Assembly (NCBI RefSeq): GCF_024979255.1
Contig: NZ_JANLCN010000001.1
Location: forward strand, 124,001-188,000
Length of the DNA: 64,000 bases
Direction: 5' to 3'
Source: Herbiconiux moechotypicola
GTDB lineage: Bacteria; Actinomycetota; Actinomycetes; Actinomycetales; Microbacteriaceae
The notes under the pieces were generated by a model. That model did no database searches, had not been told where the DNA came from, and saw only the letters and a program-made list of their open reading frames with translations. A program made the position numbers and the translations under genes. Numbering within the stretch: the first letter of the stretch is position 1; the number at the start of each line of letters is the position of its first letter. Below, piece by piece: positions 1 through 64,000 of this stretch.

Positions 1-1
1 C

Positions 2-499
2 GACGAGCCGTTCGACCGCGACTCGGCGGCCCGGGCCTACGCCGCCGTCGTGGCCGACCTCGCGATCGAGCAGGACCAGAACGCCGACCACGCCGCCGAG
101 CTGATCGACCAGGTCGAACTCGACCCCGGGGTGGCCAGGCACGAGCACGACTACAAGTCGCGCGACGTCGAGTTGCTCTCGGCGAGACGCGCCGTGTACC
201 GCCGCGTGGCGAAGCGCCTGCGCGACGACGCGCGCGACCCCGAGGTCGTCGCCCGGGTGGTGGAGGAGGCGCGGGAGCGCGCCTGGGAGGAGATCGCGCG
301 CGAGCTCTCCTCGCGGCTCGACGACGCCCGGGAGGTCGCCGGGGTCGTCGTCGACGACGAGTACCGCCGGCTGCGGGCCGAACGGATGCGCAGGGTGCGC
401 GAGTTCGACCTGTGGGAGCTGGCGGAGAGCCGAGAGGCCGCCGCGGCCCGCGTCGCCAGAGCGGCGCGCCAGGCGCGGGCGGGGCACCGGCGCTCCTGA
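2..499 (+). CDS. Hypothetical charged helical protein (5' end outside window)
   Basis: The reading frame is open from the first bases of the window to a TGA at 497-499, so the real start lies upstream. A GTG at 50 is in frame, but the codons before it look equally coding. The visible 165 residues are rich in Arg, Glu, Asp and Ala and should be almost entirely alpha-helical, perhaps a coiled coil. No signal peptide, membrane segment or catalytic motif is visible. I do not recognise the family. The next gene follows after 13 bases but appears to have its own promoter box. Confidence 0.6.
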   Translation, partial: DEPFDRDSAARAYAAVVADLAIEQDQNADHAAELIDQVELDPGVARHEHDYKSRDVELLSARRAVYRRVAKRLRDDARDPEVVARVVEEARERAWEEIARELSSRLDDAREVAGVVVDDEYRRLRAERMRRVREFDLWELAESREAAAARVARAARQARAGHRRS

Positions 500-505
500 T
501 ACGGT
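500..505 (+). promoter_or_regulatory. Putative -10 box of a leaderless promoter
   Basis: TACGGT lies 7 nt before the ATG at 513. This fits an actinobacterial TANNNT -10 box with transcription starting at or next to the start codon. The gene has no convincing Shine-Dalgarno sequence. Confidence 0.5.
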
Positions 506-512
506 CGGCGGC

Positions 513-1481
513 ATGACGACGCCCCGTGCCGCACTCGTGTACAACCCCGTGAAGGTCGACCTCGAGGCCCTGAAGGCCGCGGTCGCCGCCGAGGAGGAGG
601 CCGCCGGCTGGGCGGAGACCCTCTGGATCGAGACCACGGAGGACGACCCGGGCCAGGGTCAGGCGCGCCAGGCTCTCGCCGAGGGTGCCGACCTCGTCAT
701 CGCCGCCGGCGGCGACGGCACGGTGCGCGCGGTGGCCGAAGAGCTCCGCGATGCGGGGGTGCCGCTCGGTCTCCTCCCCTCGGGCACCGGCAACCTCCTC
801 GCCCGCAACCTCGACCTCACGCTCGACGACACCGCGACGGCGCTCGAGACGGCGTTCCGCGGCGACGACCGCGCGATCGACCTCGGCCTCATCCGCATCC
901 GTCACCCCGACGGCACCGTCGGTCAGCACGCCTACCTCGTGATGGCGGGGCTCGGCCTCGACGCCAAGATGCTCTCCGCCACCGACGACGAGCTCAAGGC
1001 GAAGGTGGGGTGGCTGGCCTACGTGAAGGCGATCGCGCAGGTGCTGCGCGACAAGAATCAGCTGCACATCCGGTACAGCCTCGACGGCGGGCCGAACCGC
1101 TCGGTGCGGGCGCACACGATCATGGTGGGCAACTGCGGGTCGCTGCCCGCGAACATCCTGCTGCTGCCCGAGGCGGCCGTCGATGACGGGGTGTTCGACA
1201 TCGTCGTGCTGCGGCCCGAGGGCTTCGTGGGCTGGGTGCAGATCATGGTGAAGGTGTTCTGGGAGAACGGCGTGCTGCGCCGCAACACGGTAGGGCGCAA
1301 GCTCATGGGCCTCACGAAGGAGGTGCGGGCGCTCAACTACCTCAAGGGACGGGAGCTCGTGCTCAAGCTGCAGCGCCCCGAAGAGATCGAGCTCGACGGC
1401 GACCCGTTCGGCGAGGCCGTCGCCGTGAAGACCTGGGTCGACCCCGGCGCGCTCACCGTGCGCGTGCCGCGCGAACAGTAA
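513..1481 (+). CDS. Diacylglycerol/lipid kinase family protein (DAGK catalytic domain)
   Basis: This 322-residue protein has the fold signatures of the diacylglycerol kinase/YegS/BmrU family, which phosphorylates lipid alcohols with ATP at the inner membrane face. The nucleotide-binding GGDGT is at residues 66-70 and the second glycine-rich motif, PSGTGN, is near residues 89-94, both typical of the N-terminal catalytic domain. The C-terminal half is the usual beta-sandwich domain and includes the segment ELDGDPFGE. Length matches the family. The natural substrate (diacylglycerol, sphingoid base or another lipid) cannot be told from the sequence. A lone gene with its own TANNNT box seems likely. 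Confidence 0.88.
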   Translation: MTTPRAALVYNPVKVDLEALKAAVAAEEEAAGWAETLWIETTEDDPGQGQARQALAEGADLVIAAGGDGTVRAVAEELRDAGVPLGLLPSGTGNLLARNLDLTLDDTATALETAFRGDDRAIDLGLIRIRHPDGTVGQHAYLVMAGLGLDAKMLSATDDELKAKVGWLAYVKAIAQVLRDKNQLHIRYSLDGGPNRSVRAHTIMVGNCGSLPANILLLPEAAVDDGVFDIVVLRPEGFVGWVQIMVKVFWENGVLRRNTVGRKLMGLTKEVRALNYLKGRELVLKLQRPEEIELDGDPFGEAVAVKTWVDPGALTVRVPREQ

Positions 1482-1522
1482 TCAGATCGGACGCGACCGG
1501 CAAGCCCCTCTTTGCTCGCCTC

Positions 1523-1528
1523 TATAGT
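1523..1528 (+). promoter_or_regulatory. Possible -10 box upstream of the 1574 gene
   Basis: TATAGT sits in a locally AT-rich patch (about 1510-1560) unlike the surrounding DNA. Transcription starting about 8 nt downstream would give a leader of about 40 nt containing the GGAGG at 1565-1569. No clear -35 is seen at standard spacing. Confidence 0.35.
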
Positions 1529-1573
1529 CACTAGTCTTTCTAACAATAAGAACGACTCAGGAGTGGAGGCGCA

Positions 1574-1897
1574 ATGTCACTCATCGCGATGCCCGTGGCG
1601 GGCACGACGGCCGTCGAGCCCATCCGCTGGTCGACGCCGGAGACCAAGCTCTGGGTGGGTACCCGGGCGGGGGAGTACGCGGGCATGATCGAGTACGTCG
1701 ACGGGCACTTCGTGGTGGTGGGGGCCACCGGCCGGTCGCTCGGCAGCTGGAGCGACCTCGCTCAGGCGATGACCGCGGCCGAGTCGGGTCGCGGCGGGCA
1801 TCGCGTCTCCGACGCCCTGCTCTCCAACGTCGCTCTCGCCTCCGCGGCCGTCGCGGTGTCGATCGCGGGCCTCGGCCTCACGATGCTCGCGGCGTGA
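1574..1897 (+). CDS. Small hypothetical protein with C-terminal membrane segment
   Basis: This 107-residue protein starts at an ATG preceded by a good GGAGG ribosome-binding site 4 nt away. The first 70 residues form a small, soluble, beta-rich-looking domain containing GEYAGMIEYVDGHF. The last 25 residues are hydrophobic (LASAAVAVSIAGLGLTMLAA) and could be a tail anchor. I do not recognise the family. The 3' end overlaps the converging downstream gene by 20 bp. Confidence 0.6.
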   Translation: MSLIAMPVAGTTAVEPIRWSTPETKLWVGTRAGEYAGMIEYVDGHFVVVGATGRSLGSWSDLAQAMTAAESGRGGHRVSDALLSNVALASAAVAVSIAGLGLTMLAA

Positions 1898-3311
1898 CGA
1901 CCCGGCTCCTCCGGCGCCCCGGCTGGCGCGCGTAGTCGCGGGCGCGCGACGAGGAGAGTGCGATGAGGATGAGGATGTCGAGCGAGAGCCCGACGAGACT
2001 GGTGTTGAGCGTGATGGCCTCGCCCTGGATGTGCTGCACCGCCACGATGACGATGTTGGTGAGGCTGAAGCACATCACAAGGATGCGCGCCACGTTGCTG
2101 CCTCGTAGCACGGCGATGCCGAGCAGCAGTTCGGCCACGAGGAACACCAGCGCGAAGGCGACGAACACCCAGAGCACGAGATCGCGGTCGAAGAGCTCGT
2201 CGGCGTCGGAGCCCACCTCGATCACGAGCAGCTGCTTCACGCCGTCCCAGTCGAGCAGCACGGCGAGCACGATGGCGGCGGGCACGAAGGCGCGCACGAG
2301 CACCACCACCGCGCCGAACAGGGTCGGTGTGGGGCGGCGCAGGCGCACCGGTGTGTCCGTCGTCGTCGACGATGCGGTCGCGGCACCGGCGCCCGGCACC
2401 ACCGTCGGCTCGGCCGCCACCATGGCCTGAGCCGCCGCGGAGGGAGTGACGGCGCGCAGGTCGATGACGGGCAGGTCGCCGTCGGTCACGATCGCGTCAC
2501 CGCCCCCGTTGCGCGAGTGGTAGCCCGTCGCGAAGTCTTTCAGCACCGTCACGGCGACCGCCGCATCCGCCTCCTGCACCGTCGACACGATGTGGTCGCG
2601 CTCGACGTCGGTGTTCTCGTCGATCTTGTGGGTGATCTGCAGGGTGAACAGCGAGAAACCGACGGCGCGGTCGTAGGTGCCGGCCGCGAGCCAGTCGGTG
2701 TGGTGGCCGCCGGGCAGCAGCCAGCCGTCGGGGCAGCGCCAGAAGCGCACGTGGTGGCGCTTGGCGGGGTTGCCCTTCACCTCCTGCTGATAGGCGAAGT
2801 CCTGGTTGCGGCCGAACAGCATGAGGGGGCTCACCGGGGCCTCGTCGTAGCTGCGGCGCAGGAGCGTGGAGGTGACGATGCGCCAGCCGCTGCGCAGGGT
2901 GAGGTCGTCGGCCCTCGTCCAGCCGGCGGCGAGCATGGCCGAGTGCAGCTGCTCCTCGGAGCCGAGGAGGCCCAGGTTCACCGGGTCGCCGAGCAGGCCG
3001 TCGCTCGTGCGGGTGCGGCCGATGAAGTAGTTGGGCACGTAGATGTTGGTGAGGATGCGGTGCAGGCGCGGCAGCGCGATGTAGGCCACCAGCGCCCAGA
3101 ACACGAGATAGAACCAGATCTGCGCCCAGCCCGAGGCGAAGCCCTCGTTCAGCACGAGGTACGCCAGCCACACCACGGCCACGCCCGCCACGACGAAGAA
3201 CAGGTTGTCGAACAGGGCGTTCAGCGAGAAGCCGCGGCGGCGGCGCAGGCCGATCTCGGTGGCGCGCACACGCGTGTCGTCGCCGGGCGGCGAGCTGTGT
3301 GAGCGGGGCAT
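1878..3311 (-). CDS. LssY C-terminal domain membrane protein
   Basis: This is a 477-residue membrane protein. Two hydrophobic segments lie near residues 33-53 and 63-82. A soluble region at about 95-270 resembles the LssY_C domain (motifs FGRNQDFAYQQE, HHVRFWR, GTYDRAVGFS, TGYHSRNGGG). About four more membrane segments follow at residues 310-460. LssY_C domains occur fused to membrane phosphatases or alone, and their biochemical role is unsettled. The ATG is preceded by a TATCGT box six bases upstream, suggesting leaderless expression. It converges with the small gene to its left. Confidence 0.75.
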   Translation of the reverse strand: MPRSHSSPPGDDTRVRATEIGLRRRRGFSLNALFDNLFFVVAGVAVVWLAYLVLNEGFASGWAQIWFYLVFWALVAYIALPRLHRILTNIYVPNYFIGRTRTSDGLLGDPVNLGLLGSEEQLHSAMLAAGWTRADDLTLRSGWRIVTSTLLRRSYDEAPVSPLMLFGRNQDFAYQQEVKGNPAKRHHVRFWRCPDGWLLPGGHHTDWLAAGTYDRAVGFSLFTLQITHKIDENTDVERDHIVSTVQEADAAVAVTVLKDFATGYHSRNGGGDAIVTDGDLPVIDLRAVTPSAAAQAMVAAEPTVVPGAGAATASSTTTDTPVRLRRPTPTLFGAVVVLVRAFVPAAIVLAVLLDWDGVKQLLVIEVGSDADELFDRDLVLWVFVAFALVFLVAELLLGIAVLRGSNVARILVMCFSLTNIVIVAVQHIQGEAITLNTSLVGLSLDILILIALSSSRARDYARQPGRRRSRVVTPRAS

Positions 3312-3317
3312 AGGGAC

Positions 3318-3323
3318 ACGATA
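3318..3323 (-). promoter_or_regulatory. Putative -10 box of a leaderless promoter (LssY_C gene)
   Basis: On the minus strand TATCGT lies 6 nt before the ATG at 3311, giving the TANNNT-N6-start arrangement. Confidence 0.5.
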
Positions 3324-3332
3324 CCGTCGCGG

Positions 3333-4748
3333 TCAGGCCGCGCGGGCGGGCCCGTCGGGGTCGGGGACCTCGGGGGAGACGTCGCGTACCGAGACCCTCG
3401 GCACGAGTGCCCCGGCCACCACGAGCAGCACCCCCGTGATCGCGATGGCGAGGAAGACCGCCGCCGACGCCGCGATGACGGCCGCCGCATCCGGATCGCC
3501 GGTCGTGCCTCCGGAGGAGGCGCCGATGATGCCGTTCGCCACCGCCCCGAACACTGCGACCCCGACCGCGCTGCCGATCGAGCGGGCGAAGAGGTTCGTG
3601 CCGGTGACCACGCCGCGCTCGTTCCAGGGAACGCTGGACTGCGCCGAGATGAGGCCGGGGGCGGCGACGAGTCCGAAGCCGAACCCGATCACGAAGCATC
3701 CCACGGCCACGACCGCGATGGACGGGTGCTGGGCCGTCGCCGCGAGCAGCACCGCGCCGGCGAGGGCCACGACGGTGCCGAGCATGATCGTGAACCGGAA
3801 GCCGAAGCGGCCGTAGAACCGGCCGCTGACAGTGGCGGCGGTCGGCCAGCCCAGCGTGAGGGTGGCCAGCGCCAGGCCCGAGACGAGCGGCGACACGTCG
3901 AGCGCGCCCTCGAGGTAGGCGGGCACGTAGGAGGTGAGGCCCATCATCATCGCGCCCACGCCGAGGCTCGTGAGGGTGGTGGTGAGGATGAGGCGGCGTC
4001 GCAGCACGGCCGGCGGCAGGATGGGCTCCGCCGCCCTGGTCTGTACCACGGCGAAGGCGGTGAGCGCGACCGCGGCGAGCGCGAACGAGCCGATGCCCGG
4101 CCAGGAGGCCCACTCCCAGGCCTGGCCGCCCTCGAGCAGACCGAGGATGAGTGCGCTCATGCCCACCGTGAGCAGGGCCGCGCCGACGAAGTCGATGCGG
4201 TGGCGCTGCGGGCGCACGCTCTCGTGCAGGCGCCGCACGATCATGACGGCGGCGAGGAGGCACAGCGGCACGTTGACGAAGAAGATGGCGCGCCAGGAGA
4301 GGAATTCCGAGAATACCCCGCCGAGGGTGGGACCGACCACCGCCGAGACGGCCCAGACGCTCGCGATGTAGCCCTGCACCTTGGCGCGCTCGACCACCGA
4401 GTAGATGTCGCCGGCGATCGTGACCGCCATCGGCTGCACCGCCCCCGCCCCGAGGCCCTGCACGGCCCGGAACACGATCAGGGCGGGCATGCTCCACGCG
4501 AGCCCGCAGAGCACCGACCCCAGCAGGAACAGGCCGATGCCCACCAGGATGATGGGCTTCCGCCCTAGGGTGTCGCTGAGCTTGGCGTAGACGGGCACGG
4601 AGACGGCCTGGGCGAGCAGATAGATCGAGAACAGCAGAGGGAACTGGGCGAAGCCGCCGAGCTCGCCCACGATGGTGGGCACGGCCGTGGCGAGGATGGT
4701 GGAGTCGATCGCCACGAGGCCGGTGGTGACCATGAGCGCGATCAGCAC
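3333..4748 (-). CDS. MFS multidrug transporter, DHA2/EmrB-QacA type
   Basis: This 471-residue protein is almost wholly hydrophobic, with about 13-14 membrane helices as expected for DHA2 drug:H+ antiporters. Helix 1 carries the family motif region around DSTILATAVPTI. Loop 2-3 carries motif A (KLSDTLGRKP), and helix 5 has the antiporter-type GPTLGGVF. It probably exports drugs or other amphipathic compounds. The first ATG/GTG start is the GTG at 4748, but the frame stays open upstream with family-like residues (NPVGFRSERGP). The true start may be further back, possibly a CTG at 4832 overlapping the stop of the upstream methyltransferase. The two genes would then be translationally coupled. 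Confidence 0.85.
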   Translation of the reverse strand: MLIALMVTTGLVAIDSTILATAVPTIVGELGGFAQFPLLFSIYLLAQAVSVPVYAKLSDTLGRKPIILVGIGLFLLGSVLCGLAWSMPALIVFRAVQGLGAGAVQPMAVTIAGDIYSVVERAKVQGYIASVWAVSAVVGPTLGGVFSEFLSWRAIFFVNVPLCLLAAVMIVRRLHESVRPQRHRIDFVGAALLTVGMSALILGLLEGGQAWEWASWPGIGSFALAAVALTAFAVVQTRAAEPILPPAVLRRRLILTTTLTSLGVGAMMMGLTSYVPAYLEGALDVSPLVSGLALATLTLGWPTAATVSGRFYGRFGFRFTIMLGTVVALAGAVLLAATAQHPSIAVVAVGCFVIGFGFGLVAAPGLISAQSSVPWNERGVVTGTNLFARSIGSAVGVAVFGAVANGIIGASSGGTTGDPDAAAVIAASAAVFLAIAITGVLLVVAGALVPRVSVRDVSPEVPDPDGPARAA

Positions 4749-4828
4749 GGGTCCGCGTTCGGAGCGGAAGCCGACGGGGTTCGGGGTGCGGCCGCGCGGC
4801 CCGCCGGGCCCGCGCCCGGTCGCGGCGT

Positions 4829-5620
4829 TCAGGGACGTCGCGCGAGGGTGACGCGCGTACGGTAGGGCAGCTCGTAGCCGGTGCGCCCGGCCAGGGCGGG
4901 ATGCGCGTCGAGTAGCTTGTCGAGGCGGTCAGCGAGCTCGTGCCGGGCGGGTGGGTCGAGGGCGATCACGGAGCTGCGGGAGGCGACCAGGGCGTGCATG
5001 CCGTCGCGGTCGAGGGGGAACCTCCAGTCGAACTCGGCGAACGCGTCGCGCACGAGCGGGTCACCCAGCGGCGGGTGGACGGTGTCGAACTCCTCGGCGA
5101 TCGAGGCACCGATCACCTCGGTGAGGGCCTGCACCCAGGGCACCCGGTGGTCGCGCACGTTCCACACCAGGGCGAGCACGCCGCCCGGGCGCAGCACTCG
5201 GGCGATCTCGGCGGAGGCCGCGACCGGATCGACCCAGTGCCAGGCCTGTGCCATGGTCACGAGATCGGCCGAGGCGGCGCCGAGCGGGATGCTCTCGGCG
5301 GTGCCGGCGAGCGTGGTCACCTCGGGGAGCGCGACGGCGAGGCGCTCGCGCATCTGCGGGTCGGGTTCGACGGCGGTGACCTCGGCGCCCTCCGAGACCA
5401 GGGCACGCGTGAACTTGCCGGTGCCGGCTCCGAGGTCGACGACCTCGACGCGGCCCGCCGCTCCCGGGTGGTTGCTGCCCTGCCCGTGGGCCGGCGCGAG
5501 CTCGTCGGGGGAGGTCGCGGCCAGGATCCACTGCACGGCGTCGGCCGGGTAGCCGGGACGGCCCTGTTCGTACGCCGCCGCCTCGGCCCCGAAGCTCTGC
5601 GCCAGCCGTCGATCCTTCAC
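4829..5620 (-). CDS. Class I SAM-dependent methyltransferase
   Basis: This 263-residue protein has the Rossmann-like methyltransferase fold. Motif I is VDLGAGTGKFT (about residues 59-69), the acidic end of strand 2 is AVEPD, and later segments DLVTMAQAWHWVD and RVLRPGGVLALVWN are typical of Methyltransf_11/25 enzymes of the ubiE/YcgJ kind. The GTG at 5620 is chosen because the conserved N-terminus (QSFGAEAAAYEQGRPGYP) begins right after it. The frame is open far upstream only because of antisense codon bias. The substrate is unknown. It lies directly before the MFS exporter gene. Confidence 0.85.
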   Translation of the reverse strand: MKDRRLAQSFGAEAAAYEQGRPGYPADAVQWILAATSPDELAPAHGQGSNHPGAAGRVEVVDLGAGTGKFTRALVSEGAEVTAVEPDPQMRERLAVALPEVTTLAGTAESIPLGAASADLVTMAQAWHWVDPVAASAEIARVLRPGGVLALVWNVRDHRVPWVQALTEVIGASIAEEFDTVHPPLGDPLVRDAFAEFDWRFPLDRDGMHALVASRSSVIALDPPARHELADRLDKLLDAHPALAGRTGYELPYRTRVTLARRP

Positions 5621-5755
5621 ACCCCCAGTCAACCACCCCGTGCCGCCCCTGGGCGCCCGGAATGCTGTGACGGGCGGGGCTGGCGAGGCGGGTGGGACCG
5701 CGTACGGTGGGAGGGGGCCGCGTGGGTGCGCGGCACGACGAACGGGGGAGAGCGG

Positions 5756-7735
5756 ATGCGCAGGTCGGCACGGGTGGCCCTCGCCGCCGTCGTCGCCGCC
5801 GCGATGCTGTTCGGAGGGGGTGCGGTGGTGACCGGCGGGGAGAGCACGTCGACGAGCACCGACGCCGACCCCACGCCGCGACCCCGCCACTCGGGTGTGG
5901 CGAGCGACGACGCCCTCGCGCCCTCCGACCCCGCGGCGACGACCTCGCCGACGGCACCGGAGACGGCCACGCCGGGAGACACCGGCGGCGCGACGGGCGA
6001 GACGGGCACGACCGCCCAGCCGCCCGTATCCGGAGACCGCGCGGGAACGCTGCCGGGCCGGCTGCACACCGAGGGTTCGCGCATCGTGACGGCCTCGGGC
6101 GACACCTACGTCATCAAGGCCGCCGCCTGGTTCGGCCTGGAGACGAGCAACTGCGCGCCGCACGGACTCTGGACCATCTCGCTCGACTCCGGGCTCGCGC
6201 AGCTCGCCTCGATGGGGTTCAACAGCATCCGTCTGCCGTACTCCAACGAGTGCCTCGCCGCCTCGGCGACCACCTCCATCAGTGCGCAGGCGAACCCCGA
6301 CCTCGTCTCGCTCACCCCGCTGCAGCTCCTGGACACCGTGATCGACCGGGCCGCGGGGTACGGACTGAACGTCATCCTCGACCGGCACCGGCCCGACTCG
6401 GGGTCGCAGTCGGCGCTCTGGTACACCGACAGGTTCCCCGAGTCGACCTGGATCGCCGACTGGACCATGCTCGCCGAGCGTTATCGCGACAGGCCCTCGG
6501 TGATCGGCTTCGATCTCCACAACGAACCGCACGGCGCCGCCTGCTGGGGCTGCGGAGACGCCGCCACCGACTGGGCCGCCGCCGCCACGCGGGCGGGTGA
6601 CGCGGTCCTCGCGGTCGATCCCACGCTTCTCATCGTCGTGGAGGGCGTCGAGCGGCAGGGCGACGGCAGTTACACCTGGTGGGGTGGCGGGCTCTCGGAT
6701 GCGCGGTCGAACCCGGTGTCGCTCGCCGTCCCGGGGCAGGTGGTCTACTCGCCGCACGACTACCCGCGGTCGATCTACCCGCAGAGCTGGTTCGACGATC
6801 CGGCGTACCCGGCGAACCTGCCGTCGGTGTGGGAGGAGAACTGGGGGTACCTCGCCACCGAGGGCATCGCCCCGGTGCTGCTCGGCGAGTTCGGGTCGCG
6901 GCTCGAGGACGACACCGACCGAGCCTGGTTCGAGACGATCGTGGCGTACCTCGCGGGCACCGGCATCAGCTTCGCCTACTGGTCGTTCAACCCGAACTCC
7001 GGCGACACCGGCGGGCTCGTGGCCGACGACTGGGTCACGCCCCAGGCCGAGAAGGTCGCCGCGCTGGCGCCGCTGCTCGGGCCGGGGACGGTCGTGACGC
7101 CCGCCCCTGCGGCCACGCCCGCTCCCGCGGCCACGCCCGCTCCGGCTCCCACGCCCACACCCGGCTCCGGCCCGGATGGTGCGGAGGACGGCGAGCCCGA
7201 TGCGGGCGAGGGCACGGATGCGGGCAGCGAGGGCGCCGGGGACGCCGGCCCCTCGAAGCACTCGGCCTCGGCGCTCCTGCCCTGGGTGACCGCGCCGGCC
7301 GCTCCGCCGGGCGTTCCCTGGGTCGCGCGGGCACCCGCGGGCGGTGGGACCGTCGGCGACGAACCGGCCGCTCCCGATGACGCGACCGGAGAGACCGCAG
7401 AGCCACCCGCATCCGGTGGCCCCCTCAGCGCTCAGGAGGGCCGTCTCGGGGCGCTGTGGTCGGTGCAGAGCTCGTGGGAGTCGGGCTACGTGGCCGAGGT
7501 CTCGGTCACCAACAGCGGGGGAGCGTCGGGCTGGGAGGTGTCGTGGGACGACCCCGGCGCGACCGCGGTGCTCGGCTCCTGGGGCATGAGCTGCGTCATC
7601 GAGGGCACGCGCGTGGTCTGCACCGGCTCGGACTGGGCGGCCTTCCTCTCGCCGGGCCAGACCGTGAAGGCCGGCGTGCAGGTCGCCGCCCCCGCCGCAC
7701 CGGCCTCACCCACCCTCGCCGTCACCGCGCGCTGA
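5756..7735 (+). CDS. Secreted glycoside hydrolase family 5 enzyme with C-terminal CBM2-like domain
   Basis: This 659-residue exported protein probably cleaves beta-1,4-glucan or a related polysaccharide outside the cell. It has a signal peptide (residues 1 to about 27), a Thr/Pro/Asp-rich spacer, and a GH5 barrel from about 95 to 440. The acid/base Glu is E257 in HNEP and the nucleophile is E378 in LLGEFGS. An Ala-Pro-Thr linker (about 445-465) and a long acidic linker follow. The last 100 residues resemble a CBM2 cellulose-binding module (LWSVQSSWESGYVAEVSVTN, then GWEVSWDDPG). The ATG at 5756 follows a strong GGGGGAG site. No wall anchor is seen, so the enzyme is probably released. Substrate is inferred from the family only. 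Confidence 0.87.
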   Translation: MRRSARVALAAVVAAAMLFGGGAVVTGGESTSTSTDADPTPRPRHSGVASDDALAPSDPAATTSPTAPETATPGDTGGATGETGTTAQPPVSGDRAGTLPGRLHTEGSRIVTASGDTYVIKAAAWFGLETSNCAPHGLWTISLDSGLAQLASMGFNSIRLPYSNECLAASATTSISAQANPDLVSLTPLQLLDTVIDRAAGYGLNVILDRHRPDSGSQSALWYTDRFPESTWIADWTMLAERYRDRPSVIGFDLHNEPHGAACWGCGDAATDWAAAATRAGDAVLAVDPTLLIVVEGVERQGDGSYTWWGGGLSDARSNPVSLAVPGQVVYSPHDYPRSIYPQSWFDDPAYPANLPSVWEENWGYLATEGIAPVLLGEFGSRLEDDTDRAWFETIVAYLAGTGISFAYWSFNPNSGDTGGLVADDWVTPQAEKVAALAPLLGPGTVVTPAPAATPAPAATPAPAPTPTPGSGPDGAEDGEPDAGEGTDAGSEGAGDAGPSKHSASALLPWVTAPAAPPGVPWVARAPAGGGTVGDEPAAPDDATGETAEPPASGGPLSAQEGRLGALWSVQSSWESGYVAEVSVTNSGGASGWEVSWDDPGATAVLGSWGMSCVIEGTRVVCTGSDWAAFLSPGQTVKAGVQVAAPAAPASPTLAVTAR

Positions 7736-7750
7736 CGGCAGAGCGCTCGA

Positions 7751-8998
7751 TCAGCGCTTCGCGGGTGACGGATGCGCGAGGCCGGCGAGGAGGCGCAGTG
7801 CCCGCATCGCGAGGCGGTGGCGGGGGAGGTGGGCGAGCGAGGTGTCTCCCCGGCAGAAGCGTACGAAGTAGCGTGCGCCCGCCCGGGTGCGCAGCACGAG
7901 GTGCACGAGGGTGCGGTGCCGTTCGAACGCGCGCAGCAGCAGGGCGCCCACCTCCTGCTCGGGAGCGAGCTCCGCGGCCACGCGCGCGTCGTACCGCGCC
8001 AGCGCCGCCTCGAGGGGTTCGAGGGCGGGCGAGGAGGCGTGCGCCTCGCCCGAGGCGACGGCGCGGGCGGCGGCGGCTCCCGCCCAGGTACCGGAGCGGA
8101 GGGCGTACGAGATGCCCTCGCGCGTCCACGGCTCGAGCAGGCCTGCCGCGTCGCCCGCCACGAGCACGGGCCCGCGGCGCACGGGCGAGCCCGGGGCACG
8201 CCACTGCGTGAGGTGGCCCGAGGAGTGCAGTTCGACCGCGTCGGCGAGACCGAGGTACTCCCGCCACGCGGTGAGGTAGTAGCGGGTCTCGTCGGCCGAG
8301 CCCCTCGCCTGGATGACCCCGACCGTGAGCGACCCGGCCTTCGGGAACACCCAGGCGTAACTCCCCGCGGCCCCGCCCCAGTCCAGCCGCACGACATCGC
8401 GCCAGCCCACGGTCTCCGCGTCTCCCACCGCCCCCTCCGGCATCGCGAGCTCGTCCTCGAGCCCGAGGTCGACCCCCTCGAGCTCCACCCCCACGTGGCG
8501 GCCGATGCGGCTGTTGGTGCCGTCGGCCCCGATCACGACCCGCCCTCGCAGCACGCCCGCACTGGTCGACAGCAGCACCCCGCCGCCCCGCGCATCCGGC
8601 GTCTCGATCGACCGCACGGCGGTGCCCGGCGCGAACACGACACCGGCGGCGACCGCGGCGTCGACGAGCGCCTGGTCGAACTCGACCCGCCGCACCATCG
8701 CGAGAAAGGGGGTGCCACGACGGATGCGCTGCCGTCGCCCGAACCGCTCGGTGACGACCACCTCCGCGACGCGCGACTCGACGGTGGCCCGCACCGGCTC
8801 CGGCAGCAGCGCGAGCGACTCGCCGAGGAGCCCACCGCCGCAGGTCTTGTAGCGCGGGAACACGGCGCGGTCGACGAGCAGCACGCTCGCCCCGCCCTCC
8901 GCGGCGACGCGCGCGGCGGTCGAACCCGCGGGGCCCGCGCCCACCACGATCACGTCCCAGACCCGGTCTGCGATCGGCGGCGTCGTGGGAGAGGACAT
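7751..8998 (-). CDS. Geranylgeranyl reductase family FAD-dependent oxidoreductase
   Basis: This 415-residue flavoprotein has the FAD-binding GAGPAG at residues 20-25 followed by a typical DR at the end of strand 2. The segment FPRYKTCGGG is characteristic of the GGR family. A second FAD motif is VLVAGDAAGLLEPWTREGI. These enzymes reduce isoprenoid double bonds, for instance in menaquinone, archaeal-type lipids or chlorophyll side chains, or oxidise halogenated aromatics. In actinobacteria a menaquinone-side-chain role is common but cannot be shown here. It is divergent from an MpaB-family gene, and each has its own TANNNT box. Confidence 0.85.
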   Translation of the reverse strand: MSSPTTPPIADRVWDVIVVGAGPAGSTAARVAAEGGASVLLVDRAVFPRYKTCGGGLLGESLALLPEPVRATVESRVAEVVVTERFGRRQRIRRGTPFLAMVRRVEFDQALVDAAVAAGVVFAPGTAVRSIETPDARGGGVLLSTSAGVLRGRVVIGADGTNSRIGRHVGVELEGVDLGLEDELAMPEGAVGDAETVGWRDVVRLDWGGAAGSYAWVFPKAGSLTVGVIQARGSADETRYYLTAWREYLGLADAVELHSSGHLTQWRAPGSPVRRGPVLVAGDAAGLLEPWTREGISYALRSGTWAGAAAARAVASGEAHASSPALEPLEAALARYDARVAAELAPEQEVGALLLRAFERHRTLVHLVLRTRAGARYFVRFCRGDTSLAHLPRHRLAMRALRLLAGLAHPSPAKR

Positions 8999-9004
8999 GC
9001 TCCC

Positions 9005-9010
9005 AGGCTA
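9005..9010 (-). promoter_or_regulatory. Putative leaderless -10 box (GGR-family gene)
   Basis: On the minus strand TAGCCT stands 6 nt before the ATG at 8998. It faces a similar box for the opposite gene only 8 nt away. Confidence 0.5.
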
Positions 9011-9018
9011 GGCGGTGC

Positions 9019-9024
9019 TAGCGT
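9019..9024 (+). promoter_or_regulatory. Putative leaderless -10 box (MpaB-family gene)
   Basis: TAGCGT lies 7 nt before the ATG at 9032. The two divergent -10 boxes sit inside a 33-bp intergenic gap, so the -35 region of each must lie within the other gene. Confidence 0.5.
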
Positions 9025-9031
9025 CGCACCC

Positions 9032-9805
9032 ATGCGCACCCTGGCGGACATCGCCCCCGAGGGCATCCTCCTGGCCGGGGCCGGCCGCGCCATCCTGCTG
9101 CAGATCGCCCTCCCGGGAGTGGGGCGCGGGGTGGTGGAGCACAGCGATTTCGCGGCCCGGCCGATGAAGCGACTCACCGCCACGCTGAGCTACATCTACG
9201 CGCTCTCCAACGGCACCCCCGACGACGCCCGGCGCATGCGCGCCGCCGTGAACCGCGCCCACGCACCGGTGCACGGCGACCCCACCCGTTCGGCCCCGGC
9301 CTACGACGCCCACGACCCCGCCTTGCAGCTCTGGGTGGCCGCCACGCTCTACGACACCGCGATCAGCCTCTACGAGCGCACCTTCGGCCCCCTGGGTCCC
9401 GAGGAGGGCGAGCGCGTCTACCGGGAGTACGCCCGCCTCGGCACCGACCTGCAGATGCCCCTCGAGCTCTGGCCGGCCGACCGCGCCGCATTCCGCGCCT
9501 ACCTCGACTCCACCCTCGCCACGCTCTCGGTCGACCCCGCCGTGAGCGGTGTGGCGACCGCGCTGTTCCGGGCCGAGAACGCCCCTCGGTGGCTGCGGGC
9601 CGTCATGCCGCTGGCCCGCTTCGTGACCGTCGGTCTCCTCCCGCCGAACGTGCGCGAGCTCTACGGCTTCGACTGGAGCGTCACCCACGAGCGGCGTCTG
9701 CGCCGCACCCTCGGGGGAGTCTCAGCCGTCTACCGCGTGCTGCCCGCCGCCGTGCGCCGCTGGCCGCAGCGGCACTACCTCGCCGGGCTCCGACGCACGC
9801 ACTGA
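9032..9805 (+). CDS. Oxygenase MpaB family protein (DUF2236)
   Basis: This 257-residue protein matches the DUF2236/MpaB-type oxygenase family. Family-typical segments are RAHAPVHGD (about residues 75-83) and YDAHDPALQLWVAATLYDT, with a C-terminal YGFDWS. Characterised relatives include the fungal mycophenolate pathway protein MpaB and rubber-cleaving Lcp, a haem oxygenase. The reaction here is unknown. The ATG at 9032 is the only good start and is apparently leaderless. The gene converges with an ABC ATPase gene and overlaps it by 84 bp. Confidence 0.8.
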   Translation: MRTLADIAPEGILLAGAGRAILLQIALPGVGRGVVEHSDFAARPMKRLTATLSYIYALSNGTPDDARRMRAAVNRAHAPVHGDPTRSAPAYDAHDPALQLWVAATLYDTAISLYERTFGPLGPEEGERVYREYARLGTDLQMPLELWPADRAAFRAYLDSTLATLSVDPAVSGVATALFRAENAPRWLRAVMPLARFVTVGLLPPNVRELYGFDWSVTHERRLRRTLGGVSAVYRVLPAAVRRWPQRHYLAGLRRTH

Positions 9806-10621
9806 CCGGGCGCTCCACCGCCCGTGCCGGTGCTCGATGGCGATCGGATGCGCGAAGCACTCGGTCACGGCCCGGGTGGTGAGCACCTCCCGGGCGGGGC
9901 CCGTCTCGCGCATCCGGCCCCCGGCCAGCAGTGCCGCGTGGGTGGTGCTGGCCGGCAGCTCCTCGAGGTGGTGCGTGACGAGCACGGAGGCCAGGGCGGG
10001 ATGTGCGACGCGCACCGCGTCGATGGTGTCGAGCAGCTGCTCCCGCGCCGCGACGTCGAGCCCGGTGGAGGGCTCGTCGAGCAGCAGCAGGCGGGGATCG
10101 GTCATGAGCGCCCGGGCGATGAGGGTGCGGCCGCGCTCGCCCTGCGAGAGGGTGGTCCACGGCTCGGCGCTCTTCGCCCCGAGGCCGAGCAACTCCACGA
10201 ACCCGCGGGCGCGGTCGATCTCGGCGGGCTCCGGCGTCCAGTGCGGGGGCAGCTCCACGGTGCCGATCGATCCGGTGAGCACCACGTCGAGGATCGGCAG
10301 GGCGGACCCGATCGGGTGCCGGGGGTTCACGTGCCCGATCGATCTCCGCAGCGCCTGCAGCTCCACCCGGCCGATGCGGTGACCGAGCACGTGCACCTCG
10401 CCGGAGGTGGGGTGCTGCAGCGCCCCCGCGAGGCTCAGGATGGTGCTCTTGCCCGCGCCGTTCGGTCCGATGAGCGCCCAGTGCTCGCCGGGCCGCACCG
10501 CGAGGTCGATGCGGTCGAGGATGACCTTGCCGCTCCGCACGAAGGTGACGTCACGCAGCTCGAGAACGGGCGCGGTGCTATCGTCGGAGCGATGGTCGGA
10601 GGGCGGGGGAGCGACGTGCAT
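9722..10621 (-). CDS. Stand-alone ABC transporter ATP-binding protein
   Basis: This 299-residue ATPase has Walker A GPNGAGKST at 52-60, signature LSQGE at 158-162, Walker B LLLLDEPSTGLD around 179-190, and the H-loop in VTHHLEEL. The domain order resembles ModF/YlmA-like proteins with a single ABC domain. No permease or binding protein gene lies beside it, so it may serve a permease elsewhere or act in a non-transport role. A C-terminal extension of about 35 residues after the ATPase core is not recognised. Confidence 0.82.
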   Translation of the reverse strand: MHVAPPPSDHRSDDSTAPVLELRDVTFVRSGKVILDRIDLAVRPGEHWALIGPNGAGKSTILSLAGALQHPTSGEVHVLGHRIGRVELQALRRSIGHVNPRHPIGSALPILDVVLTGSIGTVELPPHWTPEPAEIDRARGFVELLGLGAKSAEPWTTLSQGERGRTLIARALMTDPRLLLLDEPSTGLDVAAREQLLDTIDAVRVAHPALASVLVTHHLEELPASTTHAALLAGGRMRETGPAREVLTTRAVTECFAHPIAIEHRHGRWSARSVRASEPGEVVPLRPAAHGGGQHAVDG

Positions 10622-10746
10622 CCGACCATTCTGCTCCCCGCGGCGCCCGCGCTCGGCATCGCGTCGAGCCGGCGCGCATCCGTCGCGTCACGCCTCCTTC
10701 ACCGGCCGGTCGCCTCCCGGTCACCTCGCCAGGCGAGGGTTCGGCC

Positions 10747-11565
10747 ATGATCGCCCGTGTCGCCGTGGGAGCCCTCGTCACGGGCCTGCTCGCGCTGGGT
10801 GTGTGGCTGGGGGTCAGTGCGCTGGCCGCGGCGGCGCTCGACCCGGCGCGGTCGGGTGCCGTGCAGTCCCTCCCGGCGGGGTCGGTGCAGGGCGGGCTCG
10901 GCGCCGCAGCCGCCGCCCCGGTGGTGCCGGTTCCGGATGCAGAGGGCGGCGCCCTGGTCACGGCGGGTGACGGCGGTGCGGCCGTCGCGCTCGTCGACCC
11001 GGTCTGGGCGGAGTCCGTCGCTCTGGCCACCGGCATACCCCAGCGGGCGCTCACGGGGTACGCCGCCGCCGCCCTGCGACTCGCGGGCGAGCAGCCGTCG
11101 TGCGGCGTGGGCTGGAACACCCTCGCCGCGCTCGGCTGGATCGAGTCGGGTCACGGCACCCATGGCGGATCGGCACTCGACGACGCCGGGCGTGCTCAGC
11201 CCGCCATCCTCGGGCCTGCGCTCGACGGTGGAGCCTACGACGCGATCTCCGACAGCGACGGCGGAGCCCTCGACGGCGATGCGGCCGTCGACCGGGCGGT
11301 CGGTCCGCTGCAGTTCATCCCCCAGACCTGGGATCGCTGGGGTGCCGACGCCGACGGTGACGGCACCGCCGATCCGCAGCAGATCGACGACGCGGCCCTC
11401 GCCGCGGGCCGCTACCTCTGCCACTACGGCTCGCTGTCGGCGGCCGAGAGCTGGCGGGCGGCGGTGTTCGCCTACAACCACCTCGACAGCTACGTCGACT
11501 CGGTGGCCGCGACGGCCAACGAGTACGCGTCACTGGCCGCGGCCGTGCCGGCGTCCGGTGGCTGA
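10747..11565 (+). CDS. Lytic murein transglycosylase (exported)
   Basis: This 272-residue protein has an N-terminal hydrophobic segment (residues 4-30) acting as signal or anchor. A C-terminal transglycosylase domain has the catalytic Glu at E133 in GWIESGHG and the motif VGPLQFIPQTW (185-195). A Ca-binding-like loop, DADGDGTADP, at 201-210 is common in actinobacterial members. It cuts the glycan strands of peptidoglycan to anhydromuropeptides. Its 3' end overlaps the start of a PASTA kinase gene by 8 bp, so wall cleavage and wall sensing are probably co-expressed. Confidence 0.85.
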   Translation: MIARVAVGALVTGLLALGVWLGVSALAAAALDPARSGAVQSLPAGSVQGGLGAAAAAPVVPVPDAEGGALVTAGDGGAAVALVDPVWAESVALATGIPQRALTGYAAAALRLAGEQPSCGVGWNTLAALGWIESGHGTHGGSALDDAGRAQPAILGPALDGGAYDAISDSDGGALDGDAAVDRAVGPLQFIPQTWDRWGADADGDGTADPQQIDDAALAAGRYLCHYGSLSAAESWRAAVFAYNHLDSYVDSVAATANEYASLAAAVPASGG

Positions 11566-13390
11566 GCCGGGGGAGAGGCCTGAGGGCGGGCTTGCGCCGG
11601 GTGCGGGCGCGGGCCTGGTCTCCGGCCGGTTCCGGCTGGGAGAGCTGCTGGGCTCCGGCGGCTCGGCGTCGGTGTTCGCCGCCGACGACCTCGACACCGG
11701 GCTGCCCGTCGCGCTGAAGGTGCTCCATCCGCACCTCTCCCGGTCGGCAGCGGCCCGGGAGGGCTTCTTCGCGGAGGCGCGTGCCGCCGAGCGGCTGCTG
11801 CACCCGAACATCGTGCGTGTGCTCGGCGTCGGCGTGCACGACGAGGCGGGCGAGTACGGCGACCCCCAGGCCTGGATCGCCCTCGAACGCGCTCCCGGTG
11901 TCACCCTCGCAGAGTTCGTGGAGCAGCGCGGGCCATTGCCGGCGGCGCAGGCGCTCGCCGTCGCCGACGGGGTGCTGTCTGCGCTGGCCTACGCCCACGC
12001 CGAGCACCTGGTGCACCGCGACGTGTCACCGGCGAACGTGATGATCGCGCTCGACCGGCGCGGCACGCTCAGGCCCTCGGGGGTGCGGCTGCTCGACTTC
12101 GGGCTGGCGGATGCGGCGGGCCGGGCCGCGGTCGGCACCGATGTGCTCCGTGGGCAGGCCGCCGACGGCGACGTCGGCGTGCTCGGCAACGTGAACTACC
12201 TCTCGCCCGAGCAGGCGCGGGGCGATGCGGTCGACGAGCGCGGCGACGTCTACCAGGCGGGAGCTGTGCTGTACTTCGCCCTGGTGGGCGCCCCGCCCTT
12301 CGTGCGCCCGACCCGCCGGGCGGTGATGCTGGCGCACCTGAGCGCGCCGCCCCCGGTGCCGTCGGTGTCGCGCGCCGGGGTTTCTCGCGCCCTCGACCGG
12401 GTGGTGGTGCGGGCGCTGCTCAAAGACCCGGCCGCGCGGTTCGCCTCGGCGCAGGAGATGCTGCTCGCGGTGCGGGCGGCCGCCACACATCTCGCAGGGG
12501 TGGCGGCGATCACTCCGGCGTCGGGCACCGAGGTGAAGACGGCCGTGCTGCCCCGCACGCGGGGAGGTGCGGCGGTGCCCCCGCTCATCGCGACGGGTAC
12601 GGCGACGGTCGCCCCGACCGGCACGGGCACGAGGGCGAGGACCGCCCCTTCAGTGCAGCGCCCGATGTCCCAGCCGGAGGCGGACCCGAGGCAGGGCAGG
12701 GCAGGGGCCGCGCTGTGGCTGATCGTCGCCGCGGTGGTCGGCGTGGTCGTGGTGGCCTGGTCGATGGCGGCCGGGGGCGCGCCGAGCTCCCTCGCGGGGG
12801 TGGCGCCCTCCGGCTCCGTGGCGCAGACCAGCTCGGCTGCACCTACCGCCCCCGACCCCGTGGGGTCGTCCGACGCCGTCGGTCCGACGTCGGGTGCGGT
12901 TCCGGACGTCGTCACTGCCGCCGTCGAGACCTCCGTGCCGGCGGTCGCGGGCTCGACGTCGCTCGCGGCGCGGGCGGCGCTCGAGGCGGCCGGCTTGGCC
13001 GTGGGTGCCGTGTCGGCAGAGTTCTCCGCACTCGCCGCCGACACGGTGCTGCGCAGTGAGCCCGGCGAGGGCAGCCCGCTCACCCGCGGCCAGGCCGTGG
13101 CGCTCGTCGTCGCGTCCGGCACGAACCTGGTGCCGCCTGTGGTGGGCTCGACCCAGACCGAGGCGCAGGCGGCGGTGCGCGACGCCGGGTTCACGAGCAT
13201 CCTGAGCGGCCGCGCCTCCGAGGCGCCGGCGGGGTCGGTGATCGCCAGCCTCCCCGCCGACGGTGTCGAGCTCGCCCACGGCGCCACGATCACCCTCACC
13301 GTCTCGCTGGGACCGGCCCCGGGCACGCCCGTCACGCCCACATCCTCGGCACCCACGCCGACGCCGACCCCCACCCCGACGCCCCGCTGA
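11558..13390 (+). CDS. Serine/threonine protein kinase with two PASTA domains
   Basis: This 610-residue transmembrane kinase resembles PknB/PknA-type enzymes. The glycine loop is GSGGSASVF (32-40), the ATP-binding Lys is K54, the catalytic loop HRDVSPAN is 153-160, DFG is at 180-182, and the APE-like region is NYLSPEQARG. One membrane helix spans about 384-405. Two extracellular PASTA repeats (about 460-521 and 524-585) should bind muropeptides or lipid II, followed by a Thr-Pro tail. The catalytic loop has Ser where HRDxKPxN kinases carry Lys. The GTG at 11558 overlaps the transglycosylase stop, which argues for translational coupling and a role in wall homeostasis. Confidence 0.88.
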   Translation: MAEPGERPEGGLAPGAGAGLVSGRFRLGELLGSGGSASVFAADDLDTGLPVALKVLHPHLSRSAAAREGFFAEARAAERLLHPNIVRVLGVGVHDEAGEYGDPQAWIALERAPGVTLAEFVEQRGPLPAAQALAVADGVLSALAYAHAEHLVHRDVSPANVMIALDRRGTLRPSGVRLLDFGLADAAGRAAVGTDVLRGQAADGDVGVLGNVNYLSPEQARGDAVDERGDVYQAGAVLYFALVGAPPFVRPTRRAVMLAHLSAPPPVPSVSRAGVSRALDRVVVRALLKDPAARFASAQEMLLAVRAAATHLAGVAAITPASGTEVKTAVLPRTRGGAAVPPLIATGTATVAPTGTGTRARTAPSVQRPMSQPEADPRQGRAGAALWLIVAAVVGVVVVAWSMAAGGAPSSLAGVAPSGSVAQTSSAAPTAPDPVGSSDAVGPTSGAVPDVVTAAVETSVPAVAGSTSLAARAALEAAGLAVGAVSAEFSALAADTVLRSEPGEGSPLTRGQAVALVVASGTNLVPPVVGSTQTEAQAAVRDAGFTSILSGRASEAPAGSVIASLPADGVELAHGATITLTVSLGPAPGTPVTPTSSAPTPTPTPTPTPR

Positions 13391-13403
13391 CCGCCTTTAT
13401 CAC

Positions 13404-13425
13404 CCCACCCCCGAAAGCGGGTGGG
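13404..13425 (+). terminator. Hairpin after the PASTA kinase gene
   Basis: CCCACCC at 13404-13410 pairs perfectly with GGGTGGG at 13419-13425 around an 8-nt GAAA-containing loop. It lies 14 nt after the kinase stop and before the PHO-like site of pstC. There is no T tract, so termination strength is uncertain. Confidence 0.45.
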
Positions 13426-13469
13426 AACCCGGGGCGCCGCTCTCGATCTCCACACCGCGGCCACACCTC

Positions 13470-13502
13470 CTTCAGCGGCAGGCCCCCGTCCGTTCACCCG
13501 CC
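13470..13502 (+). promoter_or_regulatory. PHO-box-like direct repeats upstream of pstC
   Basis: Three phased 11-mers start at 13470 (CTTCAGC...), 13481 (degenerate) and 13492 (GTTCACC...). GTTCACC with 11-nt phasing is the core of the PhoP-binding PHO box known from Streptomyces. The first and third units match and are exactly 22 nt apart, and the middle one is poor. The position, 33-65 nt before the pstC start, fits activation under phosphate starvation. Confidence 0.5.
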
Positions 13503-13534
13503 GACTCGAACATCGTCGGCATGACGGGTGGCCG

Positions 13535-14677
13535 GTGACCGAGAGAGACACGTTCCAGACCATCGACGACGTCTTGCTGGAGTACGAGCGCACGGAGGTC
13601 ATCGCCCCCCTCGAGGGCGACGACGGGCGCACCAGGGAGCGTGCCGCCGGTGCGGGCGGCGCGGGAGGGGCCGAGGGCACTCCCGGCGGGGGTGCGGGCG
13701 ACGAGGCGCCGCGCCCCCGCTCGCTGGTCTCCCGGCAGGTGCTCTCCGACCGAGTCTTCACGTCGGTCTCGTTCGCGGCCGGCGGCATCACCGTGGCCAT
13801 CATGCTCGCGGTCGGGCTCTTCCTCTCGATCAGGGCGGGATCGGCGCTGCAGGTGGCGGGCATCTCGTTCCTGTTCGAGCAGGAGTGGTCGCCCGAGACC
13901 CAGACCTTCGGCATCGCCGCCGTGCTCTTCGGCACCGTGACCATCGCCGTCATCGCGCTGTGCGTGGGATTCCCGCTGGCCCTCGGCACGGCGCTACTGC
14001 TCTCCGAGGTGGTGCGCGGGAGACTGCGCTCGTTCCTCGTGTCGCTGGTCGACCTCATGGCCGCGGTGCCGAGCATCGTGTTCGGCCTCTGGGGCGTGTT
14101 CTTCCTGCAGGCCGCCATCATCCCGGTGGCGGAGTGGATCTCGCATTACTTCGGGTGGATCCCGGTGTTCGCCGTCACCGGCGACGACGGCCAGGTGCTC
14201 ACCGAGGCCAGCGCCTTCACGAGCTCGGCGTTCATCGCGGGGATCGTGGTGGGCTTCATGGTGGTGCCCACGCAGGCCTCGGTGATGCGCGAGGCCTTCT
14301 CGCAGGCGCCGATCGGGGAGCGCGAGGGCGCCTTCGCGCTCGGTGCCACCCGCTGGGGCATGATCCGCACCGTCGTGCTGCCGTTCGGCCGCGGCGGCAT
14401 CATCGGCGGCACGATGCTGGGGCTCGGCCGGGCGCTGGGCGAGACCATCGCGGTCTACATGATCATCTCGCCCCTGTTCGCCATCAACTGGCAGGTGCTG
14501 AAGACGGGCACCAACTCCGTCTCAGCGCTGATCGCCCTCCGCTACGGCGAGGCGAGCGAGTTCGGCCTCTCGGCGCTCATGGCCGCCGGCCTCGTGCTCT
14601 TCCTCATCACCCTCGTCATCAACTTCACCGCCTCCTCGATCGTCGCCCGCTCCCGCTCGGGCGCCGAGAGCACCTGA
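13535..14677 (+). CDS. pstC: Phosphate ABC transporter permease PstC
   Basis: This 380-residue inner-membrane permease is the first membrane subunit of the high-affinity phosphate importer. After an acidic, Gly/Ala-rich cytoplasmic N-terminus of about 70 residues come about six membrane helices. The typical PstC segments are MAAVPSIVFGLWG and the EAA-like loop around REGAFALGATRWGMIRTVVLP, followed by GLGRALGETIAVYM. The GTG at 13535 is the best start because the sequence between it and the helices is family-like, whereas upstream codons are not. It is 15 nt from pstA and opens the long cluster. Confidence 0.92.
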   Translation: MTERDTFQTIDDVLLEYERTEVIAPLEGDDGRTRERAAGAGGAGGAEGTPGGGAGDEAPRPRSLVSRQVLSDRVFTSVSFAAGGITVAIMLAVGLFLSIRAGSALQVAGISFLFEQEWSPETQTFGIAAVLFGTVTIAVIALCVGFPLALGTALLLSEVVRGRLRSFLVSLVDLMAAVPSIVFGLWGVFFLQAAIIPVAEWISHYFGWIPVFAVTGDDGQVLTEASAFTSSAFIAGIVVGFMVVPTQASVMREAFSQAPIGEREGAFALGATRWGMIRTVVLPFGRGGIIGGTMLGLGRALGETIAVYMIISPLFAINWQVLKTGTNSVSALIALRYGEASEFGLSALMAAGLVLFLITLVINFTASSIVARSRSGAEST

Positions 14678-14692
14678 CCCGGAAGCTCCGCC

Positions 14693-16018
14693 ATGACCAC
14701 CACCTACGAGCCCGCGGCCGACTTCGACGAGGTCGAGTACGAGGCCGAGTTCGACGGGGTCGCCCCCACGACCATCCCCGACCGCTCCGGGGAGGAGATC
14801 GGTCCGCGCCGCACGGTGCGCACCTCGACCCTCGACGAGCGATTCAACGTGCTCGGCGCCCTCGCGGGCGGGCTGGCGATCGCCACGCTGCTGTTCGGCT
14901 GGATCGGGCCGCTCACCGGTGTGATCGGCTGGATCGTCGTGGCCTTCCTGGCGTTCATCGGCCTCTACATGCTGCTGGTGTCGCTGCGCAGCGACTTCCA
15001 GGAGGTGAAGGACCGCGTCGCCACGGTGCTCATCGTCAGTGCGGGCGTGCTGCTGTTCGGTGCGCTGGTGTTCATCGTCGTCTACACGCTCATCCGCGGC
15101 GCCGAGGCCCTGCCGTACCCGAACTTCTTCACCCAGACGATGGAGCTCACGGGGCCGCTCGACCCGCTCTCCTCCGGCGGCATCCTGCACGCGATCGTCG
15201 GCACGCTCATCCAGATCGCGATCGCGCTGGCCATCACCATCCCGCTCGGCATCGCCACGGCGGTCTTCCTCAACGAGGTGGGCGGCCGGTTCGCGCGCTT
15301 CGTGCGCACCATCGCCGACGCCATGACGGCGCTGCCCTCGATCGTGGCCGGCCTGTTCGTGTACGCCGCGATCATCCAGCTGGTCACCCACCAGCGCTCG
15401 GGGTTCGCGGCGGCGCTCGCGATCACGGTGATGATGCTGCCGATCGTCATCCGCGCCTCCGACGTGGTGCTGCGGCTGGTTCCCGCCAACCTGCGCGAGG
15501 CCTCCTACGCGCTCGGTACGAGCCGGTGGCGCACGGTGTGGCACGTCGTGCTGCCGACGGCGCGGTCGGGGCTGGTCACCGCCGTGATCCTCGGCACCGC
15601 GCGCGGCATCGGCGAGACCTCGCCGGTGCTGCTCACCTCGGGCATCACGGCGGTCATGAACGTCAACCCGTTCTCGGGGCCGATGATCTCGCTGCCGCTG
15701 CAGGTGTTCGACTTCGTGCGCTCCCCGGAGCCGAACATGATCGCGCGCGGTTTCGGCACGGCCGCCGTGCTCATCCTGCTCGTGCTCGGGCTGTTCATCG
15801 TGGCACGCCTCATCGGCGGCCGCGGGCCAGGCCAGCAGTCCGACCGGCAGCGGCGGGCGGCCAAGGCCGAGTCGATGCGCGACCTGCAGCGCATCACGGT
15901 GCTGGGCGACCGCGTCGCGGCGGGCGCCTACCCGCCACGGCCCGCCGCAACCGGCGACTACGCCGAACCCGCCACCCCTCCCACCCGCCCGACCTCCGAA
16001 CCCGAGGACCAGAAGTGA
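14693..16018 (+). CDS. pstA: Phosphate ABC transporter permease PstA
   Basis: This 441-residue permease is the second membrane subunit. About six to seven helices follow a roughly 50-residue acidic N-terminus. Family segments include ADAMTALPSIVAGLFVYA, the EAA-type loop around LREASYALGTSRWRTVWHVVLP, and the helix containing GTARGIGETSPVLLTSG. It is longer than usual because of the N-terminal extension and a hydrophilic C-terminal tail. Its TGA overlaps the GTG of pstS by four bases, indicating translational coupling. Confidence 0.92.
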   Translation: MTTTYEPAADFDEVEYEAEFDGVAPTTIPDRSGEEIGPRRTVRTSTLDERFNVLGALAGGLAIATLLFGWIGPLTGVIGWIVVAFLAFIGLYMLLVSLRSDFQEVKDRVATVLIVSAGVLLFGALVFIVVYTLIRGAEALPYPNFFTQTMELTGPLDPLSSGGILHAIVGTLIQIAIALAITIPLGIATAVFLNEVGGRFARFVRTIADAMTALPSIVAGLFVYAAIIQLVTHQRSGFAAALAITVMMLPIVIRASDVVLRLVPANLREASYALGTSRWRTVWHVVLPTARSGLVTAVILGTARGIGETSPVLLTSGITAVMNVNPFSGPMISLPLQVFDFVRSPEPNMIARGFGTAAVLILLVLGLFIVARLIGGRGPGQQSDRQRRAAKAESMRDLQRITVLGDRVAAGAYPPRPAATGDYAEPATPPTRPTSEPEDQK

Positions 16019-17646
16019 CCCCGACCCTCCGCCTCGTCAGGCTGCTCGCCGCCGCGGTCGCGAGCCTCCTGCTCGCCTCGACCGTCGCCCTGGGTGCGGC
16101 CGCCCCCGCCCGGGCCGACACCTACATCCCGATCACCGGCACCGGCTCGACCTGGTCGCAGAACGCCCTCGACCAGTGGCGCAAGAACGTGGCCGCGAAC
16201 TACGGCATGACCGTCAACTACTCCGGTGTCGGCTCCTCGGCGGGCCGCCGCGACTTCATCGCCCAGACGGTCGACTTCGCCGTCAGCGAGATCCCGTTCC
16301 AGGCCGCACCCGAAGACGGCTCCGCACCCGAGCAGCCCACCACCGCCTACGCCTACATGCCGATCGTGGCGGGCGGCACCTCGTTCATGTACAACCTCCA
16401 GATCGGTGGCAAGCGGGTCACCAACCTGCGGCTCTCCGGCGAGGTCATCACGAAGATCTTCACCGGCGCGATCACCAACTGGAACGACCCGGCGATCCAG
16501 GCCGACAACCCGGGCCTCGCCATGCCAGACAAGGGGATCGTGCCCGTCGTGCGCTCCGACGGTTCGGGCTCGACCGCGCAGTTCACGCTCTGGATGTCGA
16601 AGCAGTACCCGGCGCTCTGGAGCGCCTACAACGGAGGGCCCGGACTGACCTCCCAGTACAAGCCGACCGGTGCCATGAAGGCCCAGAACGGCTCGCTCGG
16701 TGTCGCCGGCTACGTGGCGCAGGGCTACGGCGAGGGAGCCATCACCTACGTCGAGTACTCCTACGCCAAGAACTCGGGGTTCCCCGTGGCGAAGGTGCTG
16801 AACAACTCGGGCTACTACATCGAGCCCAAGGCCACCTCGGTGGCGGTGGCGCTGCTGCAGGCGCAGATCAACCAGGACCCGTCCTCGCCCGACTACCTCA
16901 CACAGATCCTCGACAACGTCTACAACAGCGGCGACCCCCGCTCGTACCCGCTGTCGAGCTATTCGTACATGATCATCCCCACGGCGACGAACACGGTGTT
17001 CACCGCGGAGAAGGGCAACACCCTCGGCACCTTCGCGCGCTACATGCTCTGTGAGGGTCAGCAGCAGGCCGACACCCTCGGTTACTCGCCGCTGCCGATG
17101 AACCTCGTCATCGCCGGCTCGGACCAGATCAAGAAGATCCCGGGCGCCGGCTCGACCGGTGTCGACGTCAACTCCTGCAACAACCCGACCTTCAGCCCGG
17201 GTGACGGCCCCGAGAGCAACGCGCTCGCGAAGACCGCGCCCCAGCCGGCCCCGTGCGACAAGCAGGGCCCGGACCAGTGCGTGACCGGCACGGGTGGTGC
17301 CGCCGAGACGCCGACCGACACCACGGGCACCGGCAACGGCGGCAGTTCGGCGGACGCGGGCAGTGCGGGCTCAGGGGGAGGCGGCACGGGCGCGGCGGCC
17401 TCCGGTGCCGCGGCGCAAGCAGCCTCGAGCGGTGGTGCCGCGAGCTACGACGAGAACGGGGCCCTCATCTCGGGCGGCTCCGGGACGGTGGTCGCGGGCG
17501 GGGCGGTGTCCAGCCCGTTCACGCTCCCCGACCCGGGCATGGGGCCGCAGCAGTGGCTCATGGTGGCGGCCGGAGTGCTGCTGCTGGCCGCCGTGATCGT
17601 GCCGCCCCTGGCCTCCCGTCGCCTGAAACGGGGTGGCAGGAGCTGA
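16015..17646 (+). CDS. pstS: Phosphate-binding protein PstS with C-terminal membrane anchor
   Basis: This 543-residue exported protein captures phosphate for PstCA. It has a Sec signal peptide with likely cleavage after ARA (about residue 34) and no lipobox Cys. The mature N-terminus has the phosphate-binding GTGSTWSQNALDQW. Further PstS signatures are SSAGRRDFI, VDFAVSEIPF, KIFTGAITNWNDP and RSDGSGSTAQFT. After the binding domain (to about 400) come a Gly/Ser/Thr/Ala-rich spacer and a C-terminal hydrophobic helix with an RRLKRGGRS stop-transfer tail. It is therefore held by a C-terminal helix rather than by a lipid. pstS placed after pstCA is also unusual. Confidence 0.92.
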   Translation: MTPTLRLVRLLAAAVASLLLASTVALGAAAPARADTYIPITGTGSTWSQNALDQWRKNVAANYGMTVNYSGVGSSAGRRDFIAQTVDFAVSEIPFQAAPEDGSAPEQPTTAYAYMPIVAGGTSFMYNLQIGGKRVTNLRLSGEVITKIFTGAITNWNDPAIQADNPGLAMPDKGIVPVVRSDGSGSTAQFTLWMSKQYPALWSAYNGGPGLTSQYKPTGAMKAQNGSLGVAGYVAQGYGEGAITYVEYSYAKNSGFPVAKVLNNSGYYIEPKATSVAVALLQAQINQDPSSPDYLTQILDNVYNSGDPRSYPLSSYSYMIIPTATNTVFTAEKGNTLGTFARYMLCEGQQQADTLGYSPLPMNLVIAGSDQIKKIPGAGSTGVDVNSCNNPTFSPGDGPESNALAKTAPQPAPCDKQGPDQCVTGTGGAAETPTDTTGTGNGGSSADAGSAGSGGGGTGAAASGAAAQAASSGGAASYDENGALISGGSGTVVAGGAVSSPFTLPDPGMGPQQWLMVAAGVLLLAAVIVPPLASRRLKRGGRS

Positions 17647-17648
17647 CC

Positions 17649-17668
17649 TGACCCCTGTTCGCGGGTCA
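17649..17668 (+). terminator. Weak hairpin after pstS
   Basis: TGACCC (17649-17654) pairs with GGGTCA (17663-17668) across an 8-nt loop just after the pstS stop. There is no T tract. It could attenuate read-through into the next gene, which has its own PHO-like box. Confidence 0.3.
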
Positions 17669-17712
17669 CCCTAGGCCTCCCGCCCCTGGCCGACAACTCC
17701 GCGGGAAGTCTC

Positions 17713-17745
17713 CTTCCCACACCGTTCATCCGCCCGTCACCGAGC
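17713..17745 (+). promoter_or_regulatory. PHO-box-like triple repeat before the 862-residue protein gene
   Basis: Three adjacent 11-mers begin CTTCCCA (17713), GTTCATC (17724) and CGTCACC (17735). This matches the 11-nt phasing and GTTCACC core of PhoP sites known from Streptomyces. It is the clearest of the three sites in this cluster and lies 58 nt before the GTG at 17803. Confidence 0.55.
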
Positions 17746-17802
17746 GCGCCGAAGCTGGCGACGTTCCCACCGAATCCTCTGGATTCCTGCTTGGAGTTTG
17801 CC

Positions 17803-20391
17803 GTGTCCCGACATGCCCGCCACCGCCGTCACCCGCGGCGCTCGTGGTTGGTCTCCCTCACCTCCGGTGTCGTCACCGGTGTCGTGGTGGGTGCCATCGC
17901 CGTCGTCACCGGGGTGCCCGGAGCGAGTACTCCGGCTCAGGCCGACCCGACAACGCCCACCTCGGGCTCGTCGATCACGGTGTCGGCGAACCAGCAGGAC
18001 AAGGATCTCGACAACGCCCCCATGCCCGATCTGTCGGTGACGGTGTCGCAGACGAAGGACCTGCTCGCCCAGGGCATCAAGATCACCTGGACCGGTGGCC
18101 TGAAGTCGGACATCCCCACCAACGCCACCGGCGGCGCCGACTTCCTCCAGATCGCCCAGTGCTGGGGAGCCGACGACGACGACGAACCCGATCGCACGAA
18201 GTGCCAGTACGGGGGCTTCGGCACCCCGGGCGCCTACCGGTACTCGACCACCACGAACCCCGACGACGTGGCGGAGCAGGACGAGGAGTTCACGGCCTAC
18301 AGCGACAGCCCGTTCAACCCCACCTTCACGGGCATCCCATTCCAGTCGGCCACCGGCGACTGGGTGCGATCGGTCGAGGACGGCGAGCGCATCCCGGACG
18401 TCGACCCCGCGGTGAACCAGTTCTTCACGAAGTTCAACACCAACGAGGTGGCCTGGGCCGGCTCCAGCACCGACGGCACCGGCTCGGCGACGTTCGAGGT
18501 GCAGACGGCCACCGAGTCGCCCGGGCTCGGATGCGGGACCCCCGTCAACCAGGTCACCGGAGGGGTGAAGGGCAGCTCGTGCTGGCTCGTCATCATCCCC
18601 CGCGGCACGAACGACGTGGGGCAGCAGTTCGTCGTGAACTCGGGGCTCTCGTGGGATGCGTGGAAGCACCGCATCGCGGTGAAGCTGGAGTTCCAGCCGA
18701 TCGGCGTGCGCTGCACCATCGGGGCCGCCGAGCGGCAGCTGGCCGGCAGCGAGCTCGTGAGCGACGCCGTGCGCTCCTGGCAGCCCGAGCTCTGCGGTGC
18801 CGAGGACGGCGCGGCCTACTCGCTCATCGGCCAGACCGAGTCGGATGCGCTGCTGGCGGCCAACGGCACCACGGCCGCACCCATGGCGCTCACGACCCGC
18901 GCGCTGAAGGCCCCTGACATCGTCGACCGGCTGAGCTACGCCCCGGTCGCGCTCACCGGTCTCGCGATCTCGTTCGCGGTCGATCGCCAGCCGAGCGCGG
19001 CAGAGGGCGTGCCGCAGGAGGTGACGGATGCGGCCAGGCTGCCGTTCACCGAGCTGAAGCTCACTCCGCGGCTGATCGCCAAGCTGCTCACCAACTCCTA
19101 CGTCGACTCCCTGCCGCCGGGAGCCGACCGATCGGGAATCGGCTACGTCGACCAGACCTCGCCCGGGCACAACGCCCGCAACCTCACCTCCGATCCCGAG
19201 TTCCTCGAGATCAACGACCCGGAATGGGCGTACCAGGCGATCACGGCGCCCTCGGTCGCCGACCTCCTCACCCCCCTCGGCCGACTCGACGGCGCGTGGG
19301 TGCTGTGGAACTACGTGATCTCCGACGCCGAGGCGCTGGCCTTCCTCTCCGGCGAAGCGGATGAGTGGGGCATGATCGTGAACCCCTGGAGCTCCACCAC
19401 GCCGAGCGAGGGCAACGGCGGGATCGCCGCGAGCTACCCCCTCGACCAGTTCCCGCGCGCCGATCCGATCGAGCAGCCGGCCGTGGAAGGACCGGACGGC
19501 GCAGCCGCGGTGAACCTCGTGACCTGGCGCCCCTACACGAACAACCTCGACCAGTCGGCGAACCTCACCCTCCGCGGCGACGGCCTCATCCTCGGTGGCT
19601 GGGACATCACGGCCACCCCGCCCAAGTACGGCAAGGCCGCCCGGCAGGTGCCCGGTCAGCAGTCGGTGCTCGGTCTCACCGACACCTCGGCCGCGGCCAA
19701 GTACCAGGTCTACACGGCGGCTCTCCTCAATCCGGCGGGGGAGTACGTCGCACCGGACTCGGGCTCACTGCTGGCGGCCGCGTCGGCGATGGTCGCCGAT
19801 CCGGCGCAGCCGCAGGTGGTGGGGTACGACCCCACCTCGACCGAGGCCGCCGAGGCCCCGGGCGCGTATCCCCTCGCCATGCCGGTGTACGCCGCCGTGA
19901 ACCCGCAGATGAAGGATGCCAACGACGGCCTCGCCGACGATCGCGGTGCCGGTGAGCTGCGCGGTGACTACGCCTCGTTCATCGCGTTCGCGGTCTCGTC
20001 GGGGCAGGTCCCCGGCACCGGCACCGGACAGCTGCCCGACGGGTACGCCCCGCTGCCGCAGGCCTGGCGCGACCAGGCGGTGGCGGCGGCGGAGACGATC
20101 GCGGCCGGGCCGGTCGCCACCCCCGCCCCCACGACCACCCCGAGATCGACCACCACCACGACGCCGCCGCGCACCACCGGAGCCCTTCCGCCCGCCGTGG
20201 TCGCTCCGGCGGCCGCCGCGCCGCAGAACCCGGCCGCCACCGGGCAGGCGGCCGGATCGCTCGTCGGCGCCGCGACGCCCGTCGACGCGAACATCAGCGC
20301 CGTGTCGGGCGCCGTGCCGATCGCCCTCCTCGCCGGACTGCTCGCGGCTCTCGCCGCCGCCGTCCTGCCCCGCGTCAGAAGGCGACTCTGA
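17803..20391 (+). CDS. Large secreted, C-terminally anchored PstS-like protein
   Basis: This 862-residue exported protein has a signal peptide (cleavage near PAQA-D, about residue 48) and a final hydrophobic helix followed by RVRRRL. Anchoring therefore resembles that of PstS. The central part contains the segment FTELKLTPRLIAKLLTNSYV, which parallels the PstS hinge region around LSGEVITKIFTGAIT. Later segments such as YPLAMPVYAAVN also look like a periplasmic-binding fold with long insertions. A Pro/Thr/Ala-rich spacer precedes the anchor. The GTG at 17803 is preferred to the TTG at 17791 because GGAG lies 6 nt before it. Function is unknown; a phosphate- or phosphoester-binding surface protein is my inference. 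Confidence 0.7.
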   Translation: MSRHARHRRHPRRSWLVSLTSGVVTGVVVGAIAVVTGVPGASTPAQADPTTPTSGSSITVSANQQDKDLDNAPMPDLSVTVSQTKDLLAQGIKITWTGGLKSDIPTNATGGADFLQIAQCWGADDDDEPDRTKCQYGGFGTPGAYRYSTTTNPDDVAEQDEEFTAYSDSPFNPTFTGIPFQSATGDWVRSVEDGERIPDVDPAVNQFFTKFNTNEVAWAGSSTDGTGSATFEVQTATESPGLGCGTPVNQVTGGVKGSSCWLVIIPRGTNDVGQQFVVNSGLSWDAWKHRIAVKLEFQPIGVRCTIGAAERQLAGSELVSDAVRSWQPELCGAEDGAAYSLIGQTESDALLAANGTTAAPMALTTRALKAPDIVDRLSYAPVALTGLAISFAVDRQPSAAEGVPQEVTDAARLPFTELKLTPRLIAKLLTNSYVDSLPPGADRSGIGYVDQTSPGHNARNLTSDPEFLEINDPEWAYQAITAPSVADLLTPLGRLDGAWVLWNYVISDAEALAFLSGEADEWGMIVNPWSSTTPSEGNGGIAASYPLDQFPRADPIEQPAVEGPDGAAAVNLVTWRPYTNNLDQSANLTLRGDGLILGGWDITATPPKYGKAARQVPGQQSVLGLTDTSAAAKYQVYTAALLNPAGEYVAPDSGSLLAAASAMVADPAQPQVVGYDPTSTEAAEAPGAYPLAMPVYAAVNPQMKDANDGLADDRGAGELRGDYASFIAFAVSSGQVPGTGTGQLPDGYAPLPQAWRDQAVAAAETIAAGPVATPAPTTTPRSTTTTTPPRTTGALPPAVVAPAAAAPQNPAATGQAAGSLVGAATPVDANISAVSGAVPIALLAGLLAALAAAVLPRVRRRL

Positions 20392-20500
20392 TGCCCCACG
20401 CACTTGGAACCCACGCTCACACCCCGCAAGGACCCGCGTGCCAAGCGAAGGCCGTCGCACCCGCGGCGGGCCGGTCACATCCCTTGAAAGGAATCATCAC

Positions 20501-21616
20501 GTGAAGATGAAGAAGGTCGTGGCGCTCGGCGCCGCACTGGGCGTCGCCGTCGCGGGTCTCGCGCTCGCGGCCCCCGCGAACGCCGACCCGATCTCGAACA
20601 GCTACGTGCTGGTCGGCTCGGACACCCTCGACGCCGCGTCGAACGCTCTCGCGAACGGCACCAACGTGGGTGGCTCGACCATTCGCGTCACCGCGAACGG
20701 CAGCACCATCGGCTCGTTCGATGCCTTCGGCAGCAGCACCATCCAGGCCAAGCCGAACGGTCCGTACTTCGGCCGCCCGTCCGGTTCGGGCGATGGCGTG
20801 AAGGCGCTCTCGCGCTCGATCGACGGCGCCGCGTGGGTGAAGAACGGCGTCACCGCCACCATCACCGGCCAGGTCGACATCGCCCGCTCGTCGTCGGGTC
20901 CTGGCTCCAACGCCAACCCGTCCGGCCCCCTCCTGTACGTGCCGTTCGGCCGCGACGCGGTGTCGTACGCGTACAAGTTCGGCTCGGGCGTCACCTCGGT
21001 CTCCGGCATCGAAGACCTCACCGCCACCGAGCTCACCCAGATCTACAACGGCACCCTCACCAGCATCGGCGGCGTGACGGTGGCTCCGAAGCTCCCGCAG
21101 ACCGGCTCCGGCACCCGCAACTTCTGGGTCGGCGCCCTCGGCGTGGGCCAGAGCCCCGCCGGTGTGCCCGACGCCGCCACCACGACGCTGCAGGAGAACA
21201 ACGCAGCGGCCCTGACCCCGGCGGCGAACACCGTCGCGATCATCCCCTTCTCGGCCGCCGCGTGGGTCGCGCAGTCGAACAACGTCGCCCCGAACACCAT
21301 CACCGGCACCAACGTGCTGCTCGGCGCGATCGGCGGCAACGCCGCCTACACCGGGTCGGGCACCTCGCTCGTTCCGAACACGGCGTTCTACAACAGCGCG
21401 ACCTTCGGCCGCGACACCTACATGGTCGTCGAGAACGCCCGCGTCACCACCGGCAACGCGAAGTACGACGCCGGCCTCGCCTCGCTCGTCGACTCGACGA
21501 ACCTGAAGAGCCTCACCAACTTCGGTGCCAGCCCTGCCTCGGCCGGTGCGGCGAAGAAGAAGTTCGGCTTCCTCGCGCCGAGCGTCACCACCACCCAGCG
21601 CGCCAACCTCCAGTAG
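20501..21616 (+). CDS. Secreted PstS-like substrate-binding protein without anchor
   Basis: This 371-residue protein has a clear signal peptide (cleavage after ANA, residue 28). The mature part begins near a GSDTLDAA motif like the GSDT loop of binding proteins. Segments FGRPSGSGDGVKAL, VDIARSS, PFGRDAVSYAY, LTQIYNGTL and LPQTGSGTRNFWVGALG match the PstS-type class II binding fold and its anion-binding loops. There is no C-terminal helix, lipobox or LPxTG, so it is free or wall-held by partners. The GTG at 20501 has GAAAGGA 8 nt upstream. It is the third PstS-like protein in the cluster. Confidence 0.8.
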   Translation: MKMKKVVALGAALGVAVAGLALAAPANADPISNSYVLVGSDTLDAASNALANGTNVGGSTIRVTANGSTIGSFDAFGSSTIQAKPNGPYFGRPSGSGDGVKALSRSIDGAAWVKNGVTATITGQVDIARSSSGPGSNANPSGPLLYVPFGRDAVSYAYKFGSGVTSVSGIEDLTATELTQIYNGTLTSIGGVTVAPKLPQTGSGTRNFWVGALGVGQSPAGVPDAATTTLQENNAAALTPAANTVAIIPFSAAAWVAQSNNVAPNTITGTNVLLGAIGGNAAYTGSGTSLVPNTAFYNSATFGRDTYMVVENARVTTGNAKYDAGLASLVDSTNLKSLTNFGASPASAGAAKKKFGFLAPSVTTTQRANLQ

Positions 21617-21649
21617 TCCCGCACTCACCACAGAATCCGAAAGGCAACA

Positions 21650-22714
21650 ATGTTCAAGAAGACTGCCGCCCGCGTGCTCGCGGCCGGTGTGGTGGCCGCC
21701 GCGCTCGTCGCGACGTCCGCCGTCGCGGCCAGCGCCGCCACCCCCGCCGGCACGGCCGGCCCGTTCTACCTGATCGACTCGGCCGACGGCACCGCGATCG
21801 CCCCCGGCACGACCATCGACTGGGAGTTCGACGTGTCGGGCAACCCCACCGAGTCGAACGAGGCGTTCGACCAGGTGTTCACCGGCCCCTCCGACGCGAC
21901 CGGCGTCATCCCGTTCATCACCACCCGTGGCACCGAGCTCACCCCGGGTTCGTACTCGGCCAAGGCCTTCGGTGACTTCTCCGACCCGGTCGCCAAGACC
22001 GTTCTCATGTCGCCGGCGAAGCTCTCGAGCTTCACCGAGGGCATGCTCGGCGCCAACGGCGTGCGCGCCGCGGGTGGCGAGTACAGCCTCGGCTTCGCGT
22101 TCGTGAAGGACAACGGCGTGAGCGTGGCCTCCGACGCGGTGTACTTCACGTACATCTCCGTCACCGCGGGCACCGGCGCGTGGACCTTCGAGACCCCGAG
22201 TGGCACCGACCCGGAGCCCGAGCCCGGCGAGAACGAGTTCGAGATCGACCTCAACGCCACCACGATGAACGCACCGCAGGGCGACCTCAGCCTCATCGCG
22301 CCGGCGTCGACGACCGCGACCATCGGCTCCCCGACCCTGGTCGACGGGCTGTCGACCTCGACCGGCAAGCTCGGTCAGTTCACCGTGAGCGACGAGCGCT
22401 ACCAGTCCCACGAGGGCTGGACGCTCACCACCTCGGTGACGGACTTCACCAAGAGCGACGACCCGACCAAGGTCATCCAGGCCACGCAGCTGGCGATCGC
22501 TCCGGAGTTCGTGGGCACGCCCAACGCGAACGTCACCCTCGCCGCCGCGCACGCGGCGTCGTCCGCCCCCGCGGGCGTGCTGTTCGCCCAGTCCAACAAC
22601 ACCGAGGCGGCCGGTGACGTCACCCTCGACGCCGGTCTCACCTTCGTCGCGCCCGGCAGCATGCCGGCCGGCACCTACACCTCGAAGATGACCGTCACGC
22701 TCGCTTCGAAGTAG
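21650..22714 (+). CDS. Secreted WxL-like domain protein
   Basis: This 354-residue exported protein has a signal peptide (cleavage near ASA, about residue 29). An N-terminal Ig-like region (about 35-185) and a Pro/Glu spacer precede a C-terminal domain laid out like WxL wall-binding domains. The first motif is GWTLTTSV with W257-T-L. A middle section is rich in AxV strands. The extreme C-terminus is GTYTSKMTVTL, where the second motif reads V349-T-L instead of WxL. In Firmicutes, WxL proteins bind peptidoglycan and are encoded beside DUF916 proteins, and here the DUF916-like gene follows. Family assignment rests on motif layout and synteny. Confidence 0.68.
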   Translation: MFKKTAARVLAAGVVAAALVATSAVAASAATPAGTAGPFYLIDSADGTAIAPGTTIDWEFDVSGNPTESNEAFDQVFTGPSDATGVIPFITTRGTELTPGSYSAKAFGDFSDPVAKTVLMSPAKLSSFTEGMLGANGVRAAGGEYSLGFAFVKDNGVSVASDAVYFTYISVTAGTGAWTFETPSGTDPEPEPGENEFEIDLNATTMNAPQGDLSLIAPASTTATIGSPTLVDGLSTSTGKLGQFTVSDERYQSHEGWTLTTSVTDFTKSDDPTKVIQATQLAIAPEFVGTPNANVTLAAAHAASSAPAGVLFAQSNNTEAAGDVTLDAGLTFVAPGSMPAGTYTSKMTVTLASK

Positions 22715-22720
22715 TGCACC

Positions 22721-22763
22721 ACCCCGAGGGGGCCGTGGGAGACCGCGGCCCCCTCGCCGGGGT
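22721..22763 (+). terminator. Strong GC hairpin after the WxL-like gene
   Basis: GAGGGGGCCG (22726-22735) pairs perfectly with CGGCCCCCTC (22746-22755), and an outer ACCCC/GGGGT pair (22721-22725 with 22759-22763) extends the stem. It begins 7 nt after the stop. Without a T tract it may be a partial terminator or an RNA-stabilising end separating highly expressed binding-protein genes from the membrane genes downstream. Confidence 0.55.
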
Positions 22764-22789
22764 GACCGTGCCACCTTCCGTGGTCGCGC

Positions 22790-22811
22790 GTTCACCCCTC
22801 CTTCATCTCTT
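22790..22811 (+). promoter_or_regulatory. PHO-box-like repeat before the DUF916-like gene
   Basis: GTTCACCCCTC (22790-22800) is followed directly by CTTCATCTCTT (22801-22811), an 11-nt-phased pair with a perfect GTTCACC core. It is 39 nt before the GTG at 22850 and just after a strong hairpin, so an internal PhoP-dependent promoter is plausible. Confidence 0.5.
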
Positions 22812-22849
22812 CGCCGCTGCTAGGCCAACTCCTCCTGGATGAATCAACT

Positions 22850-23941
22850 GTGCTTCTCACATCAGTCTCGGGCGCCGCTCTCCGGCGCGGACTCTCGGCC
22901 CTCCTCGCCGCTCTGACGCTCGCCGCAGGACTCTCCGTCGCGACAGCTCCGCTGCCGGCCCGCGCCGACGAGACCAACGGCATCTCGGGATCGCCCTCCG
23001 ACGAGAACGGCGGCGACGGCCGGAGCCGGTTCGACTACACCGTGCAGCCGGGCCAGCAGCTCGACGACCACTACGTGGTGCGGAACACCGGCACGACCGC
23101 CCAGGTCATGAAGGTGTACGCGACGGATGCGTACAACACCGAAGACGGCGCCTACGGCCTGCTCGAGACCGGCGTCGCCCCCGCCGATGCCGGTGCCTGG
23201 GTGAGCTTCGGGGGAGCGGCCTCCGTCGACATCCCGCTCGACCCGGGCGCCAGCCAGGTGGTGCCCTTCACGATCGCGGTGCCCGCCGACGCCGCACCCG
23301 GAGACCACGCGGCGGGCGTGGTGATCTCCACCACGAGCGTCGAGAGTCAGATCCTCGTCGACCGGCGCGTCGCCACCAGGCTCTACGTGCGGGTGCCCGG
23401 TGAGCTGCAACCCGCGCTCACGATCTCGAGCATCGCGGCGGACTACGACGGTCGGTTCAATCCGCTCGACGGCCAGGTGAGCATCACCTTCACGGTGCAG
23501 AACTCCGGCAACGTCGCGCTCGGCGCGAACATCGTCGCGGGCGTCAACACCTACCTGGGGATCGGCGCGGGCGAGACCAGCCGGCAAGAGCTCGCCGAGA
23601 TGCTGCCCGGCAGCACGCGCACCATCACGATGGTGGTGAACGGCATCGGTCAGCTGGGTTACCTCAACCCCTACGTCTCGCTCGCGCCGACCGTCGACGA
23701 GAACGCGATGAACCCGGGTCCGCTCGACACGGTGAATCGCGACACGATCGCCTTCGCGGTGCCATGGCTCCTGCTGGCGCTGTTCGTGCTCGCTCTCGGG
23801 GTGTTCCTGTTCGTGCGGATCCGACGCGCGCGCGACGAGAAGACCGCCCGTGAGTGGATCGCCTATACCGAGGCCGAGGCGCGCCGCAAGGCGCGTGAGG
23901 ACGAGGAGCGGCGGCCGGCGGTCTCGAGCGAGTCGCGGTGA
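22850..23941 (+). CDS. DUF916-like (WxL-partner) peptidoglycan-binding membrane protein
   Basis: This 363-residue protein has a signal peptide (cleavage after ARA, residue 39). Residues about 55-180 form an Ig-like domain typical of DUF916/WxL peptidoglycan-binding proteins (FDYTVQPGQQLDDHYVVRN, then PGDHAAGVVIS). A second domain (about 185-305) contains VQNSGNVALGANI. A membrane helix (about 310-330) and a charged cytoplasmic tail follow. In Firmicutes such proteins tether WxL proteins to the wall and membrane. The gene lies beside a WxL-like gene and overlaps the next gene (GTGA), whose product copies its second half. Confidence 0.75.
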   Translation: MLLTSVSGAALRRGLSALLAALTLAAGLSVATAPLPARADETNGISGSPSDENGGDGRSRFDYTVQPGQQLDDHYVVRNTGTTAQVMKVYATDAYNTEDGAYGLLETGVAPADAGAWVSFGGAASVDIPLDPGASQVVPFTIAVPADAAPGDHAAGVVISTTSVESQILVDRRVATRLYVRVPGELQPALTISSIAADYDGRFNPLDGQVSITFTVQNSGNVALGANIVAGVNTYLGIGAGETSRQELAEMLPGSTRTITMVVNGIGQLGYLNPYVSLAPTVDENAMNPGPLDTVNRDTIAFAVPWLLLALFVLALGVFLFVRIRRARDEKTAREWIAYTEAEARRKAREDEERRPAVSSESR

Positions 23942-24693
23942 GCAGGCTCCGCCGGCTCGCCGCCGGTCTCGGCTCCCTCGCACTGATCGCCGGGGTGGCC
24001 GGTGCCCTGGGCGCCGGGTCTGCGGCGGCCGCCGCTGAGTCGACACCTGACCCCGCGGGCGTCAACCTCGAGGTGACGGTCGTCCCCGGGAACGGTTCGG
24101 CCCCGGCGAGCCCGTCGCCGACCACCGCCCCGCCCGCGTCCTCGACCACCACGACGATCGGTGGAGTGACCGTCGTGAGCGGACCGGTCTCGTCGCCTGT
24201 GCTCGAAGACGACGAGTACAGCCTGGGCGGCATCCTGTACGTCAGCGGACTGCGCACCGAGTACCACCCGGCGCTCGACCCGCTGCAGGGCGACCTGGTT
24301 CTGCGGTTCACCGTGCGCAACGTCTCGGGGTCGGTGATCGACAGCACCGCGCGGTTCTGGGTGACCGGCCCGTTCGGCGGCGAGCTGAGCTCGGCCGAGG
24401 AGGTGCCGGTCAGCGGGCTGAAGCCCGACGAGAAGGTGGTGGTCGCCACCACACTCCCCGGCGTCGGTCAATGGCTTTTCGGCACCGCCCACTACACCCT
24501 CACCCCTCCGGCCGAGGTCGAGGGGGTCGCGCTCGAACCACTCACCCGCGACACGATCGTGTTCCTGCCTCCGTGGTTCCTGCTCGGGGTGGCGGCGCTC
24601 TGCGGTGTCGGGTACGTCTTCGTGAGAGTCGTCCGTGCACGGTATCCGCGTGCCGAGGTGTCCGCTCCGGCCGGACAGGGTTCCCCCGCGTGA
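23938..24693 (+). CDS. Short paralogue of the DUF916-like protein (membrane-proximal half only)
   Basis: This 251-residue exported membrane protein has a signal peptide (about 1-33), a Ser/Thr/Pro linker (about 50-75), one domain and a C-terminal membrane helix. Its domain aligns with the membrane-proximal half of the preceding protein. YHPALDPLQGDLVLRFTVRN matches its counterpart FNPLDGQVSITFTVQN, and RDTIVFLPPWFLL matches RDTIAFAVPWLLL. The N-terminal peptidoglycan-binding half is missing. A duplication followed by domain loss is the simplest explanation. Start and stop overlap both neighbours by four bases, so it is translated together with them. Confidence 0.75.
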   Translation: MSRLRRLAAGLGSLALIAGVAGALGAGSAAAAAESTPDPAGVNLEVTVVPGNGSAPASPSPTTAPPASSTTTTIGGVTVVSGPVSSPVLEDDEYSLGGILYVSGLRTEYHPALDPLQGDLVLRFTVRNVSGSVIDSTARFWVTGPFGGELSSAEEVPVSGLKPDEKVVVATTLPGVGQWLFGTAHYTLTPPAEVEGVALEPLTRDTIVFLPPWFLLGVAALCGVGYVFVRVVRARYPRAEVSAPAGQGSPA

Positions 24694-25652
24694 CCGCCGT
24701 GATCGACGAGTCGCCACCCGGCCGCCCCGCGAAGCCGCCGAGGGCGACCAAACCGCCGCGCATGCCCCGGCGCATGCCGCGGTCGATGATGCCGCTGGCA
24801 CCCCTCAGCCCGGCACAGGTGCTCGCCCAGAGCAGCCTCGCCCTGGTGGCCGCCCTCGTCTTCGCCTTCGTGCTCAACCTCATGGTGCTCAGTCACCTCC
24901 AGCACCTCGTCTCACAGCAGCAGCTCGTCGACACCTTCCGGGCCCAGCTCTCGGCCGGCACCGCCCCCGTCAGCGAGGGCGCCTTCGACGACACCCTGCT
25001 GCCCGACGGGGCTCCGGTCGCTCTGATCGAGATCCCGTCGATCGGCGTGAGCGAGGTCGTGGTCGAGGGCACGACCAGCGGCGAGCTGAAGGCCGGGCCC
25101 GGTCATCGCCGCGACACCGTGCTTCCCGGACAGGCGGGGGTGAGCGTCGTCATGGCCAGGGCGGCGTCGTACGGGGGACCGTTCAGTCGCATCCAGGAGC
25201 TCGCCCCCGGCGACGCCTTCTCGGTGCTCACCGGGCAGGGGGTGCAGGAGTTCGAGGTGATCGGCGTGCGCTACGCCGGCGACCCCGCACCGCCGAGCCC
25301 GATCGCGGGTGAGAGCAGGCTGATCCTCGAGACGGCGCGCGGGCCCGCGTACATCCCGACCGGTGTCGCCCGAGTCGACGCGATGCTCGTCTCCGACACG
25401 CAGCCCTCCGGGCAGCGGCAGAGCTCCTTCCGCACCCTCCCGCCCCAGGCGATGGAGCTCGCGACCGACACGAGCACCGTCTGGGCGCTGGTGTTCGCGC
25501 TGCAGTTCTTCGTGGTGGCCGAGCTCGCGGCGGTGTGGGCCTACCGCCGCATCGGCGCGCAGAAGATGTGGGTGGTGTTCGTGCCCGTCATGCTGCTGGC
25601 CGGGGTGCTCGTGGCCGATCAGATCACCCGCCTGCTGCCGAACCTGCTCTGA
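24690..25652 (+). CDS. Sortase-fold membrane protein lacking catalytic His and Cys
   Basis: This 320-residue protein has a basic cytoplasmic N-terminus, one helix (about 48-70), a sortase-like domain (about 108-240) and two C-terminal helices (about 262-284 and 292-312). The sortase landmarks are IEIPSIGV, GPGH and LPGQAG, and SYGGPF follows. The position that carries His in AGHR of class E-like sortases is R157 (VVMARAASYGG). The TLxTC cysteine is A216 (LILETARGP). The downstream Arg (R228) is kept. Transpeptidase activity is therefore not expected, and a scaffold or peptide-binding role is inferred. GTGA overlap couples it to the preceding gene, and pstB follows after 28 nt. Confidence 0.78.
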   Translation: MTAVIDESPPGRPAKPPRATKPPRMPRRMPRSMMPLAPLSPAQVLAQSSLALVAALVFAFVLNLMVLSHLQHLVSQQQLVDTFRAQLSAGTAPVSEGAFDDTLLPDGAPVALIEIPSIGVSEVVVEGTTSGELKAGPGHRRDTVLPGQAGVSVVMARAASYGGPFSRIQELAPGDAFSVLTGQGVQEFEVIGVRYAGDPAPPSPIAGESRLILETARGPAYIPTGVARVDAMLVSDTQPSGQRQSSFRTLPPQAMELATDTSTVWALVFALQFFVVAELAAVWAYRRIGAQKMWVVFVPVMLLAGVLVADQITRLLPNLL

Positions 25653-25680
25653 CTCCACCCGACCGAACGGACCATCCCCC

Positions 25681-26649
25681 ATGACCGATCCCGCCACCGC
25701 AGACGACGTCACCACCGTCCTCCCGCCGCTCAGCCGCCGTGAGCAGCGCCGAATCATGAAGGGCGCGGCGACGATGCCCACGGGCGCGGTCGCGGTCGTG
25801 CCCGCCCCGGCGAACCCCGCGCCCGTCAGCACCTTCGACCGCGCCATCCTGCCCGAGCCCGTCCCGGCCGCCCCGCTCGCCGAACTCGACGCCCGCGGCA
25901 TCTCGGCCTGGTTCGGTGACCACCAGGTTCTCGACCGGGTCTCGCTCACCATGCCCGCGGGCGTCATCACCTCGCTCATCGGGCCGTCGGGATGCGGGAA
26001 GTCGACGTTCCTGCGCATCCTGAACCGGATGCACGAGCTGATCCCCTCGGCGAGCCTGGCCGGCGAGGTGCTCATCGACGGAGTGGACGTCTACGACCCC
26101 GCCCGCAAGCTCGTCGACGCCCGCAAGAGCATCGGGATGGTGTTCCAGAAGCCGAACCCGTTCCCCGCCATGTCGATCTACGACAACGTGCTCGCCGGCC
26201 TCAAGCTCACCGGCACGCGCGCCGACCGCGATCGCAAGGACTACCTCGTCGAGACCTGCCTCACCAAGGCGGGACTCTGGAAGGAGGTGCGCGACCGGCT
26301 GCGCGCGCCGGGCGGCGGCCTCTCGGGCGGTCAGCAGCAGCGACTGTGCATCGCCCGGTCGCTCGCGGTCACGCCACGGGTGCTGCTCATGGACGAGCCC
26401 TGCTCGGCCCTGGACCCCACCTCCACGCGGGTGATCGAGGAGACCATGCTCGAGCTCGTGAACGACGTCACCATCGTCATCGTGACGCACAACATGCAGC
26501 AGGCGCAGCGGGTGTCGACGCAGTGCGCGTTCTTCCTGGCCTCGCAGGGGCAGCCAGGGCACATCGTCGAGCACGGCTCCACCGAGGCGATGTTCACCAG
26601 CCCGATCGACCAGCGCACCTACGACTACGTCAACGGGGTCTTCGGCTGA
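25681..26649 (+). CDS. pstB: Phosphate ABC transporter ATPase PstB
   Basis: This 322-residue ATPase powers PstCA. Walker [10 protein letters not shown] is at 101-109. PstB-specific segments include [28 protein letters not shown], the signature [16 protein letters not shown], Walker [13 protein letters not shown], and [11 protein letters not shown]. It is about 60 residues longer than most PstB proteins owing to a Pro/Ala-rich N-terminal extension. A shorter product from an internal ATG (for instance 25756) cannot be excluded. It closes the cluster about 9.6 kb after pstA. No phoU gene follows. Confidence 0.92.
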
Positions 26650-26719
26650 GCTCGAGCCATCGCAACGCCGTGTCCGATTCCCGCTAGAAGCGCGGCGGTG
26701 GCCGTGTGAGACTTCAGGC

Positions 26720-28234
26720 ATGGACTTCGACGAGCGCTACCGCGTGATCCACTCGCGCGACCGCCGCTTCGACGGCCAGTTCATCACCGCGGTGCGCTCC
26801 ACCGGCATCTACTGCCGGCCGAGCTGCCCCGCCCGCACCCCCAAACCCTCCAACGTCACGTTCTACGAAACCAGCGCAGCGGCACACGAGGCGGGCTACC
26901 GTGCGTGCAAACGGTGCCTGCCCGAGGCGGTGCCCGGAACGCCCGCGTGGAACCTGCGCGACGACCTCGCCGGGCGCGCCATGCGGCTCATCGCCGACGG
27001 ATGCGTGGAGCGCGAGGGGGTCGTCGGGCTCGCCTCCCGGCTGGGCTATTCGAGCCGGCATCTCACCCGGGTGCTCACCGAGGAGCTCGGGGCGGGACCC
27101 TTGGCGCTCGCCCGCGCGCATCGCGCGCAGACCGCACGCACGCTGCTCACCTCGACCGCGCTGCCGATGGCCGACGTGGCGTTCGCGGCCGGCTTCACGA
27201 GCATCCGGCAGTTCAACGACACGATCGGCGAGGTGTTCCAGCTCACCCCCACCGAGCTGCGGGCACGCCAGTCGCGTGGCGCCGCGGCTCCCGGTGCGCT
27301 CGAGCTCGCCCTGCCCTACCGGGAGCCCTTCGACGCGGCGGGGGTGTTCGCCTGGCTCGCCGCGCGGGTGATCCCCGGGGTGGAAACCGCGACCGCGGAC
27401 TCCTACTCGCGCACGCTCGCCCTGCCCGGCGGGCCGGCCTGGTTCGGGGTCCGTGACGGGGGAGGGCGCCTCTCTCTCACGGCGCACGTGTCGGCGCTCG
27501 GTGACCTCGGGGCGCTGGTGGCACGGGTTCGCCGCCTGTTCGATCTCGACGCTGACCCGGTGGCGGTCGACGAGGCACTCCAGGCAGCGGCACGGGATGC
27601 GGGTGCCGGGGGAGTCGCGGCGGCGGTGTCGGCGCGGCCGGGCATCCGGCTGCCGGGTGCGGTCGATCCGCACGAGATGCTGTTCCGCGCCCTCATCGGG
27701 CAGCAGATCTCGGTGGCCGGTGCGCGCACGCTGCTCGGCCGGCTCGCGGCGGCGGCCGGATCGGAGGTGCCGACGGGTCTGCTCGGTGCCGACTCCGGCG
27801 ACGGCGATTCCCGGCTCCTGCTCTTTCCCACCGCCGCGCAGCTCGCGGAGCGCGCCGGCGAGGTGCTCACGGGCCCGCGCGCACGGATCGCGACCGTAGT
27901 CGACGTGGCCGAGCGGCTCGCCTCGGGCGAGCTCGACCTCGGCCCCGGCGACGACGCCGCTGACCAGCACCGACGGCTCACCGCCCTGCGCGGCATCGGC
28001 GACTGGACCGCCGGTTACGTCGCGATGCGCGTTCTCGGCGCACCCGACGTGCTGCTCACCGGCGACGTCGCCCTCCGCGCCGGTGCCCGAGCGCTCGGTG
28101 CTCCGGATGCGCCCCGCCCGCTCGCCGACTGGGCCGCTCCCTTCGCGCCGTGGCGCAGCTACCTCTCGCTCCACCTCTGGCGCGCCGCCGCCACCCCGAC
28201 CACTGCCCCCGTTCTCAGCAAGGAGACCTCATGA
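26720..28234 (+). CDS. Ada-type regulator fused to AlkA-like DNA-3-methyladenine glycosylase
   Basis: This 504-residue fusion has an Ada zinc domain at the N-terminus with Cys ligands C32, C36, C63 and C66. One Cys of this set accepts methyl from phosphotriesters in Ada proteins. An AraC-type HTH (about 85-180) and an AlkA N-domain with a helix-hairpin-helix glycosylase (about 190-490) follow. The hairpin is [18 protein letters not shown], with a catalytic-type Asp in LLTGDVAL. It should sense methylation damage, switch on repair and excise alkylated bases. The Ogt domain found in E. coli Ada is not in the chain but is encoded by the next gene, which overlaps by 4 bp. Confidence 0.9.
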
Positions 28235-28746
28235 CGACCCCCGTCCCCGGCGCAGCGCGCGTCCAGTTCATCGACACGTCCGACGGTGCGTTCGGCATCA
28301 TCGCCGACGCCGACGACCGGGTGCTCGCCTCCGGCTGGACCGACGATCCCGCCGCCCTCCTCGCCCGCCTCGCGCCCGGCATCCGGCCCGCCTCCTTGGA
28401 GCCGGGTCGCACCCGGGCGGCGGAGGCTGCGCTGGCCTACTACGACGGCGACGTCACGGCCATCGACGGGGTGGAGGTGCGGCAGTCGGGCGGCGAGTTC
28501 CACACCCTCGGATGGGCAGCGCTCCGCACGATCGAGCCGGGGCACCCGCTGAGCTACCAGGAGTTCGCGGCGCTCCTCGGCCGGCCCACCGCCGTGCGGG
28601 CGGCCGCCAGCGCCTGCGCCCGCAACGCGCCCGCGCTCTTCGTGCCGTGCCACCGCGTGCTCCGCACCGACGGCACCCTCGGCGGCTTCGCCTGGGGCAC
28701 CGACGTCAAGCGCTCCCTGCTCGCCCGGGAGTCGGCCGCCCGCTAA
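28231..28746 (+). CDS. ogt: Methylated-DNA--protein-cysteine methyltransferase
   Basis: This 171-residue suicide enzyme transfers O6-alkyl groups from guanine to its own Cys. The active-site motif PCHR is at 139-142, with acceptor C140. The helix-turn-helix region [20 protein letters not shown] and the GGFAWG segment after the active site are typical. The ATG overlaps the TGA of the Ada-AlkA gene, and AAGGAG lies upstream. The two genes together recreate a split Ada response. Confidence 0.92.
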
Positions 28747-28752
28747 CGCTGC

Positions 28753-29802
28753 TCAGTCGGCGAGCAGCTCGCGCACGCGGGGAATGACCTGGGTGCCGTA
28801 GAGCTCGATGCTCGTGAGGAGCTCGGGATGCGCGAGCATGCCGTTGCCGTACTTGAGGTCGAAGCGGTCGGCGCCCAGTGTGCGCACGGTGGACGCGATC
28901 TTCTGCGCGACCGTCTCCGGCGAGCCCACGTACAGCGAGCCGTGAGGGCCCGTCTCCTGCTCGAAGTGCGCGCGCCCCATCGGAGACCAGCCGCGCTCAC
29001 GGCCGATGCGCGTCATCTGGCGCTGGTAGTGCGGCCACAGCTGCTCTTTGGCCAGCTCGTCGGTGGCCGCGATGTGGCCGGGCGAGTGAACGCCCACGGG
29101 CTGCAGCGGGAGCTCGAACTGCTCGAGCGCTCGCCGGTACAGGTCGGCGAACGGGGCGAACCGTGCCGGGTCGCCCCCGATAACCGCGAGCATCAGCGAG
29201 AACCCGTACCGCGCCGCGCGCACCACCGACTCGGGGCTGCCGCCCACGCCGACCCAGGTCTTCAGCAGCCCGTTCTCGACCGGCGGGTAGACGCTCTGCC
29301 CCTGGAGCGCCGGCCTCGTCGTGCCCTCCCAGGTCACCGGCAGCTGCTGCCGAACGGCCGCGAACAGGTCGAGCTTCTCTTCGAAGAGCTGCTCGTAGTC
29401 GCTGAGGTTGAACCCGAACAGCGGGAACGACTCCGTGAACGACCCGCGCCCGAGAATGACCTCGGCCCGGCCGTTCGAGAGCGCGTCGAGGGTAGAGAAG
29501 CGCTGGAAGACCCGCACCGGGTCGTCGGAGCTCAGCACCGTCACCGCAGAACCGAGGCGGATGCGCGTGGTGCGCGCCGCGATCGCCGCAAGCACCACCT
29601 CGGGCGCGGTGACGGCGAAGTCGTCGCGGTGGTGCTCGCCGATGCCGAGGAAGTCGATGCCCACCTGGTCGGCGAGCTCACCCTGGGCCACGAGGTTGCG
29701 CAGCACCTGGGCCTGGGGGAGCGGGCTGCCGTCGACGGCGGCGGTGACGTCGCCGAAGGTGTCGAGTCCGAACTCGGGGTGGGGCGCGCTGTGTTCGGCC
29801 AT
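28753..29802 (-). CDS. LLM class flavin-dependent oxidoreductase
   Basis: This 349-residue protein has the TIM-barrel bacterial luciferase-like fold. Segments FGLDTFGDV, FLGIGEHHRDDFAVTAPEV, RIRLGSAVTVLSSDDPVRVF and GRAEVILGRGSFTESFPLFG are typical of the FMN/F420-dependent luciferase-like monooxygenases. The substrate is unknown. The gene converges with ogt with a gap of only 6 bp. Confidence 0.87.
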   Translation of the reverse strand: MAEHSAPHPEFGLDTFGDVTAAVDGSPLPQAQVLRNLVAQGELADQVGIDFLGIGEHHRDDFAVTAPEVVLAAIAARTTRIRLGSAVTVLSSDDPVRVFQRFSTLDALSNGRAEVILGRGSFTESFPLFGFNLSDYEQLFEEKLDLFAAVRQQLPVTWEGTTRPALQGQSVYPPVENGLLKTWVGVGGSPESVVRAARYGFSLMLAVIGGDPARFAPFADLYRRALEQFELPLQPVGVHSPGHIAATDELAKEQLWPHYQRQMTRIGRERGWSPMGRAHFEQETGPHGSLYVGSPETVAQKIASTVRTLGADRFDLKYGNGMLAHPELLTSIELYGTQVIPRVRELLAD

Positions 29803-29938
29803 GGTGGGGTGTGCCTCGTGCTCTCTGGATCGATGCGAACGTATGAACCCGTCAACCCGGGGCCGTCGACCAGTATTCCAAGCTGGGTGCGCGCCGTGAT
29901 CCTCGTCGGAGGTGTGCCGTCACGGCGATGATGGAAGG

Positions 29939-30256
29939 GTGAACCTGCCACCCGCCATCCGCGATTTCGTCGAGGCCACCAACGACGGCGACCGAGACCG
30001 CTTCCTCGCCGCCTTCACCGCGGATGCGGTGCTCGACGACTGGGGGCGCGGATACACAGGCTACGACGGGATCGCCGCGTGGAACGACAGCGACAACATG
30101 GGTGTGGACAGCCGCATCGAGGTCACGTCTGTGGAGGAGAAGAACGGGGTGGTGCTCGTGGGTGTCCAGGTCACCGGCCACGGGTACAACGGCGGAGGCA
30201 CCATGGCGTTCACCCTCGCCGACGGGCTCATCTCACGCCTCGACATCACCGGCTGA
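29939..30256 (+). CDS. SnoaL-like/NTF2 family protein
   Basis: This 105-residue protein shows the cone-shaped NTF2/SnoaL fold pattern. An N-terminal helix with FVEATNDGDRDRFLAAF is followed by VLDDWGRGYTGYDGIAAW and alternating beta strands. Such proteins bind small ligands or act as minor isomerases, and the role here is unknown. The GTG at 29939 is chosen because family similarity starts just after it. A GTG at 29912 is the alternative. GATGAT 6 nt upstream is a weak match to a leaderless -10 box. Confidence 0.7.
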   Translation: MNLPPAIRDFVEATNDGDRDRFLAAFTADAVLDDWGRGYTGYDGIAAWNDSDNMGVDSRIEVTSVEEKNGVVLVGVQVTGHGYNGGGTMAFTLADGLISRLDITG

Positions 30257-30350
30257 CCCGCGCGCGGTCCACGCATCCGACCCGCGCATCCGGAGCCCCG
30301 GATCTGGAAGACTGAGACACACGCACCCCAGCGCGACGACGGGAGAGACC

Positions 30351-31241
30351 ATGGCCGGAACGATCCTGGTGGGCTACGACGGATCGCCCTCCGCCGCGGT
30401 CGCACTCGACTGGGCGCTGCGCCGCGCCGAGGCCACCGGGCTGGCCGTCGACGTGCTCTTCGTCGCCGACACCTCGTGGGACTCCGAGGCGTTCACGGCC
30501 ACCCCGCTGCTCGAGAAGAAGGGCGAGGTGGTGCTCGCCACCGCCGCGTTCCACGCCGATTCCAAGGCGCCTCACGTGCAGGTGAGCTCGCGCGTGCTGC
30601 CGGGTAATCCCGTGCACGTGCTGTGCGAGCAGGCCGAGGCGACCGGTGCCGAGCTGCTCGTGGTGGGCAGCTACCGCAAAGACCTCTACGAGCGACTCAC
30701 CACGAGCGCCGTGAGCGTGCGCGTCGCGGCCGCCGCGAAGGTGACGGTCGCGGTCATCCCCGACCTGCCTCCGGCGCACCGCAGCGGCGTCGTCGTGGGC
30801 GTCGACGGCTCCGACGCCTCGGCGGCCCTGCTCGACGCCGCCATGGCCGAGGCCGCACGGCTCGGCGAACCCGTCTCGGTGGTCACCGCGTGGACCCTGC
30901 CGCCGCTCACCCAGCCCGACTTCACCCCCGACTCCGAGCTCTACGACGCGCTGGAGGAACGTGCGCGCGACGTGGTGGCGGATGCGGTGAGCCAGGTGCG
31001 AGACCGCCGCGCCGCCGATGCCGCCCCCGGTTCCGGACCCGACCCCGTCATCACCACCAGCGTCGTGCTCGACGCCCCGGCGCCCGCGCTCATCACGGCC
31101 GCCTCGGAGGCGGCGCTGCTCGTCATCGGCAGTCACGGTCGTCGCGGCCTCAGCCGCTTCCTGCTCGGATCGGTGAGCCATGACGTGCTCATCCACGCCC
31201 CGTGCCCCCTTCTCGTGCTGCGGGTCGGCGACCGCCGCTGA
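30351..31241 (+). CDS. Universal stress protein with two Usp domains
   Basis: This 296-residue protein has tandem Usp domains (about 3-140 and 146-292). Domain 1 starts ILVGYDGSPSAAVALDWA and domain 2 starts VVVGVDGSDASAALLDAA. The ATP-binding motif is well kept in domain 2 (GSHGRRGLSRFLLGSVS). In domain 1 it is less regular (GSYRKDLYERLTTSAVS). Such proteins are induced in stress and stationary phase and bind ATP or cAMP. The ATG at 30351 has GGGAGAG at good spacing. Confidence 0.9.
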   Translation: MAGTILVGYDGSPSAAVALDWALRRAEATGLAVDVLFVADTSWDSEAFTATPLLEKKGEVVLATAAFHADSKAPHVQVSSRVLPGNPVHVLCEQAEATGAELLVVGSYRKDLYERLTTSAVSVRVAAAAKVTVAVIPDLPPAHRSGVVVGVDGSDASAALLDAAMAEAARLGEPVSVVTAWTLPPLTQPDFTPDSELYDALEERARDVVADAVSQVRDRRAADAAPGSGPDPVITTSVVLDAPAPALITAASEAALLVIGSHGRRGLSRFLLGSVSHDVLIHAPCPLLVLRVGDRR

Positions 31242-31274
31242 TCGCAGGCACCCGCTCCGCACATCCCCCGCACA

Positions 31275-31291
31275 GCCCGTTCGAAGCGGGC
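31275..31291 (+). terminator. Short hairpin after the universal stress gene
   Basis: GCCCG (31275-31279) and CGGGC (31287-31291) pair around a 7-nt loop between the stress gene and the next promoter box. The stem is short and lacks a T tract. Confidence 0.3.
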
Positions 31292-31307
31292 ACCTCGGCG
31301 CGCCGGG

Positions 31308-31313
31308 TATCGT
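31308..31313 (+). promoter_or_regulatory. Putative leaderless -10 box (J-domain gene)
   Basis: TATCGT lies 7 nt before the GTG at 31321, matching the TANNNT arrangement seen at several genes in the window. Confidence 0.5.
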
Positions 31314-31320
31314 GAAGCGG

Positions 31321-32319
31321 GTGTCCGAGAGCCCGCCCGCCGCCACGCCCTACGAGGTGCTCGGCGTCGACCCGAAGGCCGACGACGCCGAGCTGCGCAA
31401 GGCGTACCGCCGTCTGCTGCGCGAGACGCACCCCGACACCGGCGGAGACGCCGTCCGCTTCGACCGCGTGCAGCGCGCGTGGGAGCGCGTCGGCACCCCG
31501 GCCGACCGCGCCGCCTACGACCGCGGCCAGGGTTCGCGGGGCGTCACGGGGGAGCAGAGCTCATCGCACTCCGCGGGTGCCTCGGGCAGCGCGTCGACCC
31601 CCGGGAGCGGCTTCGGCCCCGCTACCGGATCCTTCCGCACGGCAGGTCGTGCTGCGAGCTCGACCGTGCGTGCCCGCAGCTACGGTCACCCCGGCGGGCA
31701 GGAGCGCGAGCGCTACCTGGCGCTGCTGCGCGAGTGGGTCGGCCGCGGGGTCGAGATCGCCGACCCCTACGATGCCGCGCTGGTGCGGTCGGCGCCCCGC
31801 GAGATCCGGGCCTGGCTGGCGAAAGCCCTCGCCGAGGAGGCGACCGCGGGCATCGTCGGTGCGCTCGGCATCGGCTACACCATCTGGAACAACGTGCTCA
31901 CCGGGCGCATCGTCGACGGCGTGCCCGAGACCATCGACCACGTGGTGCTCGGCCCGGCCGGACTGTTCGCGGTGCAGTCGGAGGACTGGGGCTCCGAGGT
32001 GCGCCTCAAGCGCGACGAGCTCGTCGGGGAGAGCCTCACCAAGGGCTACGAGCCGCTGCACGAACTCTCCCGGGCGGCGAAGGCTCTCGCGCGCTCGTTG
32101 GGTGTGCGGTTCACGGGGCTCGTGATCGTGGTTCCGGATGCCGATCTGCCCGACGCGGCGCAGCTCGTCGAGCGGGGGCGCCTCGCCGGGTCGGTGGTGG
32201 TGCGCCGCTCGGTGCTGCCCCAGCTGCTCCGTGACGGCGTCGGGCGCTCCGACCGCGCGAGCATCGACCGCGCCTTCGAGCTGCGGCCCCTGCTGCAGCG
32301 CGGCATCCGACTGGCCTGA
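31321..32319 (+). CDS. J-domain protein with C-terminal NERD-like domain
   Basis: This 332-residue protein starts with a DnaJ J-domain (about 9-62) including the essential HPD at 37-39, which stimulates Hsp70 ATPase. A Gly/Ser-rich linker follows. The C-terminal domain (about 180-330) resembles a nuclease-related NERD domain (IDHVVLGPAGLFAVQ, then VPDADLPDA). The usual ExK catalytic pair next to the DhVv/GpxGlf strands appears as Q-S-E in AVQSEDW, so nuclease activity is doubtful. No zinc-finger or substrate-binding domain of true DnaJ is present. The GTG at 31321 is taken because the J-domain begins 10 residues later. Confidence 0.78.
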   Translation: MSESPPAATPYEVLGVDPKADDAELRKAYRRLLRETHPDTGGDAVRFDRVQRAWERVGTPADRAAYDRGQGSRGVTGEQSSSHSAGASGSASTPGSGFGPATGSFRTAGRAASSTVRARSYGHPGGQERERYLALLREWVGRGVEIADPYDAALVRSAPREIRAWLAKALAEEATAGIVGALGIGYTIWNNVLTGRIVDGVPETIDHVVLGPAGLFAVQSEDWGSEVRLKRDELVGESLTKGYEPLHELSRAAKALARSLGVRFTGLVIVVPDADLPDAAQLVERGRLAGSVVVRRSVLPQLLRDGVGRSDRASIDRAFELRPLLQRGIRLA

Positions 32320-32367
32320 GCGGCACAAGCCCCCGACCGGGTCATCGCGCTGAGCCGGCCCGTTCGA

Positions 32368-32373
32368 TAGGGT
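32368..32373 (+). promoter_or_regulatory. Putative leaderless -10 box (GDSL hydrolase gene)
   Basis: TAGGGT lies 6 nt before the GTG at 32380, in a 60-bp gap with no Shine-Dalgarno sequence. Confidence 0.5.
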
Positions 32374-32379
32374 GCACGG

Positions 32380-33681
32380 GTGAGCCGACGTCGCCGCCCC
32401 GCCACCGCCTTCCCCGTGTCCGTGCCCGCGGTCGCCGCGGCACTCCTCGCCGCATCCGTGCTCTGCATCGGCCCCGCCGCCGCGGCCTCCGCAGCTGTCG
32501 TGCCCGCCGCCACGGCGCCGGGCGACCTCGCGGGCGTCGACTACGTCGCGCTCGGCGACTCCTACTCCGCCGGCTACGGTCTCGTGCCCTACAGCTTCAC
32601 CACCCCGGCCGACGGATGCTTCCAGGCCGAGGCCAACTACCCCCACCAGGTCGCGGCGACCCTCGGACTCGACCTCACCGACGTCACCTGCAGCGGCGCC
32701 GTCACGGCGAACATCATCGACACGCCCCAGGTCACCATCACCGGCGCGGGCACGGCGGCCCCGCAGTCGACGGCGCTCAGCGCCGACACCGACCTCGTCA
32801 CGGTGTCGATCGGCGGCAACGACCTGGGTTTCGCCGACGTCGCCGCCTACTGCGTGGCGCTCAGCGCCGACGGCCCCGTCATCGGCAACCCGGCGTTCAA
32901 GAACTGCCGCGAGTACTTCAACCCCTCCGAGGGTGTCGACCAGCTCGTCTACAAGCTGCAGAACACGGTCGAGCCGGCCCTCGCGGCCGCCTTCGCCGAC
33001 ATCCGCAGCAAGGCGCCGAACGCCGAGGTGGTCGTGGTGGGGTACCCCACCATCGCGCCCGACGTCGAGAACGTGCCGGAAGGCGGATGCTTCACGCCGG
33101 CGGTCACCGACGAGCCGCCGTATCCCGAGAACGCGTTCCCCTTCACCGACGTCGACACGGAGTACCTCCACGGGGTCGAGGCGAAACTCGACCACGCCAT
33201 CGGATCCGCAGCGTCGACGGCCGGCTTCCACTACGTGTCGACACTGCCGCTCACCGAGTCGAACAGCGCCTGCCAGACCGACGGGTCGGCCTACGTCAAC
33301 GGCGTGACGCTCCTGCTCGCCACCCCCGAGCATCCGCACCCGGGCGGAACGCCCACGCCCGACCCGTTCCTCTTCGTGAAGTACGGCGCGCTGCACCCCA
33401 ACGCCGCCGGCGTCGCCTCCCTCGCAGAGCAGGTGACCGCGACCGTCGAAGACGTGCTCGCCGCCGACCCGACCGACCCCGACCCCACCCCGACTCCCAC
33501 GGCCACGCCCGCCCCCACGGCCACCGCGACGCCCGAACCCACCGCCACCTCCACCCCCGCACCGGCGCTCGCGGCCACCGGCGCGACCCCCGCCCCCCTC
33601 CTCGCAGGGCTCGCCGCATTGCTCGCCGCGGTCGCCGGCGCATCCGCCCTGGCGCTCACCCTCCGCCGCCGCCCCCACTGA
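32380..33681 (+). CDS. Wall-anchored SGNH/GDSL hydrolase with LAATG sorting signal
   Basis: This 433-residue exported esterase or lipase has a signal peptide (about 1-40) and catalytic Ser S61 in ALGDSYSAG. The oxyanion residues are in CSGAV and GGND (145-148), and the catalytic His is in GALHPN. A Thr-Pro-Ala linker follows. The C-terminus is a sorting signal: LAATG (397-401), a hydrophobic stretch and RRRPH. LAxTG is the form recognised by class E sortases of high-GC actinobacteria. No active sortase gene is in this window, so the enzyme must be elsewhere. Confidence 0.88.
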   Translation: MSRRRRPATAFPVSVPAVAAALLAASVLCIGPAAAASAAVVPAATAPGDLAGVDYVALGDSYSAGYGLVPYSFTTPADGCFQAEANYPHQVAATLGLDLTDVTCSGAVTANIIDTPQVTITGAGTAAPQSTALSADTDLVTVSIGGNDLGFADVAAYCVALSADGPVIGNPAFKNCREYFNPSEGVDQLVYKLQNTVEPALAAAFADIRSKAPNAEVVVVGYPTIAPDVENVPEGGCFTPAVTDEPPYPENAFPFTDVDTEYLHGVEAKLDHAIGSAASTAGFHYVSTLPLTESNSACQTDGSAYVNGVTLLLATPEHPHPGGTPTPDPFLFVKYGALHPNAAGVASLAEQVTATVEDVLAADPTDPDPTPTPTATPAPTATATPEPTATSTPAPALAATGATPAPLLAGLAALLAAVAGASALALTLRRRPH

Positions 33682-33712
33682 ACCGCCCTGTCACCGCTGA
33701 AGCGTCGGAATT

Positions 33713-33759
33713 GGATAAAAACCGCACATAGTCGAGTGTCTTGTGCGAGGATTCTATCC
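33713..33759. promoter_or_regulatory. Imperfect palindrome upstream of the AbiE genes (operator candidate)
   Basis: GGATA (33713-33717) pairs with TATCC (33755-33759), and GCACA (33724-33728) pairs with TGTGC (33742-33746) around almost the same centre. The patch is AT-rich and includes the ribosome-binding site GCGAGGA of the next gene. AbiEi antitoxins are known to bind inverted repeats and repress their own operon, which fits this place. Confidence 0.5.
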
Positions 33760-34350
33760 ATGAAGGAGTTGGCTGAGTCGCTTCCGTCGACGTTCACGAC
33801 GGCAACCTCGCGCGCGTACGGGGTGCATCCGCGTGACCTGTACGGCTGGCGCGACGCGGGGATGATCATCGAGCTCTCACGCGGGGTCTTCCGCCGAGCA
33901 GACGCACCACCGGCGTCACATCCCGACATGATCGCTGTATCGCACCGATCACCTCGGGCCATCGTGTGCTGCGTCTCGGCAGCGGCGGTCCACGATCTGA
34001 CCGATGAGATGACGCCCTTCGTGCAGATCGCCGTGCCCAATCGCTCCCACACTCCTGTGATCGCTTACCCGCCTGTGATGGTGTTCCGCTTCGACGAGGC
34101 CACGTTCGATCTCGGATTGACCTCCTTCGAGGCTGGTCCGGGAGAACCCGTCCGCGTTTATGATCCGGCGAGGACCGTGGTGGATCTGATGAGGTTCCGT
34201 GGTCGCTTCGGAGAACCGATCGCCCACGCCGCGCTCCACCGATATCTGGCAGCGGCCGGCGCGCGTCCAGCGCTGTTGCTGGAATATGCGGAGGTGCTGG
34301 GGGCATTCGGACCGATGCGCGCTGCCCTCGACGTCGCGAGTGCACGATGA
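33760..34350 (+). CDS. Type IV toxin-antitoxin antitoxin, AbiEi family
   Basis: This 196-residue protein has an N-terminal winged-helix AbiEi-like domain (TFTTATSRAYGVHPRDLYGW, then GVFRRA) and a C-terminal antitoxin domain with VYDPARTVVDLMRFR. It should repress the operon and neutralise the nucleotidyltransferase encoded next. The ATG at 33760 has GCGAGGA 8 nt upstream. Base and codon use are clearly less GC-rich than in neighbouring genes, suggesting recent transfer. It overlaps the toxin gene by 4 bp. Confidence 0.85.
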   Translation: MKELAESLPSTFTTATSRAYGVHPRDLYGWRDAGMIIELSRGVFRRADAPPASHPDMIAVSHRSPRAIVCCVSAAAVHDLTDEMTPFVQIAVPNRSHTPVIAYPPVMVFRFDEATFDLGLTSFEAGPGEPVRVYDPARTVVDLMRFRGRFGEPIAHAALHRYLAAAGARPALLLEYAEVLGAFGPMRAALDVASAR

Positions 34351-35291
34351 GTCGGCCCAGGCGAGACAGTGCCGCAGGGCGCGCATATCTCGACCTGCAG
34401 AATCGTGCTCGCCGCGAAAGGCGTGGCACGCAGGAAGTGCTCACGATGTACGTCGTCGAGCGGTGGCTCTCTCGCATGTCGCGCTCGCCTTACGTGGAGG
34501 ACTTCATTCTGAAGGGTGGGATGCTGCTGGCTTCGTTCGGTACTCGCCGTCCCACGGTCGACGCCGATGCACTCGCACGCAACATGCCTTCTGACGAGGA
34601 GGCTGTAGGCCGCCGCATTGCCGAGATCGCGACGATGGAGGATGCGGACGACGGAGTGGAGTTCCTGACCGACACGCTGGCGACCGCAGTGATTCGCGAT
34701 GACGCGCTGTATTCGGGCGTCCGGGTGACGATGACTGCTCAGCTTGCAACCGCGCAGGTCAAACTGCGTCTGGATATCAACTTCGGCGACCCGGTCACAC
34801 CGTCCCCGCGACTTGTCGAACTGCCGCCGCTGCGGCCGGGCTCACCTCCGATCGTCATTCTTGGATACCCGATTGAGACCGTGTTCGCCGAGAAACTCGT
34901 CACGGCGATCGAGCTGGGGCGCGCGAACACCCGTGTGCGAGACTTCGTCGATGTCTACCTCCTCACCGACACGCGGCCCGTGCAATGCGGGTCTCTGCGT
35001 AGTGCACTTCAGGCGACAGCCGATTTTCGGGGAACGAGGTTGACTCCGTTCTCGCGGGCGACCGACGGGATCGGAGAGCTCAGAGACTCGACCTACGCCG
35101 CCTATCGAAAAGGACTCGGTGAGGTGGGGGCGACGCTGCCGGAGAAGTTCTCCGACGCAGTTGCTGCCGTCACCGATTTCGTCGACCCCGTGCTCGACGT
35201 GCTGGACTCCACAGCCGTGTGGAACCCTGTTGATCGGGTGTGGAGCAGCGCATCCGGTACCACCTCCGACGCAGGAGGAATCAGGGCGTAG
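34347..35291 (+). CDS. AbiEii-type nucleotidyltransferase toxin
   Basis: This 314-residue protein has the AbiEii/AbiGii nucleotidyltransferase layout. The G-G motif is LKGGMLL (about 54-60) and the metal-binding acidic pair is in RPTVDADALARN. Later segments VKLRLDINFGDPV and PIETVFAEKLVTAIELGRANTRVRDFVDVY are typical. Members transfer nucleotides to tRNA or other targets to stop growth, for instance in phage-infected cells. ATGA overlap with the antitoxin gene sets the toxin:antitoxin ratio. Like the antitoxin gene it has relatively low GC. Confidence 0.87.
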   Translation: MSRPRRDSAAGRAYLDLQNRARRERRGTQEVLTMYVVERWLSRMSRSPYVEDFILKGGMLLASFGTRRPTVDADALARNMPSDEEAVGRRIAEIATMEDADDGVEFLTDTLATAVIRDDALYSGVRVTMTAQLATAQVKLRLDINFGDPVTPSPRLVELPPLRPGSPPIVILGYPIETVFAEKLVTAIELGRANTRVRDFVDVYLLTDTRPVQCGSLRSALQATADFRGTRLTPFSRATDGIGELRDSTYAAYRKGLGEVGATLPEKFSDAVAAVTDFVDPVLDVLDSTAVWNPVDRVWSSASGTTSDAGGIRA

Positions 35292-35363
35292 CAGCCCGGG
35301 CACCTTGCGCACGGGGGCGTCGAGGGGGTCAAATGGGCCAACGTCTATCGAAGGAGATAGCTC

Positions 35364-36986
35364 ATGGCCCGTTCGACCCTGCCCGACATCGAGATCCCCG
35401 GCCAGACCCTCTACGAGCTGCTCTTCGGCGAGCTCGACGATGCCGACCTCGATCGGGTCGCCCTCATCGACGGCCCGTCCGGCGACGAGACCACGTATCG
35501 CGCCCTGATCGCCCAGATCGACTCCCTCGCCGGAGCCCTCGCCGCGCGGGGGCTCGCGGTGGGTGACAGGGTCGGCATCCTCTGTCCGAACATCCCGGCC
35601 TTCGCCACGGTGTTCCACGGCGTGCTGCGGGCCGGCGGCACGGCGACCACCGTCAACACGCTCTACACCCGCGACGAGATCGCCGCTCAGCTGAGCGGCG
35701 CGGGTGCCTCGTGGCTGTTCACCATCTCGCCGCTGCTACCCCAGGCCGAGGCCGCCGCGGCCGACGCCGGCATCCCCGCCGACCGCCTGGTGGTGATCGA
35801 CGGCGCTCCCGGTCATCCGTCGCTCCGCGACCTGCTCTTCGACCGGGCGGCCCCGCCCGAGGTGGACTTCGACCCCGCCACGCACCTCGCCGTGCTGCCC
35901 TACTCCTCGGGCACGACCGGCCACCCGAAGGGCGTCATGCTCACGCACCGCAATCTCGTGGCGAACGTGCTGCAGTGCGAGCAGATCATCCCGCTCGAGC
36001 GCGACGACCGCGTGCTCGCGGTGCTGCCGTTCTTCCACATCTACGGCATGTCGGTGCTGCTCGACTTCGCCCTGCTGAAGCGCGCCGCCCTGGTGACGAT
36101 GCCGCGCTTCGATCTGGCCGACTTCCTCGGCACCGTCGCCACCCAGCGCTGCACCTGGCTCTTCATCGCCCCGCCCATCGCGGTCGCCCTGGCGAAGCAT
36201 CCGCTCGTCGCCGAGAGCGACCTGTCGAGCGTGAAGGTGGTGTTCTCGGGCGCAGCACCCCTCGACCGCGCACTGGCGACGGCGGTCGCCGAGCGACTCG
36301 GATGCACGGTGTGCCAGGGCTACGGCATGACCGAGACCAGCCCGGTCACCCACGTCATCCCGGTGGGGCGCGACGACGTCGACCGCTCGTCGATCGGCTT
36401 CGCCCTGCCGAACACGGAGTGCCGCGTGGTCGATCCGGAGTCGGGCCGCGACGTGAAGGTTCCCCGCCGGGGCCGCGGGCCGAGCGCGCCGGGCGAGCTC
36501 CTCATCCGCGGGCCTCAGGTGATGAGCGGGTACCTTCACGACGATGAGGCGACCGCGCGCACCATCGAACCCGACGGCTGGCTGCACACCGGCGACATCG
36601 CCACGGTCGACTCCGCGGGCGTCTACACGATCGTGGACCGCCTGAAGGAACTCATCAAGTACAAGGGCTACCAGGTCGCCCCGGCGGTGCTGGAGGCGGT
36701 TCTGCTCGCGCATCCGCTCATCGCCGACGCCGCCGTGATCGGCGTGCCCGACGACGACGGGCAGGAGGTGCCGAAGGCGTTCGTGGTGCGCCGGGCCCAG
36801 GATGCGGGCACCACCGGCACCGGGCTCGACGAGGAGTCCGTGATGGCGTGGGTCGCCGAGCGGGTGGCCCCGCACGAGAAGGTGCGTCTGGTGGAGTTCG
36901 TGGACCTCATCCCGAAGTCGAGCTCGGGCAAGATCCTCCGCAAAGACCTGCGCGCCCGCCGCGGGAGGCACGCCGCGCTCGTATGA
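35364..36986 (+). CDS. AMP-binding acyl-CoA ligase (4-coumarate-CoA ligase-like)
   Basis: This 540-residue ANL-superfamily enzyme activates a carboxylic acid as acyl-AMP and then forms the CoA thioester. The P-loop is YSSGTTGHPKGVML (about 186-199). Other motifs are YGMTETSPV, GWLHTGD, the hinge DRLKELIKYKGYQV, and the catalytic Lys in KSSSGKILRK near the C-terminus. Overall similarity is to 4CL-like and medium/long-chain ligases, and the substrate is undetermined. The ATG has a strong GAAGGAGA site. It is a single gene between the AbiE pair and a VOC protein. Confidence 0.88.
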   Translation: MARSTLPDIEIPGQTLYELLFGELDDADLDRVALIDGPSGDETTYRALIAQIDSLAGALAARGLAVGDRVGILCPNIPAFATVFHGVLRAGGTATTVNTLYTRDEIAAQLSGAGASWLFTISPLLPQAEAAAADAGIPADRLVVIDGAPGHPSLRDLLFDRAAPPEVDFDPATHLAVLPYSSGTTGHPKGVMLTHRNLVANVLQCEQIIPLERDDRVLAVLPFFHIYGMSVLLDFALLKRAALVTMPRFDLADFLGTVATQRCTWLFIAPPIAVALAKHPLVAESDLSSVKVVFSGAAPLDRALATAVAERLGCTVCQGYGMTETSPVTHVIPVGRDDVDRSSIGFALPNTECRVVDPESGRDVKVPRRGRGPSAPGELLIRGPQVMSGYLHDDEATARTIEPDGWLHTGDIATVDSAGVYTIVDRLKELIKYKGYQVAPAVLEAVLLAHPLIADAAVIGVPDDDGQEVPKAFVVRRAQDAGTTGTGLDEESVMAWVAERVAPHEKVRLVEFVDLIPKSSSGKILRKDLRARRGRHAALV

Positions 36987-37105
36987 GCGGGTGCCGGCTG
37001 GCGGTGAGGGCCGGGCGGTGGCAGTGTGGACGGTGTTCACATCGCCGACGATGAACCGGCGGCGACGACGAGACGACGACACGGCGACGAGCCCGGGAGG
37101 CGGTC

Positions 37106-37492
37106 ATGGTCACCTCGACCCACGGATTCAGTGGATTCAGCGTGCGCGACACAGCGGAGGCGGAGCGGTTCTACCGCGACGTGCTCGGCCTCGAGGTGCA
37201 GCCGAACGAGATGGGCATCCTCGGCATCACGCTCCCCGGGGGTGCCACGGTGATGGCCTATCCGAAGGGCGACGCCCACTCGCCCGCCTCGTTCACCATC
37301 CTGAACCTCGTGGTGCCCGACATCGACGCCGCGGTCGATGAGTTGACGGCCGCCGGGGTGGTGTTCGAGCGCTACGACACGATGCCGCAGGACGAGAAGG
37401 GCATCGGTCGCGGCAAGGCGGCCGGCATGGGCCCTGACATCGCATGGTTCCTCGACCCTTCGGGCAACATCCTCTCGGTGCTCGAGGAGTAG
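37106..37492 (+). CDS. VOC (glyoxalase/bleomycin resistance) family protein
   Basis: This 128-residue protein has two beta-alpha-beta-beta-beta modules. The first starts FSVRDTAEAERFYRDVLGLEV and the second LNLVVPDIDAAVDELTAAGVVFERYD, ending DIAWFLDPSGNILSVLEE. The positions of the metal-binding Glu/His residues vary in the family. It may be a lyase, a dioxygenase or a drug-binding protein. A GGGAGG lies upstream of the ATG. Confidence 0.87.
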   Translation: MVTSTHGFSGFSVRDTAEAERFYRDVLGLEVQPNEMGILGITLPGGATVMAYPKGDAHSPASFTILNLVVPDIDAAVDELTAAGVVFERYDTMPQDEKGIGRGKAAGMGPDIAWFLDPSGNILSVLEE

Positions 37493-37514
37493 CGCCCGGC
37501 GAGCGCGCCCGAGC

Positions 37515-37859
37515 TCAGCCGCGCAGTGCCGCCCGCAGCTCGATCGACACCGGGTCGACGAGGTCGTCGTAGTCGTGGTGCTTCTTCACGTACGCGTCGA
37601 CGAACGGGCAGATCGCCACCGCGCGCATCCCGCTCGCCCGCACGTCGTCGAGGGCTCCGGCGATGAGGGTGCTTGCGTAGCCCTTGCCGCCCTCGGCGGG
37701 GTCGATCTCGGTGTGCAGGAAGACGCGCTGCCGGCCCACGTCGGCGTACCCCGTGAACCCCACCGCGCGGCCGTCCACCTCGAGCCTGTAGCGGTGCCGG
37801 GCGGGTTGGGGCACCACGACGGCAGATGAGGGGGCGTCGGGGGTCTCGGTGTCGCTCAT
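37515..37859 (-). CDS. GNAT-like N-acetyltransferase (YjdJ/Gtn type)
   Basis: This 114-residue protein is a minimal acetyltransferase of the NATD1/YjdJ group. It has a beta strand with RYRLEVDGRAVGFTGYA, the strand HTEIDPAEGGKGYASTLI with the acetyl-CoA loop GGKGYAS, and AICPFVDAYVKKHHDYDDLV, in which CPFV and the paired-His region are typical. The ATG at 37859 is used because the fold starts about 20 residues later. The substrate is unknown. Confidence 0.85.
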   Translation of the reverse strand: MSDTETPDAPSSAVVVPQPARHRYRLEVDGRAVGFTGYADVGRQRVFLHTEIDPAEGGKGYASTLIAGALDDVRASGMRAVAICPFVDAYVKKHHDYDDLVDPVSIELRAALRG

Positions 37860-37897
37860 GACTCCAGCGAAGCAGACCCGCCCGGGATGCGCCAGCG

Positions 37898-38545
37898 TCA
37901 GGCCGGTGGGGCGGGATGCGCGGGGTGGTCCTCCCGCGGCCACACACCCGAGCTGCCCCGGCGGTGGCTCCCGACGAGGTGGGTGTCGACGAGTCCGGCC
38001 GCCTCCATGAGCGCGAACATCGTGGTGGGTCCGACGAAACGGAACCCCTTGGCCTTGAGGGCGGCGGCGAGCGCGATCGACTCCGCGGAGGTGGTGGGGA
38101 TCTCGGCGAAGGTCGACGGCCGCGGTGTGGTCGCCGGCTGGAACGACCACACCAGCCCGGGAAGGCCCCCCTCCACCTCGGGGTCGTCGCGGAGGGCGAC
38201 GGTGGCGCGCGCGTTGCCCACGACGGCGAGGATCTTGGCCCGGTTGCGCACGATGCCGGGGTCGGCGAGCAGCCGCGCGAGGTCGTGGTCGTCGTAGCCG
38301 GCGACCACGTCGGGGTCGAAGCCGTCGAACGCGGCGCGGAGCGCGGGCCGCTTGCGGAGGATCGTCGCCCACGACAGCCCCGCCTGGAACCCCTCCAGGC
38401 TCAGGCGCTCGAACAGCCCGCGCTCGTCGCGCACCGGCAGGCCCCACTCGGTGTCGTAGTAGTCGCGCAGCAGCGGGTCGACGGATGCCCAGGCCGGCCG
38501 GGCGAGACCGTCGGGCCCCACGATGACCCCGGTCGCGTCGTCCAC
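37898..38545 (-). CDS. DNA-3-methyladenine glycosylase I family protein (Tag-like), zinc ligands altered
   Basis: This 215-residue protein matches Tag along its length: YYDTEWGLPVRDERGLFERL, LEGFQAGLSWATILRKRPA, and VGPTTMFALMEAAGLVDTHLV. Tag removes 3-methyladenine. In E. coli Tag a zinc site is built by two Cys and two His. Here the N-terminal Cys region reads RPAWAS, the YHD His is Tyr (YYD), and the C-terminal Cys position is Ser (HLVGSHR), so the structural zinc is probably absent. The GTG at 38545 is preferred, with GTG 38521 as an alternative. Confidence 0.85.
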   Translation of the reverse strand: MDDATGVIVGPDGLARPAWASVDPLLRDYYDTEWGLPVRDERGLFERLSLEGFQAGLSWATILRKRPALRAAFDGFDPDVVAGYDDHDLARLLADPGIVRNRAKILAVVGNARATVALRDDPEVEGGLPGLVWSFQPATTPRPSTFAEIPTTSAESIALAAALKAKGFRFVGPTTMFALMEAAGLVDTHLVGSHRRGSSGVWPREDHPAHPAPPA

Positions 38546-38603
38546 ATCCTCTAGTATTGGGGAAGCCCCCCGTGGGGAGGAACACAGCATCGGAGGACCA
38601 GGA

Positions 38604-38765
38604 ATGAACGTGCTCGCCGCTCTCGGAGCCATCCTGCTGTTCCTGGTCGGAATCCTCCTGTTCGGCATCCACGAAGACGCCTGGGTGTTCTTCGCCGGCA
38701 TCGTGTGCGTGTCGGCGTCACTGGCCGTGTGCTTCCACGTGCTGCCGAGCCAGCGCCGGCACTGA
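38604..38765 (+). CDS. Small membrane protein (53 aa)
   Basis: The ATG at 38604 has a strong GGAGGA site about 6 nt before it. The product is nearly all hydrophobic, with two helices (about 3-22 and 27-45) separated by the loop GIHEDAW and ending in QRRH. I do not recognise it. The good ribosome-binding site and hairpin-like loop suggest a real gene. Confidence 0.6.
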   Translation: MNVLAALGAILLFLVGILLFGIHEDAWVFFAGIVCVSASLAVCFHVLPSQRRH

Positions 38766-38774
38766 GTTTCCACT

Positions 38775-38798
38775 GAGCCGGCGGCGGGCCTTCGGCTC
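38775..38798 (+). terminator. Hairpin after the 53-aa membrane protein gene
   Basis: GAGCCG (38775-38780) pairs with CGGCTC (38793-38798), and alternative pairings with the following GGCCGG are possible. There is no T tract. Confidence 0.3.
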
Positions 38799-38869
38799 GG
38801 CCGGTTGCGCCAGGATTGCCGTGACGGCGGGCCTTCCCAGAACGACCGGATGATCGCCACACTGGAGCG

Positions 38870-40585
38870 GTGACCGATCTGCTCCGCACACGGGTGCTCG
38901 ACGCGCTGCTCACCGTCGCCCGGCGCCCGCTGCGGGTGCGCCTCGACGGGTTGCCGCGGTCGCTCTGCGCCGTGGTGGTCGTGCTCTGGCTCGCGTGGAT
39001 CGCGGCGGCGGTCGTGCTCCTCGTGCCGGGTGCCGTGGAGCCGTTCGCCCCCGAGACGCTCGGCGGCGCGGCGGTGCCGACCGACGACGACTCCTTCCTC
39101 GTCGTGTGGACCGTGCTGCTCGCCACGAGCGCGCTGAGCTCCGGCGCCGCCACGGTGCTGCTTCAGCTGCGCGCCGGTGCCGACGCAGGCCGCGACCACG
39201 AGCGGGTGAGGCGCACCGTCGTGGCCGCACTCGTGGCACTGGGCACGGCGCTCGTGCCCGCGTTCTTCCTCGTGGGCGCCGGGTCGCTCCTCGCGGTCGG
39301 CGTCACCCTCTGGCTGGGGTTCGCCGCCACCGGGCTGGCACTGGCGGGCGGGCTCTCCGGGCGCATCCCGCTCATCGTGTCGGCCGGCGCCGCGGCCGCC
39401 TGCGCCTGGCTGCCGCTCGGGCTCGACGCGCTGGTCAGTGTCGTGCCGCTCTCCATGGTCTCCAGCTACGCCATCCTCGGCTCGGCGGCGGTGGCCGTGA
39501 CGGGGTTCGTCACCATCGCCGGAGTGGCCTCCGCCGCCGAGTCCGCCAACGCGACCGCAGGCAGTGTGGAGCGGCGTCGCGTGCGCACCCTGCCCACCGC
39601 GCTGGTGCTCGCTGGGGTGCTCGTCGTGCTGGTGCTGCGCTACACCGTGCTGAACGAGGTCTTCGGCGAGGCCGAGTCGGAGCTCTGGAGCCTCCGCACC
39701 TGGTGGTCGTGGCCGCACGCCGCCGTCATCGCGGCCCTCGTCGTCGTCGCGGCCCTGCGCTCCGCATCCGCCCCGTTCTCCTCCCTGGGGCAGCGCACGG
39801 TGACGGTGCTCGTCTCGATCTCGGCGGGGCTGTCGAACCTCGTGCTCGTGGTGCTCTCGGTGGTGCTCTTCGCCGTGCTCTTCGTCACCGGCACGGTCTC
39901 CGATCCGAGCGGGTACCTCGGTCTCGTGCACCTCGTGAGCCTCGCCGTGCTGCTGATGGTGCTCGTGATCGTGTTCCGCCGCCGCTACCGTCGCAGCACC
40001 GGCCGGGTGGGAGCAGTGGTCGCACTGGTGTACCTGGTGCCGTTCGTCGGCAGTCTCGTGCTGGGGCTCCGCGACCGGGGCGTTCCCGTGTTCTGGGCCT
40101 CGCCGACGCAGGTCGTGGTGCTGCTGGTGCTCACGGCGACGGCCCTCTTCGCCGTGAGCCTGGGGCGACGGCGACCCGTCGACCACGGGATGATCCTCCG
40201 GCTGGCGGTCATCCCGGTCGCCGCCGTGCACGCGGGCGAGCTCATCCCGGCGGTGTGGGACGACGCGCTCTCCCGCCCGGTGGTGATCGTGCTCTCGCTC
40301 GCGGCGTTTCTGCTGCTCAGCCCGCCCCGGCATCCGGATGCGCGCGTCACCGCCCGCAGACTGGTCGCGTCGAGCGCGCTGCAGGTCGCGATCCTCGGCA
40401 CCTTCGCCACCTCGGTGGTGCTCGACTACGACGCGCAGCTGTTCACCGTGGTCGCCGTCATCTGGCTCGCCGTGCCGGTGAGCGCGATGCTGGTGTGCCG
40501 GGCGACCGCACCGCGCCCCGTGGAAGCGGAACCGGAGGCGCCTCAGGAGACCAGTTCGGCCAGCGCCTTCTCGATGCGCCTCTGA
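38870..40585 (+). CDS. Large polytopic membrane protein of unknown function
   Basis: This 571-residue protein has about 13-15 hydrophobic helices from residue 30 to 545 and short, charged loops (for instance RRRVRTLP, RRRYRRSTGR). No transporter, enzyme or glycosyltransferase motif is seen. The GTG start follows CTGGAGCGG closely. The last 43 bp overlap the converging YdeI-like gene. I cannot assign a function. Confidence 0.7.
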   Translation: MTDLLRTRVLDALLTVARRPLRVRLDGLPRSLCAVVVVLWLAWIAAAVVLLVPGAVEPFAPETLGGAAVPTDDDSFLVVWTVLLATSALSSGAATVLLQLRAGADAGRDHERVRRTVVAALVALGTALVPAFFLVGAGSLLAVGVTLWLGFAATGLALAGGLSGRIPLIVSAGAAAACAWLPLGLDALVSVVPLSMVSSYAILGSAAVAVTGFVTIAGVASAAESANATAGSVERRRVRTLPTALVLAGVLVVLVLRYTVLNEVFGEAESELWSLRTWWSWPHAAVIAALVVVAALRSASAPFSSLGQRTVTVLVSISAGLSNLVLVVLSVVLFAVLFVTGTVSDPSGYLGLVHLVSLAVLLMVLVIVFRRRYRRSTGRVGAVVALVYLVPFVGSLVLGLRDRGVPVFWASPTQVVVLLVLTATALFAVSLGRRRPVDHGMILRLAVIPVAAVHAGELIPAVWDDALSRPVVIVLSLAAFLLLSPPRHPDARVTARRLVASSALQVAILGTFATSVVLDYDAQLFTVVAVIWLAVPVSAMLVCRATAPRPVEAEPEAPQETSSASAFSMRL

Positions 40586-40980
40586 CGCGTGGCGTCGGTC
40601 TTCGCGCCCTCGACCGAGAGCACGATGCGCCGCTTGTTGCTGTATGACAGGGCCGCGAACGCACTCGCCGCGTCGGCATCCGTCGCCAGCGCCGCGGCGA
40701 GGTCGGCAGGCACCTCCACCTCGCGCGGCTGGTCGTCGACCACCACGTCGACCTCCACCTCGTCGCCGGCACCCACGCCCGCACCGGCGCGATTCTCGGC
40801 GCTCAGGGCGATGAGGAACCGCCCGGTGTAGAACACGATCGAGCTGCGATAGCTGTAGTCGCCGAGGGTGACCACCACCGGGATGCGCTTGCCGTGGTCG
40901 AGGGCCTCCACGACGCTCTCGGGCACCGGGATGCCCGTGTTGTTCTTGCCCGAGGCGAGGATCGTGGTGGTGAACTTCAT
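40543..40980 (-). CDS. DUF1905/YdeI-like protein
   Basis: This 145-residue protein has an N-terminal DUF1905 beta domain (FTTTILASGKNNTGIPVPE, then RSSIVFYTGRFLIALSAENR) and a short C-terminal helical segment (FAALSYSNKRRIVLSVEGAK, then RRIEKALAELV) of the YdeI/OmdA 'bacteriocin-protection' type. In other bacteria these are linked to resistance to antimicrobial peptides, but the mechanism is not known. It is next to the diiron-protein gene, 1 bp apart, and may be co-transcribed after it. Confidence 0.82.
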   Translation of the reverse strand: MKFTTTILASGKNNTGIPVPESVVEALDHGKRIPVVVTLGDYSYRSSIVFYTGRFLIALSAENRAGAGVGAGDEVEVDVVVDDQPREVEVPADLAAALATDADAASAFAALSYSNKRRIVLSVEGAKTDATRQRRIEKALAELVS

Positions 40981-40981
40981 C

Positions 40982-41776
40982 TCAGGCCGCTATCCCGCGC
41001 GCGTCGAGGGCGTCCTGCACGATGGTGAGGCCGTCGAGCCCCGGCATCTTGGCGATGTGGGCGTCGATCTTCGCGGCCTCCTTGCGGCCCTCTGGACCGC
41101 CCATGAGGTGGCCCATGACGTGCTTCACCTCGTCGTCGGTCATGACGCCGGAGCCCACCGGGCCCCAGAAGTTCTTGAGGGCGAACCGGGCGAGCACCTG
41201 GGCTCGCTTGGACTTGCCGAGCCGCTCACGCGCCTGGGTGGCGTAGAAGGCCACGTGCCGGGCCTCCTGCTTGGCGATGCGCCGCAGCAGCTCGGCGAGC
41301 ACGGGGTGCTTCTCGAGGTCGGCCAGCCGGTTGTAGGCGGCGACGGCCGACCACTCGTTGGCGGCGCCCCACACCATGTGCACGGCGATGAAGCCCGAGC
41401 CCACGATGTTGCCGAGCAGCGACTGCTTCACAGGGTCGAGGCGGTCCTTCCAGCCGAGCTTGAGGCGGGTGGCCTTGAGCTCGTCGAAGTCGACGATCAC
41501 GTCGTGCTCGGCCAGCACGGCCGCGAGGGCTTCGCCGTGCCAGAACTCCTCGCGGTTCCACATCGTCATGAAGGCGGTGACGTCTTCGTCTTTGTGCGAG
41601 GGGGTCACGAGCATGTCGCGCAGGTAGCACACCGTGTGGTATTCGATGTCGCACATGTAGCGCAGCGACCGCAGCGTGCCCTCCGGCAGCGGGTTCTCGC
41701 GGAACACCGAGAAGTCGAGGTCTTGCCAGGCGACCTTGGTGGAGGTCTCGGTGTACTTGTCGATGTCGAAAGCCAT
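40982..41776 (-). CDS. Ferritin-like diiron protein with full ligand set
   Basis: This 264-residue four-helix protein has a complete set of carboxylate/His ligands as in diiron oxygenases and desaturases: E45 (IEYH), E77 and H80 (EFWH), E141 (NEW), and E171 and H174 (EARH). It should bind two irons and activate O2. The substrate is likely a lipid or acyl chain given its position behind a fatty acyl reductase gene, which is inference. No membrane segment is present. It is the downstream gene of the leftward arm of the cassette. Confidence 0.78.
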   Translation of the reverse strand: MAFDIDKYTETSTKVAWQDLDFSVFRENPLPEGTLRSLRYMCDIEYHTVCYLRDMLVTPSHKDEDVTAFMTMWNREEFWHGEALAAVLAEHDVIVDFDELKATRLKLGWKDRLDPVKQSLLGNIVGSGFIAVHMVWGAANEWSAVAAYNRLADLEKHPVLAELLRRIAKQEARHVAFYATQARERLGKSKRAQVLARFALKNFWGPVGSGVMTDDEVKHVMGHLMGGPEGRKEAAKIDAHIAKMPGLDGLTIVQDALDARGIAA

Positions 41777-41786
41777 GGCGGTTCGG

Positions 41787-44159
41787 TCAGCGCGGCTCGT
41801 GGCCGGCCTTCCGGTCTCCTTCCTCGGAGCGGGCGGGATGCGCCGGCGACGCGTCGGGCAGCAGGGCCAGATTACCGGGAACGACCTGACGATCGGATGA
41901 ACGTCTGGTCCAGTCCTCCACCGTCCACTTGGTGCGCTGGGCGTGCCGGTAGAGGGCGGTGTCGGGGTTGACCACGGAGGCGTTGCCCACGAGCTTCAAC
42001 CAGGCGACGTCGGCGAGCGAGTCGCCGTAGCCGTAGGACTGCGTGAGGTTCATGCCGTGCGCGTCGGCGTACTCGCGCAGCCACGCGGCGCGGGCCTCGT
42101 CGACCAGCGGCGGCGTGGCGAGGTAGCCGGTGAGCACGCCCTTGGTGGAGTGCATCTCGCCCGCCACCACGTCGTCGAAGAAGCGCGCGAACGGTTCGGC
42201 GGCCGAGCGGGTGGCTCCGGTGACGAGCACGGTGCGGTGCCCGGCGGCGCGATGCTGGGCCACCCGGTCGAGCGCGTCGGGGATGGCGCGCGAGAGCATG
42301 GCGGCGCCGAACTGGCCCTGCACGAGCCGCTGCAGCTCGTCGACCCGGATGCCCTTGTAGCGGCGCACGAGGGTGCGGATGAACTCGCCGCGGTCGCGGT
42401 GGTCGACCCGGAGGTACTTCGGCACCGAGAGCATCAGCGAGGCGAACTCCTGCGGCCACTGGGCCTTCGGGATGAGGCCGAGCCGCACCCAGAGGTACTG
42501 CTCCACCAGGTTCGACTCCACCACGGTGCCCTCGAAGTCGAACACGGCGAGCACGTCGCTGCGCACGGGCAGTGCGCGCTTGGCGCGGGCCCGGCCGGCC
42601 GGACGGTTGGCGTAGGCCTTCGTGAGGCCGGTGATGGCGGGGAAGTGGATGGTCTGGAAGTACTCGTGCCAGTCGATGTCGGCCACATCGAAGCCGCGGT
42701 CGGCTTTGAGCTCGTCGGGGATCGAGCGGTGCAGCGCGAGGGCGTTGCGGTCGTCGAAGATGAGCTCGGTCTGCACGTAGGCGCGGTAGAGCTCGGCGAA
42801 GTAGCGCAGCTGCTCGAGGCCGCGCTGGCGCTGGTGCAGGGTCTGCGTCCAGGCGCGGGTGCGGTGCGTGGACGGCATGCGGGCCACGGCGCGGTCGGCC
42901 GCGCCCGTGAGTCGCTCCTGCATGCGGAGCGTGCGCTCCACCGAGCGGCCGCCCGGGAAGCGCCAGGACGGCACCTCGATGGGGCCGTCGTCGTGCGGCA
43001 TGGGGTTCTTGGTGAAGAACTCCTTGACGTTCTCGTACATGCTGTGGAACGGCAGCGGGTTCCGCGCCCCCGACACGATCTGGTAGTACTTCGGCTCGTC
43101 GACGGGCGCCGGGGTGACCGCGGCGGCGAGGATGGCGTTCACCACGAAGTCGACCGGGATGACGTCGAGCACCGAGTCGGGTACGCCCGGGAACTCGGGC
43201 AGCTGGCCGCGGCCGTAGGCCATGATGAGCGGGTCGGCCACCTTGAAGCCGTCGAGCCAGCCCGGCACCGGGTGGCGCAGCGCGCTCTCGATGATGGAGG
43301 GACGCACGATGGAGAGCCGGTGGCCCGCGGTGCCCCAGAGCTCTTCGGCGGCGCGCTCGGCGAAGGCCTTGGTGAGGGTGTAGACGTCGGTCCAGCCGAG
43401 CGACTCGGCGCGGATGCGGCCGTGGTCGACCAGTCGCTTGGTGACCCACTCGATGCGGGCGGCCTCCGCATCCTGGGCCACGGCCTGCGGGCCCACCTTG
43501 CCCAGGCGCGAGCGCGAGTCGGCGAGCAGGCTCCGCAGCACCTCGGGCTGACGCGAGGCCATCTCCACGCGGCGGCGCGCCGACTTCGCGGCCTCGTTCT
43601 CGGCCCGCCAGTCGATCTCGTGCTCGAGCGAGGCCTCGAGCGACACGCCCTTGCGCATGCCGCCCACGTAGGCGGTGGAGACGTGCACGACGTGCGGGTC
43701 GGAGCCGGAGGCCAACAGTGCGCCGTAAATGCCGGTGGCGCCGTCGACGTTGGTCTGGAAGGCCTCGTCGATGGGCGGATCGAACGAGACGGTGGAGGCG
43801 CTGTGGATGACGACGTCGATGTCGCCCGGCAGCTCGCCCGGGTTCGCCAGGTCGCCCTGGATGACGGAGAGGCGCTCGCGCACGACGCGCTCGACCTCGG
43901 CCTCGCCGACGAGCTCCCGCCAGGGCCGGAACACCGGCTTCTTCAGCAGGGTCTGCAGCCGCGACTCGCCCGTGGTGCGCGACTTCGGGCGGATGAGCAG
44001 CGACACGCGGGTGTCGGGATGCGCGGAGAGCAGCCGCTCGAGCACGGCCTGGCCGACGAAGCCGGTGCCGCCCGTGAGCAGCACGTGTGCGCTGCCGAGG
44101 GTGAAGTCGGGGAAGGCGGGGCCGGCCTCGGTCTGGTCGATCGAGGTCGAGTCGCTCAT
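41787..44159 (-). CDS. Fatty acyl-CoA reductase fused to HAD-IB phosphatase-like domain
   Basis: This 790-residue protein combines an extended-SDR fatty acyl reductase with a C-terminal HAD domain. Residues about 22-375 carry the NAD(P) motif GGTGFVG (30-36) and catalytic YxxxK with Y260 and K264. The middle region (about 390-530) looks like the FAR C-terminal helical part. The HAD domain (about 535-760) starts FDFEGTV with nucleophile D541, followed by LVTGATRS and GYGDSLADVAWL. The usual second Asp of DxD is E543. The reductase makes fatty alcohols from acyl-CoA or acyl-ACP. The ATG overlaps the stop of the upstream gene. Confidence 0.86.
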   Translation of the reverse strand: MSDSTSIDQTEAGPAFPDFTLGSAHVLLTGGTGFVGQAVLERLLSAHPDTRVSLLIRPKSRTTGESRLQTLLKKPVFRPWRELVGEAEVERVVRERLSVIQGDLANPGELPGDIDVVIHSASTVSFDPPIDEAFQTNVDGATGIYGALLASGSDPHVVHVSTAYVGGMRKGVSLEASLEHEIDWRAENEAAKSARRRVEMASRQPEVLRSLLADSRSRLGKVGPQAVAQDAEAARIEWVTKRLVDHGRIRAESLGWTDVYTLTKAFAERAAEELWGTAGHRLSIVRPSIIESALRHPVPGWLDGFKVADPLIMAYGRGQLPEFPGVPDSVLDVIPVDFVVNAILAAAVTPAPVDEPKYYQIVSGARNPLPFHSMYENVKEFFTKNPMPHDDGPIEVPSWRFPGGRSVERTLRMQERLTGAADRAVARMPSTHRTRAWTQTLHQRQRGLEQLRYFAELYRAYVQTELIFDDRNALALHRSIPDELKADRGFDVADIDWHEYFQTIHFPAITGLTKAYANRPAGRARAKRALPVRSDVLAVFDFEGTVVESNLVEQYLWVRLGLIPKAQWPQEFASLMLSVPKYLRVDHRDRGEFIRTLVRRYKGIRVDELQRLVQGQFGAAMLSRAIPDALDRVAQHRAAGHRTVLVTGATRSAAEPFARFFDDVVAGEMHSTKGVLTGYLATPPLVDEARAAWLREYADAHGMNLTQSYGYGDSLADVAWLKLVGNASVVNPDTALYRHAQRTKWTVEDWTRRSSDRQVVPGNLALLPDASPAHPARSEEGDRKAGHEPR

Positions 44160-45124
44160 GCGTGGTCTCCGTCGTGCTGCCTGGGGGTGGTGGTGGATTG
44201 GGGTTCTGGCCGGCCGATGGGCGGCCTGCGTCGGTGGGCGATCGAGGCGGCGGTGCGGCCGATGCGCCTGGCCAGCCGCGCTCCGGGCCCGCCCGGTGTG
44301 AGCGCCGCGGCCCGTGCATCCGCCACCAGACTGAGCTGTTCGAGGCCCGGGAGACCTCTCACCCTCCCGTCGACCTCGGTCGCCAGCTGCCCGTCGAGGA
44401 GGTGTTCGTAGAAGAAGGTGGTCTCGGATGTGGCGAGGCTCGACGCGCCGATCGGCCACGCGATGCGGCGCAGCCCCCGGCGGGCCAGTGAGCGGGCGCG
44501 CTTCGACCCGGCGAGCCGGCGCTCGGTGTCGGCCACGACGAAGAGCCGGTGCCTGGCCTTGACGGTCGCCACGTGCTCGAGCAGCGCCACGAGCACGGGA
44601 TGCGGGTCGAGCTCGGCGAGGCGGCGGTAGGCGGCCTCGACGATCCACTCGTCGACGGTGACCGAGGCCAGGTGCAGGGCGATGACGTCGGTGCCGATGG
44701 AGTTGGCCCGGAACGACTCGACGATGGGCGTGGCCCGCTCGGCCAGCTCGAGGCCGAGCGCCCGCAGGCGGGGGAGCTGCTGCACCTGCGCCGCGAGCGA
44801 CTCCTGACCGTGGGCCTTCACGATCACCTCGAAGCTGTCGGCGATCCAGTACTTCTCGAACGCCCAGGTGGTGAGGAAGGCGGTGACCCTGGCGTCTTTG
44901 TGGGTGGGGGTGACCAGCACGTTGCGGAGATAGGTCATGGTGGAGCGCTCGAGCTCGCGGGCGTAGGCGAGAAGGCGCACGGTGGCCGGGTCGAGCGGGC
45001 GCTCGGCGAACGCCTCGAGGTCGATCTCGGAGCGGTGGCTGCCGACCGCCGTGCGGGCGAACTCGCGCACGTCGAAGCGGCCGGGCTCGACCCCGGTGGC
45101 GCTCGTGGTGTGCTCTGCAGCCAC
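44156..45124 (-). CDS. Diverged ferritin-like paralogue lacking iron ligands
   Basis: This 322-residue protein is clearly homologous to the diiron protein encoded at 40982-41776. TYLRNVLVTPTHKDARVTAF matches YLRDMLVTPSHKDEDVTAF, and ELDPHPVLVALLEHVATVKARH matches its counterpart near the second ExxH. Three of six metal ligands are changed: E77 to K91, H80 to I94 and E171 to K189. E59, E159 and H192 remain. It is probably a non-catalytic partner or regulator. The GTG at 45124 has AAGGGA five bases upstream. It opens the leftward operon and is divergent from the SDR gene. Confidence 0.75.
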   Translation of the reverse strand: MAAEHTTSATGVEPGRFDVREFARTAVGSHRSEIDLEAFAERPLDPATVRLLAYARELERSTMTYLRNVLVTPTHKDARVTAFLTTWAFEKYWIADSFEVIVKAHGQESLAAQVQQLPRLRALGLELAERATPIVESFRANSIGTDVIALHLASVTVDEWIVEAAYRRLAELDPHPVLVALLEHVATVKARHRLFVVADTERRLAGSKRARSLARRGLRRIAWPIGASSLATSETTFFYEHLLDGQLATEVDGRVRGLPGLEQLSLVADARAAALTPGGPGARLARRIGRTAASIAHRRRPPIGRPEPQSTTTPRQHDGDHA

Positions 45125-45171
45125 AGCTGTCCCTTCGCGTCGGCGGCCTGCTGGGTGGGTGCGCTCGTCGA

Positions 45172-45192
45172 ACGCTACGCACTCCGTAGCGT
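45172..45192. promoter_or_regulatory. Perfect inverted repeat between divergent arms (TetR-type operator candidate)
   Basis: ACGCTACG (45172-45179) and CGTAGCGT (45185-45192) are exact reverse complements separated by 5 nt. The site sits between the two divergent operons and runs into the -10 box of the rightward one. Size and symmetry suit a TetR-family dimer, and two TetR genes are encoded downstream of the same cassette. Confidence 0.6.
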
Positions 45193-45197
45193 ATCCT
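45192..45197 (+). promoter_or_regulatory. Putative leaderless -10 box (SDR gene)
   Basis: TATCCT lies 7 nt before the ATG at 45205 and shares its first base with the inverted repeat. A bound repressor would cover this promoter. Confidence 0.5.
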
Positions 45198-45204
45198 AAG
45201 CAGC

Positions 45205-45990
45205 ATGGCGACGGCTCTGGTGACCGGTGGCACATCGGGGATCGGTGCCGCCTTCGCCCGAGCCCTGGCGCTCCGCGGCTACCATCTCGTGCTGGTAGCC
45301 CGTGACGAGGAGCGGCTCCGGCAGACCGCCGACGCGCTGCTGGCCGAAGGCGCCCCCGGGGTCGAGATCATCTCGGCCGATCTCTCCGTGCGCGCCGATC
45401 TCGACCGGGTCGCCGAACGACTCGAGAGCACCGAGAAGCCCGTCGACTTCCTGGTCAACAACGCCGGCTTCGGCATCCACGGCTCGCTCATCGCCCGCGA
45501 CACGAGCGTGCACGAGCGGGCGCTGTCGGTGATGTGCCTCGCGGTGCTGGTGCTGGGCGGCGCGGCCGGCCGGGCGATGACGGCGCGGCGCCGTGGCACC
45601 ATCCTCAACGTCTCGAGCGTCGCCGGCACCATCGCCACCGGCAACTACTCTGCCGTGAAGGCCTGGACCACGGCGTACACCGAGGGACTCGCCGTCGAGC
45701 TCAAGGGCAGCGGCGTGCAGGTCAGCGCGGTGCTGCCCGGCTGGGTGCGCACCGAGTTCCACGAGCGGGCGGGCATCCGCACGAAGTCCATCCCGTCGTT
45801 CCTCTGGCTCGACTCCGACGAGCTCGTGGCCGAGACCCTGCGCGACGTCGCGCGCGGCACGGTGCTCTCGGTGCCGTCGGCGCGCTTCAAGGTGCTCTTC
45901 TTCTTCACGCGCCACCTGCCCCGGCGCACCATCCGGTGGATCTCCGGCCGGATCTCCTCGAGTCGTCGAACACCGGAGGCCGCCCGATGA
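45205..45990 (+). CDS. Short-chain dehydrogenase/reductase
   Basis: This 261-residue classical SDR has the cofactor motif GGTSGIG (8-14), NNAG, catalytic Ser in NVSSVAG, and YxxxK in NYSAVKAW. A C-terminal basic segment (FFFTRHLPRRTIRWISGRI) may touch the membrane. In this operon a keto group on an acyl- or alkyl-DHAP, or a long-chain aldehyde/ketone, is a plausible substrate (inference). It is translationally coupled to the acyltransferase gene by a 4-bp overlap. Confidence 0.87.
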   Translation: MATALVTGGTSGIGAAFARALALRGYHLVLVARDEERLRQTADALLAEGAPGVEIISADLSVRADLDRVAERLESTEKPVDFLVNNAGFGIHGSLIARDTSVHERALSVMCLAVLVLGGAAGRAMTARRRGTILNVSSVAGTIATGNYSAVKAWTTAYTEGLAVELKGSGVQVSAVLPGWVRTEFHERAGIRTKSIPSFLWLDSDELVAETLRDVARGTVLSVPSARFKVLFFFTRHLPRRTIRWISGRISSSRRTPEAAR

Positions 45991-46751
45991 GCGACACGTA
46001 CGAGCACAAGCACCTCATCCGCGCCCCGAAAGACCGCTTCACCTCCGGCGTCATGGCCGGCATGCGGTTCGTGGCGCAGCGCATGCTGCTGAAACCCGTC
46101 GTGTGGTCGGTCACCCGCGTGAGCGTGCGCGGCAAGGATGCGGTCAAGGGCGTGCAGGGCGCGTTCATCGCGGTCGCGAACCACTCCAGCCATCTCGACG
46201 CCCCGCTCATCATGTGCGCGCTGCCGCGGCGGCTCGGGCGCTACCTGGCGGCGGGAGCGGCGGCCGACTACTTCTTCGACATCTGGTGGCGGCGCATCCT
46301 CACCTCCCTCTTCTTCAACGCCTTCCCGATCGATCGCACGGGAACGGCGGCGCGCCAGGGCGTGTCGAAGAAGCTGCTCGGCCGCGGGGTGCCGCTGCTG
46401 GTGTTTCCCGAGGGCACCCGCTCGAAGACCGGCCAGATGGCGGAGTTCAAGGCGGGGGCGGCGGCCTTGTCGATCTCGTGCGACGTGCCGTGCGTGCCCG
46501 TCGCGATCGTGGGCGCGAGCCTCGCCATGCCCCGCGGGCGCAACTGGCCCATCCCGGGCCGCCCACCGGTGGCCGTCGTGTTCGGCGAGCCCATGCTCGG
46601 CCGTCCCGGCGAGACACCCGACCAGTTCTCGGCCCGCATCGCGCGGGAAGTACGCCGGCTGCACGAACGGGAGGCGGCGACCGCCGAGATCCCGTCGCTG
46701 CCGGCGATCAGGCGCACCCGCGCCCGCAGCACCACGAAGGGAGCCGCATGA
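45987..46751 (+). CDS. 1-acyl-glycerol-phosphate acyltransferase family (PlsC-like)
   Basis: This 254-residue membrane-associated acyltransferase has the catalytic NHxxxxD motif in ANHSSHLD (about 63-70) and the acceptor-binding motif FPEGTRSKTG (about 141-150). It also has VPVAIVGAS downstream. Family members acylate lysophosphatidate, glycerol-phosphate or DHAP with acyl-CoA/ACP. Between an SDR and an alkyl-DHAP synthase homologue, DHAP acylation is an attractive guess. ATGA overlaps bind it to both neighbours. Confidence 0.87.
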   Translation: MSDTYEHKHLIRAPKDRFTSGVMAGMRFVAQRMLLKPVVWSVTRVSVRGKDAVKGVQGAFIAVANHSSHLDAPLIMCALPRRLGRYLAAGAAADYFFDIWWRRILTSLFFNAFPIDRTGTAARQGVSKKLLGRGVPLLVFPEGTRSKTGQMAEFKAGAAALSISCDVPCVPVAIVGASLAMPRGRNWPIPGRPPVAVVFGEPMLGRPGETPDQFSARIAREVRRLHEREAATAEIPSLPAIRRTRARSTTKGAA

Positions 46752-48490
46752 CCGACGTCAAGCACATGAAGTGGTGGGGGTGGGGCCTCGAGGGTGTCGG
46801 CTTCCACTTCGAGGACAAGCCGGAGTTCGCGCCCTTCGTGAAGAAGGCCGTGGGGCTCGACGTGAGCGTGCCGCCGGTGCCGCCGCTGTCGTTCGACCAG
46901 CTCACCGTGCCGCCCGTGCGGCTCTCGCCCTCGTTCGAGGCCGAGCTCGTGGCGATCGTGGGCGAAGAGGCCGCGTCGACCGCCGACGAGGTGCGCGTGG
47001 TGCACACCTACGGCAAGTCCATCCGCGACCTGCTGCGCATCCGCCGCAACGAGATCGCGCGGGTGCCCGACATCGTGGTGTATCCCGGTGACGAGTGGGA
47101 GGTGCAGCAGATCGTCGACGCCGCCGTCGCCGAGGGCGCCGTCATCATCCCGTTCGGCGGAGGGTCGAACATCGCGGGCAGCCTCGAGCCGCTGGTGGGG
47201 GAGACCCGCAGCATCGTGTCGCTCGACCTCGGCCGGCTGAACCGCGTTCTCGCGATCGACGAGTACTCGGGCCTCGCGCGCATCCAGGCCGGCGCTCAGG
47301 GCCCCGACATCGAGGAGCAGCTGAACGCCAAGGGCTGGACGATGGGGCACTTCCCCGACTCGTTCACGCACTCCACGCTCGGCGGCTGGGTCGCGACCCG
47401 ATCGTCGGGCATGCAGAGCGACAAGTACGGCGACATCGCCGACATCACGCGGGGGCTGCGGATGGTGCGCCCCGGCGAGATCGTCGAGCTGCGGCCCCTG
47501 CCGTCGACCTCGACCGGGCCGTCGGTGCGCGAGATGATCATCGGCTCGGAGGGTCGCCTCGGAGTCATCACCGAGGTGACGGTGCAGGTGCACCGGCAGC
47601 CCGAGGTGCGTGAGGTGCAGGCCTACTTCTTCCCCACCTGGAAGGCCGGGCTCGCCGCGATGCACGAGATCGCGGAGTCCGACGCCTCGCCGTCGATCAC
47701 CCGGGTGTCGGATGCGCGGGAGAGCGGCTTCTCGCTGGCCACCCGCAAGGCGTCGAAGGGCGTGTCGGGGGCCGCGCAGAGCGTGCTCATGTCAGTGCTC
47801 AAGCGCCGCGGGTGGAATCTCGAGGAGATGTGCCTGTCGTTCATCGGTTATGAGGGCACCGCCTCCCACGTGTCGTACGAGAAGAAGCTCGTGGGCGCCA
47901 TCGTGAAGAAGCACGGAGGCATCGGCGTGGGCAAGGGCCCGGGTGCCCTCTACGACCAGAAGAAGTTCGACACGCCCTACCTCCGCGACTTCTTGCTCGA
48001 CCGGGGTGCGGCCGCCGACGTGTCGGAGACCGCGGCGCCGTGGTCGAAGCTGCAGGAGGTCTACGACGCCACCCGTGCGGCGGCCGATGCCGCCTACGAG
48101 GCGCTCGGCGTGCACGGCTGGATCATGTGCCACCTCTCGCACTCCTACCACTCGGGCGCGTGCCTGTACTTCACCTTCGCCTTCGTGCACGGCGACGACC
48201 CCATCGCCCAGTACGAGGTGGTGAAGCAGTCGATCCAGCAGGCGTTCCAGGATGCGGGCGGAACGCTGTCGCACCACCACGGTGTGGGCGTGGAGCACGC
48301 GCCGTGGATGGAGCAGGACATCTCGGTGGGCGGCGTGAAGCTCATGCAGGGACTGTTCGACTCTGCCGATCCGGCCGGGCTGTTCAACCCCGGCAAGGTG
48401 CTGGGGCCCGCGCAGGCGACGCCCGAGTCGGTGGCCGCGCTCCGGGCCGCGGCGCCCCGCGCCGACGTGGCGGAGGTGCCGGCGCCCTAA
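46748..48490 (+). CDS. FAD-binding oxidase, alkyldihydroxyacetonephosphate synthase-like
   Basis: This 580-residue flavoprotein resembles alkyl-DHAP synthase (AGPS), which swaps the acyl chain of acyl-DHAP for a fatty alcohol and so makes the ether bond. The PCMH FAD domain (about 100-280) has PFGGGSNIAGSLEP and the FAD loops THSTLGGWVATRSSG and GSEGRLGVITEV. The C-terminal FAD-linked oxidase cap contains the three-His motif H509-H511 in SHHHGVGVEH, a hallmark of AGPS, followed by GLFNPGKVLG. With the reductase in the opposite arm supplying alcohol, ether-lipid synthesis is the likely role. Confidence 0.85.
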   Translation: MTDVKHMKWWGWGLEGVGFHFEDKPEFAPFVKKAVGLDVSVPPVPPLSFDQLTVPPVRLSPSFEAELVAIVGEEAASTADEVRVVHTYGKSIRDLLRIRRNEIARVPDIVVYPGDEWEVQQIVDAAVAEGAVIIPFGGGSNIAGSLEPLVGETRSIVSLDLGRLNRVLAIDEYSGLARIQAGAQGPDIEEQLNAKGWTMGHFPDSFTHSTLGGWVATRSSGMQSDKYGDIADITRGLRMVRPGEIVELRPLPSTSTGPSVREMIIGSEGRLGVITEVTVQVHRQPEVREVQAYFFPTWKAGLAAMHEIAESDASPSITRVSDARESGFSLATRKASKGVSGAAQSVLMSVLKRRGWNLEEMCLSFIGYEGTASHVSYEKKLVGAIVKKHGGIGVGKGPGALYDQKKFDTPYLRDFLLDRGAAADVSETAAPWSKLQEVYDATRAAADAAYEALGVHGWIMCHLSHSYHSGACLYFTFAFVHGDDPIAQYEVVKQSIQQAFQDAGGTLSHHHGVGVEHAPWMEQDISVGGVKLMQGLFDSADPAGLFNPGKVLGPAQATPESVAALRAAAPRADVAEVPAP

Positions 48491-49110
48491 GAGCGGTCGG
48501 CTCCCTGGGGGTGGTCGGCCGTCTCGCCCCCGGTAACGGGTGGGGTGAGGGCGGGCCAGAGGAGGGTGAGCAGGCGGTCGGCCCACTCCTCGTCGGGCTC
48601 GCCGCCGCGGATGACGTGGCCGACGGCGGAGCCGAGCAGCACGCTGACCACGAGCTTCACGTCGAGGCCCGCGCGCAGGTCTCCGCGCGCGACGGCGTCG
48701 TCGAGGAAGGCCACCAGCTGGTGGCTGCGCATGCGGATCATGTCGCGAAGCTGCTCGGTGAACGGGGCGCCGTCGTCGATGAGGATGGCGGCCACGGTGC
48801 CGCGGCCGACGATCTCTTGCACTCGCACGCGGGCGGCGCCGAGCAGCCAGTGCAGGGTGTCGTAGGTCGACATGCCGCTCGGCAGGGTGACCTCGGTGGT
48901 GGCCGCGTCGATCGCGGCGCCGAGTAGGGCCTCGCGGTCTTCGTAGCGGCGGTAGATGGTCGTCTTCGCCACGCCCGAGGCGGCGGCCACGGCCTCCACG
49001 TTGATGCCGCCCGGCCCGCGGTCGCGCAGCAGCTGGAGCGTCGCCTCGACGATGCGCCGGTCGGCGGCGTCGCGGCCGTCGGAGGGCCCCGCACCGTCTT
49101 CGACGCTCAT
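48487..49110 (-). CDS. TetR family transcriptional regulator 1
   Basis: This 207-residue regulator has an N-terminal TetR helix-turn-helix (about 18-65) with INVEAVAAASGVAKTTIYRRYEDREALL. The C-terminal ligand domain includes the segment LDVKLVVSVLLGSAVGHVIRGG. Its stop overlaps the stop of the AGPS-like gene by 4 bp in convergent orientation. It is a candidate repressor for the palindrome at 45172-45192. The inducer is unknown, and a fatty acyl compound is a common choice in such settings. Confidence 0.88.
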   Translation of the reverse strand: MSVEDGAGPSDGRDAADRRIVEATLQLLRDRGPGGINVEAVAAASGVAKTTIYRRYEDREALLGAAIDAATTEVTLPSGMSTYDTLHWLLGAARVRVQEIVGRGTVAAILIDDGAPFTEQLRDMIRMRSHQLVAFLDDAVARGDLRAGLDVKLVVSVLLGSAVGHVIRGGEPDEEWADRLLTLLWPALTPPVTGGETADHPQGADRS

Positions 49111-49153
49111 GGGTGCAGTCTATCGACGACGGCCACGCGCATCCCGTGGCGGT

Positions 49154-49795
49154 TCAGAGACCCCGGTCGACCATGTCGAGCAGGCGCTGGGTGGCGTAGT
49201 CGACCATCTGGTCGTCGAGCCCGCGCAGAGGGCCGTCGATCACGAGCATCCCGAGCCCGTGCACCGTCGCCCAGGCCAGGAACTCGGCGTTGGGGCGGCG
49301 CTCCGGTGGCAGCAGGCCCGCCTCGACGAGCCGGTCGAGCGCGAGACCGACGAGCTGGAACGGCGTGAGACCGTTGAGGCCGGCCTTCTCGGGATCGGCG
49401 GCCCGGCGCAGGTCGTCGGGCACCGTGAAGGCGGTTCTGAACAGGCCGGGCTGCTCGCGGGCGAAGCCGATGTAGCCGAGGCCGACGGCGCGGAGCATCT
49501 GCCGGGCGTCGCTCTCGAGGTCTCCGGTGCCTGGATGCGCGTCGAACTCCGCCTGGATGCGGTCGGCCGAGAACCCGAGGCAGACGTCGGAGACCGCGTG
49601 CAGCAGGGCCTCCCGGTCGGCGAAGTGCCGGTAGGCGGCGTTCGGGGAGACTCCGGCCCGCCGGGTCGCCTCACGGAGCACGACGGCGGAGGGGCCGCCC
49701 TCACGGGCCATCTCGACGCCCGCGGCCACGAGGGCGTCGCGGAGGTCGCCGTGGCGGTAGGTGGAGCGGGGGGAGCTCTCTCGCGAGTCGCTCAT
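49154..49795 (-). CDS. TetR family transcriptional regulator 2
   Basis: This 213-residue regulator has a TetR HTH (about 15-62) with SAVVLREATRRAGVSPNAAY and RHFADREALLHAVS. The ligand domain is of the WHG type (LVGLALDRLVEAGLLPPE). It lies 43 bp upstream of TetR gene 1 on the same strand and may be co-transcribed with it. The leader region 49796-49941 contains no other gene. Confidence 0.88.
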   Translation of the reverse strand: MSDSRESSPRSTYRHGDLRDALVAAGVEMAREGGPSAVVLREATRRAGVSPNAAYRHFADREALLHAVSDVCLGFSADRIQAEFDAHPGTGDLESDARQMLRAVGLGYIGFAREQPGLFRTAFTVPDDLRRAADPEKAGLNGLTPFQLVGLALDRLVEAGLLPPERRPNAEFLAWATVHGLGMLVIDGPLRGLDDQMVDYATQRLLDMVDRGL

Positions 49796-49941
49796 CGGTC
49801 GTGGGGTCGTGCCTTTCCTGGTGACGCGGCCCTCGCGGGGGCGGGGTCGTGCTTCTCGATGGGGTGGCGCTGCTTCGCGCGGTGCTGCTCAGTGTAGTCA
49901 TGCGCGACGGTGCCGCCGCCGGTCATGACGCCGTGCGACGG

Positions 49942-51990
49942 TCAGTCGGTGCCGTCGGCGATGGCGTTGAGCACGAGCACCGCGGAGTCGTTGGCGCCGA
50001 TGGCGTACTCGTTCGTCTCGTCTTCGGCGCAGAGCTGCCCGGTGGCGATCTCCTCGATCTCGTCGACGAGGCGGCGCACCGAGCGCAATTCGTTCTGGGT
50101 GGCCGCGGAGTCGGGTCGGGAGGACTGCAGCGCCGAGAGCGAGTCGCTCAGCTGTTCGCGGTCGGCGAGGGCGATCGCCGCGTCGGAGAGTGCGCGGTCG
50201 CGCTCGTCGGCGAGGATGCCGATCTCGGCGCGTGCGTCGGTGAGCTCGCGTTCGAGCCTGGTCACGTCGGCGGAGGCGGCGGTGGTGGTGGCGGCGGCCG
50301 CGTCGGAACCGGCGGATGCGGCTGCGGCCGCGGCGGCGGCGGTTGCTACCTCGAGCTCCGCCTCCAGCTCGGCGATGCGGGCCCGCGCCTCGAGCAGTTC
50401 GAGGTCGGAGGTGCCGTCGGCGAACACGACCGCGCCCGCCGCCGCCTCGGAGGCGGCCCGGGCCTCGGCGAGGTCGGACTCGAGGAGTGCGGCGCGGGAG
50501 CGCTCGGCCTCGAGCTCCGAGGTGTCGGAGGCCGCTTCGCGGGCCTCGGCGAGCTCGGACTCGAGTTCGCCGATCCGCGAGCGCGCCTCGTCGAGCGCGC
50601 TCGCGGCGAGTTCGTCGGCGCCGGCCGCGGCGCTCGCGGCGGCTTCGGCGGCGTGGTCGGCGGCAGCACGGGCCGCGGCGAGCTCGGTCTCGAGTTCGGC
50701 CACGCGGGTGCGGGCAGCGGTGAGTGCGTCGTCGCCGTCGGATGCCTCGGCCGTGATGGCCGCGAGAGCGGCGGCGTGCTCGGCGCGCAGCCGCTCGCCC
50801 TGCGCTTCGGTCTCGGCCTGGGCTGCCGCCAGGGCCGCGGCCTGCTCGGCCCGCGTCTGCTCGAGCTCGGTGGCGAGCTGCGCCCGCTCGGCCTCGATGC
50901 GTTCCACCTCGGCGGCGGCCTCGCTGCGCTGCTCGTGCGCGGCCGCCGCGGCGGCGCCCCTCAGCTGCTCCGACTCGGCCGCGTGCGCGGTGGTGAGCTG
51001 CTCGATCTCGGCGGCGTGTGCCGACCTCAATCCCTCGAGCTCGGCCGCCTGCGCGGCCCGCAGCTGCTCGTCGTGCAGTCGCAGCGCATCCGACTCGCTC
51101 GCGTGCCCGGCCCGGAGCTGCTCGGTCTCGCCTTCGTGCGCGGCCCGCAGCTCGCCGAGCTGCGTCTCGTGCGCGGTGCCGAGCTGCTGCAGCTGCGCCT
51201 GGTGCGACCCGCTGAGCTGCTCGAGCTGGGCGGCGTGGGTGGCCCGCACCTCGTCGAGCTGGGCGGCGTGCGCCGAGTGCAGCCCGGCGATCTGGTTCTC
51301 GTAGCCCGAGGCGAGCGCCTGGCGCTCGTCGGTGAGCCGGGTGGTGGTGGCGGTGAGCTCGCTCTGGAGGGCACCGGTCTCGGCGGCGAGTTGCGCCGTG
51401 AGGGCGCCGGTCTCGGCGGCGAGCTGCGCCTGGTGGCGTGCCGACTCGTCGGCCAGCTGCGCCTGCAGCGCACCGGTCTCGGCGGCGAGCTGCTCGCGCA
51501 GGGCGCCGGTCTCCGCCGCGAGCTGCGCCTGCAGCGCTGCGGTCTCGGCGGCCAGCCGTTCGTGGAGCGCCGCCAGCTCTGCCTCCCGCTGGCGCAACGC
51601 CTCGGCGGTCGCGTCCAGGCTCGCCTGAGTCTGCTCGTAGCGCGAGGTCATGGCCGCGAGGGCGTCGCGGGTCTCGGCGAGCTCGCGTTCGGCGTCGAGC
51701 CGGGCGGTGTCGCGCACCCGGCGGTCGTCGATCACGAGGCCGAGCTGAGAACGGATGATCTCCAGCGGATCGTCGTCGCCCTCCACCTCTTCGGCGGGCA
51801 CGATCTCGGGGGCCTCGTAGGCGGGATGTGCGGTGGGGTCGACGAAGTGGTGGCGGTAGAGCTCGTCCACGATCGCCTCGTAGCGCGCCCTGAACTCGGG
51901 ACTGCCGATCTTCAGCGATGCCCCCACGAACGACAGTGCGGTGCGGTCGCGACCGCTCAGGGTGTATGCGGTCGAGTCGGCGTCAGACAT
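49942..51990 (-). CDS. Long coiled-coil protein with 11-residue (hendecad) repeats
   Basis: This 682-residue, very Ala/Glu/Leu-rich protein has a small conserved-looking N-terminal domain (SFVGASLKIGSPEFRARYEA and YRHHFVDP, residues 19-52). From about residue 90 onward it is predicted to be continuous helix. Residues 145-222 are seven tandem 11-mers of the type QLAAETGALQA. Residues 241-306 and 325-346 are 11-mers of the type HAAQLEQLSGS. There is no signal peptide, membrane helix or enzymatic motif. A cytoskeletal, scaffold or cell-pole role is possible but unproved. It is a single gene. Confidence 0.75.
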   Translation of the reverse strand: MSDADSTAYTLSGRDRTALSFVGASLKIGSPEFRARYEAIVDELYRHHFVDPTAHPAYEAPEIVPAEEVEGDDDPLEIIRSQLGLVIDDRRVRDTARLDAERELAETRDALAAMTSRYEQTQASLDATAEALRQREAELAALHERLAAETAALQAQLAAETGALREQLAAETGALQAQLADESARHQAQLAAETGALTAQLAAETGALQSELTATTTRLTDERQALASGYENQIAGLHSAHAAQLDEVRATHAAQLEQLSGSHQAQLQQLGTAHETQLGELRAAHEGETEQLRAGHASESDALRLHDEQLRAAQAAELEGLRSAHAAEIEQLTTAHAAESEQLRGAAAAAAHEQRSEAAAEVERIEAERAQLATELEQTRAEQAAALAAAQAETEAQGERLRAEHAAALAAITAEASDGDDALTAARTRVAELETELAAARAAADHAAEAAASAAAGADELAASALDEARSRIGELESELAEAREAASDTSELEAERSRAALLESDLAEARAASEAAAGAVVFADGTSDLELLEARARIAELEAELEVATAAAAAAAASAGSDAAAATTTAASADVTRLERELTDARAEIGILADERDRALSDAAIALADREQLSDSLSALQSSRPDSAATQNELRSVRRLVDEIEEIATGQLCAEDETNEYAIGANDSAVLVLNAIADGTD
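51325..51558 (-). repeat. Tandem 33-bp coding repeats (hendecads) in the coiled-coil gene
   Basis: The region codes seven consecutive 11-residue units close to QLAAETGAL plus two variable residues. The DNA units are nearly identical for several copies, so the array could expand or contract by slippage or recombination. Confidence 0.75.
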
Positions 51991-52114
51991 GATGCTCCTA
52001 CTGGCCTCGCGGATGGGGGGCTGCCGCGGTCGTCGCGGCTCGTCGTAACCAGGGTAGCCGGGTGCGGGGGTGCAACGGTCAGCGTTCGTGGAGGCACGGG
52101 ATGAGCGGGGCGCC

Positions 52115-52528
52115 TCAGAGGTCGTCGTCGCGGTCGTGAGGGGTGTCGAGACGACCGGTGAGCCGGTCGATCTCGCGGCGCTCGCGTTTGGTCGGCCGGC
52201 CCGCGCCGCGGTCGCGCACGGGCACCGCTGCGATGGTCTCGCGCGGGGGTGGCGGGGGAGTGAGGTCGGTGAAGTACTCGGCCGCGGCGGAGGCGGAGCC
52301 GCGTTTGGTGGACAGACCCGTGACCTTGAGCACCCGGTCGAACCCCGAGATGCGTGCTCGTACCTCGTCTCCGGGGCGCACCGCTTGGGCGGCCTTGGCC
52401 CGTTCTCCGTTGAGACGCACGTGGCCGGCGCGGCAGGCGGTCGTGGCGAGGGTACGGGTCTTGTAGACGCGCGCGGCCCAGAGCCAGCTGTCGAGCCGGA
52501 CGCTCTGCTCCTGCACAGGTACTGCCAT
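52115..52528 (-). CDS. S4-domain RNA-binding protein (Hsp15/HslR-like)
   Basis: This 137-residue protein carries an S4 RNA-binding domain (about 9-65: VRLDSWLWAARVYKTRTLAT, then CRAGHVRLNGERAKAA and VRPGDEVRA) and a basic C-terminal tail (GRPTKRERREIDR). Hsp15-type proteins recycle 50S subunits that carry a stalled nascent chain. The ATG at 52528 is used because the S4 domain follows at once. Divergent from the helicase gene. Confidence 0.87.
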   Translation of the reverse strand: MAVPVQEQSVRLDSWLWAARVYKTRTLATTACRAGHVRLNGERAKAAQAVRPGDEVRARISGFDRVLKVTGLSTKRGSASAAAEYFTDLTPPPPPRETIAAVPVRDRGAGRPTKRERREIDRLTGRLDTPHDRDDDL

Positions 52529-52582
52529 CCCGACAGCTTTCCACACTCTTCGGTGGGAGCGATCGAGATCGCCCGCGCCGCC

Positions 52583-52588
52583 TAGGCT
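52583..52588 (+). promoter_or_regulatory. Putative leaderless -10 box (helicase gene)
   Basis: TAGGCT lies 6 nt before the GTG at 52595 with no Shine-Dalgarno sequence between. Confidence 0.5.
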
Positions 52589-52594
52589 GAGCGG

Positions 52595-55159
52595 GTGCCT
52601 TCCACCCCGTCTCGACCGGCGATGCCCGATCCCTTCGACCCCGATGCCGCGTACGACGCGTTCGCCTCGTGGGCGGCCGATCGCGGCACCCCGCTCTACC
52701 CGGCGCAAGACGAGTCGCTGGTCGCGATCGTCTCGGGGGAGAACGTCATCCTCTCCACCCCCACCGGCACGGGCAAGTCGCTGGTCGCGGTGGCGGCGCA
52801 CGCCACGGCGCTGGCGCAGGGTGTGCGCAGCTTTTACACGGCGCCCATCAAGGCGCTCGTGTCCGAGAAGTTCTTCGACCTGGTGTCTGTCTTCGGCGCC
52901 GAGAACGTCGGCATGGTCACCGGTGACTCCTCGGTCAACGCCGATGCCCCGATCATCTGCGCCACCGCCGAGATCCTGGCCAACCTGGCGCTCCGGCACG
53001 GCGCGGAGTCGCCGGTGGGCCAGGTGGTGATGGACGAGTTCCACTTCTACGCCGAGCCCGACCGCGGGTGGGCCTGGCAGGTTCCGCTGCTCACGCTCCC
53101 GGCCGCCCAGTTCGTGCTGCTCTCCGCCACCCTGGGCGAGATCGACTGGCTCGCTGCCGATCTCTCCCGCCGCACCGGGCGCGAGACCACCGTCATCACG
53201 GGCGTCGACCGGCCCGTGCCCCTCAGCTACAGCTACGCCACCACGCCCATCCAGGAGACGGTCGAGGAGCTCCTGCAGACCCAGCGCGCCCCCGTGTACA
53301 TCGTGCACTTCGCCCAGCTGGCGGCGGTCGAGCGCGCTCAGGCCCTCGCGAGCATCCGGGTCGCCGACCGGGCGGTGCGCGACGAGATCGCCGAGCTCAT
53401 CGGTCCGTTCCGGTTCAGCACGGCGTTCGGCAAGACGCTCTCGCGGCTGTTGCGGCTCGGCATCGGGGTGCACCACGCGGGCATGCTGCCGAAGTACCGG
53501 CGGCTGGTGGAGCGGCTGGCCCAGCGCGGGCTGCTGCGGGTCATCTGCGGCACCGACACCCTGGGCGTGGGCATCAACGTGCCCATCCGCACGGTGCTGC
53601 TGTCGGCCCTCACGAAGTTCGACGGCACCCGGATGCGCCAGCTCACGGCGCGCGAGTTCCACCAGATCGCGGGCAGGGCCGGCCGGGCCGGTTTCGACAC
53701 CGCCGGCACCGTGGTGGTGCAGGCGCCCGAACACGAGACCGAGAACCTCAAGGCGCTCGCGAAGCTGGGCGACGACCCGAAGAAGCGCCGCAAGTTCATC
53801 CGCAAGAAGGCTCCCGACGGCTTCGTGAGCTGGGGCGAGCCGAGCTTCGAGAAGCTCATCGCCGCGCCACCGGAGCGGCTCACCTCGCAGTTCAGGGTCA
53901 CGCACGCCATGGTGCTCAACGCCATCGCTCGGGGCGGAGACGTGGTGGCCACCATGCGCGCGCTGCTCGAAGACAACCACGAGCCGCGCGAGCGGCAGCG
54001 GGAGCACATCAGGCAGGCGCTCGCCATCTACCGCACGCTGCGCACGGCGGGCGTGGTCGAGCAGGTCACCGACGCCGTCACCGGCCAGACCATCATCAGG
54101 CTCACCGTCGACCTGCAGCCGAACTTCGCCCTCAATCAGCCGCTGTCTCCGTTCGCTCTCGCGGTCTACGACCTGCTCGACGAGAACTCGCCCACCTTCG
54201 CGCTCGACGTGGTGTCGGTCACCGAGGCCATCCTCGACGACCCCCGTCCGGTTCTGTCGGCCCAGCAGTTCGTAGCCCGCGGCGAGGCCGTGTCGGCGAT
54301 GAAGGCCGAGGGTCTCGACTACGACGAGCGCATGGACCTGCTCGAGGAGGTGAGCTACCCGAAACCCTTGGAGGGGCTCCTGGGCGAGGCGTTCGCCACC
54401 TATCGGGGCTCGCAGCCGTGGATCGGCGACTTCGACATCTCGCCGAAGTCGGTGGTGCGCGACATGTACGAGCGCGCCATGTCGTTCGGGGAGTACATCG
54501 CATTCTACCGGCTGGCGCGGTCGGAGGGGCTGGTGCTGCGCTACCTGTCCGACGCCTACCGAACTCTGCGTTCGACCGTGCCGGAGGAGTACAAGAGCGA
54601 CGACCTCGTCGACCTGATCGAGTGGCTGGGCGAGCTCGTGCGGCAGACCGACTCGAGTGTGCTCGACGAATGGGAGACCCTGCTCGATCCGGCCGCTGCC
54701 GCGGCTTCCGCCTCCGGGGGAGACCTCGTCGAGCCCGTCGTGCCGCCGGCACCGCGCCGCGTCACCTCCAACGTGCGGGCGTTCCGCATCCTGGTGCGCA
54801 ACGAGCTGTTCCGCCGGGTGGCCCTTGCCGCCCGCGGGGCGTGGGAGGAGCTCGGGGAGCTCGACGGGGCGTCGGGCTTCGGCGCCGAGCGCTGGGCCGA
54901 GGCCATGGACGACTACCATGACGAGCACGACGTGGTGGGCATCGGCCCGCACGCCCGCAGCGCGGCCCTGCTCATCCTCGACGAGAAAGCGACCCCCTCC
55001 GACGTGCTGCCGGGCGAGCCGTCGGTGTGGCGTGCCCGGCAGATCTTCGACGACCCCGCGGGCGACCACGATTGGGGCATCACGGCCGAGATCGATCTGG
55101 CGGCCTCCGACGAGGCGGGCACCGCCGTGGTGAAGGTGCTGGCCGTCGACCGGCTCTGA
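52595..55159 (+). CDS. DEAD/DEAH-box RNA helicase with DUF3516 C-terminal region
   Basis: This 854-residue SF2 helicase of the Ski2-like sort is common in actinobacteria. Walker A STPTGTGKS is at 54-62, motif II DEFH at 147-150, motif III is LLSATLG, and the second RecA domain has GTDTLGVGINVP and QIAGRAGRAG. The last 400 residues match the DUF3516-type helical region seen in these proteins (WIGDFDISPKSVVRDM, then DYHDEHDVVGIG). It is likely to act in RNA turnover or ribosome handling. The start GTG is apparently leaderless. The gene is not in an operon. Confidence 0.87.
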   Translation: MPSTPSRPAMPDPFDPDAAYDAFASWAADRGTPLYPAQDESLVAIVSGENVILSTPTGTGKSLVAVAAHATALAQGVRSFYTAPIKALVSEKFFDLVSVFGAENVGMVTGDSSVNADAPIICATAEILANLALRHGAESPVGQVVMDEFHFYAEPDRGWAWQVPLLTLPAAQFVLLSATLGEIDWLAADLSRRTGRETTVITGVDRPVPLSYSYATTPIQETVEELLQTQRAPVYIVHFAQLAAVERAQALASIRVADRAVRDEIAELIGPFRFSTAFGKTLSRLLRLGIGVHHAGMLPKYRRLVERLAQRGLLRVICGTDTLGVGINVPIRTVLLSALTKFDGTRMRQLTAREFHQIAGRAGRAGFDTAGTVVVQAPEHETENLKALAKLGDDPKKRRKFIRKKAPDGFVSWGEPSFEKLIAAPPERLTSQFRVTHAMVLNAIARGGDVVATMRALLEDNHEPRERQREHIRQALAIYRTLRTAGVVEQVTDAVTGQTIIRLTVDLQPNFALNQPLSPFALAVYDLLDENSPTFALDVVSVTEAILDDPRPVLSAQQFVARGEAVSAMKAEGLDYDERMDLLEEVSYPKPLEGLLGEAFATYRGSQPWIGDFDISPKSVVRDMYERAMSFGEYIAFYRLARSEGLVLRYLSDAYRTLRSTVPEEYKSDDLVDLIEWLGELVRQTDSSVLDEWETLLDPAAAAASASGGDLVEPVVPPAPRRVTSNVRAFRILVRNELFRRVALAARGAWEELGELDGASGFGAERWAEAMDDYHDEHDVVGIGPHARSAALLILDEKATPSDVLPGEPSVWRARQIFDDPAGDHDWGITAEIDLAASDEAGTAVVKVLAVDRL

Positions 55160-55208
55160 GCGGTAGCACCGGCCGGCAGGGCGGGCCGGCTCCGGGGGCT
55201 GGGCGCGG

Positions 55209-55859
55209 TCAGCGCACCACGAGGTGCGGTAGCTGCCAGTCGAACGCGATCGCGGCGAGCCGCAGCCCCGCGCAGACCACGAACCCCGCGGTCATACCCA
55301 CCGCGGGTCGCGCGGTGAGGCGCACCACGATCAGCATCACCAGCGCACCGGCGGCCGCGGCCGACGCGTACACGCTCGAGGTCAGCACCGAGGGCACCGC
55401 ACCGAGCAGCAGGTCGCGGGCGATCCCCCCGCCCACCGCGGTGAGGGTGCCGAGGATCACCACGACCAGCCCGTTCGAACCGTGGTCGAGTGCTTTCTGC
55501 GCTCCGGTCACGGCGAACAGCGCCAGTCCGAGTGCGTCGAGCACGGCGATCAGTTCGTCGGGGGCGGGTGCGCCCAGGAAGGCCAGAACGAGGGCGACCC
55601 CCGAACCGACCAGTGCGGCCAGGAGGCGCGAGGGCGAGCGGAAGGCGAAGGGCGGGGTGTCGCCGAGCAGGAGGTCGCGCGTGATCCCGCCCACGAGCGA
55701 CGACACGCAGCCCACCACCATGATGCCGAACAGGTCGAGGCCGGCCTCGGCGGCCAGTCTGGCGCCCTCCCACGCGAACAGCGCGGTCGCGGCCACGTCG
55801 GCCAGCGTGAACGCGCGCTGAGACCGGCGCGCCGCCGCCTGTGCGGTCTGCCCTGTCAC
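55209..55859 (-). CDS. TRIC-type cation channel family protein (UPF0126/YadS)
   Basis: This 216-residue membrane protein has about seven helices built from two repeats. The family motif [14 protein letters not shown] (about 58-71) recurs as [15 protein letters not shown] (about 145-159). Prokaryotic TRIC proteins form trimeric K+/Na+ channels. The GTG at 55859 overlaps the stop of the upstream reductase gene by four bases, so it is the last gene of a folP-like/reductase/TRIC operon. Confidence 0.87.
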
Positions 55860-56671
55860 GCCACGCCCGTCGATCCGGAGTCGCCGCGGGCGCGCACCCA
55901 CCGTGCCAACAGCATGCTCCCTGAGCGCAGGAGCGAGTCGAGCTCCATCGCGCGGGCGGCGGATGCGGCCCCCACTGCCGACGCGATGCGCGGCCCCGCC
56001 CCGCCTTCGAGCATCGGGCTGGTCGTGAGGCACAGCTCGTCGACCTGGTCAGCGGCGACGAACGCGCCGAACAGCGACGGCCCGCCCTCGCAGAGCACCT
56101 GGCGCAGCCCCCGAGCGGTCAGCGAAGCCCTGATCGTGGTGGGGTCGGCGTGTTCCTCGCCCGCGTCGACGACATCGGCGACCTCCCTGAGTCGCTCACG
56201 CGCATCCTGGGGCGCCCGCCTCGTGGTGAACACGATCGGCCGCACCGGAGCCTGGCGGAACAGCGCCGACTGGGGGTCGAGGTCGAGGGAGCCGCTCACG
56301 AGCGCCATCACCGGGTGCGGGGGCAGTCCGTGGGCCACCCGCCAGTCGACGAACCGCTCGGCGACGGTCAGGGCGCCGTAGCCTTCGTCGCGAGCGGTTC
56401 CCGCGCCCGCGAGCACCACGTCGGACACGGCGCGGAGGGTGTCGAACACCGCCTTGTCGGCAGGCCCTCCCAGGGCACCGGAGAGACCGCCGAGGGTGGC
56501 CGAGCCGTCGATGCTCTGGATGAAGTTCACGCGGAGGGTGGGAGTGGAACGGTCGGGGGCGGAGAACCGCTGCAGCAACGCCTCGGCGTCGAGCGGAGCT
56601 CCCGCCACCGGCAGCACCGGCACGATCTCGGGGAACGAGTCGATCGCCTCCCTCGGAACCGCGGCGCTCAC
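55856..56671 (-). CDS. Pyrimidine reductase/dihydrofolate reductase-like protein (RibD C-domain)
   Basis: This 271-residue protein has the RibD_C/DHFR-like fold: [20 protein letters not shown] near the start, [14 protein letters not shown], and [10 protein letters not shown]. These enzymes use NADPH to reduce ribosylaminopyrimidines or related compounds. The N-terminal deaminase of RibD is absent. A flavin- or folate-like substrate is suggested by the family and by the FolP-like neighbour, with which it shares a 4-bp overlap. Confidence 0.82.
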
Positions 56672-57600
56672 AGGTTGTGCACCTCGAACACGGGCTCGCG
56701 GAACCCGAGCACGGCCTCGAGCATCCTCATCGCGGCCACGCTGGCCCGCACGTCGTGCATGCGCACCACTCTCGCGCCGAGGAGGGCGCAGACGGTGGCG
56801 GCGACGATCGACCCCTCGGTGCGCTCCGGTTTCGGTGCGCCGAGACTCTCGCCCACGAAGTCCTTGTTCGACACCGCCGCGAGGGTCGGCAGGCCGAGCG
56901 AGGTGATCTCTGTCATGCGGCGGGTGAGCTCGAGACTGTGCCGGGTGTTCTTGTTGAGGTCGTGCCCCGGGTCGATGAAGAGCCGTTCCTCCGGAACCCC
57001 GGCGGCGACGGCGCGGTCGACCCGCTGCTCGAGATGGTGTCTCACCTCGGCGGCCACGTCGTCGTAGTGCGGTCGCGGGTAGGGCTTGCGCGGCTCGGCC
57101 AGCGAGTGCGTGAGCACGAGTGACGCGGGGGAGTCGGCGACGACGGCGGCCAATCGCGGGTCGCTGAGTCCGGTGGTGTCGTTGACGACCCGGGCGCCGG
57201 CGGCGATGCAGGCCACCGCCACGTCAGCGCGGAAGGTGTCGACCGAGATCACCACGTCGCGCTCGGCCGCGACCGCCTCGACCACGGGCAGCACCCGCGC
57301 GAGTTCCTCGCCGGCCGTGATCTCGGGTCCCGGTGCGAACTTGGCACCGCCGATGTCGATCCAGTCGGCACCCGCATCGGCCGCGGCGAGGGCGGCCTCG
57401 ACCGCGCGGTCCAAGGCGAAGGTGGCGCCCTGGTCGTAGAACGAGTCCGGCGTGCGGTTCACGATCGCCATCACGGCGATCCGCCGATCGAAGTCGAAGG
57501 TGCGGGCACCGATGGTGCGCACCGGGTGGCGCAACGGGGGGAGGTAGACGCCCTCGCCGGGAAGGAGGTCGTGCGGCGCTGCCGGGCGGTGGTGGCTCAT
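56668..57600 (-). CDS. Dihydropteroate synthase family protein (FolP2-like)
   Basis: This 310-residue TIM-barrel protein belongs to the DHPS family, with MAIVNRTPDSFYDQG (44-58), SVDTFRADVA, NDTTGLSDPRLAAVV and DPGHDLNKNTRHSLEL. True DHPS joins pABA to dihydropterin pyrophosphate. The canonical loop GGESTRPG is replaced by GGAKFAPG, as in FolP2-type paralogues of actinobacteria, some of which lack DHPS activity. It may therefore be a paralogue with another job. It is the first gene of the operon and divergent from the NUDIX gene. Confidence 0.83.
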   Translation of the reverse strand: MSHHRPAAPHDLLPGEGVYLPPLRHPVRTIGARTFDFDRRIAVMAIVNRTPDSFYDQGATFALDRAVEAALAAADAGADWIDIGGAKFAPGPEITAGEELARVLPVVEAVAAERDVVISVDTFRADVAVACIAAGARVVNDTTGLSDPRLAAVVADSPASLVLTHSLAEPRKPYPRPHYDDVAAEVRHHLEQRVDRAVAAGVPEERLFIDPGHDLNKNTRHSLELTRRMTEITSLGLPTLAAVSNKDFVGESLGAPKPERTEGSIVAATVCALLGARVVRMHDVRASVAAMRMLEAVLGFREPVFEVHNL

Positions 57601-57681
57601 GGAACCATCATGGACGCATCCGTCCGCGCCGCGGTCCAGGGCTCGCGTCAGGGCGGTGCCACACCGTGAGAAGCTTGAGTC

Positions 57682-58743
57682 ATGAGCGATCTGCCCGTCC
57701 CCGCGCATCCGCGCGACAGCGGAGACGCCTGGGTCGAAGCACCGGACGGTCGCCGGTACTGGGGCCGGTACGGCGCAGCGGGTCTGCTCGTGCACGACGC
57801 CGACGCGGGCGTGCTGCTGCAGCACCGGGCCGAGTGGAGCCACTTCGGTGGCACCTGGGGTCTGCCGGGCGGTGCGCGGCACGAGGGCGAGTCCGCGGTG
57901 GCCGGGGCGGTGCGCGAGGCCGGTGAAGAGGCCGGTGTGCCCGCCGAGCTGCTCGAGATCGGCTTCGCCTCGACCCTCGACCTCGGGTTCTGGTCGTACG
58001 TCACGGTCGTGGCCCGCACCACGCAGGCGTTCGCTCCGCAGATCGGCGACGCCGAGAGTCTCGAGCTGCGCTGGGTTCCGGTCGACGAGGTCGATGCGCT
58101 CCCGCTGCATCCGGGGTTCGGTGCCGCCTGGCCGATGCTCCGGTCACGACTGGCCGAGCGCATCGGCATCGTGGTCGATGCCGCGAACGTGGTCGGCTCC
58201 CGGCCCGACGGTTGGTGGCGCGATCGCCGCGGGGCCGCCGAGCGGCTTCTCGCGCGTGTCGAGCAGCTGAGTGCGCGAGGCGTCGACGCCGTGCAGTTCG
58301 ACGATTCCGGTCACGGCGAGCGACCTGGGCGGGTGTGGCCCGCGTTCGAGGTGGTGCTGGAGGGCCGGGCGCGCACCGCCGGTGCGGAGCGTCCTGGCGG
58401 AGTCGCCCCCGCCGCCGGCCCGGCCACTCCTGCGGTCGCCGTCGTGCGTGCCCCCGGCTCGGGCGACGACGAGATCGTGGAGGTCGCGGCGCGTGCGGTG
58501 GCCCGTGGCGCGGGGTCGCCGGCGGTGAGGACGATCGTGGTCACCGCCGATCGGGAGCTCTCCGAGCGCGTGCGCTCCGTGGGGGCCGAGGTGCGGGGGC
58601 CCGGATGGCTGCTCGACCTGCTCGACGGAGCGGATGCGGCGGAGGCCGGCGGTGCCTCGGCCTCTGACGGTGTCTCGGAGGCCGGCGGTGTCTCGGAGGC
58701 CGGCGGTGTCTCGGAGGACGGTGGTGTCGGCGGGGTCGCGTAG
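57682..58743 (+). CDS. NUDIX hydrolase fused to a NYN/PIN-like domain
   Basis: This 353-residue protein starts with a NUDIX domain (about 30-140) whose box begins GLPGGARHEGESAVAGAVREAGEEAG, covering the metal-binding REAGEE. A second domain (about 160-315) begins IVVDAANVVGSRPDGWWRDR, a pattern of NYN/PIN-type RNases with an early Asp-Asn pair. It contains VRTIVVTADRELSERV. The C-terminal tail is made of imperfect GGVSEA repeats. The combination suggests a nucleotide-diphosphate or RNA-cap hydrolase joined to an RNase, which is inference. Confidence 0.8.
   Translation: MSDLPVPAHPRDSGDAWVEAPDGRRYWGRYGAAGLLVHDADAGVLLQHRAEWSHFGGTWGLPGGARHEGESAVAGAVREAGEEAGVPAELLEIGFASTLDLGFWSYVTVVARTTQAFAPQIGDAESLELRWVPVDEVDALPLHPGFGAAWPMLRSRLAERIGIVVDAANVVGSRPDGWWRDRRGAAERLLARVEQLSARGVDAVQFDDSGHGERPGRVWPAFEVVLEGRARTAGAERPGGVAPAAGPATPAVAVVRAPGSGDDEIVEVAARAVARGAGSPAVRTIVVTADRELSERVRSVGAEVRGPGWLLDLLDGADAAEAGGASASDGVSEAGGVSEAGGVSEDGGVGGVA
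58669..58722 (+). repeat. Three tandem 18-bp coding repeats
   Basis: GGTGTCTCGGAGGCCGGC occurs at 58669-58686 and 58687-58704, with a slightly changed third copy at 58705-58722. It codes the Gly-Val-Ser-Glu-Ala-Gly units at the tail of the NUDIX-NYN protein. Confidence 0.85.
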
Positions 58744-58755
58744 TCTCGTCGCATC

Positions 58756-59718
58756 ATGAGCCCCACTTCCGCCGGTGCGGCCGAGGCCGGTCGAGGTCAC
58801 GAGCCGCTCACCGCGCACTACGCACCGGCCGAGCCGGTCGATCTCGTCAGCACGCTGGCACCGCTCCGTCGGGGGCCGCACGACCCGTGCATCCGGGTGG
58901 CGCCCGAGGGTCTGTGGGTCGTGCTCGACACGCCGGGCGGCTCTGCGTCGCTGCTGCTGAGAGGGATGCGCGGGGCGGTGACCGCCCAGGCCTGGGGCGA
59001 CGGCGCGGCAGTGGCCCTCGACGAACTGCCCATCCTGCTCGGCAGCGGCGACGACTGGAGCGAACTCGACCTCTCGCCGTCGCCGCTGCTCGGAGAGGTG
59101 CGTCGGCGGCGCCCCGGCCTCCGGCTCGTGCGCAGCTCCCGAGTGCTCGGGGCGCTCGTGCCGGCGGTCATCGAGCAGCGGGTCACCTCGGTGGAGGCCC
59201 ACCGCGCCTGGCGCACCCTGGTCACCCGGTTCGGCGCACCCGCACCCGGGCCCGCTCCTGAGAGCATGCGGGTGCCGCCTTCGCCCGAGACCTGGCGGCG
59301 CATCCCGTCGTGGGACTGGCACCGTGCCGGGGTCGACCCGGGTCGTTCGGCGACGGTGGTGCGCGCGGCCGTGGTGGCTGCCGGCCTCGAGCGCACGCTC
59401 AGTGGTGCCGGGGCCGGGGGCGGGCCCGACGTGTGGCGGCGGCTGAGAACGGTGCCGGGCGTGGGGGAGTGGACCGCTGCAGAGACGGCCCAGCGCTCGC
59501 ACGGCGATCCGGATGCGGTGAGCTTCGGCGACTACCATCTCGCCTCGCTCGTGGGCACGGCACTGGTGGGTGAGCCGCTCGACGACGACGGGCTCGCCGA
59601 GCTGCTGGAGCCCTGGGCGGGTCAGCGACAGCGCGTGGTGCGCCTGGCGCTGGCCTCGGGTGTGAGCGTGCCGAGACGGGGAGCGCGCATCACCATCCAA
59701 GACCACCGCTCGCACTGA
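58756..59718 (+). CDS. HhH-GPD DNA glycosylase (AlkA-like)
   Basis: This 320-residue protein has an N-terminal AlkA-type beta domain and a helix-hairpin-helix glycosylase domain. LGALVPAVIEQRVTSVEAH corresponds to the substrate-pocket helix, RTVPGVGEWTAAET to the hairpin, and FGDYHLA carries the catalytic-type Asp. It is expected to excise alkylated purines. It follows the NUDIX gene after 12 bp and may be transcribed with it. TAGTCT nine bases before the ATG could be a weak -10. Confidence 0.83.
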   Translation: MSPTSAGAAEAGRGHEPLTAHYAPAEPVDLVSTLAPLRRGPHDPCIRVAPEGLWVVLDTPGGSASLLLRGMRGAVTAQAWGDGAAVALDELPILLGSGDDWSELDLSPSPLLGEVRRRRPGLRLVRSSRVLGALVPAVIEQRVTSVEAHRAWRTLVTRFGAPAPGPAPESMRVPPSPETWRRIPSWDWHRAGVDPGRSATVVRAAVVAAGLERTLSGAGAGGGPDVWRRLRTVPGVGEWTAAETAQRSHGDPDAVSFGDYHLASLVGTALVGEPLDDDGLAELLEPWAGQRQRVVRLALASGVSVPRRGARITIQDHRSH

Positions 59719-59737
59719 GCGTGGGATCGCGGCGGGC

Positions 59738-60925
59738 TCAATACCAGTGCGGGGAGCGCGCCTGCCAGGCGGAGAGTGCGCCGCAGGGCGTGTCGTAGCG
59801 GTTGACGATGTAGCTGAGTCCCCAGGTGATCTGGGTCGCCGCGCTGGTGATGTAGTCGGAGCCCGCCGAGGCCATCTTGGTGGCGGGGAGCGACTGCGGG
59901 ATGCCGTACGCGCCGCTGGAGGGGTTGTAGGCGTTGGCGCGCCAGCCCGACTCGCCGATCCACAGCTGCACGAGGCAGCGGAACTGCGAATCCCCCCAGC
60001 CGTAGGCCGGCATCTGGCTCGCGGCGTAGGCCTGCGCCTCGGCGGGCGTGGCCACCTGACTGCTGTCGGGCACCCAGGCGCCCGTGGTCGCGCCGGTCGC
60101 GACCTCGTTCGCTGCTGCGGCGGCGGCGGAGGCAGCCTCGGCGGCAGCTTGCGCGGCCGCCTGCTGGGCCCGGTACTCCGCCCCGGCCTGGTATTGCTTC
60201 TCGAGCTCGACGGTCGTGTCGTTGAGGGTGGCCAATTGGGCTACGAGGGTCTCGCTGCGGGACTGAGTCTCGGCCACCTGGGCGTCGGCGGCCGCCCGAG
60301 CGTCTTCGGCCGACTGGAGCGCGGTCTGCGCGGAGGTCGCGAGCGCGTCGCGCTCGGCCCGGGCCACCTCGGCCTGCGCGTCGAGTGCGGCGGCCGTGTT
60401 GCGGGCGGCGACAGCCTGGTCGCGGATGCCCGCCGTCTGCTCGGTGAGCTTGGCCATCGTGCCGAGGCGGTAGAGCAGCGAGTCGGCCTGGCTCTGGTCG
60501 AGCGCGAGGCCGAGGCCGCTGTCTCCACCCGATCGGTAGAGCTGGGCGGCGAGCCGGCCGAGCGTGGCGTCGGCGGTGGTCGCCTTCTCGGTCGCCGCCT
60601 GCGCGCGAGCGGCGAGGGCGTCGGCGGTGGCGGTGGCGGTGTCGAGCGCGGTCTTGGCCGAGAGGTACTCCTGCCCACGCTGGAGCGCCTCGTCGGCGCG
60701 GGCCGCCGCCTCGTCCTGCAGGCCCGCGAGGAGCGAGTTGATGGAGTCGACCTCGGCCTGCTTGGCGGCGGCGTTCGACTTGGCGGCGTTCACCTCGTCC
60801 CACGTGGGGTACTCGTCGCGCACGAGCGACGGAGGTGGCGCGGCGTGGGCGGGGAGGGAGGCGCCGAGGGTCAGCGCGAGCACCGCCGCGATGGCGGTGA
60901 CGCTGCGGGCGGTGGCCTTCCCCAT
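59738..60925 (-). CDS. Secreted coiled-coil lytic transglycosylase-like protein
   Basis: This 395-residue exported wall protein has a signal peptide (cleavage after AHA, residue 28) and a long coiled coil (about 40-275) like those of NlpC/P60 RipA-type hydrolases. A C-terminal transglycosylase-like domain (about 300-395) has the likely catalytic Glu E325 in LVQLWIGESGWRANAYN, then SGAYGIPQSLP. It presumably cuts septal or side-wall peptidoglycan. The ATG at 60925 is taken because it starts a good signal peptide and has TACCCT six bases upstream. An in-frame upstream GTG would give a worse N-terminus. Confidence 0.85.
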   Translation of the reverse strand: MGKATARSVTAIAAVLALTLGASLPAHAAPPPSLVRDEYPTWDEVNAAKSNAAAKQAEVDSINSLLAGLQDEAAARADEALQRGQEYLSAKTALDTATATADALAARAQAATEKATTADATLGRLAAQLYRSGGDSGLGLALDQSQADSLLYRLGTMAKLTEQTAGIRDQAVAARNTAAALDAQAEVARAERDALATSAQTALQSAEDARAAADAQVAETQSRSETLVAQLATLNDTTVELEKQYQAGAEYRAQQAAAQAAAEAASAAAAAANEVATGATTGAWVPDSSQVATPAEAQAYAASQMPAYGWGDSQFRCLVQLWIGESGWRANAYNPSSGAYGIPQSLPATKMASAGSDYITSAATQITWGLSYIVNRYDTPCGALSAWQARSPHWY

Positions 60926-60931
60926 GCGTCC

Positions 60932-60937
60932 AGGGTA
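60932..60937 (-). promoter_or_regulatory. Putative leaderless -10 box (transglycosylase-like gene)
   Basis: On the minus strand TACCCT lies 6 nt before the ATG at 60925. Confidence 0.5.
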
Positions 60938-60984
60938 TGTGACGAGAGTGACGGTTGTACACAACGGCTCGCGCGCGTCACCGA

Positions 60985-60990
60985 TACCAT
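60985..60990 (+). promoter_or_regulatory. Putative leaderless -10 box (165-aa membrane protein gene)
   Basis: TACCAT lies 6 nt before the ATG at 60997. Between this and the opposite box is a short inverted repeat, GTTGT-AC-ACAAC, at 60954-60965, possibly an operator shared by both genes. Confidence 0.5.
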
Positions 60991-60996
60991 GCCGCT

Positions 60997-61494
60997 ATGG
61001 ACACCTCGCTCGTCGACGGCTGGAGCGAATTCGCCGTGGCGTCGGCCGGTGCAGCGGCCGCCCTCGCAGGCCTGCTCATCGTCGCCATCTCGGTCAACGT
61101 CAAGGAGATCATCTCGGGCGCGGCACTGCCGTCGCGCGCGGGTGCGACCATCGCGTCGGTGGTGGTCATCCTCCTCGGGTCGACGGTCATGCTCATCCCG
61201 GGCCAGCCGGCCGTGCTGCTCGGCCTCGAGCTCGCGGTGTTCGCCCTCATCGCCCTGGGCCTGCAGATCGATGCGGCCACGCGCATGTTCGCCCATCACG
61301 TCGGCGCGGGCACGCTCGGACGGCTGTTGCAGACGGTGCTCGGCGTCGGTGCCCAGCTCTGGGTCGTGGTGGGCGGCGCGGCCGTGGCCTTCGGCTCGGG
61401 CTGGGGACTCTATCTGGTCGCCGTCGGCTTCGTCGCCATCTTCGCGGCGGCGGTGCTCAACGCCTGGGTGCTCATGATCGAGATCCTGCGCTGA
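60997..61494 (+). CDS. Four-helix membrane protein of unknown function
   Basis: This 165-residue protein has four hydrophobic helices (about 13-35, 50-80, 100-125 and 135-160). A short hydrophilic N-terminus, DTSLVDGWSEFAVASAGAAAAL, is shared with a group of small actinobacterial membrane proteins I know only as hypothetical. It is divergent from the transglycosylase-like gene. There are no catalytic motifs. Confidence 0.7.
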   Translation: MDTSLVDGWSEFAVASAGAAAALAGLLIVAISVNVKEIISGAALPSRAGATIASVVVILLGSTVMLIPGQPAVLLGLELAVFALIALGLQIDAATRMFAHHVGAGTLGRLLQTVLGVGAQLWVVVGGAAVAFGSGWGLYLVAVGFVAIFAAAVLNAWVLMIEILR

Positions 61495-61583
61495 CGGGGA
61501 ATAATCCAGCCGATTGATGTATTTGTATCGAAGTGGCCGCATCCGGGCCGCTCCGACCGCTTCGGCATCACGAAAGAGAGATC

Positions 61584-62138
61584 ATGACCGACACCCTCGA
61601 GATCCCCGGTTACAAGGCCGGCACCTGGACCGTCGACCCCTCCCACAGCGAGGTGGGGTTCAGTGTGCGCCACATGCTCATCAGCAAGGTGAAGGGGAAG
61701 TTCGAGAAGTTCGACGCCACCTTCGTCACGGCCGAGAACCCGCTCGACACCACCGTCTCGGCCTCTGCCGAGGTGGCCTCGGTGAACACCAACGACAAGA
61801 ACCGTGACGGCCACCTCGCCACGAACGACTTCTTCGACGCCCCCACCTTCCCCGAGCTGACCTTCGTGTCGACCGGCGTGCGCCAGGAGGGCGGCGACTT
61901 CAAGGTGGACGGCGACCTCACCATCAAGGGCGTGACCAAGCCGGTCACCTTCGACTTCGAGTTCGGCGGCTTCGGCACCGACCCGTACGGCAACTACAAG
62001 GCCGGCTTCACGGCGACCGCCGAGGTCGACCGCAACGACTTCGGTGTGAACTGGAACGCCGCTCTCGAGACCGGTGGCGTGCTCGTGGGCGACAAGGTCA
62101 CCATCACCATCGACGTGCAGGCGGTCCTGCAGCCGTAA
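61584..62138 (+). CDS. YceI family lipid-binding protein
   Basis: This 184-residue protein has the YceI beta-barrel pattern: GTWTVDPSHSEVGFSVRHM, GKFEKFDATF, DFFDAPTFPELTFVST, KVDGDLTIKGVTKPVTFD and RNDFGVNWN. YceI barrels bind polyisoprenoid or similar hydrophobic ligands. There is no signal peptide, so it is cytoplasmic, as is usual in actinobacteria. GAAAGAGAG lies before the ATG. The AT-rich patch at about 61498-61530 probably holds the promoter. A perfect terminator hairpin follows. Confidence 0.92.
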   Translation: MTDTLEIPGYKAGTWTVDPSHSEVGFSVRHMLISKVKGKFEKFDATFVTAENPLDTTVSASAEVASVNTNDKNRDGHLATNDFFDAPTFPELTFVSTGVRQEGGDFKVDGDLTIKGVTKPVTFDFEFGGFGTDPYGNYKAGFTATAEVDRNDFGVNWNAALETGGVLVGDKVTITIDVQAVLQP

Positions 62139-62161
62139 GGTCTGCAGCACGCAGCGCGTTC

Positions 62162-62192
62162 GAGGGCACCGGAGGACTCCTCCGGTGCCCTC
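62162..62192 (+). terminator. Intrinsic-type terminator after the YceI gene
   Basis: A perfect 14-bp stem (62162-62175 with 62179-62192) and a 3-nt loop lie 24 nt after the stop, followed by the T-containing GTCTTGTCC. It is the strongest hairpin in the window. Confidence 0.85.
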
Positions 62193-62286
62193 GTCTTGTC
62201 CTGCACAAGGATGGGTGTGGAGCGGGCTCCTCCACAGCAGCCGTTCTCGTGGCCGGCGAGTGCCTCGCGGTCGGCACACTCCCGGT

Positions 62287-63450
62287 ATGTCCGAATCCAC
62301 CATCGTCCTCGACCGGTCTCCGGTCACCGTGCTCGAACCGTTGCTCGCCGACCTCGACTCCGTGCTCGGCTTCCGGCCCACCCGTTCGCTCGCCCTTCGC
62401 ATCCGGCGGCCCGCCCGCCCTTTCGCGGTGCTGCGCCTCGACCTTCCCGGCCCACCCGCCTCGAGGCAGGAGGGAGAGCGCCTGGCGGCGGCGGTCGTCG
62501 GGCTTCTCGCCCGTGTTCCCGGAGCGGGCTCGCTCGACCTGGTCGCGTTCGGCGAGCCGTCCGCGAGAGTCTCTACGACACGTGCCGCTCCGGGTTGCGC
62601 CCCCGACGCCGGTGGGCGGGCAGAACCTCCCGCCGAGGAGGCCCGACGGCTGCTCGCCGCCGTCTCGGCCGTGAGGCGCGGCGCGCAGGCGGCGGGGTAC
62701 GCGGTGCTCGAGGGCTGGTGCGTCTCGGGGGAGCGGGCGCTCGAGGCCTTCTCCGCACGCGGCCCCGGCGCGCGATCCGGGCCGGGTTCCGGTGAGGGTG
62801 CGGCGCGCGGGTGGATCGAGGTGTCTCCGGGCCCCGAGCTCAAGCCGGCCGGTGGTGGCGGCGACGTGCACTCCGGCGGGTTCGTGCCGATACCCGAGGC
62901 GTCGGAGCAGTGCAGAGCTCGCAGCCTCGCCACGCTGGCGGCTCTCGGCGGGTCGAAGGCCGGATCGGGGCCGGATTGGATGGCCGAGCGGGTGCGACTC
63001 TGGCATGAGGCGCTCGCGCGGGAGGCCCCGCCGTCCGAGGCGCGCTCCGTCGAGCTCGGCGCCTGGCTTCAGCACAAGCGGGTGCGCGACGGCGTGCTCG
63101 TGATGTGCGCGTGGGGTCTCGACGCGGGGCTCCGCGTGCTGCCGGGTGGTTCCCGGCAGGAGGCCGACCGGTACTTCGGCGCCGTCCTCGGCGAGGGCAG
63201 CGTCGCTCCCGACGACGTGAGGGTCAGGGCCGCGGTCGAACTGCTGCGACGCATCGTCGAGTGCAGCCCGGTCACTCTCGCGGCGGCCCCGCTCACGATC
63301 CTGGCCTGGCTGGAGTGGACGCGCGGTCGTGGGTCGGTGTGCGGAGCCTACCTGCGCCTCGCACTGCTCGCCGACGCCGATTATGAGTTGGCGGTACTGC
63401 TCGGCGAGGCGACCAGCCACGGGCGGGTGCCGGAGTGGGTGCGGCCGTGA
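62287..63450 (+). CDS. DUF4192 family protein
   Basis: This 387-residue protein matches the actinobacterial DUF4192 family: an N-terminal segment around LLADLDSVLGFRPTRSLALR, and the C-terminal part with VAAAPLTILAWLEWTRGRGSVC and LRLALLADADYELA. The function of the family is unknown. The N-terminal half here carries a long Gly/Ala/Pro-rich insertion (about 95-115 and 155-185). The ATG at 62287 fits the conserved start. Confidence 0.83.
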   Translation: MSESTIVLDRSPVTVLEPLLADLDSVLGFRPTRSLALRIRRPARPFAVLRLDLPGPPASRQEGERLAAAVVGLLARVPGAGSLDLVAFGEPSARVSTTRAAPGCAPDAGGRAEPPAEEARRLLAAVSAVRRGAQAAGYAVLEGWCVSGERALEAFSARGPGARSGPGSGEGAARGWIEVSPGPELKPAGGGGDVHSGGFVPIPEASEQCRARSLATLAALGGSKAGSGPDWMAERVRLWHEALAREAPPSEARSVELGAWLQHKRVRDGVLVMCAWGLDAGLRVLPGGSRQEADRYFGAVLGEGSVAPDDVRVRAAVELLRRIVECSPVTLAAAPLTILAWLEWTRGRGSVCGAYLRLALLADADYELAVLLGEATSHGRVPEWVRP

Positions 63451-63452
63451 GC

Positions 63453-63557
63453 CGCGAGAGTTCGGTGGCCGCTCACGCGAGCCCGGTGGCCGGCCGCGCG
63501 AGCTCCGTGCCCGGCCGGGGGCGCTCAGTGGCCGGCCGGGGGCGCTCAGTGGCCGGT
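63453..63557. repeat. Five tandem copies of a degenerate 21-bp repeat
   Basis: Units start at 63453, 63474, 63495, 63516 and 63537, and a partial sixth starts at 63558. Units four and five differ only at the last base, and the common core is GTGGCCGG. The array fills the gap between two converging genes, and the oxidoreductase stop codon lies inside unit five. Confidence 0.85.
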
Positions 63558-64000
63558 CAGGGGCGCCAGGAGCCGTGCGGCGAGGGAGCGGCGCCCGGTG
63601 ACCGACTCCTCCACGTCGGCCGCCTCGGTGCCGATGAGGCCGAGATTGGCCCCGGCGAAGCGCAACGGCTCGCGCTCCCAGCGGCGCGAGAGGTGGTTCA
63701 CCCAGGGCAGCCGGGTGAGCTCCGTCTCCTGCCGGGTGATGAGTTGCGCGAGGGTGCGGCCGGCGAGATTGGTGGTGCTGAGGCCGTCGCCGACGTAGCC
63801 TCCCGCATAGGCGATCCCCGTGCGGGGGTTGTAGCTCGCGGTCGGGTGCCAGTCGCGTGGCACGCCGAGCGGGCCACCCCAGCGGTGCGTCACCGGCGTG
63901 CCCTTCACCGCGGGGAAGAGCTCGCCGAGCGTCGACTCGAGATGGTCGAACACCCGGTCCACACGGTCGTACTCGGGGCGGATCGAGCTTCCCCAGTGGT
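63546..64000 (-). CDS. FAD-dependent oxidoreductase, C-terminal part (5' end outside window)
   Basis: About 151 residues are visible, running off the right edge. The segments THRWGGPLGVPRDWHPTASY, GIAYAGGYVGDGLSTTNLAG and LPWVNHLSRRWEREPLRFA match the C-terminal part of DAO-type flavoproteins such as gamma-glutamylputrescine oxidase-like enzymes. GGYVGDGLSTTNLAGRTLA is the last FAD-contacting motif. The substrate is unknown. Its last codons lie in the 21-bp repeat array. Confidence 0.8.
   Translation of the reverse strand, partial: HWGSSIRPEYDRVDRVFDHLESTLGELFPAVKGTPVTHRWGGPLGVPRDWHPTASYNPRTGIAYAGGYVGDGLSTTNLAGRTLAQLITRQETELTRLPWVNHLSRRWEREPLRFAGANLGLIGTEAADVEESVTGRRSLAARLLAPLTGH

Follow-up and report, generated by a model that had tools for sequence, protein, structure and literature searches.

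A divergent gene cassette in Herbiconiux and related actinobacteria as a candidate aerobic plasmalogen pathway

In animals, ether lipids are made by a peroxisomal pathway that consists of FAR1, GNPAT, AGPS, PexRAP and PEDS1. The aerobic bacterium Myxococcus xanthus, which has branched chains and vinyl ethers, carries genes for an AGPS, a FAR, an acyltransferase and an NAD-dependent epimerase/dehydratase in MXAN_1676-1674 and the elb operons; it relies mainly on ElbD, and the vinyl ether is formed by the membrane protein CarF (PMC9131029). True CarF has otherwise been reported in Leptospira only, and according to the same 2022 review plasmalogens are absent from aerobic bacteria except myxobacteria (PMC9131029). 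The anaerobic PlsA/PlsR route of clostridia reduces diacyl lipids directly, without DHAP, FAR or AGPS (PMC9702350).

The locus described here belongs to Herbiconiux (Microbacteriaceae), an aerobic bacterium from soil and plants. Six genes occupy positions 40982-48490 of the window (the whole stretch of 64,000 nucleotides that was analysed), in two compact divergent arms whose neighbouring genes have short overlaps or gaps: C, B and A form arm 1 and D, E and F form arm 2 (Table 1). All six open reading frames are present at the predicted place. The set of steps is that of the animal pathway, with F an AGPS homologue, B a FAR homologue, D a short-chain dehydrogenase (SDR) and E an acyltransferase. 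The differences are that all the genes lie in one bacterial cassette, that the FAR is fused to a HAD domain, that the acyltransferase is of the PlsC type, and that PEDS1 was not found in the genome, a soluble diiron pair being present in its place. Compared with M. xanthus, the gene layout is different and CarF was not found. The final lipid class proposed below is the same as that of the PlsA/PlsR route, whose marker domain PF09989 was not found in the Herbiconiux genome.

Table 1. Positions of the cassette genes and associated elements within the window.
Feature	Positions	Strand	Remarks
Gene A, diiron protein with the fold of acyl-ACP desaturases, candidate catalytic subunit of a vinyl-ether (Delta1') desaturase	40982..41776	-	264 aa
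Gene B, fatty acyl-CoA reductase homologue + HAD-IB fusion	41787..44159	-	790 aa
Gene C, pseudo-diiron paralogue of A, probable non-catalytic partner	44156..45124	-	GTG start
Palindrome CGCTACG-CACTC-CGTAGCG, probable TetR1 operator	45173..45191	.	between divergent arms
Gene D, short-chain dehydrogenase, candidate alkyl-DHAP reductase	45205..45990	+	261 aa
Gene E, PlsC-type acyltransferase, candidate DHAP acyltransferase (or sn-2 acyltransferase)	45987..46751	+	254 aa
Gene F, alkyl-DHAP synthase (AGPS) homologue	46748..48490	+	580 aa
TetR1, probable cassette regulator	48487..49110	-	PF00440

Gene F has the domains FAD_binding_4 (PF01565) and FAD-oxidase_C (PF02913). When compared with the PDB it matches AGPS structures (2uuu from Dictyostelium, E 6e-119; 4bby, E 3e-83), with lactate and glycolate oxidases far behind at about 1e-23 or worse, and an identity as GlcD or lactate oxidase was rejected on these grounds. 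Ten catalytic and disease-linked positions of AGPS, in guinea-pig numbering, were checked and are identical in F: R182, H300, T309, R419 and R515 correspond to R83, H201, T210, R319 and R413, and C576, Y578 and H615-617 to C472, Y474 and H509-511. Across 80 named F orthologues nine of these positions never vary; the tenth, T210, is conserved as T in 75 proteins and replaced by S in 5. Variation at the catalytic AGPS tyrosine, as an M at 467 in some orthologues might suggest, was also rejected, because this tyrosine maps to the invariant Y474. The PDB matches and the conserved H509-511 agree with the AGPS-like flavoprotein with a three-His motif that had been expected, and homology and residues together give good support for F as an alkyl-DHAP synthase, with ether-forming activity predicted. 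A search of the literature returned nothing on AGPS in actinobacteria.

The remaining enzymes of the proposed ether-forming set also match the families originally assigned to them. B has the make-up of a fatty acyl reductase-HAD fusion, with NAD_binding_4 (PF07993, male sterility/FAR) at 166 bits, HAD-IB at 102-105 bits, a PDB match to the fatty acyl-CoA reductase 7eoz (E 4e-48) and an invariant YxxxK (Y260/K264). Its Sterile domain scores 27.9 bits against a cut-off of 35.4, and HAD motif I is atypical, with D-x-E (D541-x-E543) in place of D-x-D. D is an SDR (adh_short, PF00106, 131 bits; YxxxK invariant) whose best NCBIfam model, mycolate reductase, gives 163 bits, under that model's cut-off of 380. 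E is a PlsC-like acyltransferase (PF01553, 83.5 bits), in which HX4D and the E of FPEGT are invariant in 79 loci.

The cassette is found as a unit in about 65 of the 80 named loci, Streptomyces included, and 59 have the same divergent layout. Since the unit is kept across genera and families, it is more than a chance grouping. A co-occurrence profile, run for A and F in 150 Microbacteriaceae genomes, links them strongly: both are present in 38, A only in 6, F only in 2 and neither in 104 (Fisher p 9e-27). One of the A-only cases is cut by a contig end, and both F-only assemblies are incomplete. A close AGPS orthologue occurs in 40 of the 150 sampled genomes, so the supposed rarity in aerobic actinobacteria is not borne out. 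In the tree of F, the Streptomycetaceae cassettes, in which C and A stand together with the ether genes, are nested inside Microbacteriaceae, which suggests that the cassette was transferred between families as one unit. No A was found in the searched genomes of loci L056, L062, L075, L088, L090 and L095 of this tree; the tree label 'noA' is too generous for L071 (a 4.4-kb contig) and for L110, in whose genome an A-like gene with a broken frame lies elsewhere. Species that lack A include Microlunatus kandeliicorticis and Segeticoccus rhizosphaerae.

The pair A and C requires closer attention. The AlphaFold model of A (pLDDT 90) has plant acyl-ACP desaturases as its best fold matches (2uw1/4v0j, Z 18.3, 3.1 Å over 232-233 residues), and A shares the fold of plant/mycobacterial acyl-ACP desaturases (stearoyl-ACP desaturase, DesA2) with Z of 18.3 and 17.5. 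The sequence identity is 13-19%, and A falls under the Pfam cut-off (FA_desaturase_2, PF03405: 19.0 bits against a gathering cut-off of 22.7). Acyl-ACP desaturases carry the ligand pattern E, ExxH, E, ExxH. The same pattern is present in A, where all six ligands (E45, E77xxH80, E141, E171xxH174) are kept in 65 of 65 orthologues. A is unlike these desaturases in its ether-lipid gene context and in having a metal-less paralogue, C, as its partner. C has the same fold as A, its matches including phenol hydroxylase 2inp_D and toluene/o-xylene monooxygenase 1t0q_B, and none of its 63 proteins has a complete metal-ligand set: E77 is replaced by K/R, H80 by I/L/V/M/T and E171 by K/R/N, with K/R nearly always at two of these three positions. 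Only A can therefore be catalytic, and C is probably a conserved pseudo-enzyme that acts as its non-catalytic partner. The prediction of two diiron proteins thus holds for A, with its six ligands, and fails for C, which has lost three.

Known vinyl-ether enzymes were searched for in 24 cassette genomes, which took in Subtercola, Agreia and Frigoribacterium, using one marker domain per route. CarF/PEDS1 (Lipid_desat, PF10520) was found in none of the 24, the Herbiconiux genome included, and the model matches elsewhere, in 15 of 346 sampled actinobacteria. PlsA (PF09989) was likewise found in 0/24, with controls positive in 4. An enzyme family outside those searched could make the vinyl ether.

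Dimethylacetals are a marker of vinyl-ether lipids (plasmalogens). Reports of them from aerobic Microbacteriaceae go back to 2000 (cited in PMC5945732 and PMC7472656). In four Subtercola species the i-16:0, a-15:0 and a-17:0 dimethylacetals total 19-27%, with the same chains as the species' own fatty acids, and Agreia has a small share (PMC5945732); Frigoribacterium faeni and F. adelgis also contain them (PMC12823222). Outside these genera, Kineococcus rubinsiae has an a-15:0 dimethylacetal (PMC7472656), and for Subtercola endophyticus AK-R2A1-2 (closed genome CP087997.1) 2OH-C14:0 was looked for and not detected (PMC9287328). No dimethylacetal report was found for Herbiconiux, the main text of PMC10011130 naming none. 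The cassette was found in strains of S. vilae, S. boreus, S. lobariae, F. faeni and Agreia pratensis, a correlation drawn from dimethylacetal-positive taxa only, with no clean named negative. These markers make a vinyl-ether lipid, not just an alkyl ether, the likely end product, and because they occur in cassette-bearing relatives in which no known last-step gene was found, a new enzyme pair for the last step is indicated. We found no paper in the open literature that attaches genes to the dimethylacetals of Microbacteriaceae. The only open publication with both 'plasmalogen' and 'Microbacteriaceae' was a review on the microbiome of human blood.

On the basis of these observations, we lean towards reading the cassette as a plasmalogen pathway that is aerobic and of the animal (AGPS) type, with A/C as the vinyl-ether desaturase. 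We infer the substrate of each enzyme. B would convert acyl-CoA to fatty alcohol, E would acylate DHAP, F would exchange the acyl chain for the fatty alcohol to give the ether bond, and D would reduce alkyl-DHAP to alkyl-glycerol-3-phosphate, which would then feed into the usual synthesis of phospholipids; the 1'-2' double bond (vinyl ether) would be introduced by A, as a soluble diiron desaturase, together with the pseudo-enzyme C. The correspondence with the eukaryotic order of chemistry (FAR, acyltransferase, AGPS, SDR), which had been proposed from the start, is backed by homology, residues, synteny and co-occurrence, and we consider it likely that B, D, E and F make ether lipids. The assignment of A/C as the vinyl-ether enzyme is evenly balanced. 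A role in desaturation or hydroxylation of the chain had been suggested for the diiron proteins; the fold of A is in keeping with a desaturase, but a general chain role is less likely than vinyl-ether desaturation, given that neither CarF nor PlsA was found.

The alternatives concern mainly this last step. B, D, E and F might make alkyl ether lipids while A/C acts as a desaturase or hydroxylase on some other chain, such as an acyl chain; the vinyl ether of the relatives would then come from an enzyme encoded elsewhere. C-A stands without B or a close F in five Microbacteriaceae genomes of three genera, and so may act on something else; the fold of A is that of acyl-ACP desaturases, and distant homologues of A (38-48%) across the phylum are unlinked to the other cassette genes, AGPS included. 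On the other hand, A/C share an operon with the reductase and adjoin the ether genes in most cassettes, the Streptomycetaceae keep C-A with those genes, and no CarF or PlsA came to light, so that we regard this explanation as rather unlikely. It is improbable that F works on other substrates and that the product is a different specialised lipid or wax: FAR, PlsC and SDR are broad families and the HAD domain is atypical, but among solved oxidases the true AGPS enzymes are by far the nearest to F, all the checked positions are kept, and cassette-bearing species contain dimethylacetals.

The dimethylacetals might instead be products of anaerobic reduction by PlsA/PlsR, which have been reported in some Actinomycetales (PMC9702350), or of CarF, the cassette being unrelated to them. 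The absence of matches to PF09989 and PF10520, one marker domain per route, in the 24 cassette genomes makes this very doubtful, as both models match elsewhere. Finally, the weaker fold matches of A include the aldehyde-deformylating protein 6d9f (Z 15.4), which would suit an alkane-making pair of B and a diiron protein, like the acyl-ACP reductase and aldehyde deformylating oxygenase of cyanobacteria. This reading was rejected as extremely improbable, since it leaves four genes (AGPS, PlsC, SDR and C) unexplained and since the best matches of A, about 3 Z higher, are acyl-ACP desaturases.

The cassette also appears to have its own regulator. TetR1 orthologues (about 45% identity or more) adjoin F in 16 named loci, and all 16 have the palindrome, either between C and D or next to the TetR gene. 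Outside the TetR1 loci it occurs in one named locus only, whose sequence ends just after F (Fisher p 6e-16 for co-occurrence, relatedness ignored). The 19-bp palindrome is thus a probable operator of the adjacent TetR1, which would control both arms through this one site.

The cassette would supply genes for the dimethylacetals of Microbacteriaceae, together with a candidate last enzyme and a probable regulator and operator. We propose, tentatively, that the aerobic AGPS pathway of actinobacteria may end in a third, unrelated vinyl-ether enzyme, independent of CarF/PEDS1 and PlsA/PlsR and made up of a soluble acyl-ACP-desaturase-like diiron protein and its metal-less paralogue. The MIDI system can misread the dimethylacetal marker as C14:0 2-OH. 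If the proposal is true, aerobic bacterial plasmalogens would be widespread and masked under the name 'C14:0 2-OH' in taxonomic fatty-acid tables, and ideas about the timing and number of origins of oxygen-dependent plasmalogen synthesis would change.

The locus lies on the 4.28 Mb contig (C1) of a Herbiconiux genome that is 99.9% complete, and consists of two divergent arms whose starts are separated by 80 bases. The gene pairs C/B, D/E and E/F each overlap by four bases, and B and A are only 10 bases apart; each arm is therefore very probably a single operon.

Features of the cassette and its surroundings, with positions in the window
Feature	Positions	Arm and order of transcription	Description
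A	40982-41776	left, third	diiron protein
B	41787-44159	left, second	fatty acyl reductase-HAD fusion
C	44156-45124	left, first	pseudo-diiron paralogue of A
CGCTACGNNNNNCGTAGCG	45173-45191	between arms	palindrome, candidate operator
D	45205-45990	right, first	SDR
E	45987-46751	right, second	PlsC-type acyltransferase
F	46748-48490	right, third	AGPS (alkyl-DHAP synthase) homologue
TetR1	48487-49110		TetR gene beside F

The original prediction of an AGPS-like flavoprotein is borne out. Comparison with the PDB identifies F as an AGPS homologue, with E-values of 6e-119 to 2uuu (Dictyostelium) and 3e-83 to 4bby (guinea pig), FAD oxidases other than AGPS being matched at about 1e-23 or worse. Ten positions that we take to be important for AGPS are identical in F in this alignment; among 80 named orthologues (the best 80 of 331), nine never vary and position T210 has either T or S. 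By similar comparison, B is a homologue of fatty acyl-CoA reductases (7eoz, E 4e-48) fused to a HAD-IB domain. HAD motif I of B is D-x-E rather than D-x-D in 65 of 70 homologues, the rest having Q or H, and with D-x-E the phosphatase activity may be altered or lost. The motifs of D (an SDR) and E (a PlsC-type acyltransferase) are intact.

A single search across 84,980 species genomes returned 331 relatives of F; gene content was examined for the best 80. They occur in genera including Herbiconiux, Plantibacter, Amnibacterium, Subtercola, Frigoribacterium, Agreia, Salinibacterium, Labedella, Phytoactinopolyspora, Ruania and Streptomyces. About 65 of these 80 loci are complete for the six gene types, and 59 of the complete loci share the divergent layout seen in the window; partial sets comprise D-E-F only (seven) and B-D-E-F (five), some cut by contig ends. 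Co-occurrence of A and F (identity at least 65%) was also examined in 150 sampled Microbacteriaceae genomes: 38 contain both A and F, 6 A alone, 2 F alone and 104 neither (Fisher p 9e-27, in a test that ignores shared ancestry). Of these exceptions, one A-only genome (G165) is contig-cut, leaving five genuine C-A-only cases, and the two F-only assemblies have a completeness of 77-85%. On the tree of F, the cassettes of Streptomycetaceae (including L058, L073, L074 and L078, each whole, with F at 67-69% identity) are nested within Microbacteriaceae, which suggests that the six genes moved there as one unit by horizontal transfer.

Subtercola loci (L042, about 2767-5201, and others) have two additional genes between B and A, encoding a second PlsC-like acyltransferase and, judged by eye, a putatively LarA-like protein. 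In Microlunatus endophyticus, an A-like gene is broken into three fragments separated by stops (G060, contig C2, about 608529-609317), through either gene decay or sequencing error.

The palindrome CGCTACGNNNNNCGTAGCG has a single exact match in the window (0.64 expected by chance with two mismatches allowed). Across 2.3 Mb of homologous-locus sequence it is present at all 16 loci where a TetR1 orthologue lies near F; the other occurrences are the window's own genome copy and L082, a locus ending just after F. In Plantibacter it adjoins the TetR gene itself. Because the palindrome between the arms tracks TetR1 orthologues near F, TetR1 is the probable regulator of the cassette.

Two diiron proteins had been predicted. 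This is plausible for A, whose ligands (E45, E77xxH80, E141, E171xxH174) are kept in 65/65 orthologues, but not for C, a paralogue of about 35% identity in which three are replaced in 63/63 (E77 by K/R, H80 by I/L/V/M/T, E171 by K/R/N). AlphaFold predicts both structures with confidence (mean pLDDT 90). The top structural matches of A are plant acyl-ACP desaturases (Z 18.3, 3.1 A, 232-233 residues), followed by DesA2 (Z 17.5) and R2-like oxidases (about 16), with weak Foldseek E-values (best 1.7e-3). C matches the same desaturases (Z 17.8) and also 2inp_D (phenol monooxygenase) and 1t0q_B (toluene monooxygenase), the non-catalytic beta subunits of those enzymes. From this resemblance and the pattern of ligands, we infer that A would be a catalytic and C a supporting subunit.

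Acid methanolysis converts vinyl ethers to dimethylacetals. Four Subtercola species contain the dimethylacetals i-16:0, a-15:0 and a-17:0, 19-27% in total, and Agreia contains little (PMC5945732). The cassette is present in strains of Subtercola vilae, S. boreus, S. lobariae, Frigoribacterium faeni and Agreia pratensis, as well as in Salinibacterium metalliresistens; the main text of the latter's description names no dimethylacetal, nor does that of PMC10011130 for Herbiconiux. The locus is well supported as an ether-lipid cassette, and the papers on relatives support plasmalogen as its candidate product in Herbiconiux.

The domains of the known vinyl-ether enzymes, CarF/PEDS1 (PF10520, by model search) and PlsA (PF09989), were found in none of 24 cassette-bearing genomes, so the vinyl ether of Subtercola and its kin must have another maker. 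PF10520 matches were obtained from 15 of the 346 actinobacteria sampled (L157 in G232, L158 in G482 and 13 further genomes), 14 of them from one family (f31), with no overlap with genomes containing A or a close F. In a 2022 review, true CarF is reported for myxobacteria and Leptospira alone (PMC9131029), and some of these 15 Lipid_desat genes may be homologues with a different activity. A/C is the sole candidate oxidative pair in the cassette, and by elimination and context could be that maker. The strongest fact against this is that five Microbacteriaceae genomes of three genera (L121, L122, L123, L125, L126) have the C-A pair alone, with B and close F absent. We regard the case for A/C as a new vinyl-ether desaturase as evenly balanced.

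A GC-MS study of Kineococcus found that a-15:0 dimethylacetal is reported by the MIDI system as C14:0 2-OH (PMC7472656). In line with such misreading, MIDI tables list 3.9-15.6% 2OH-C14:0 for the same Subtercola species (PMC9287328), and another table gives 17.0% 'C14:0 2OH' for F. faeni (PMC7033078). For Frigoribacterium adelgis and F. faeni, a-15:0 aldehyde/dimethylacetal is listed alongside 'C14:0 2OH' (PMC12823222). In tables covering Frondihabitans and further actinobacteria, 'C14:0 2-OH' may likewise be misread a-15:0 dimethylacetal. Older actinobacterial fatty-acid tables, if reread, could expose further aerobic plasmalogen producers.
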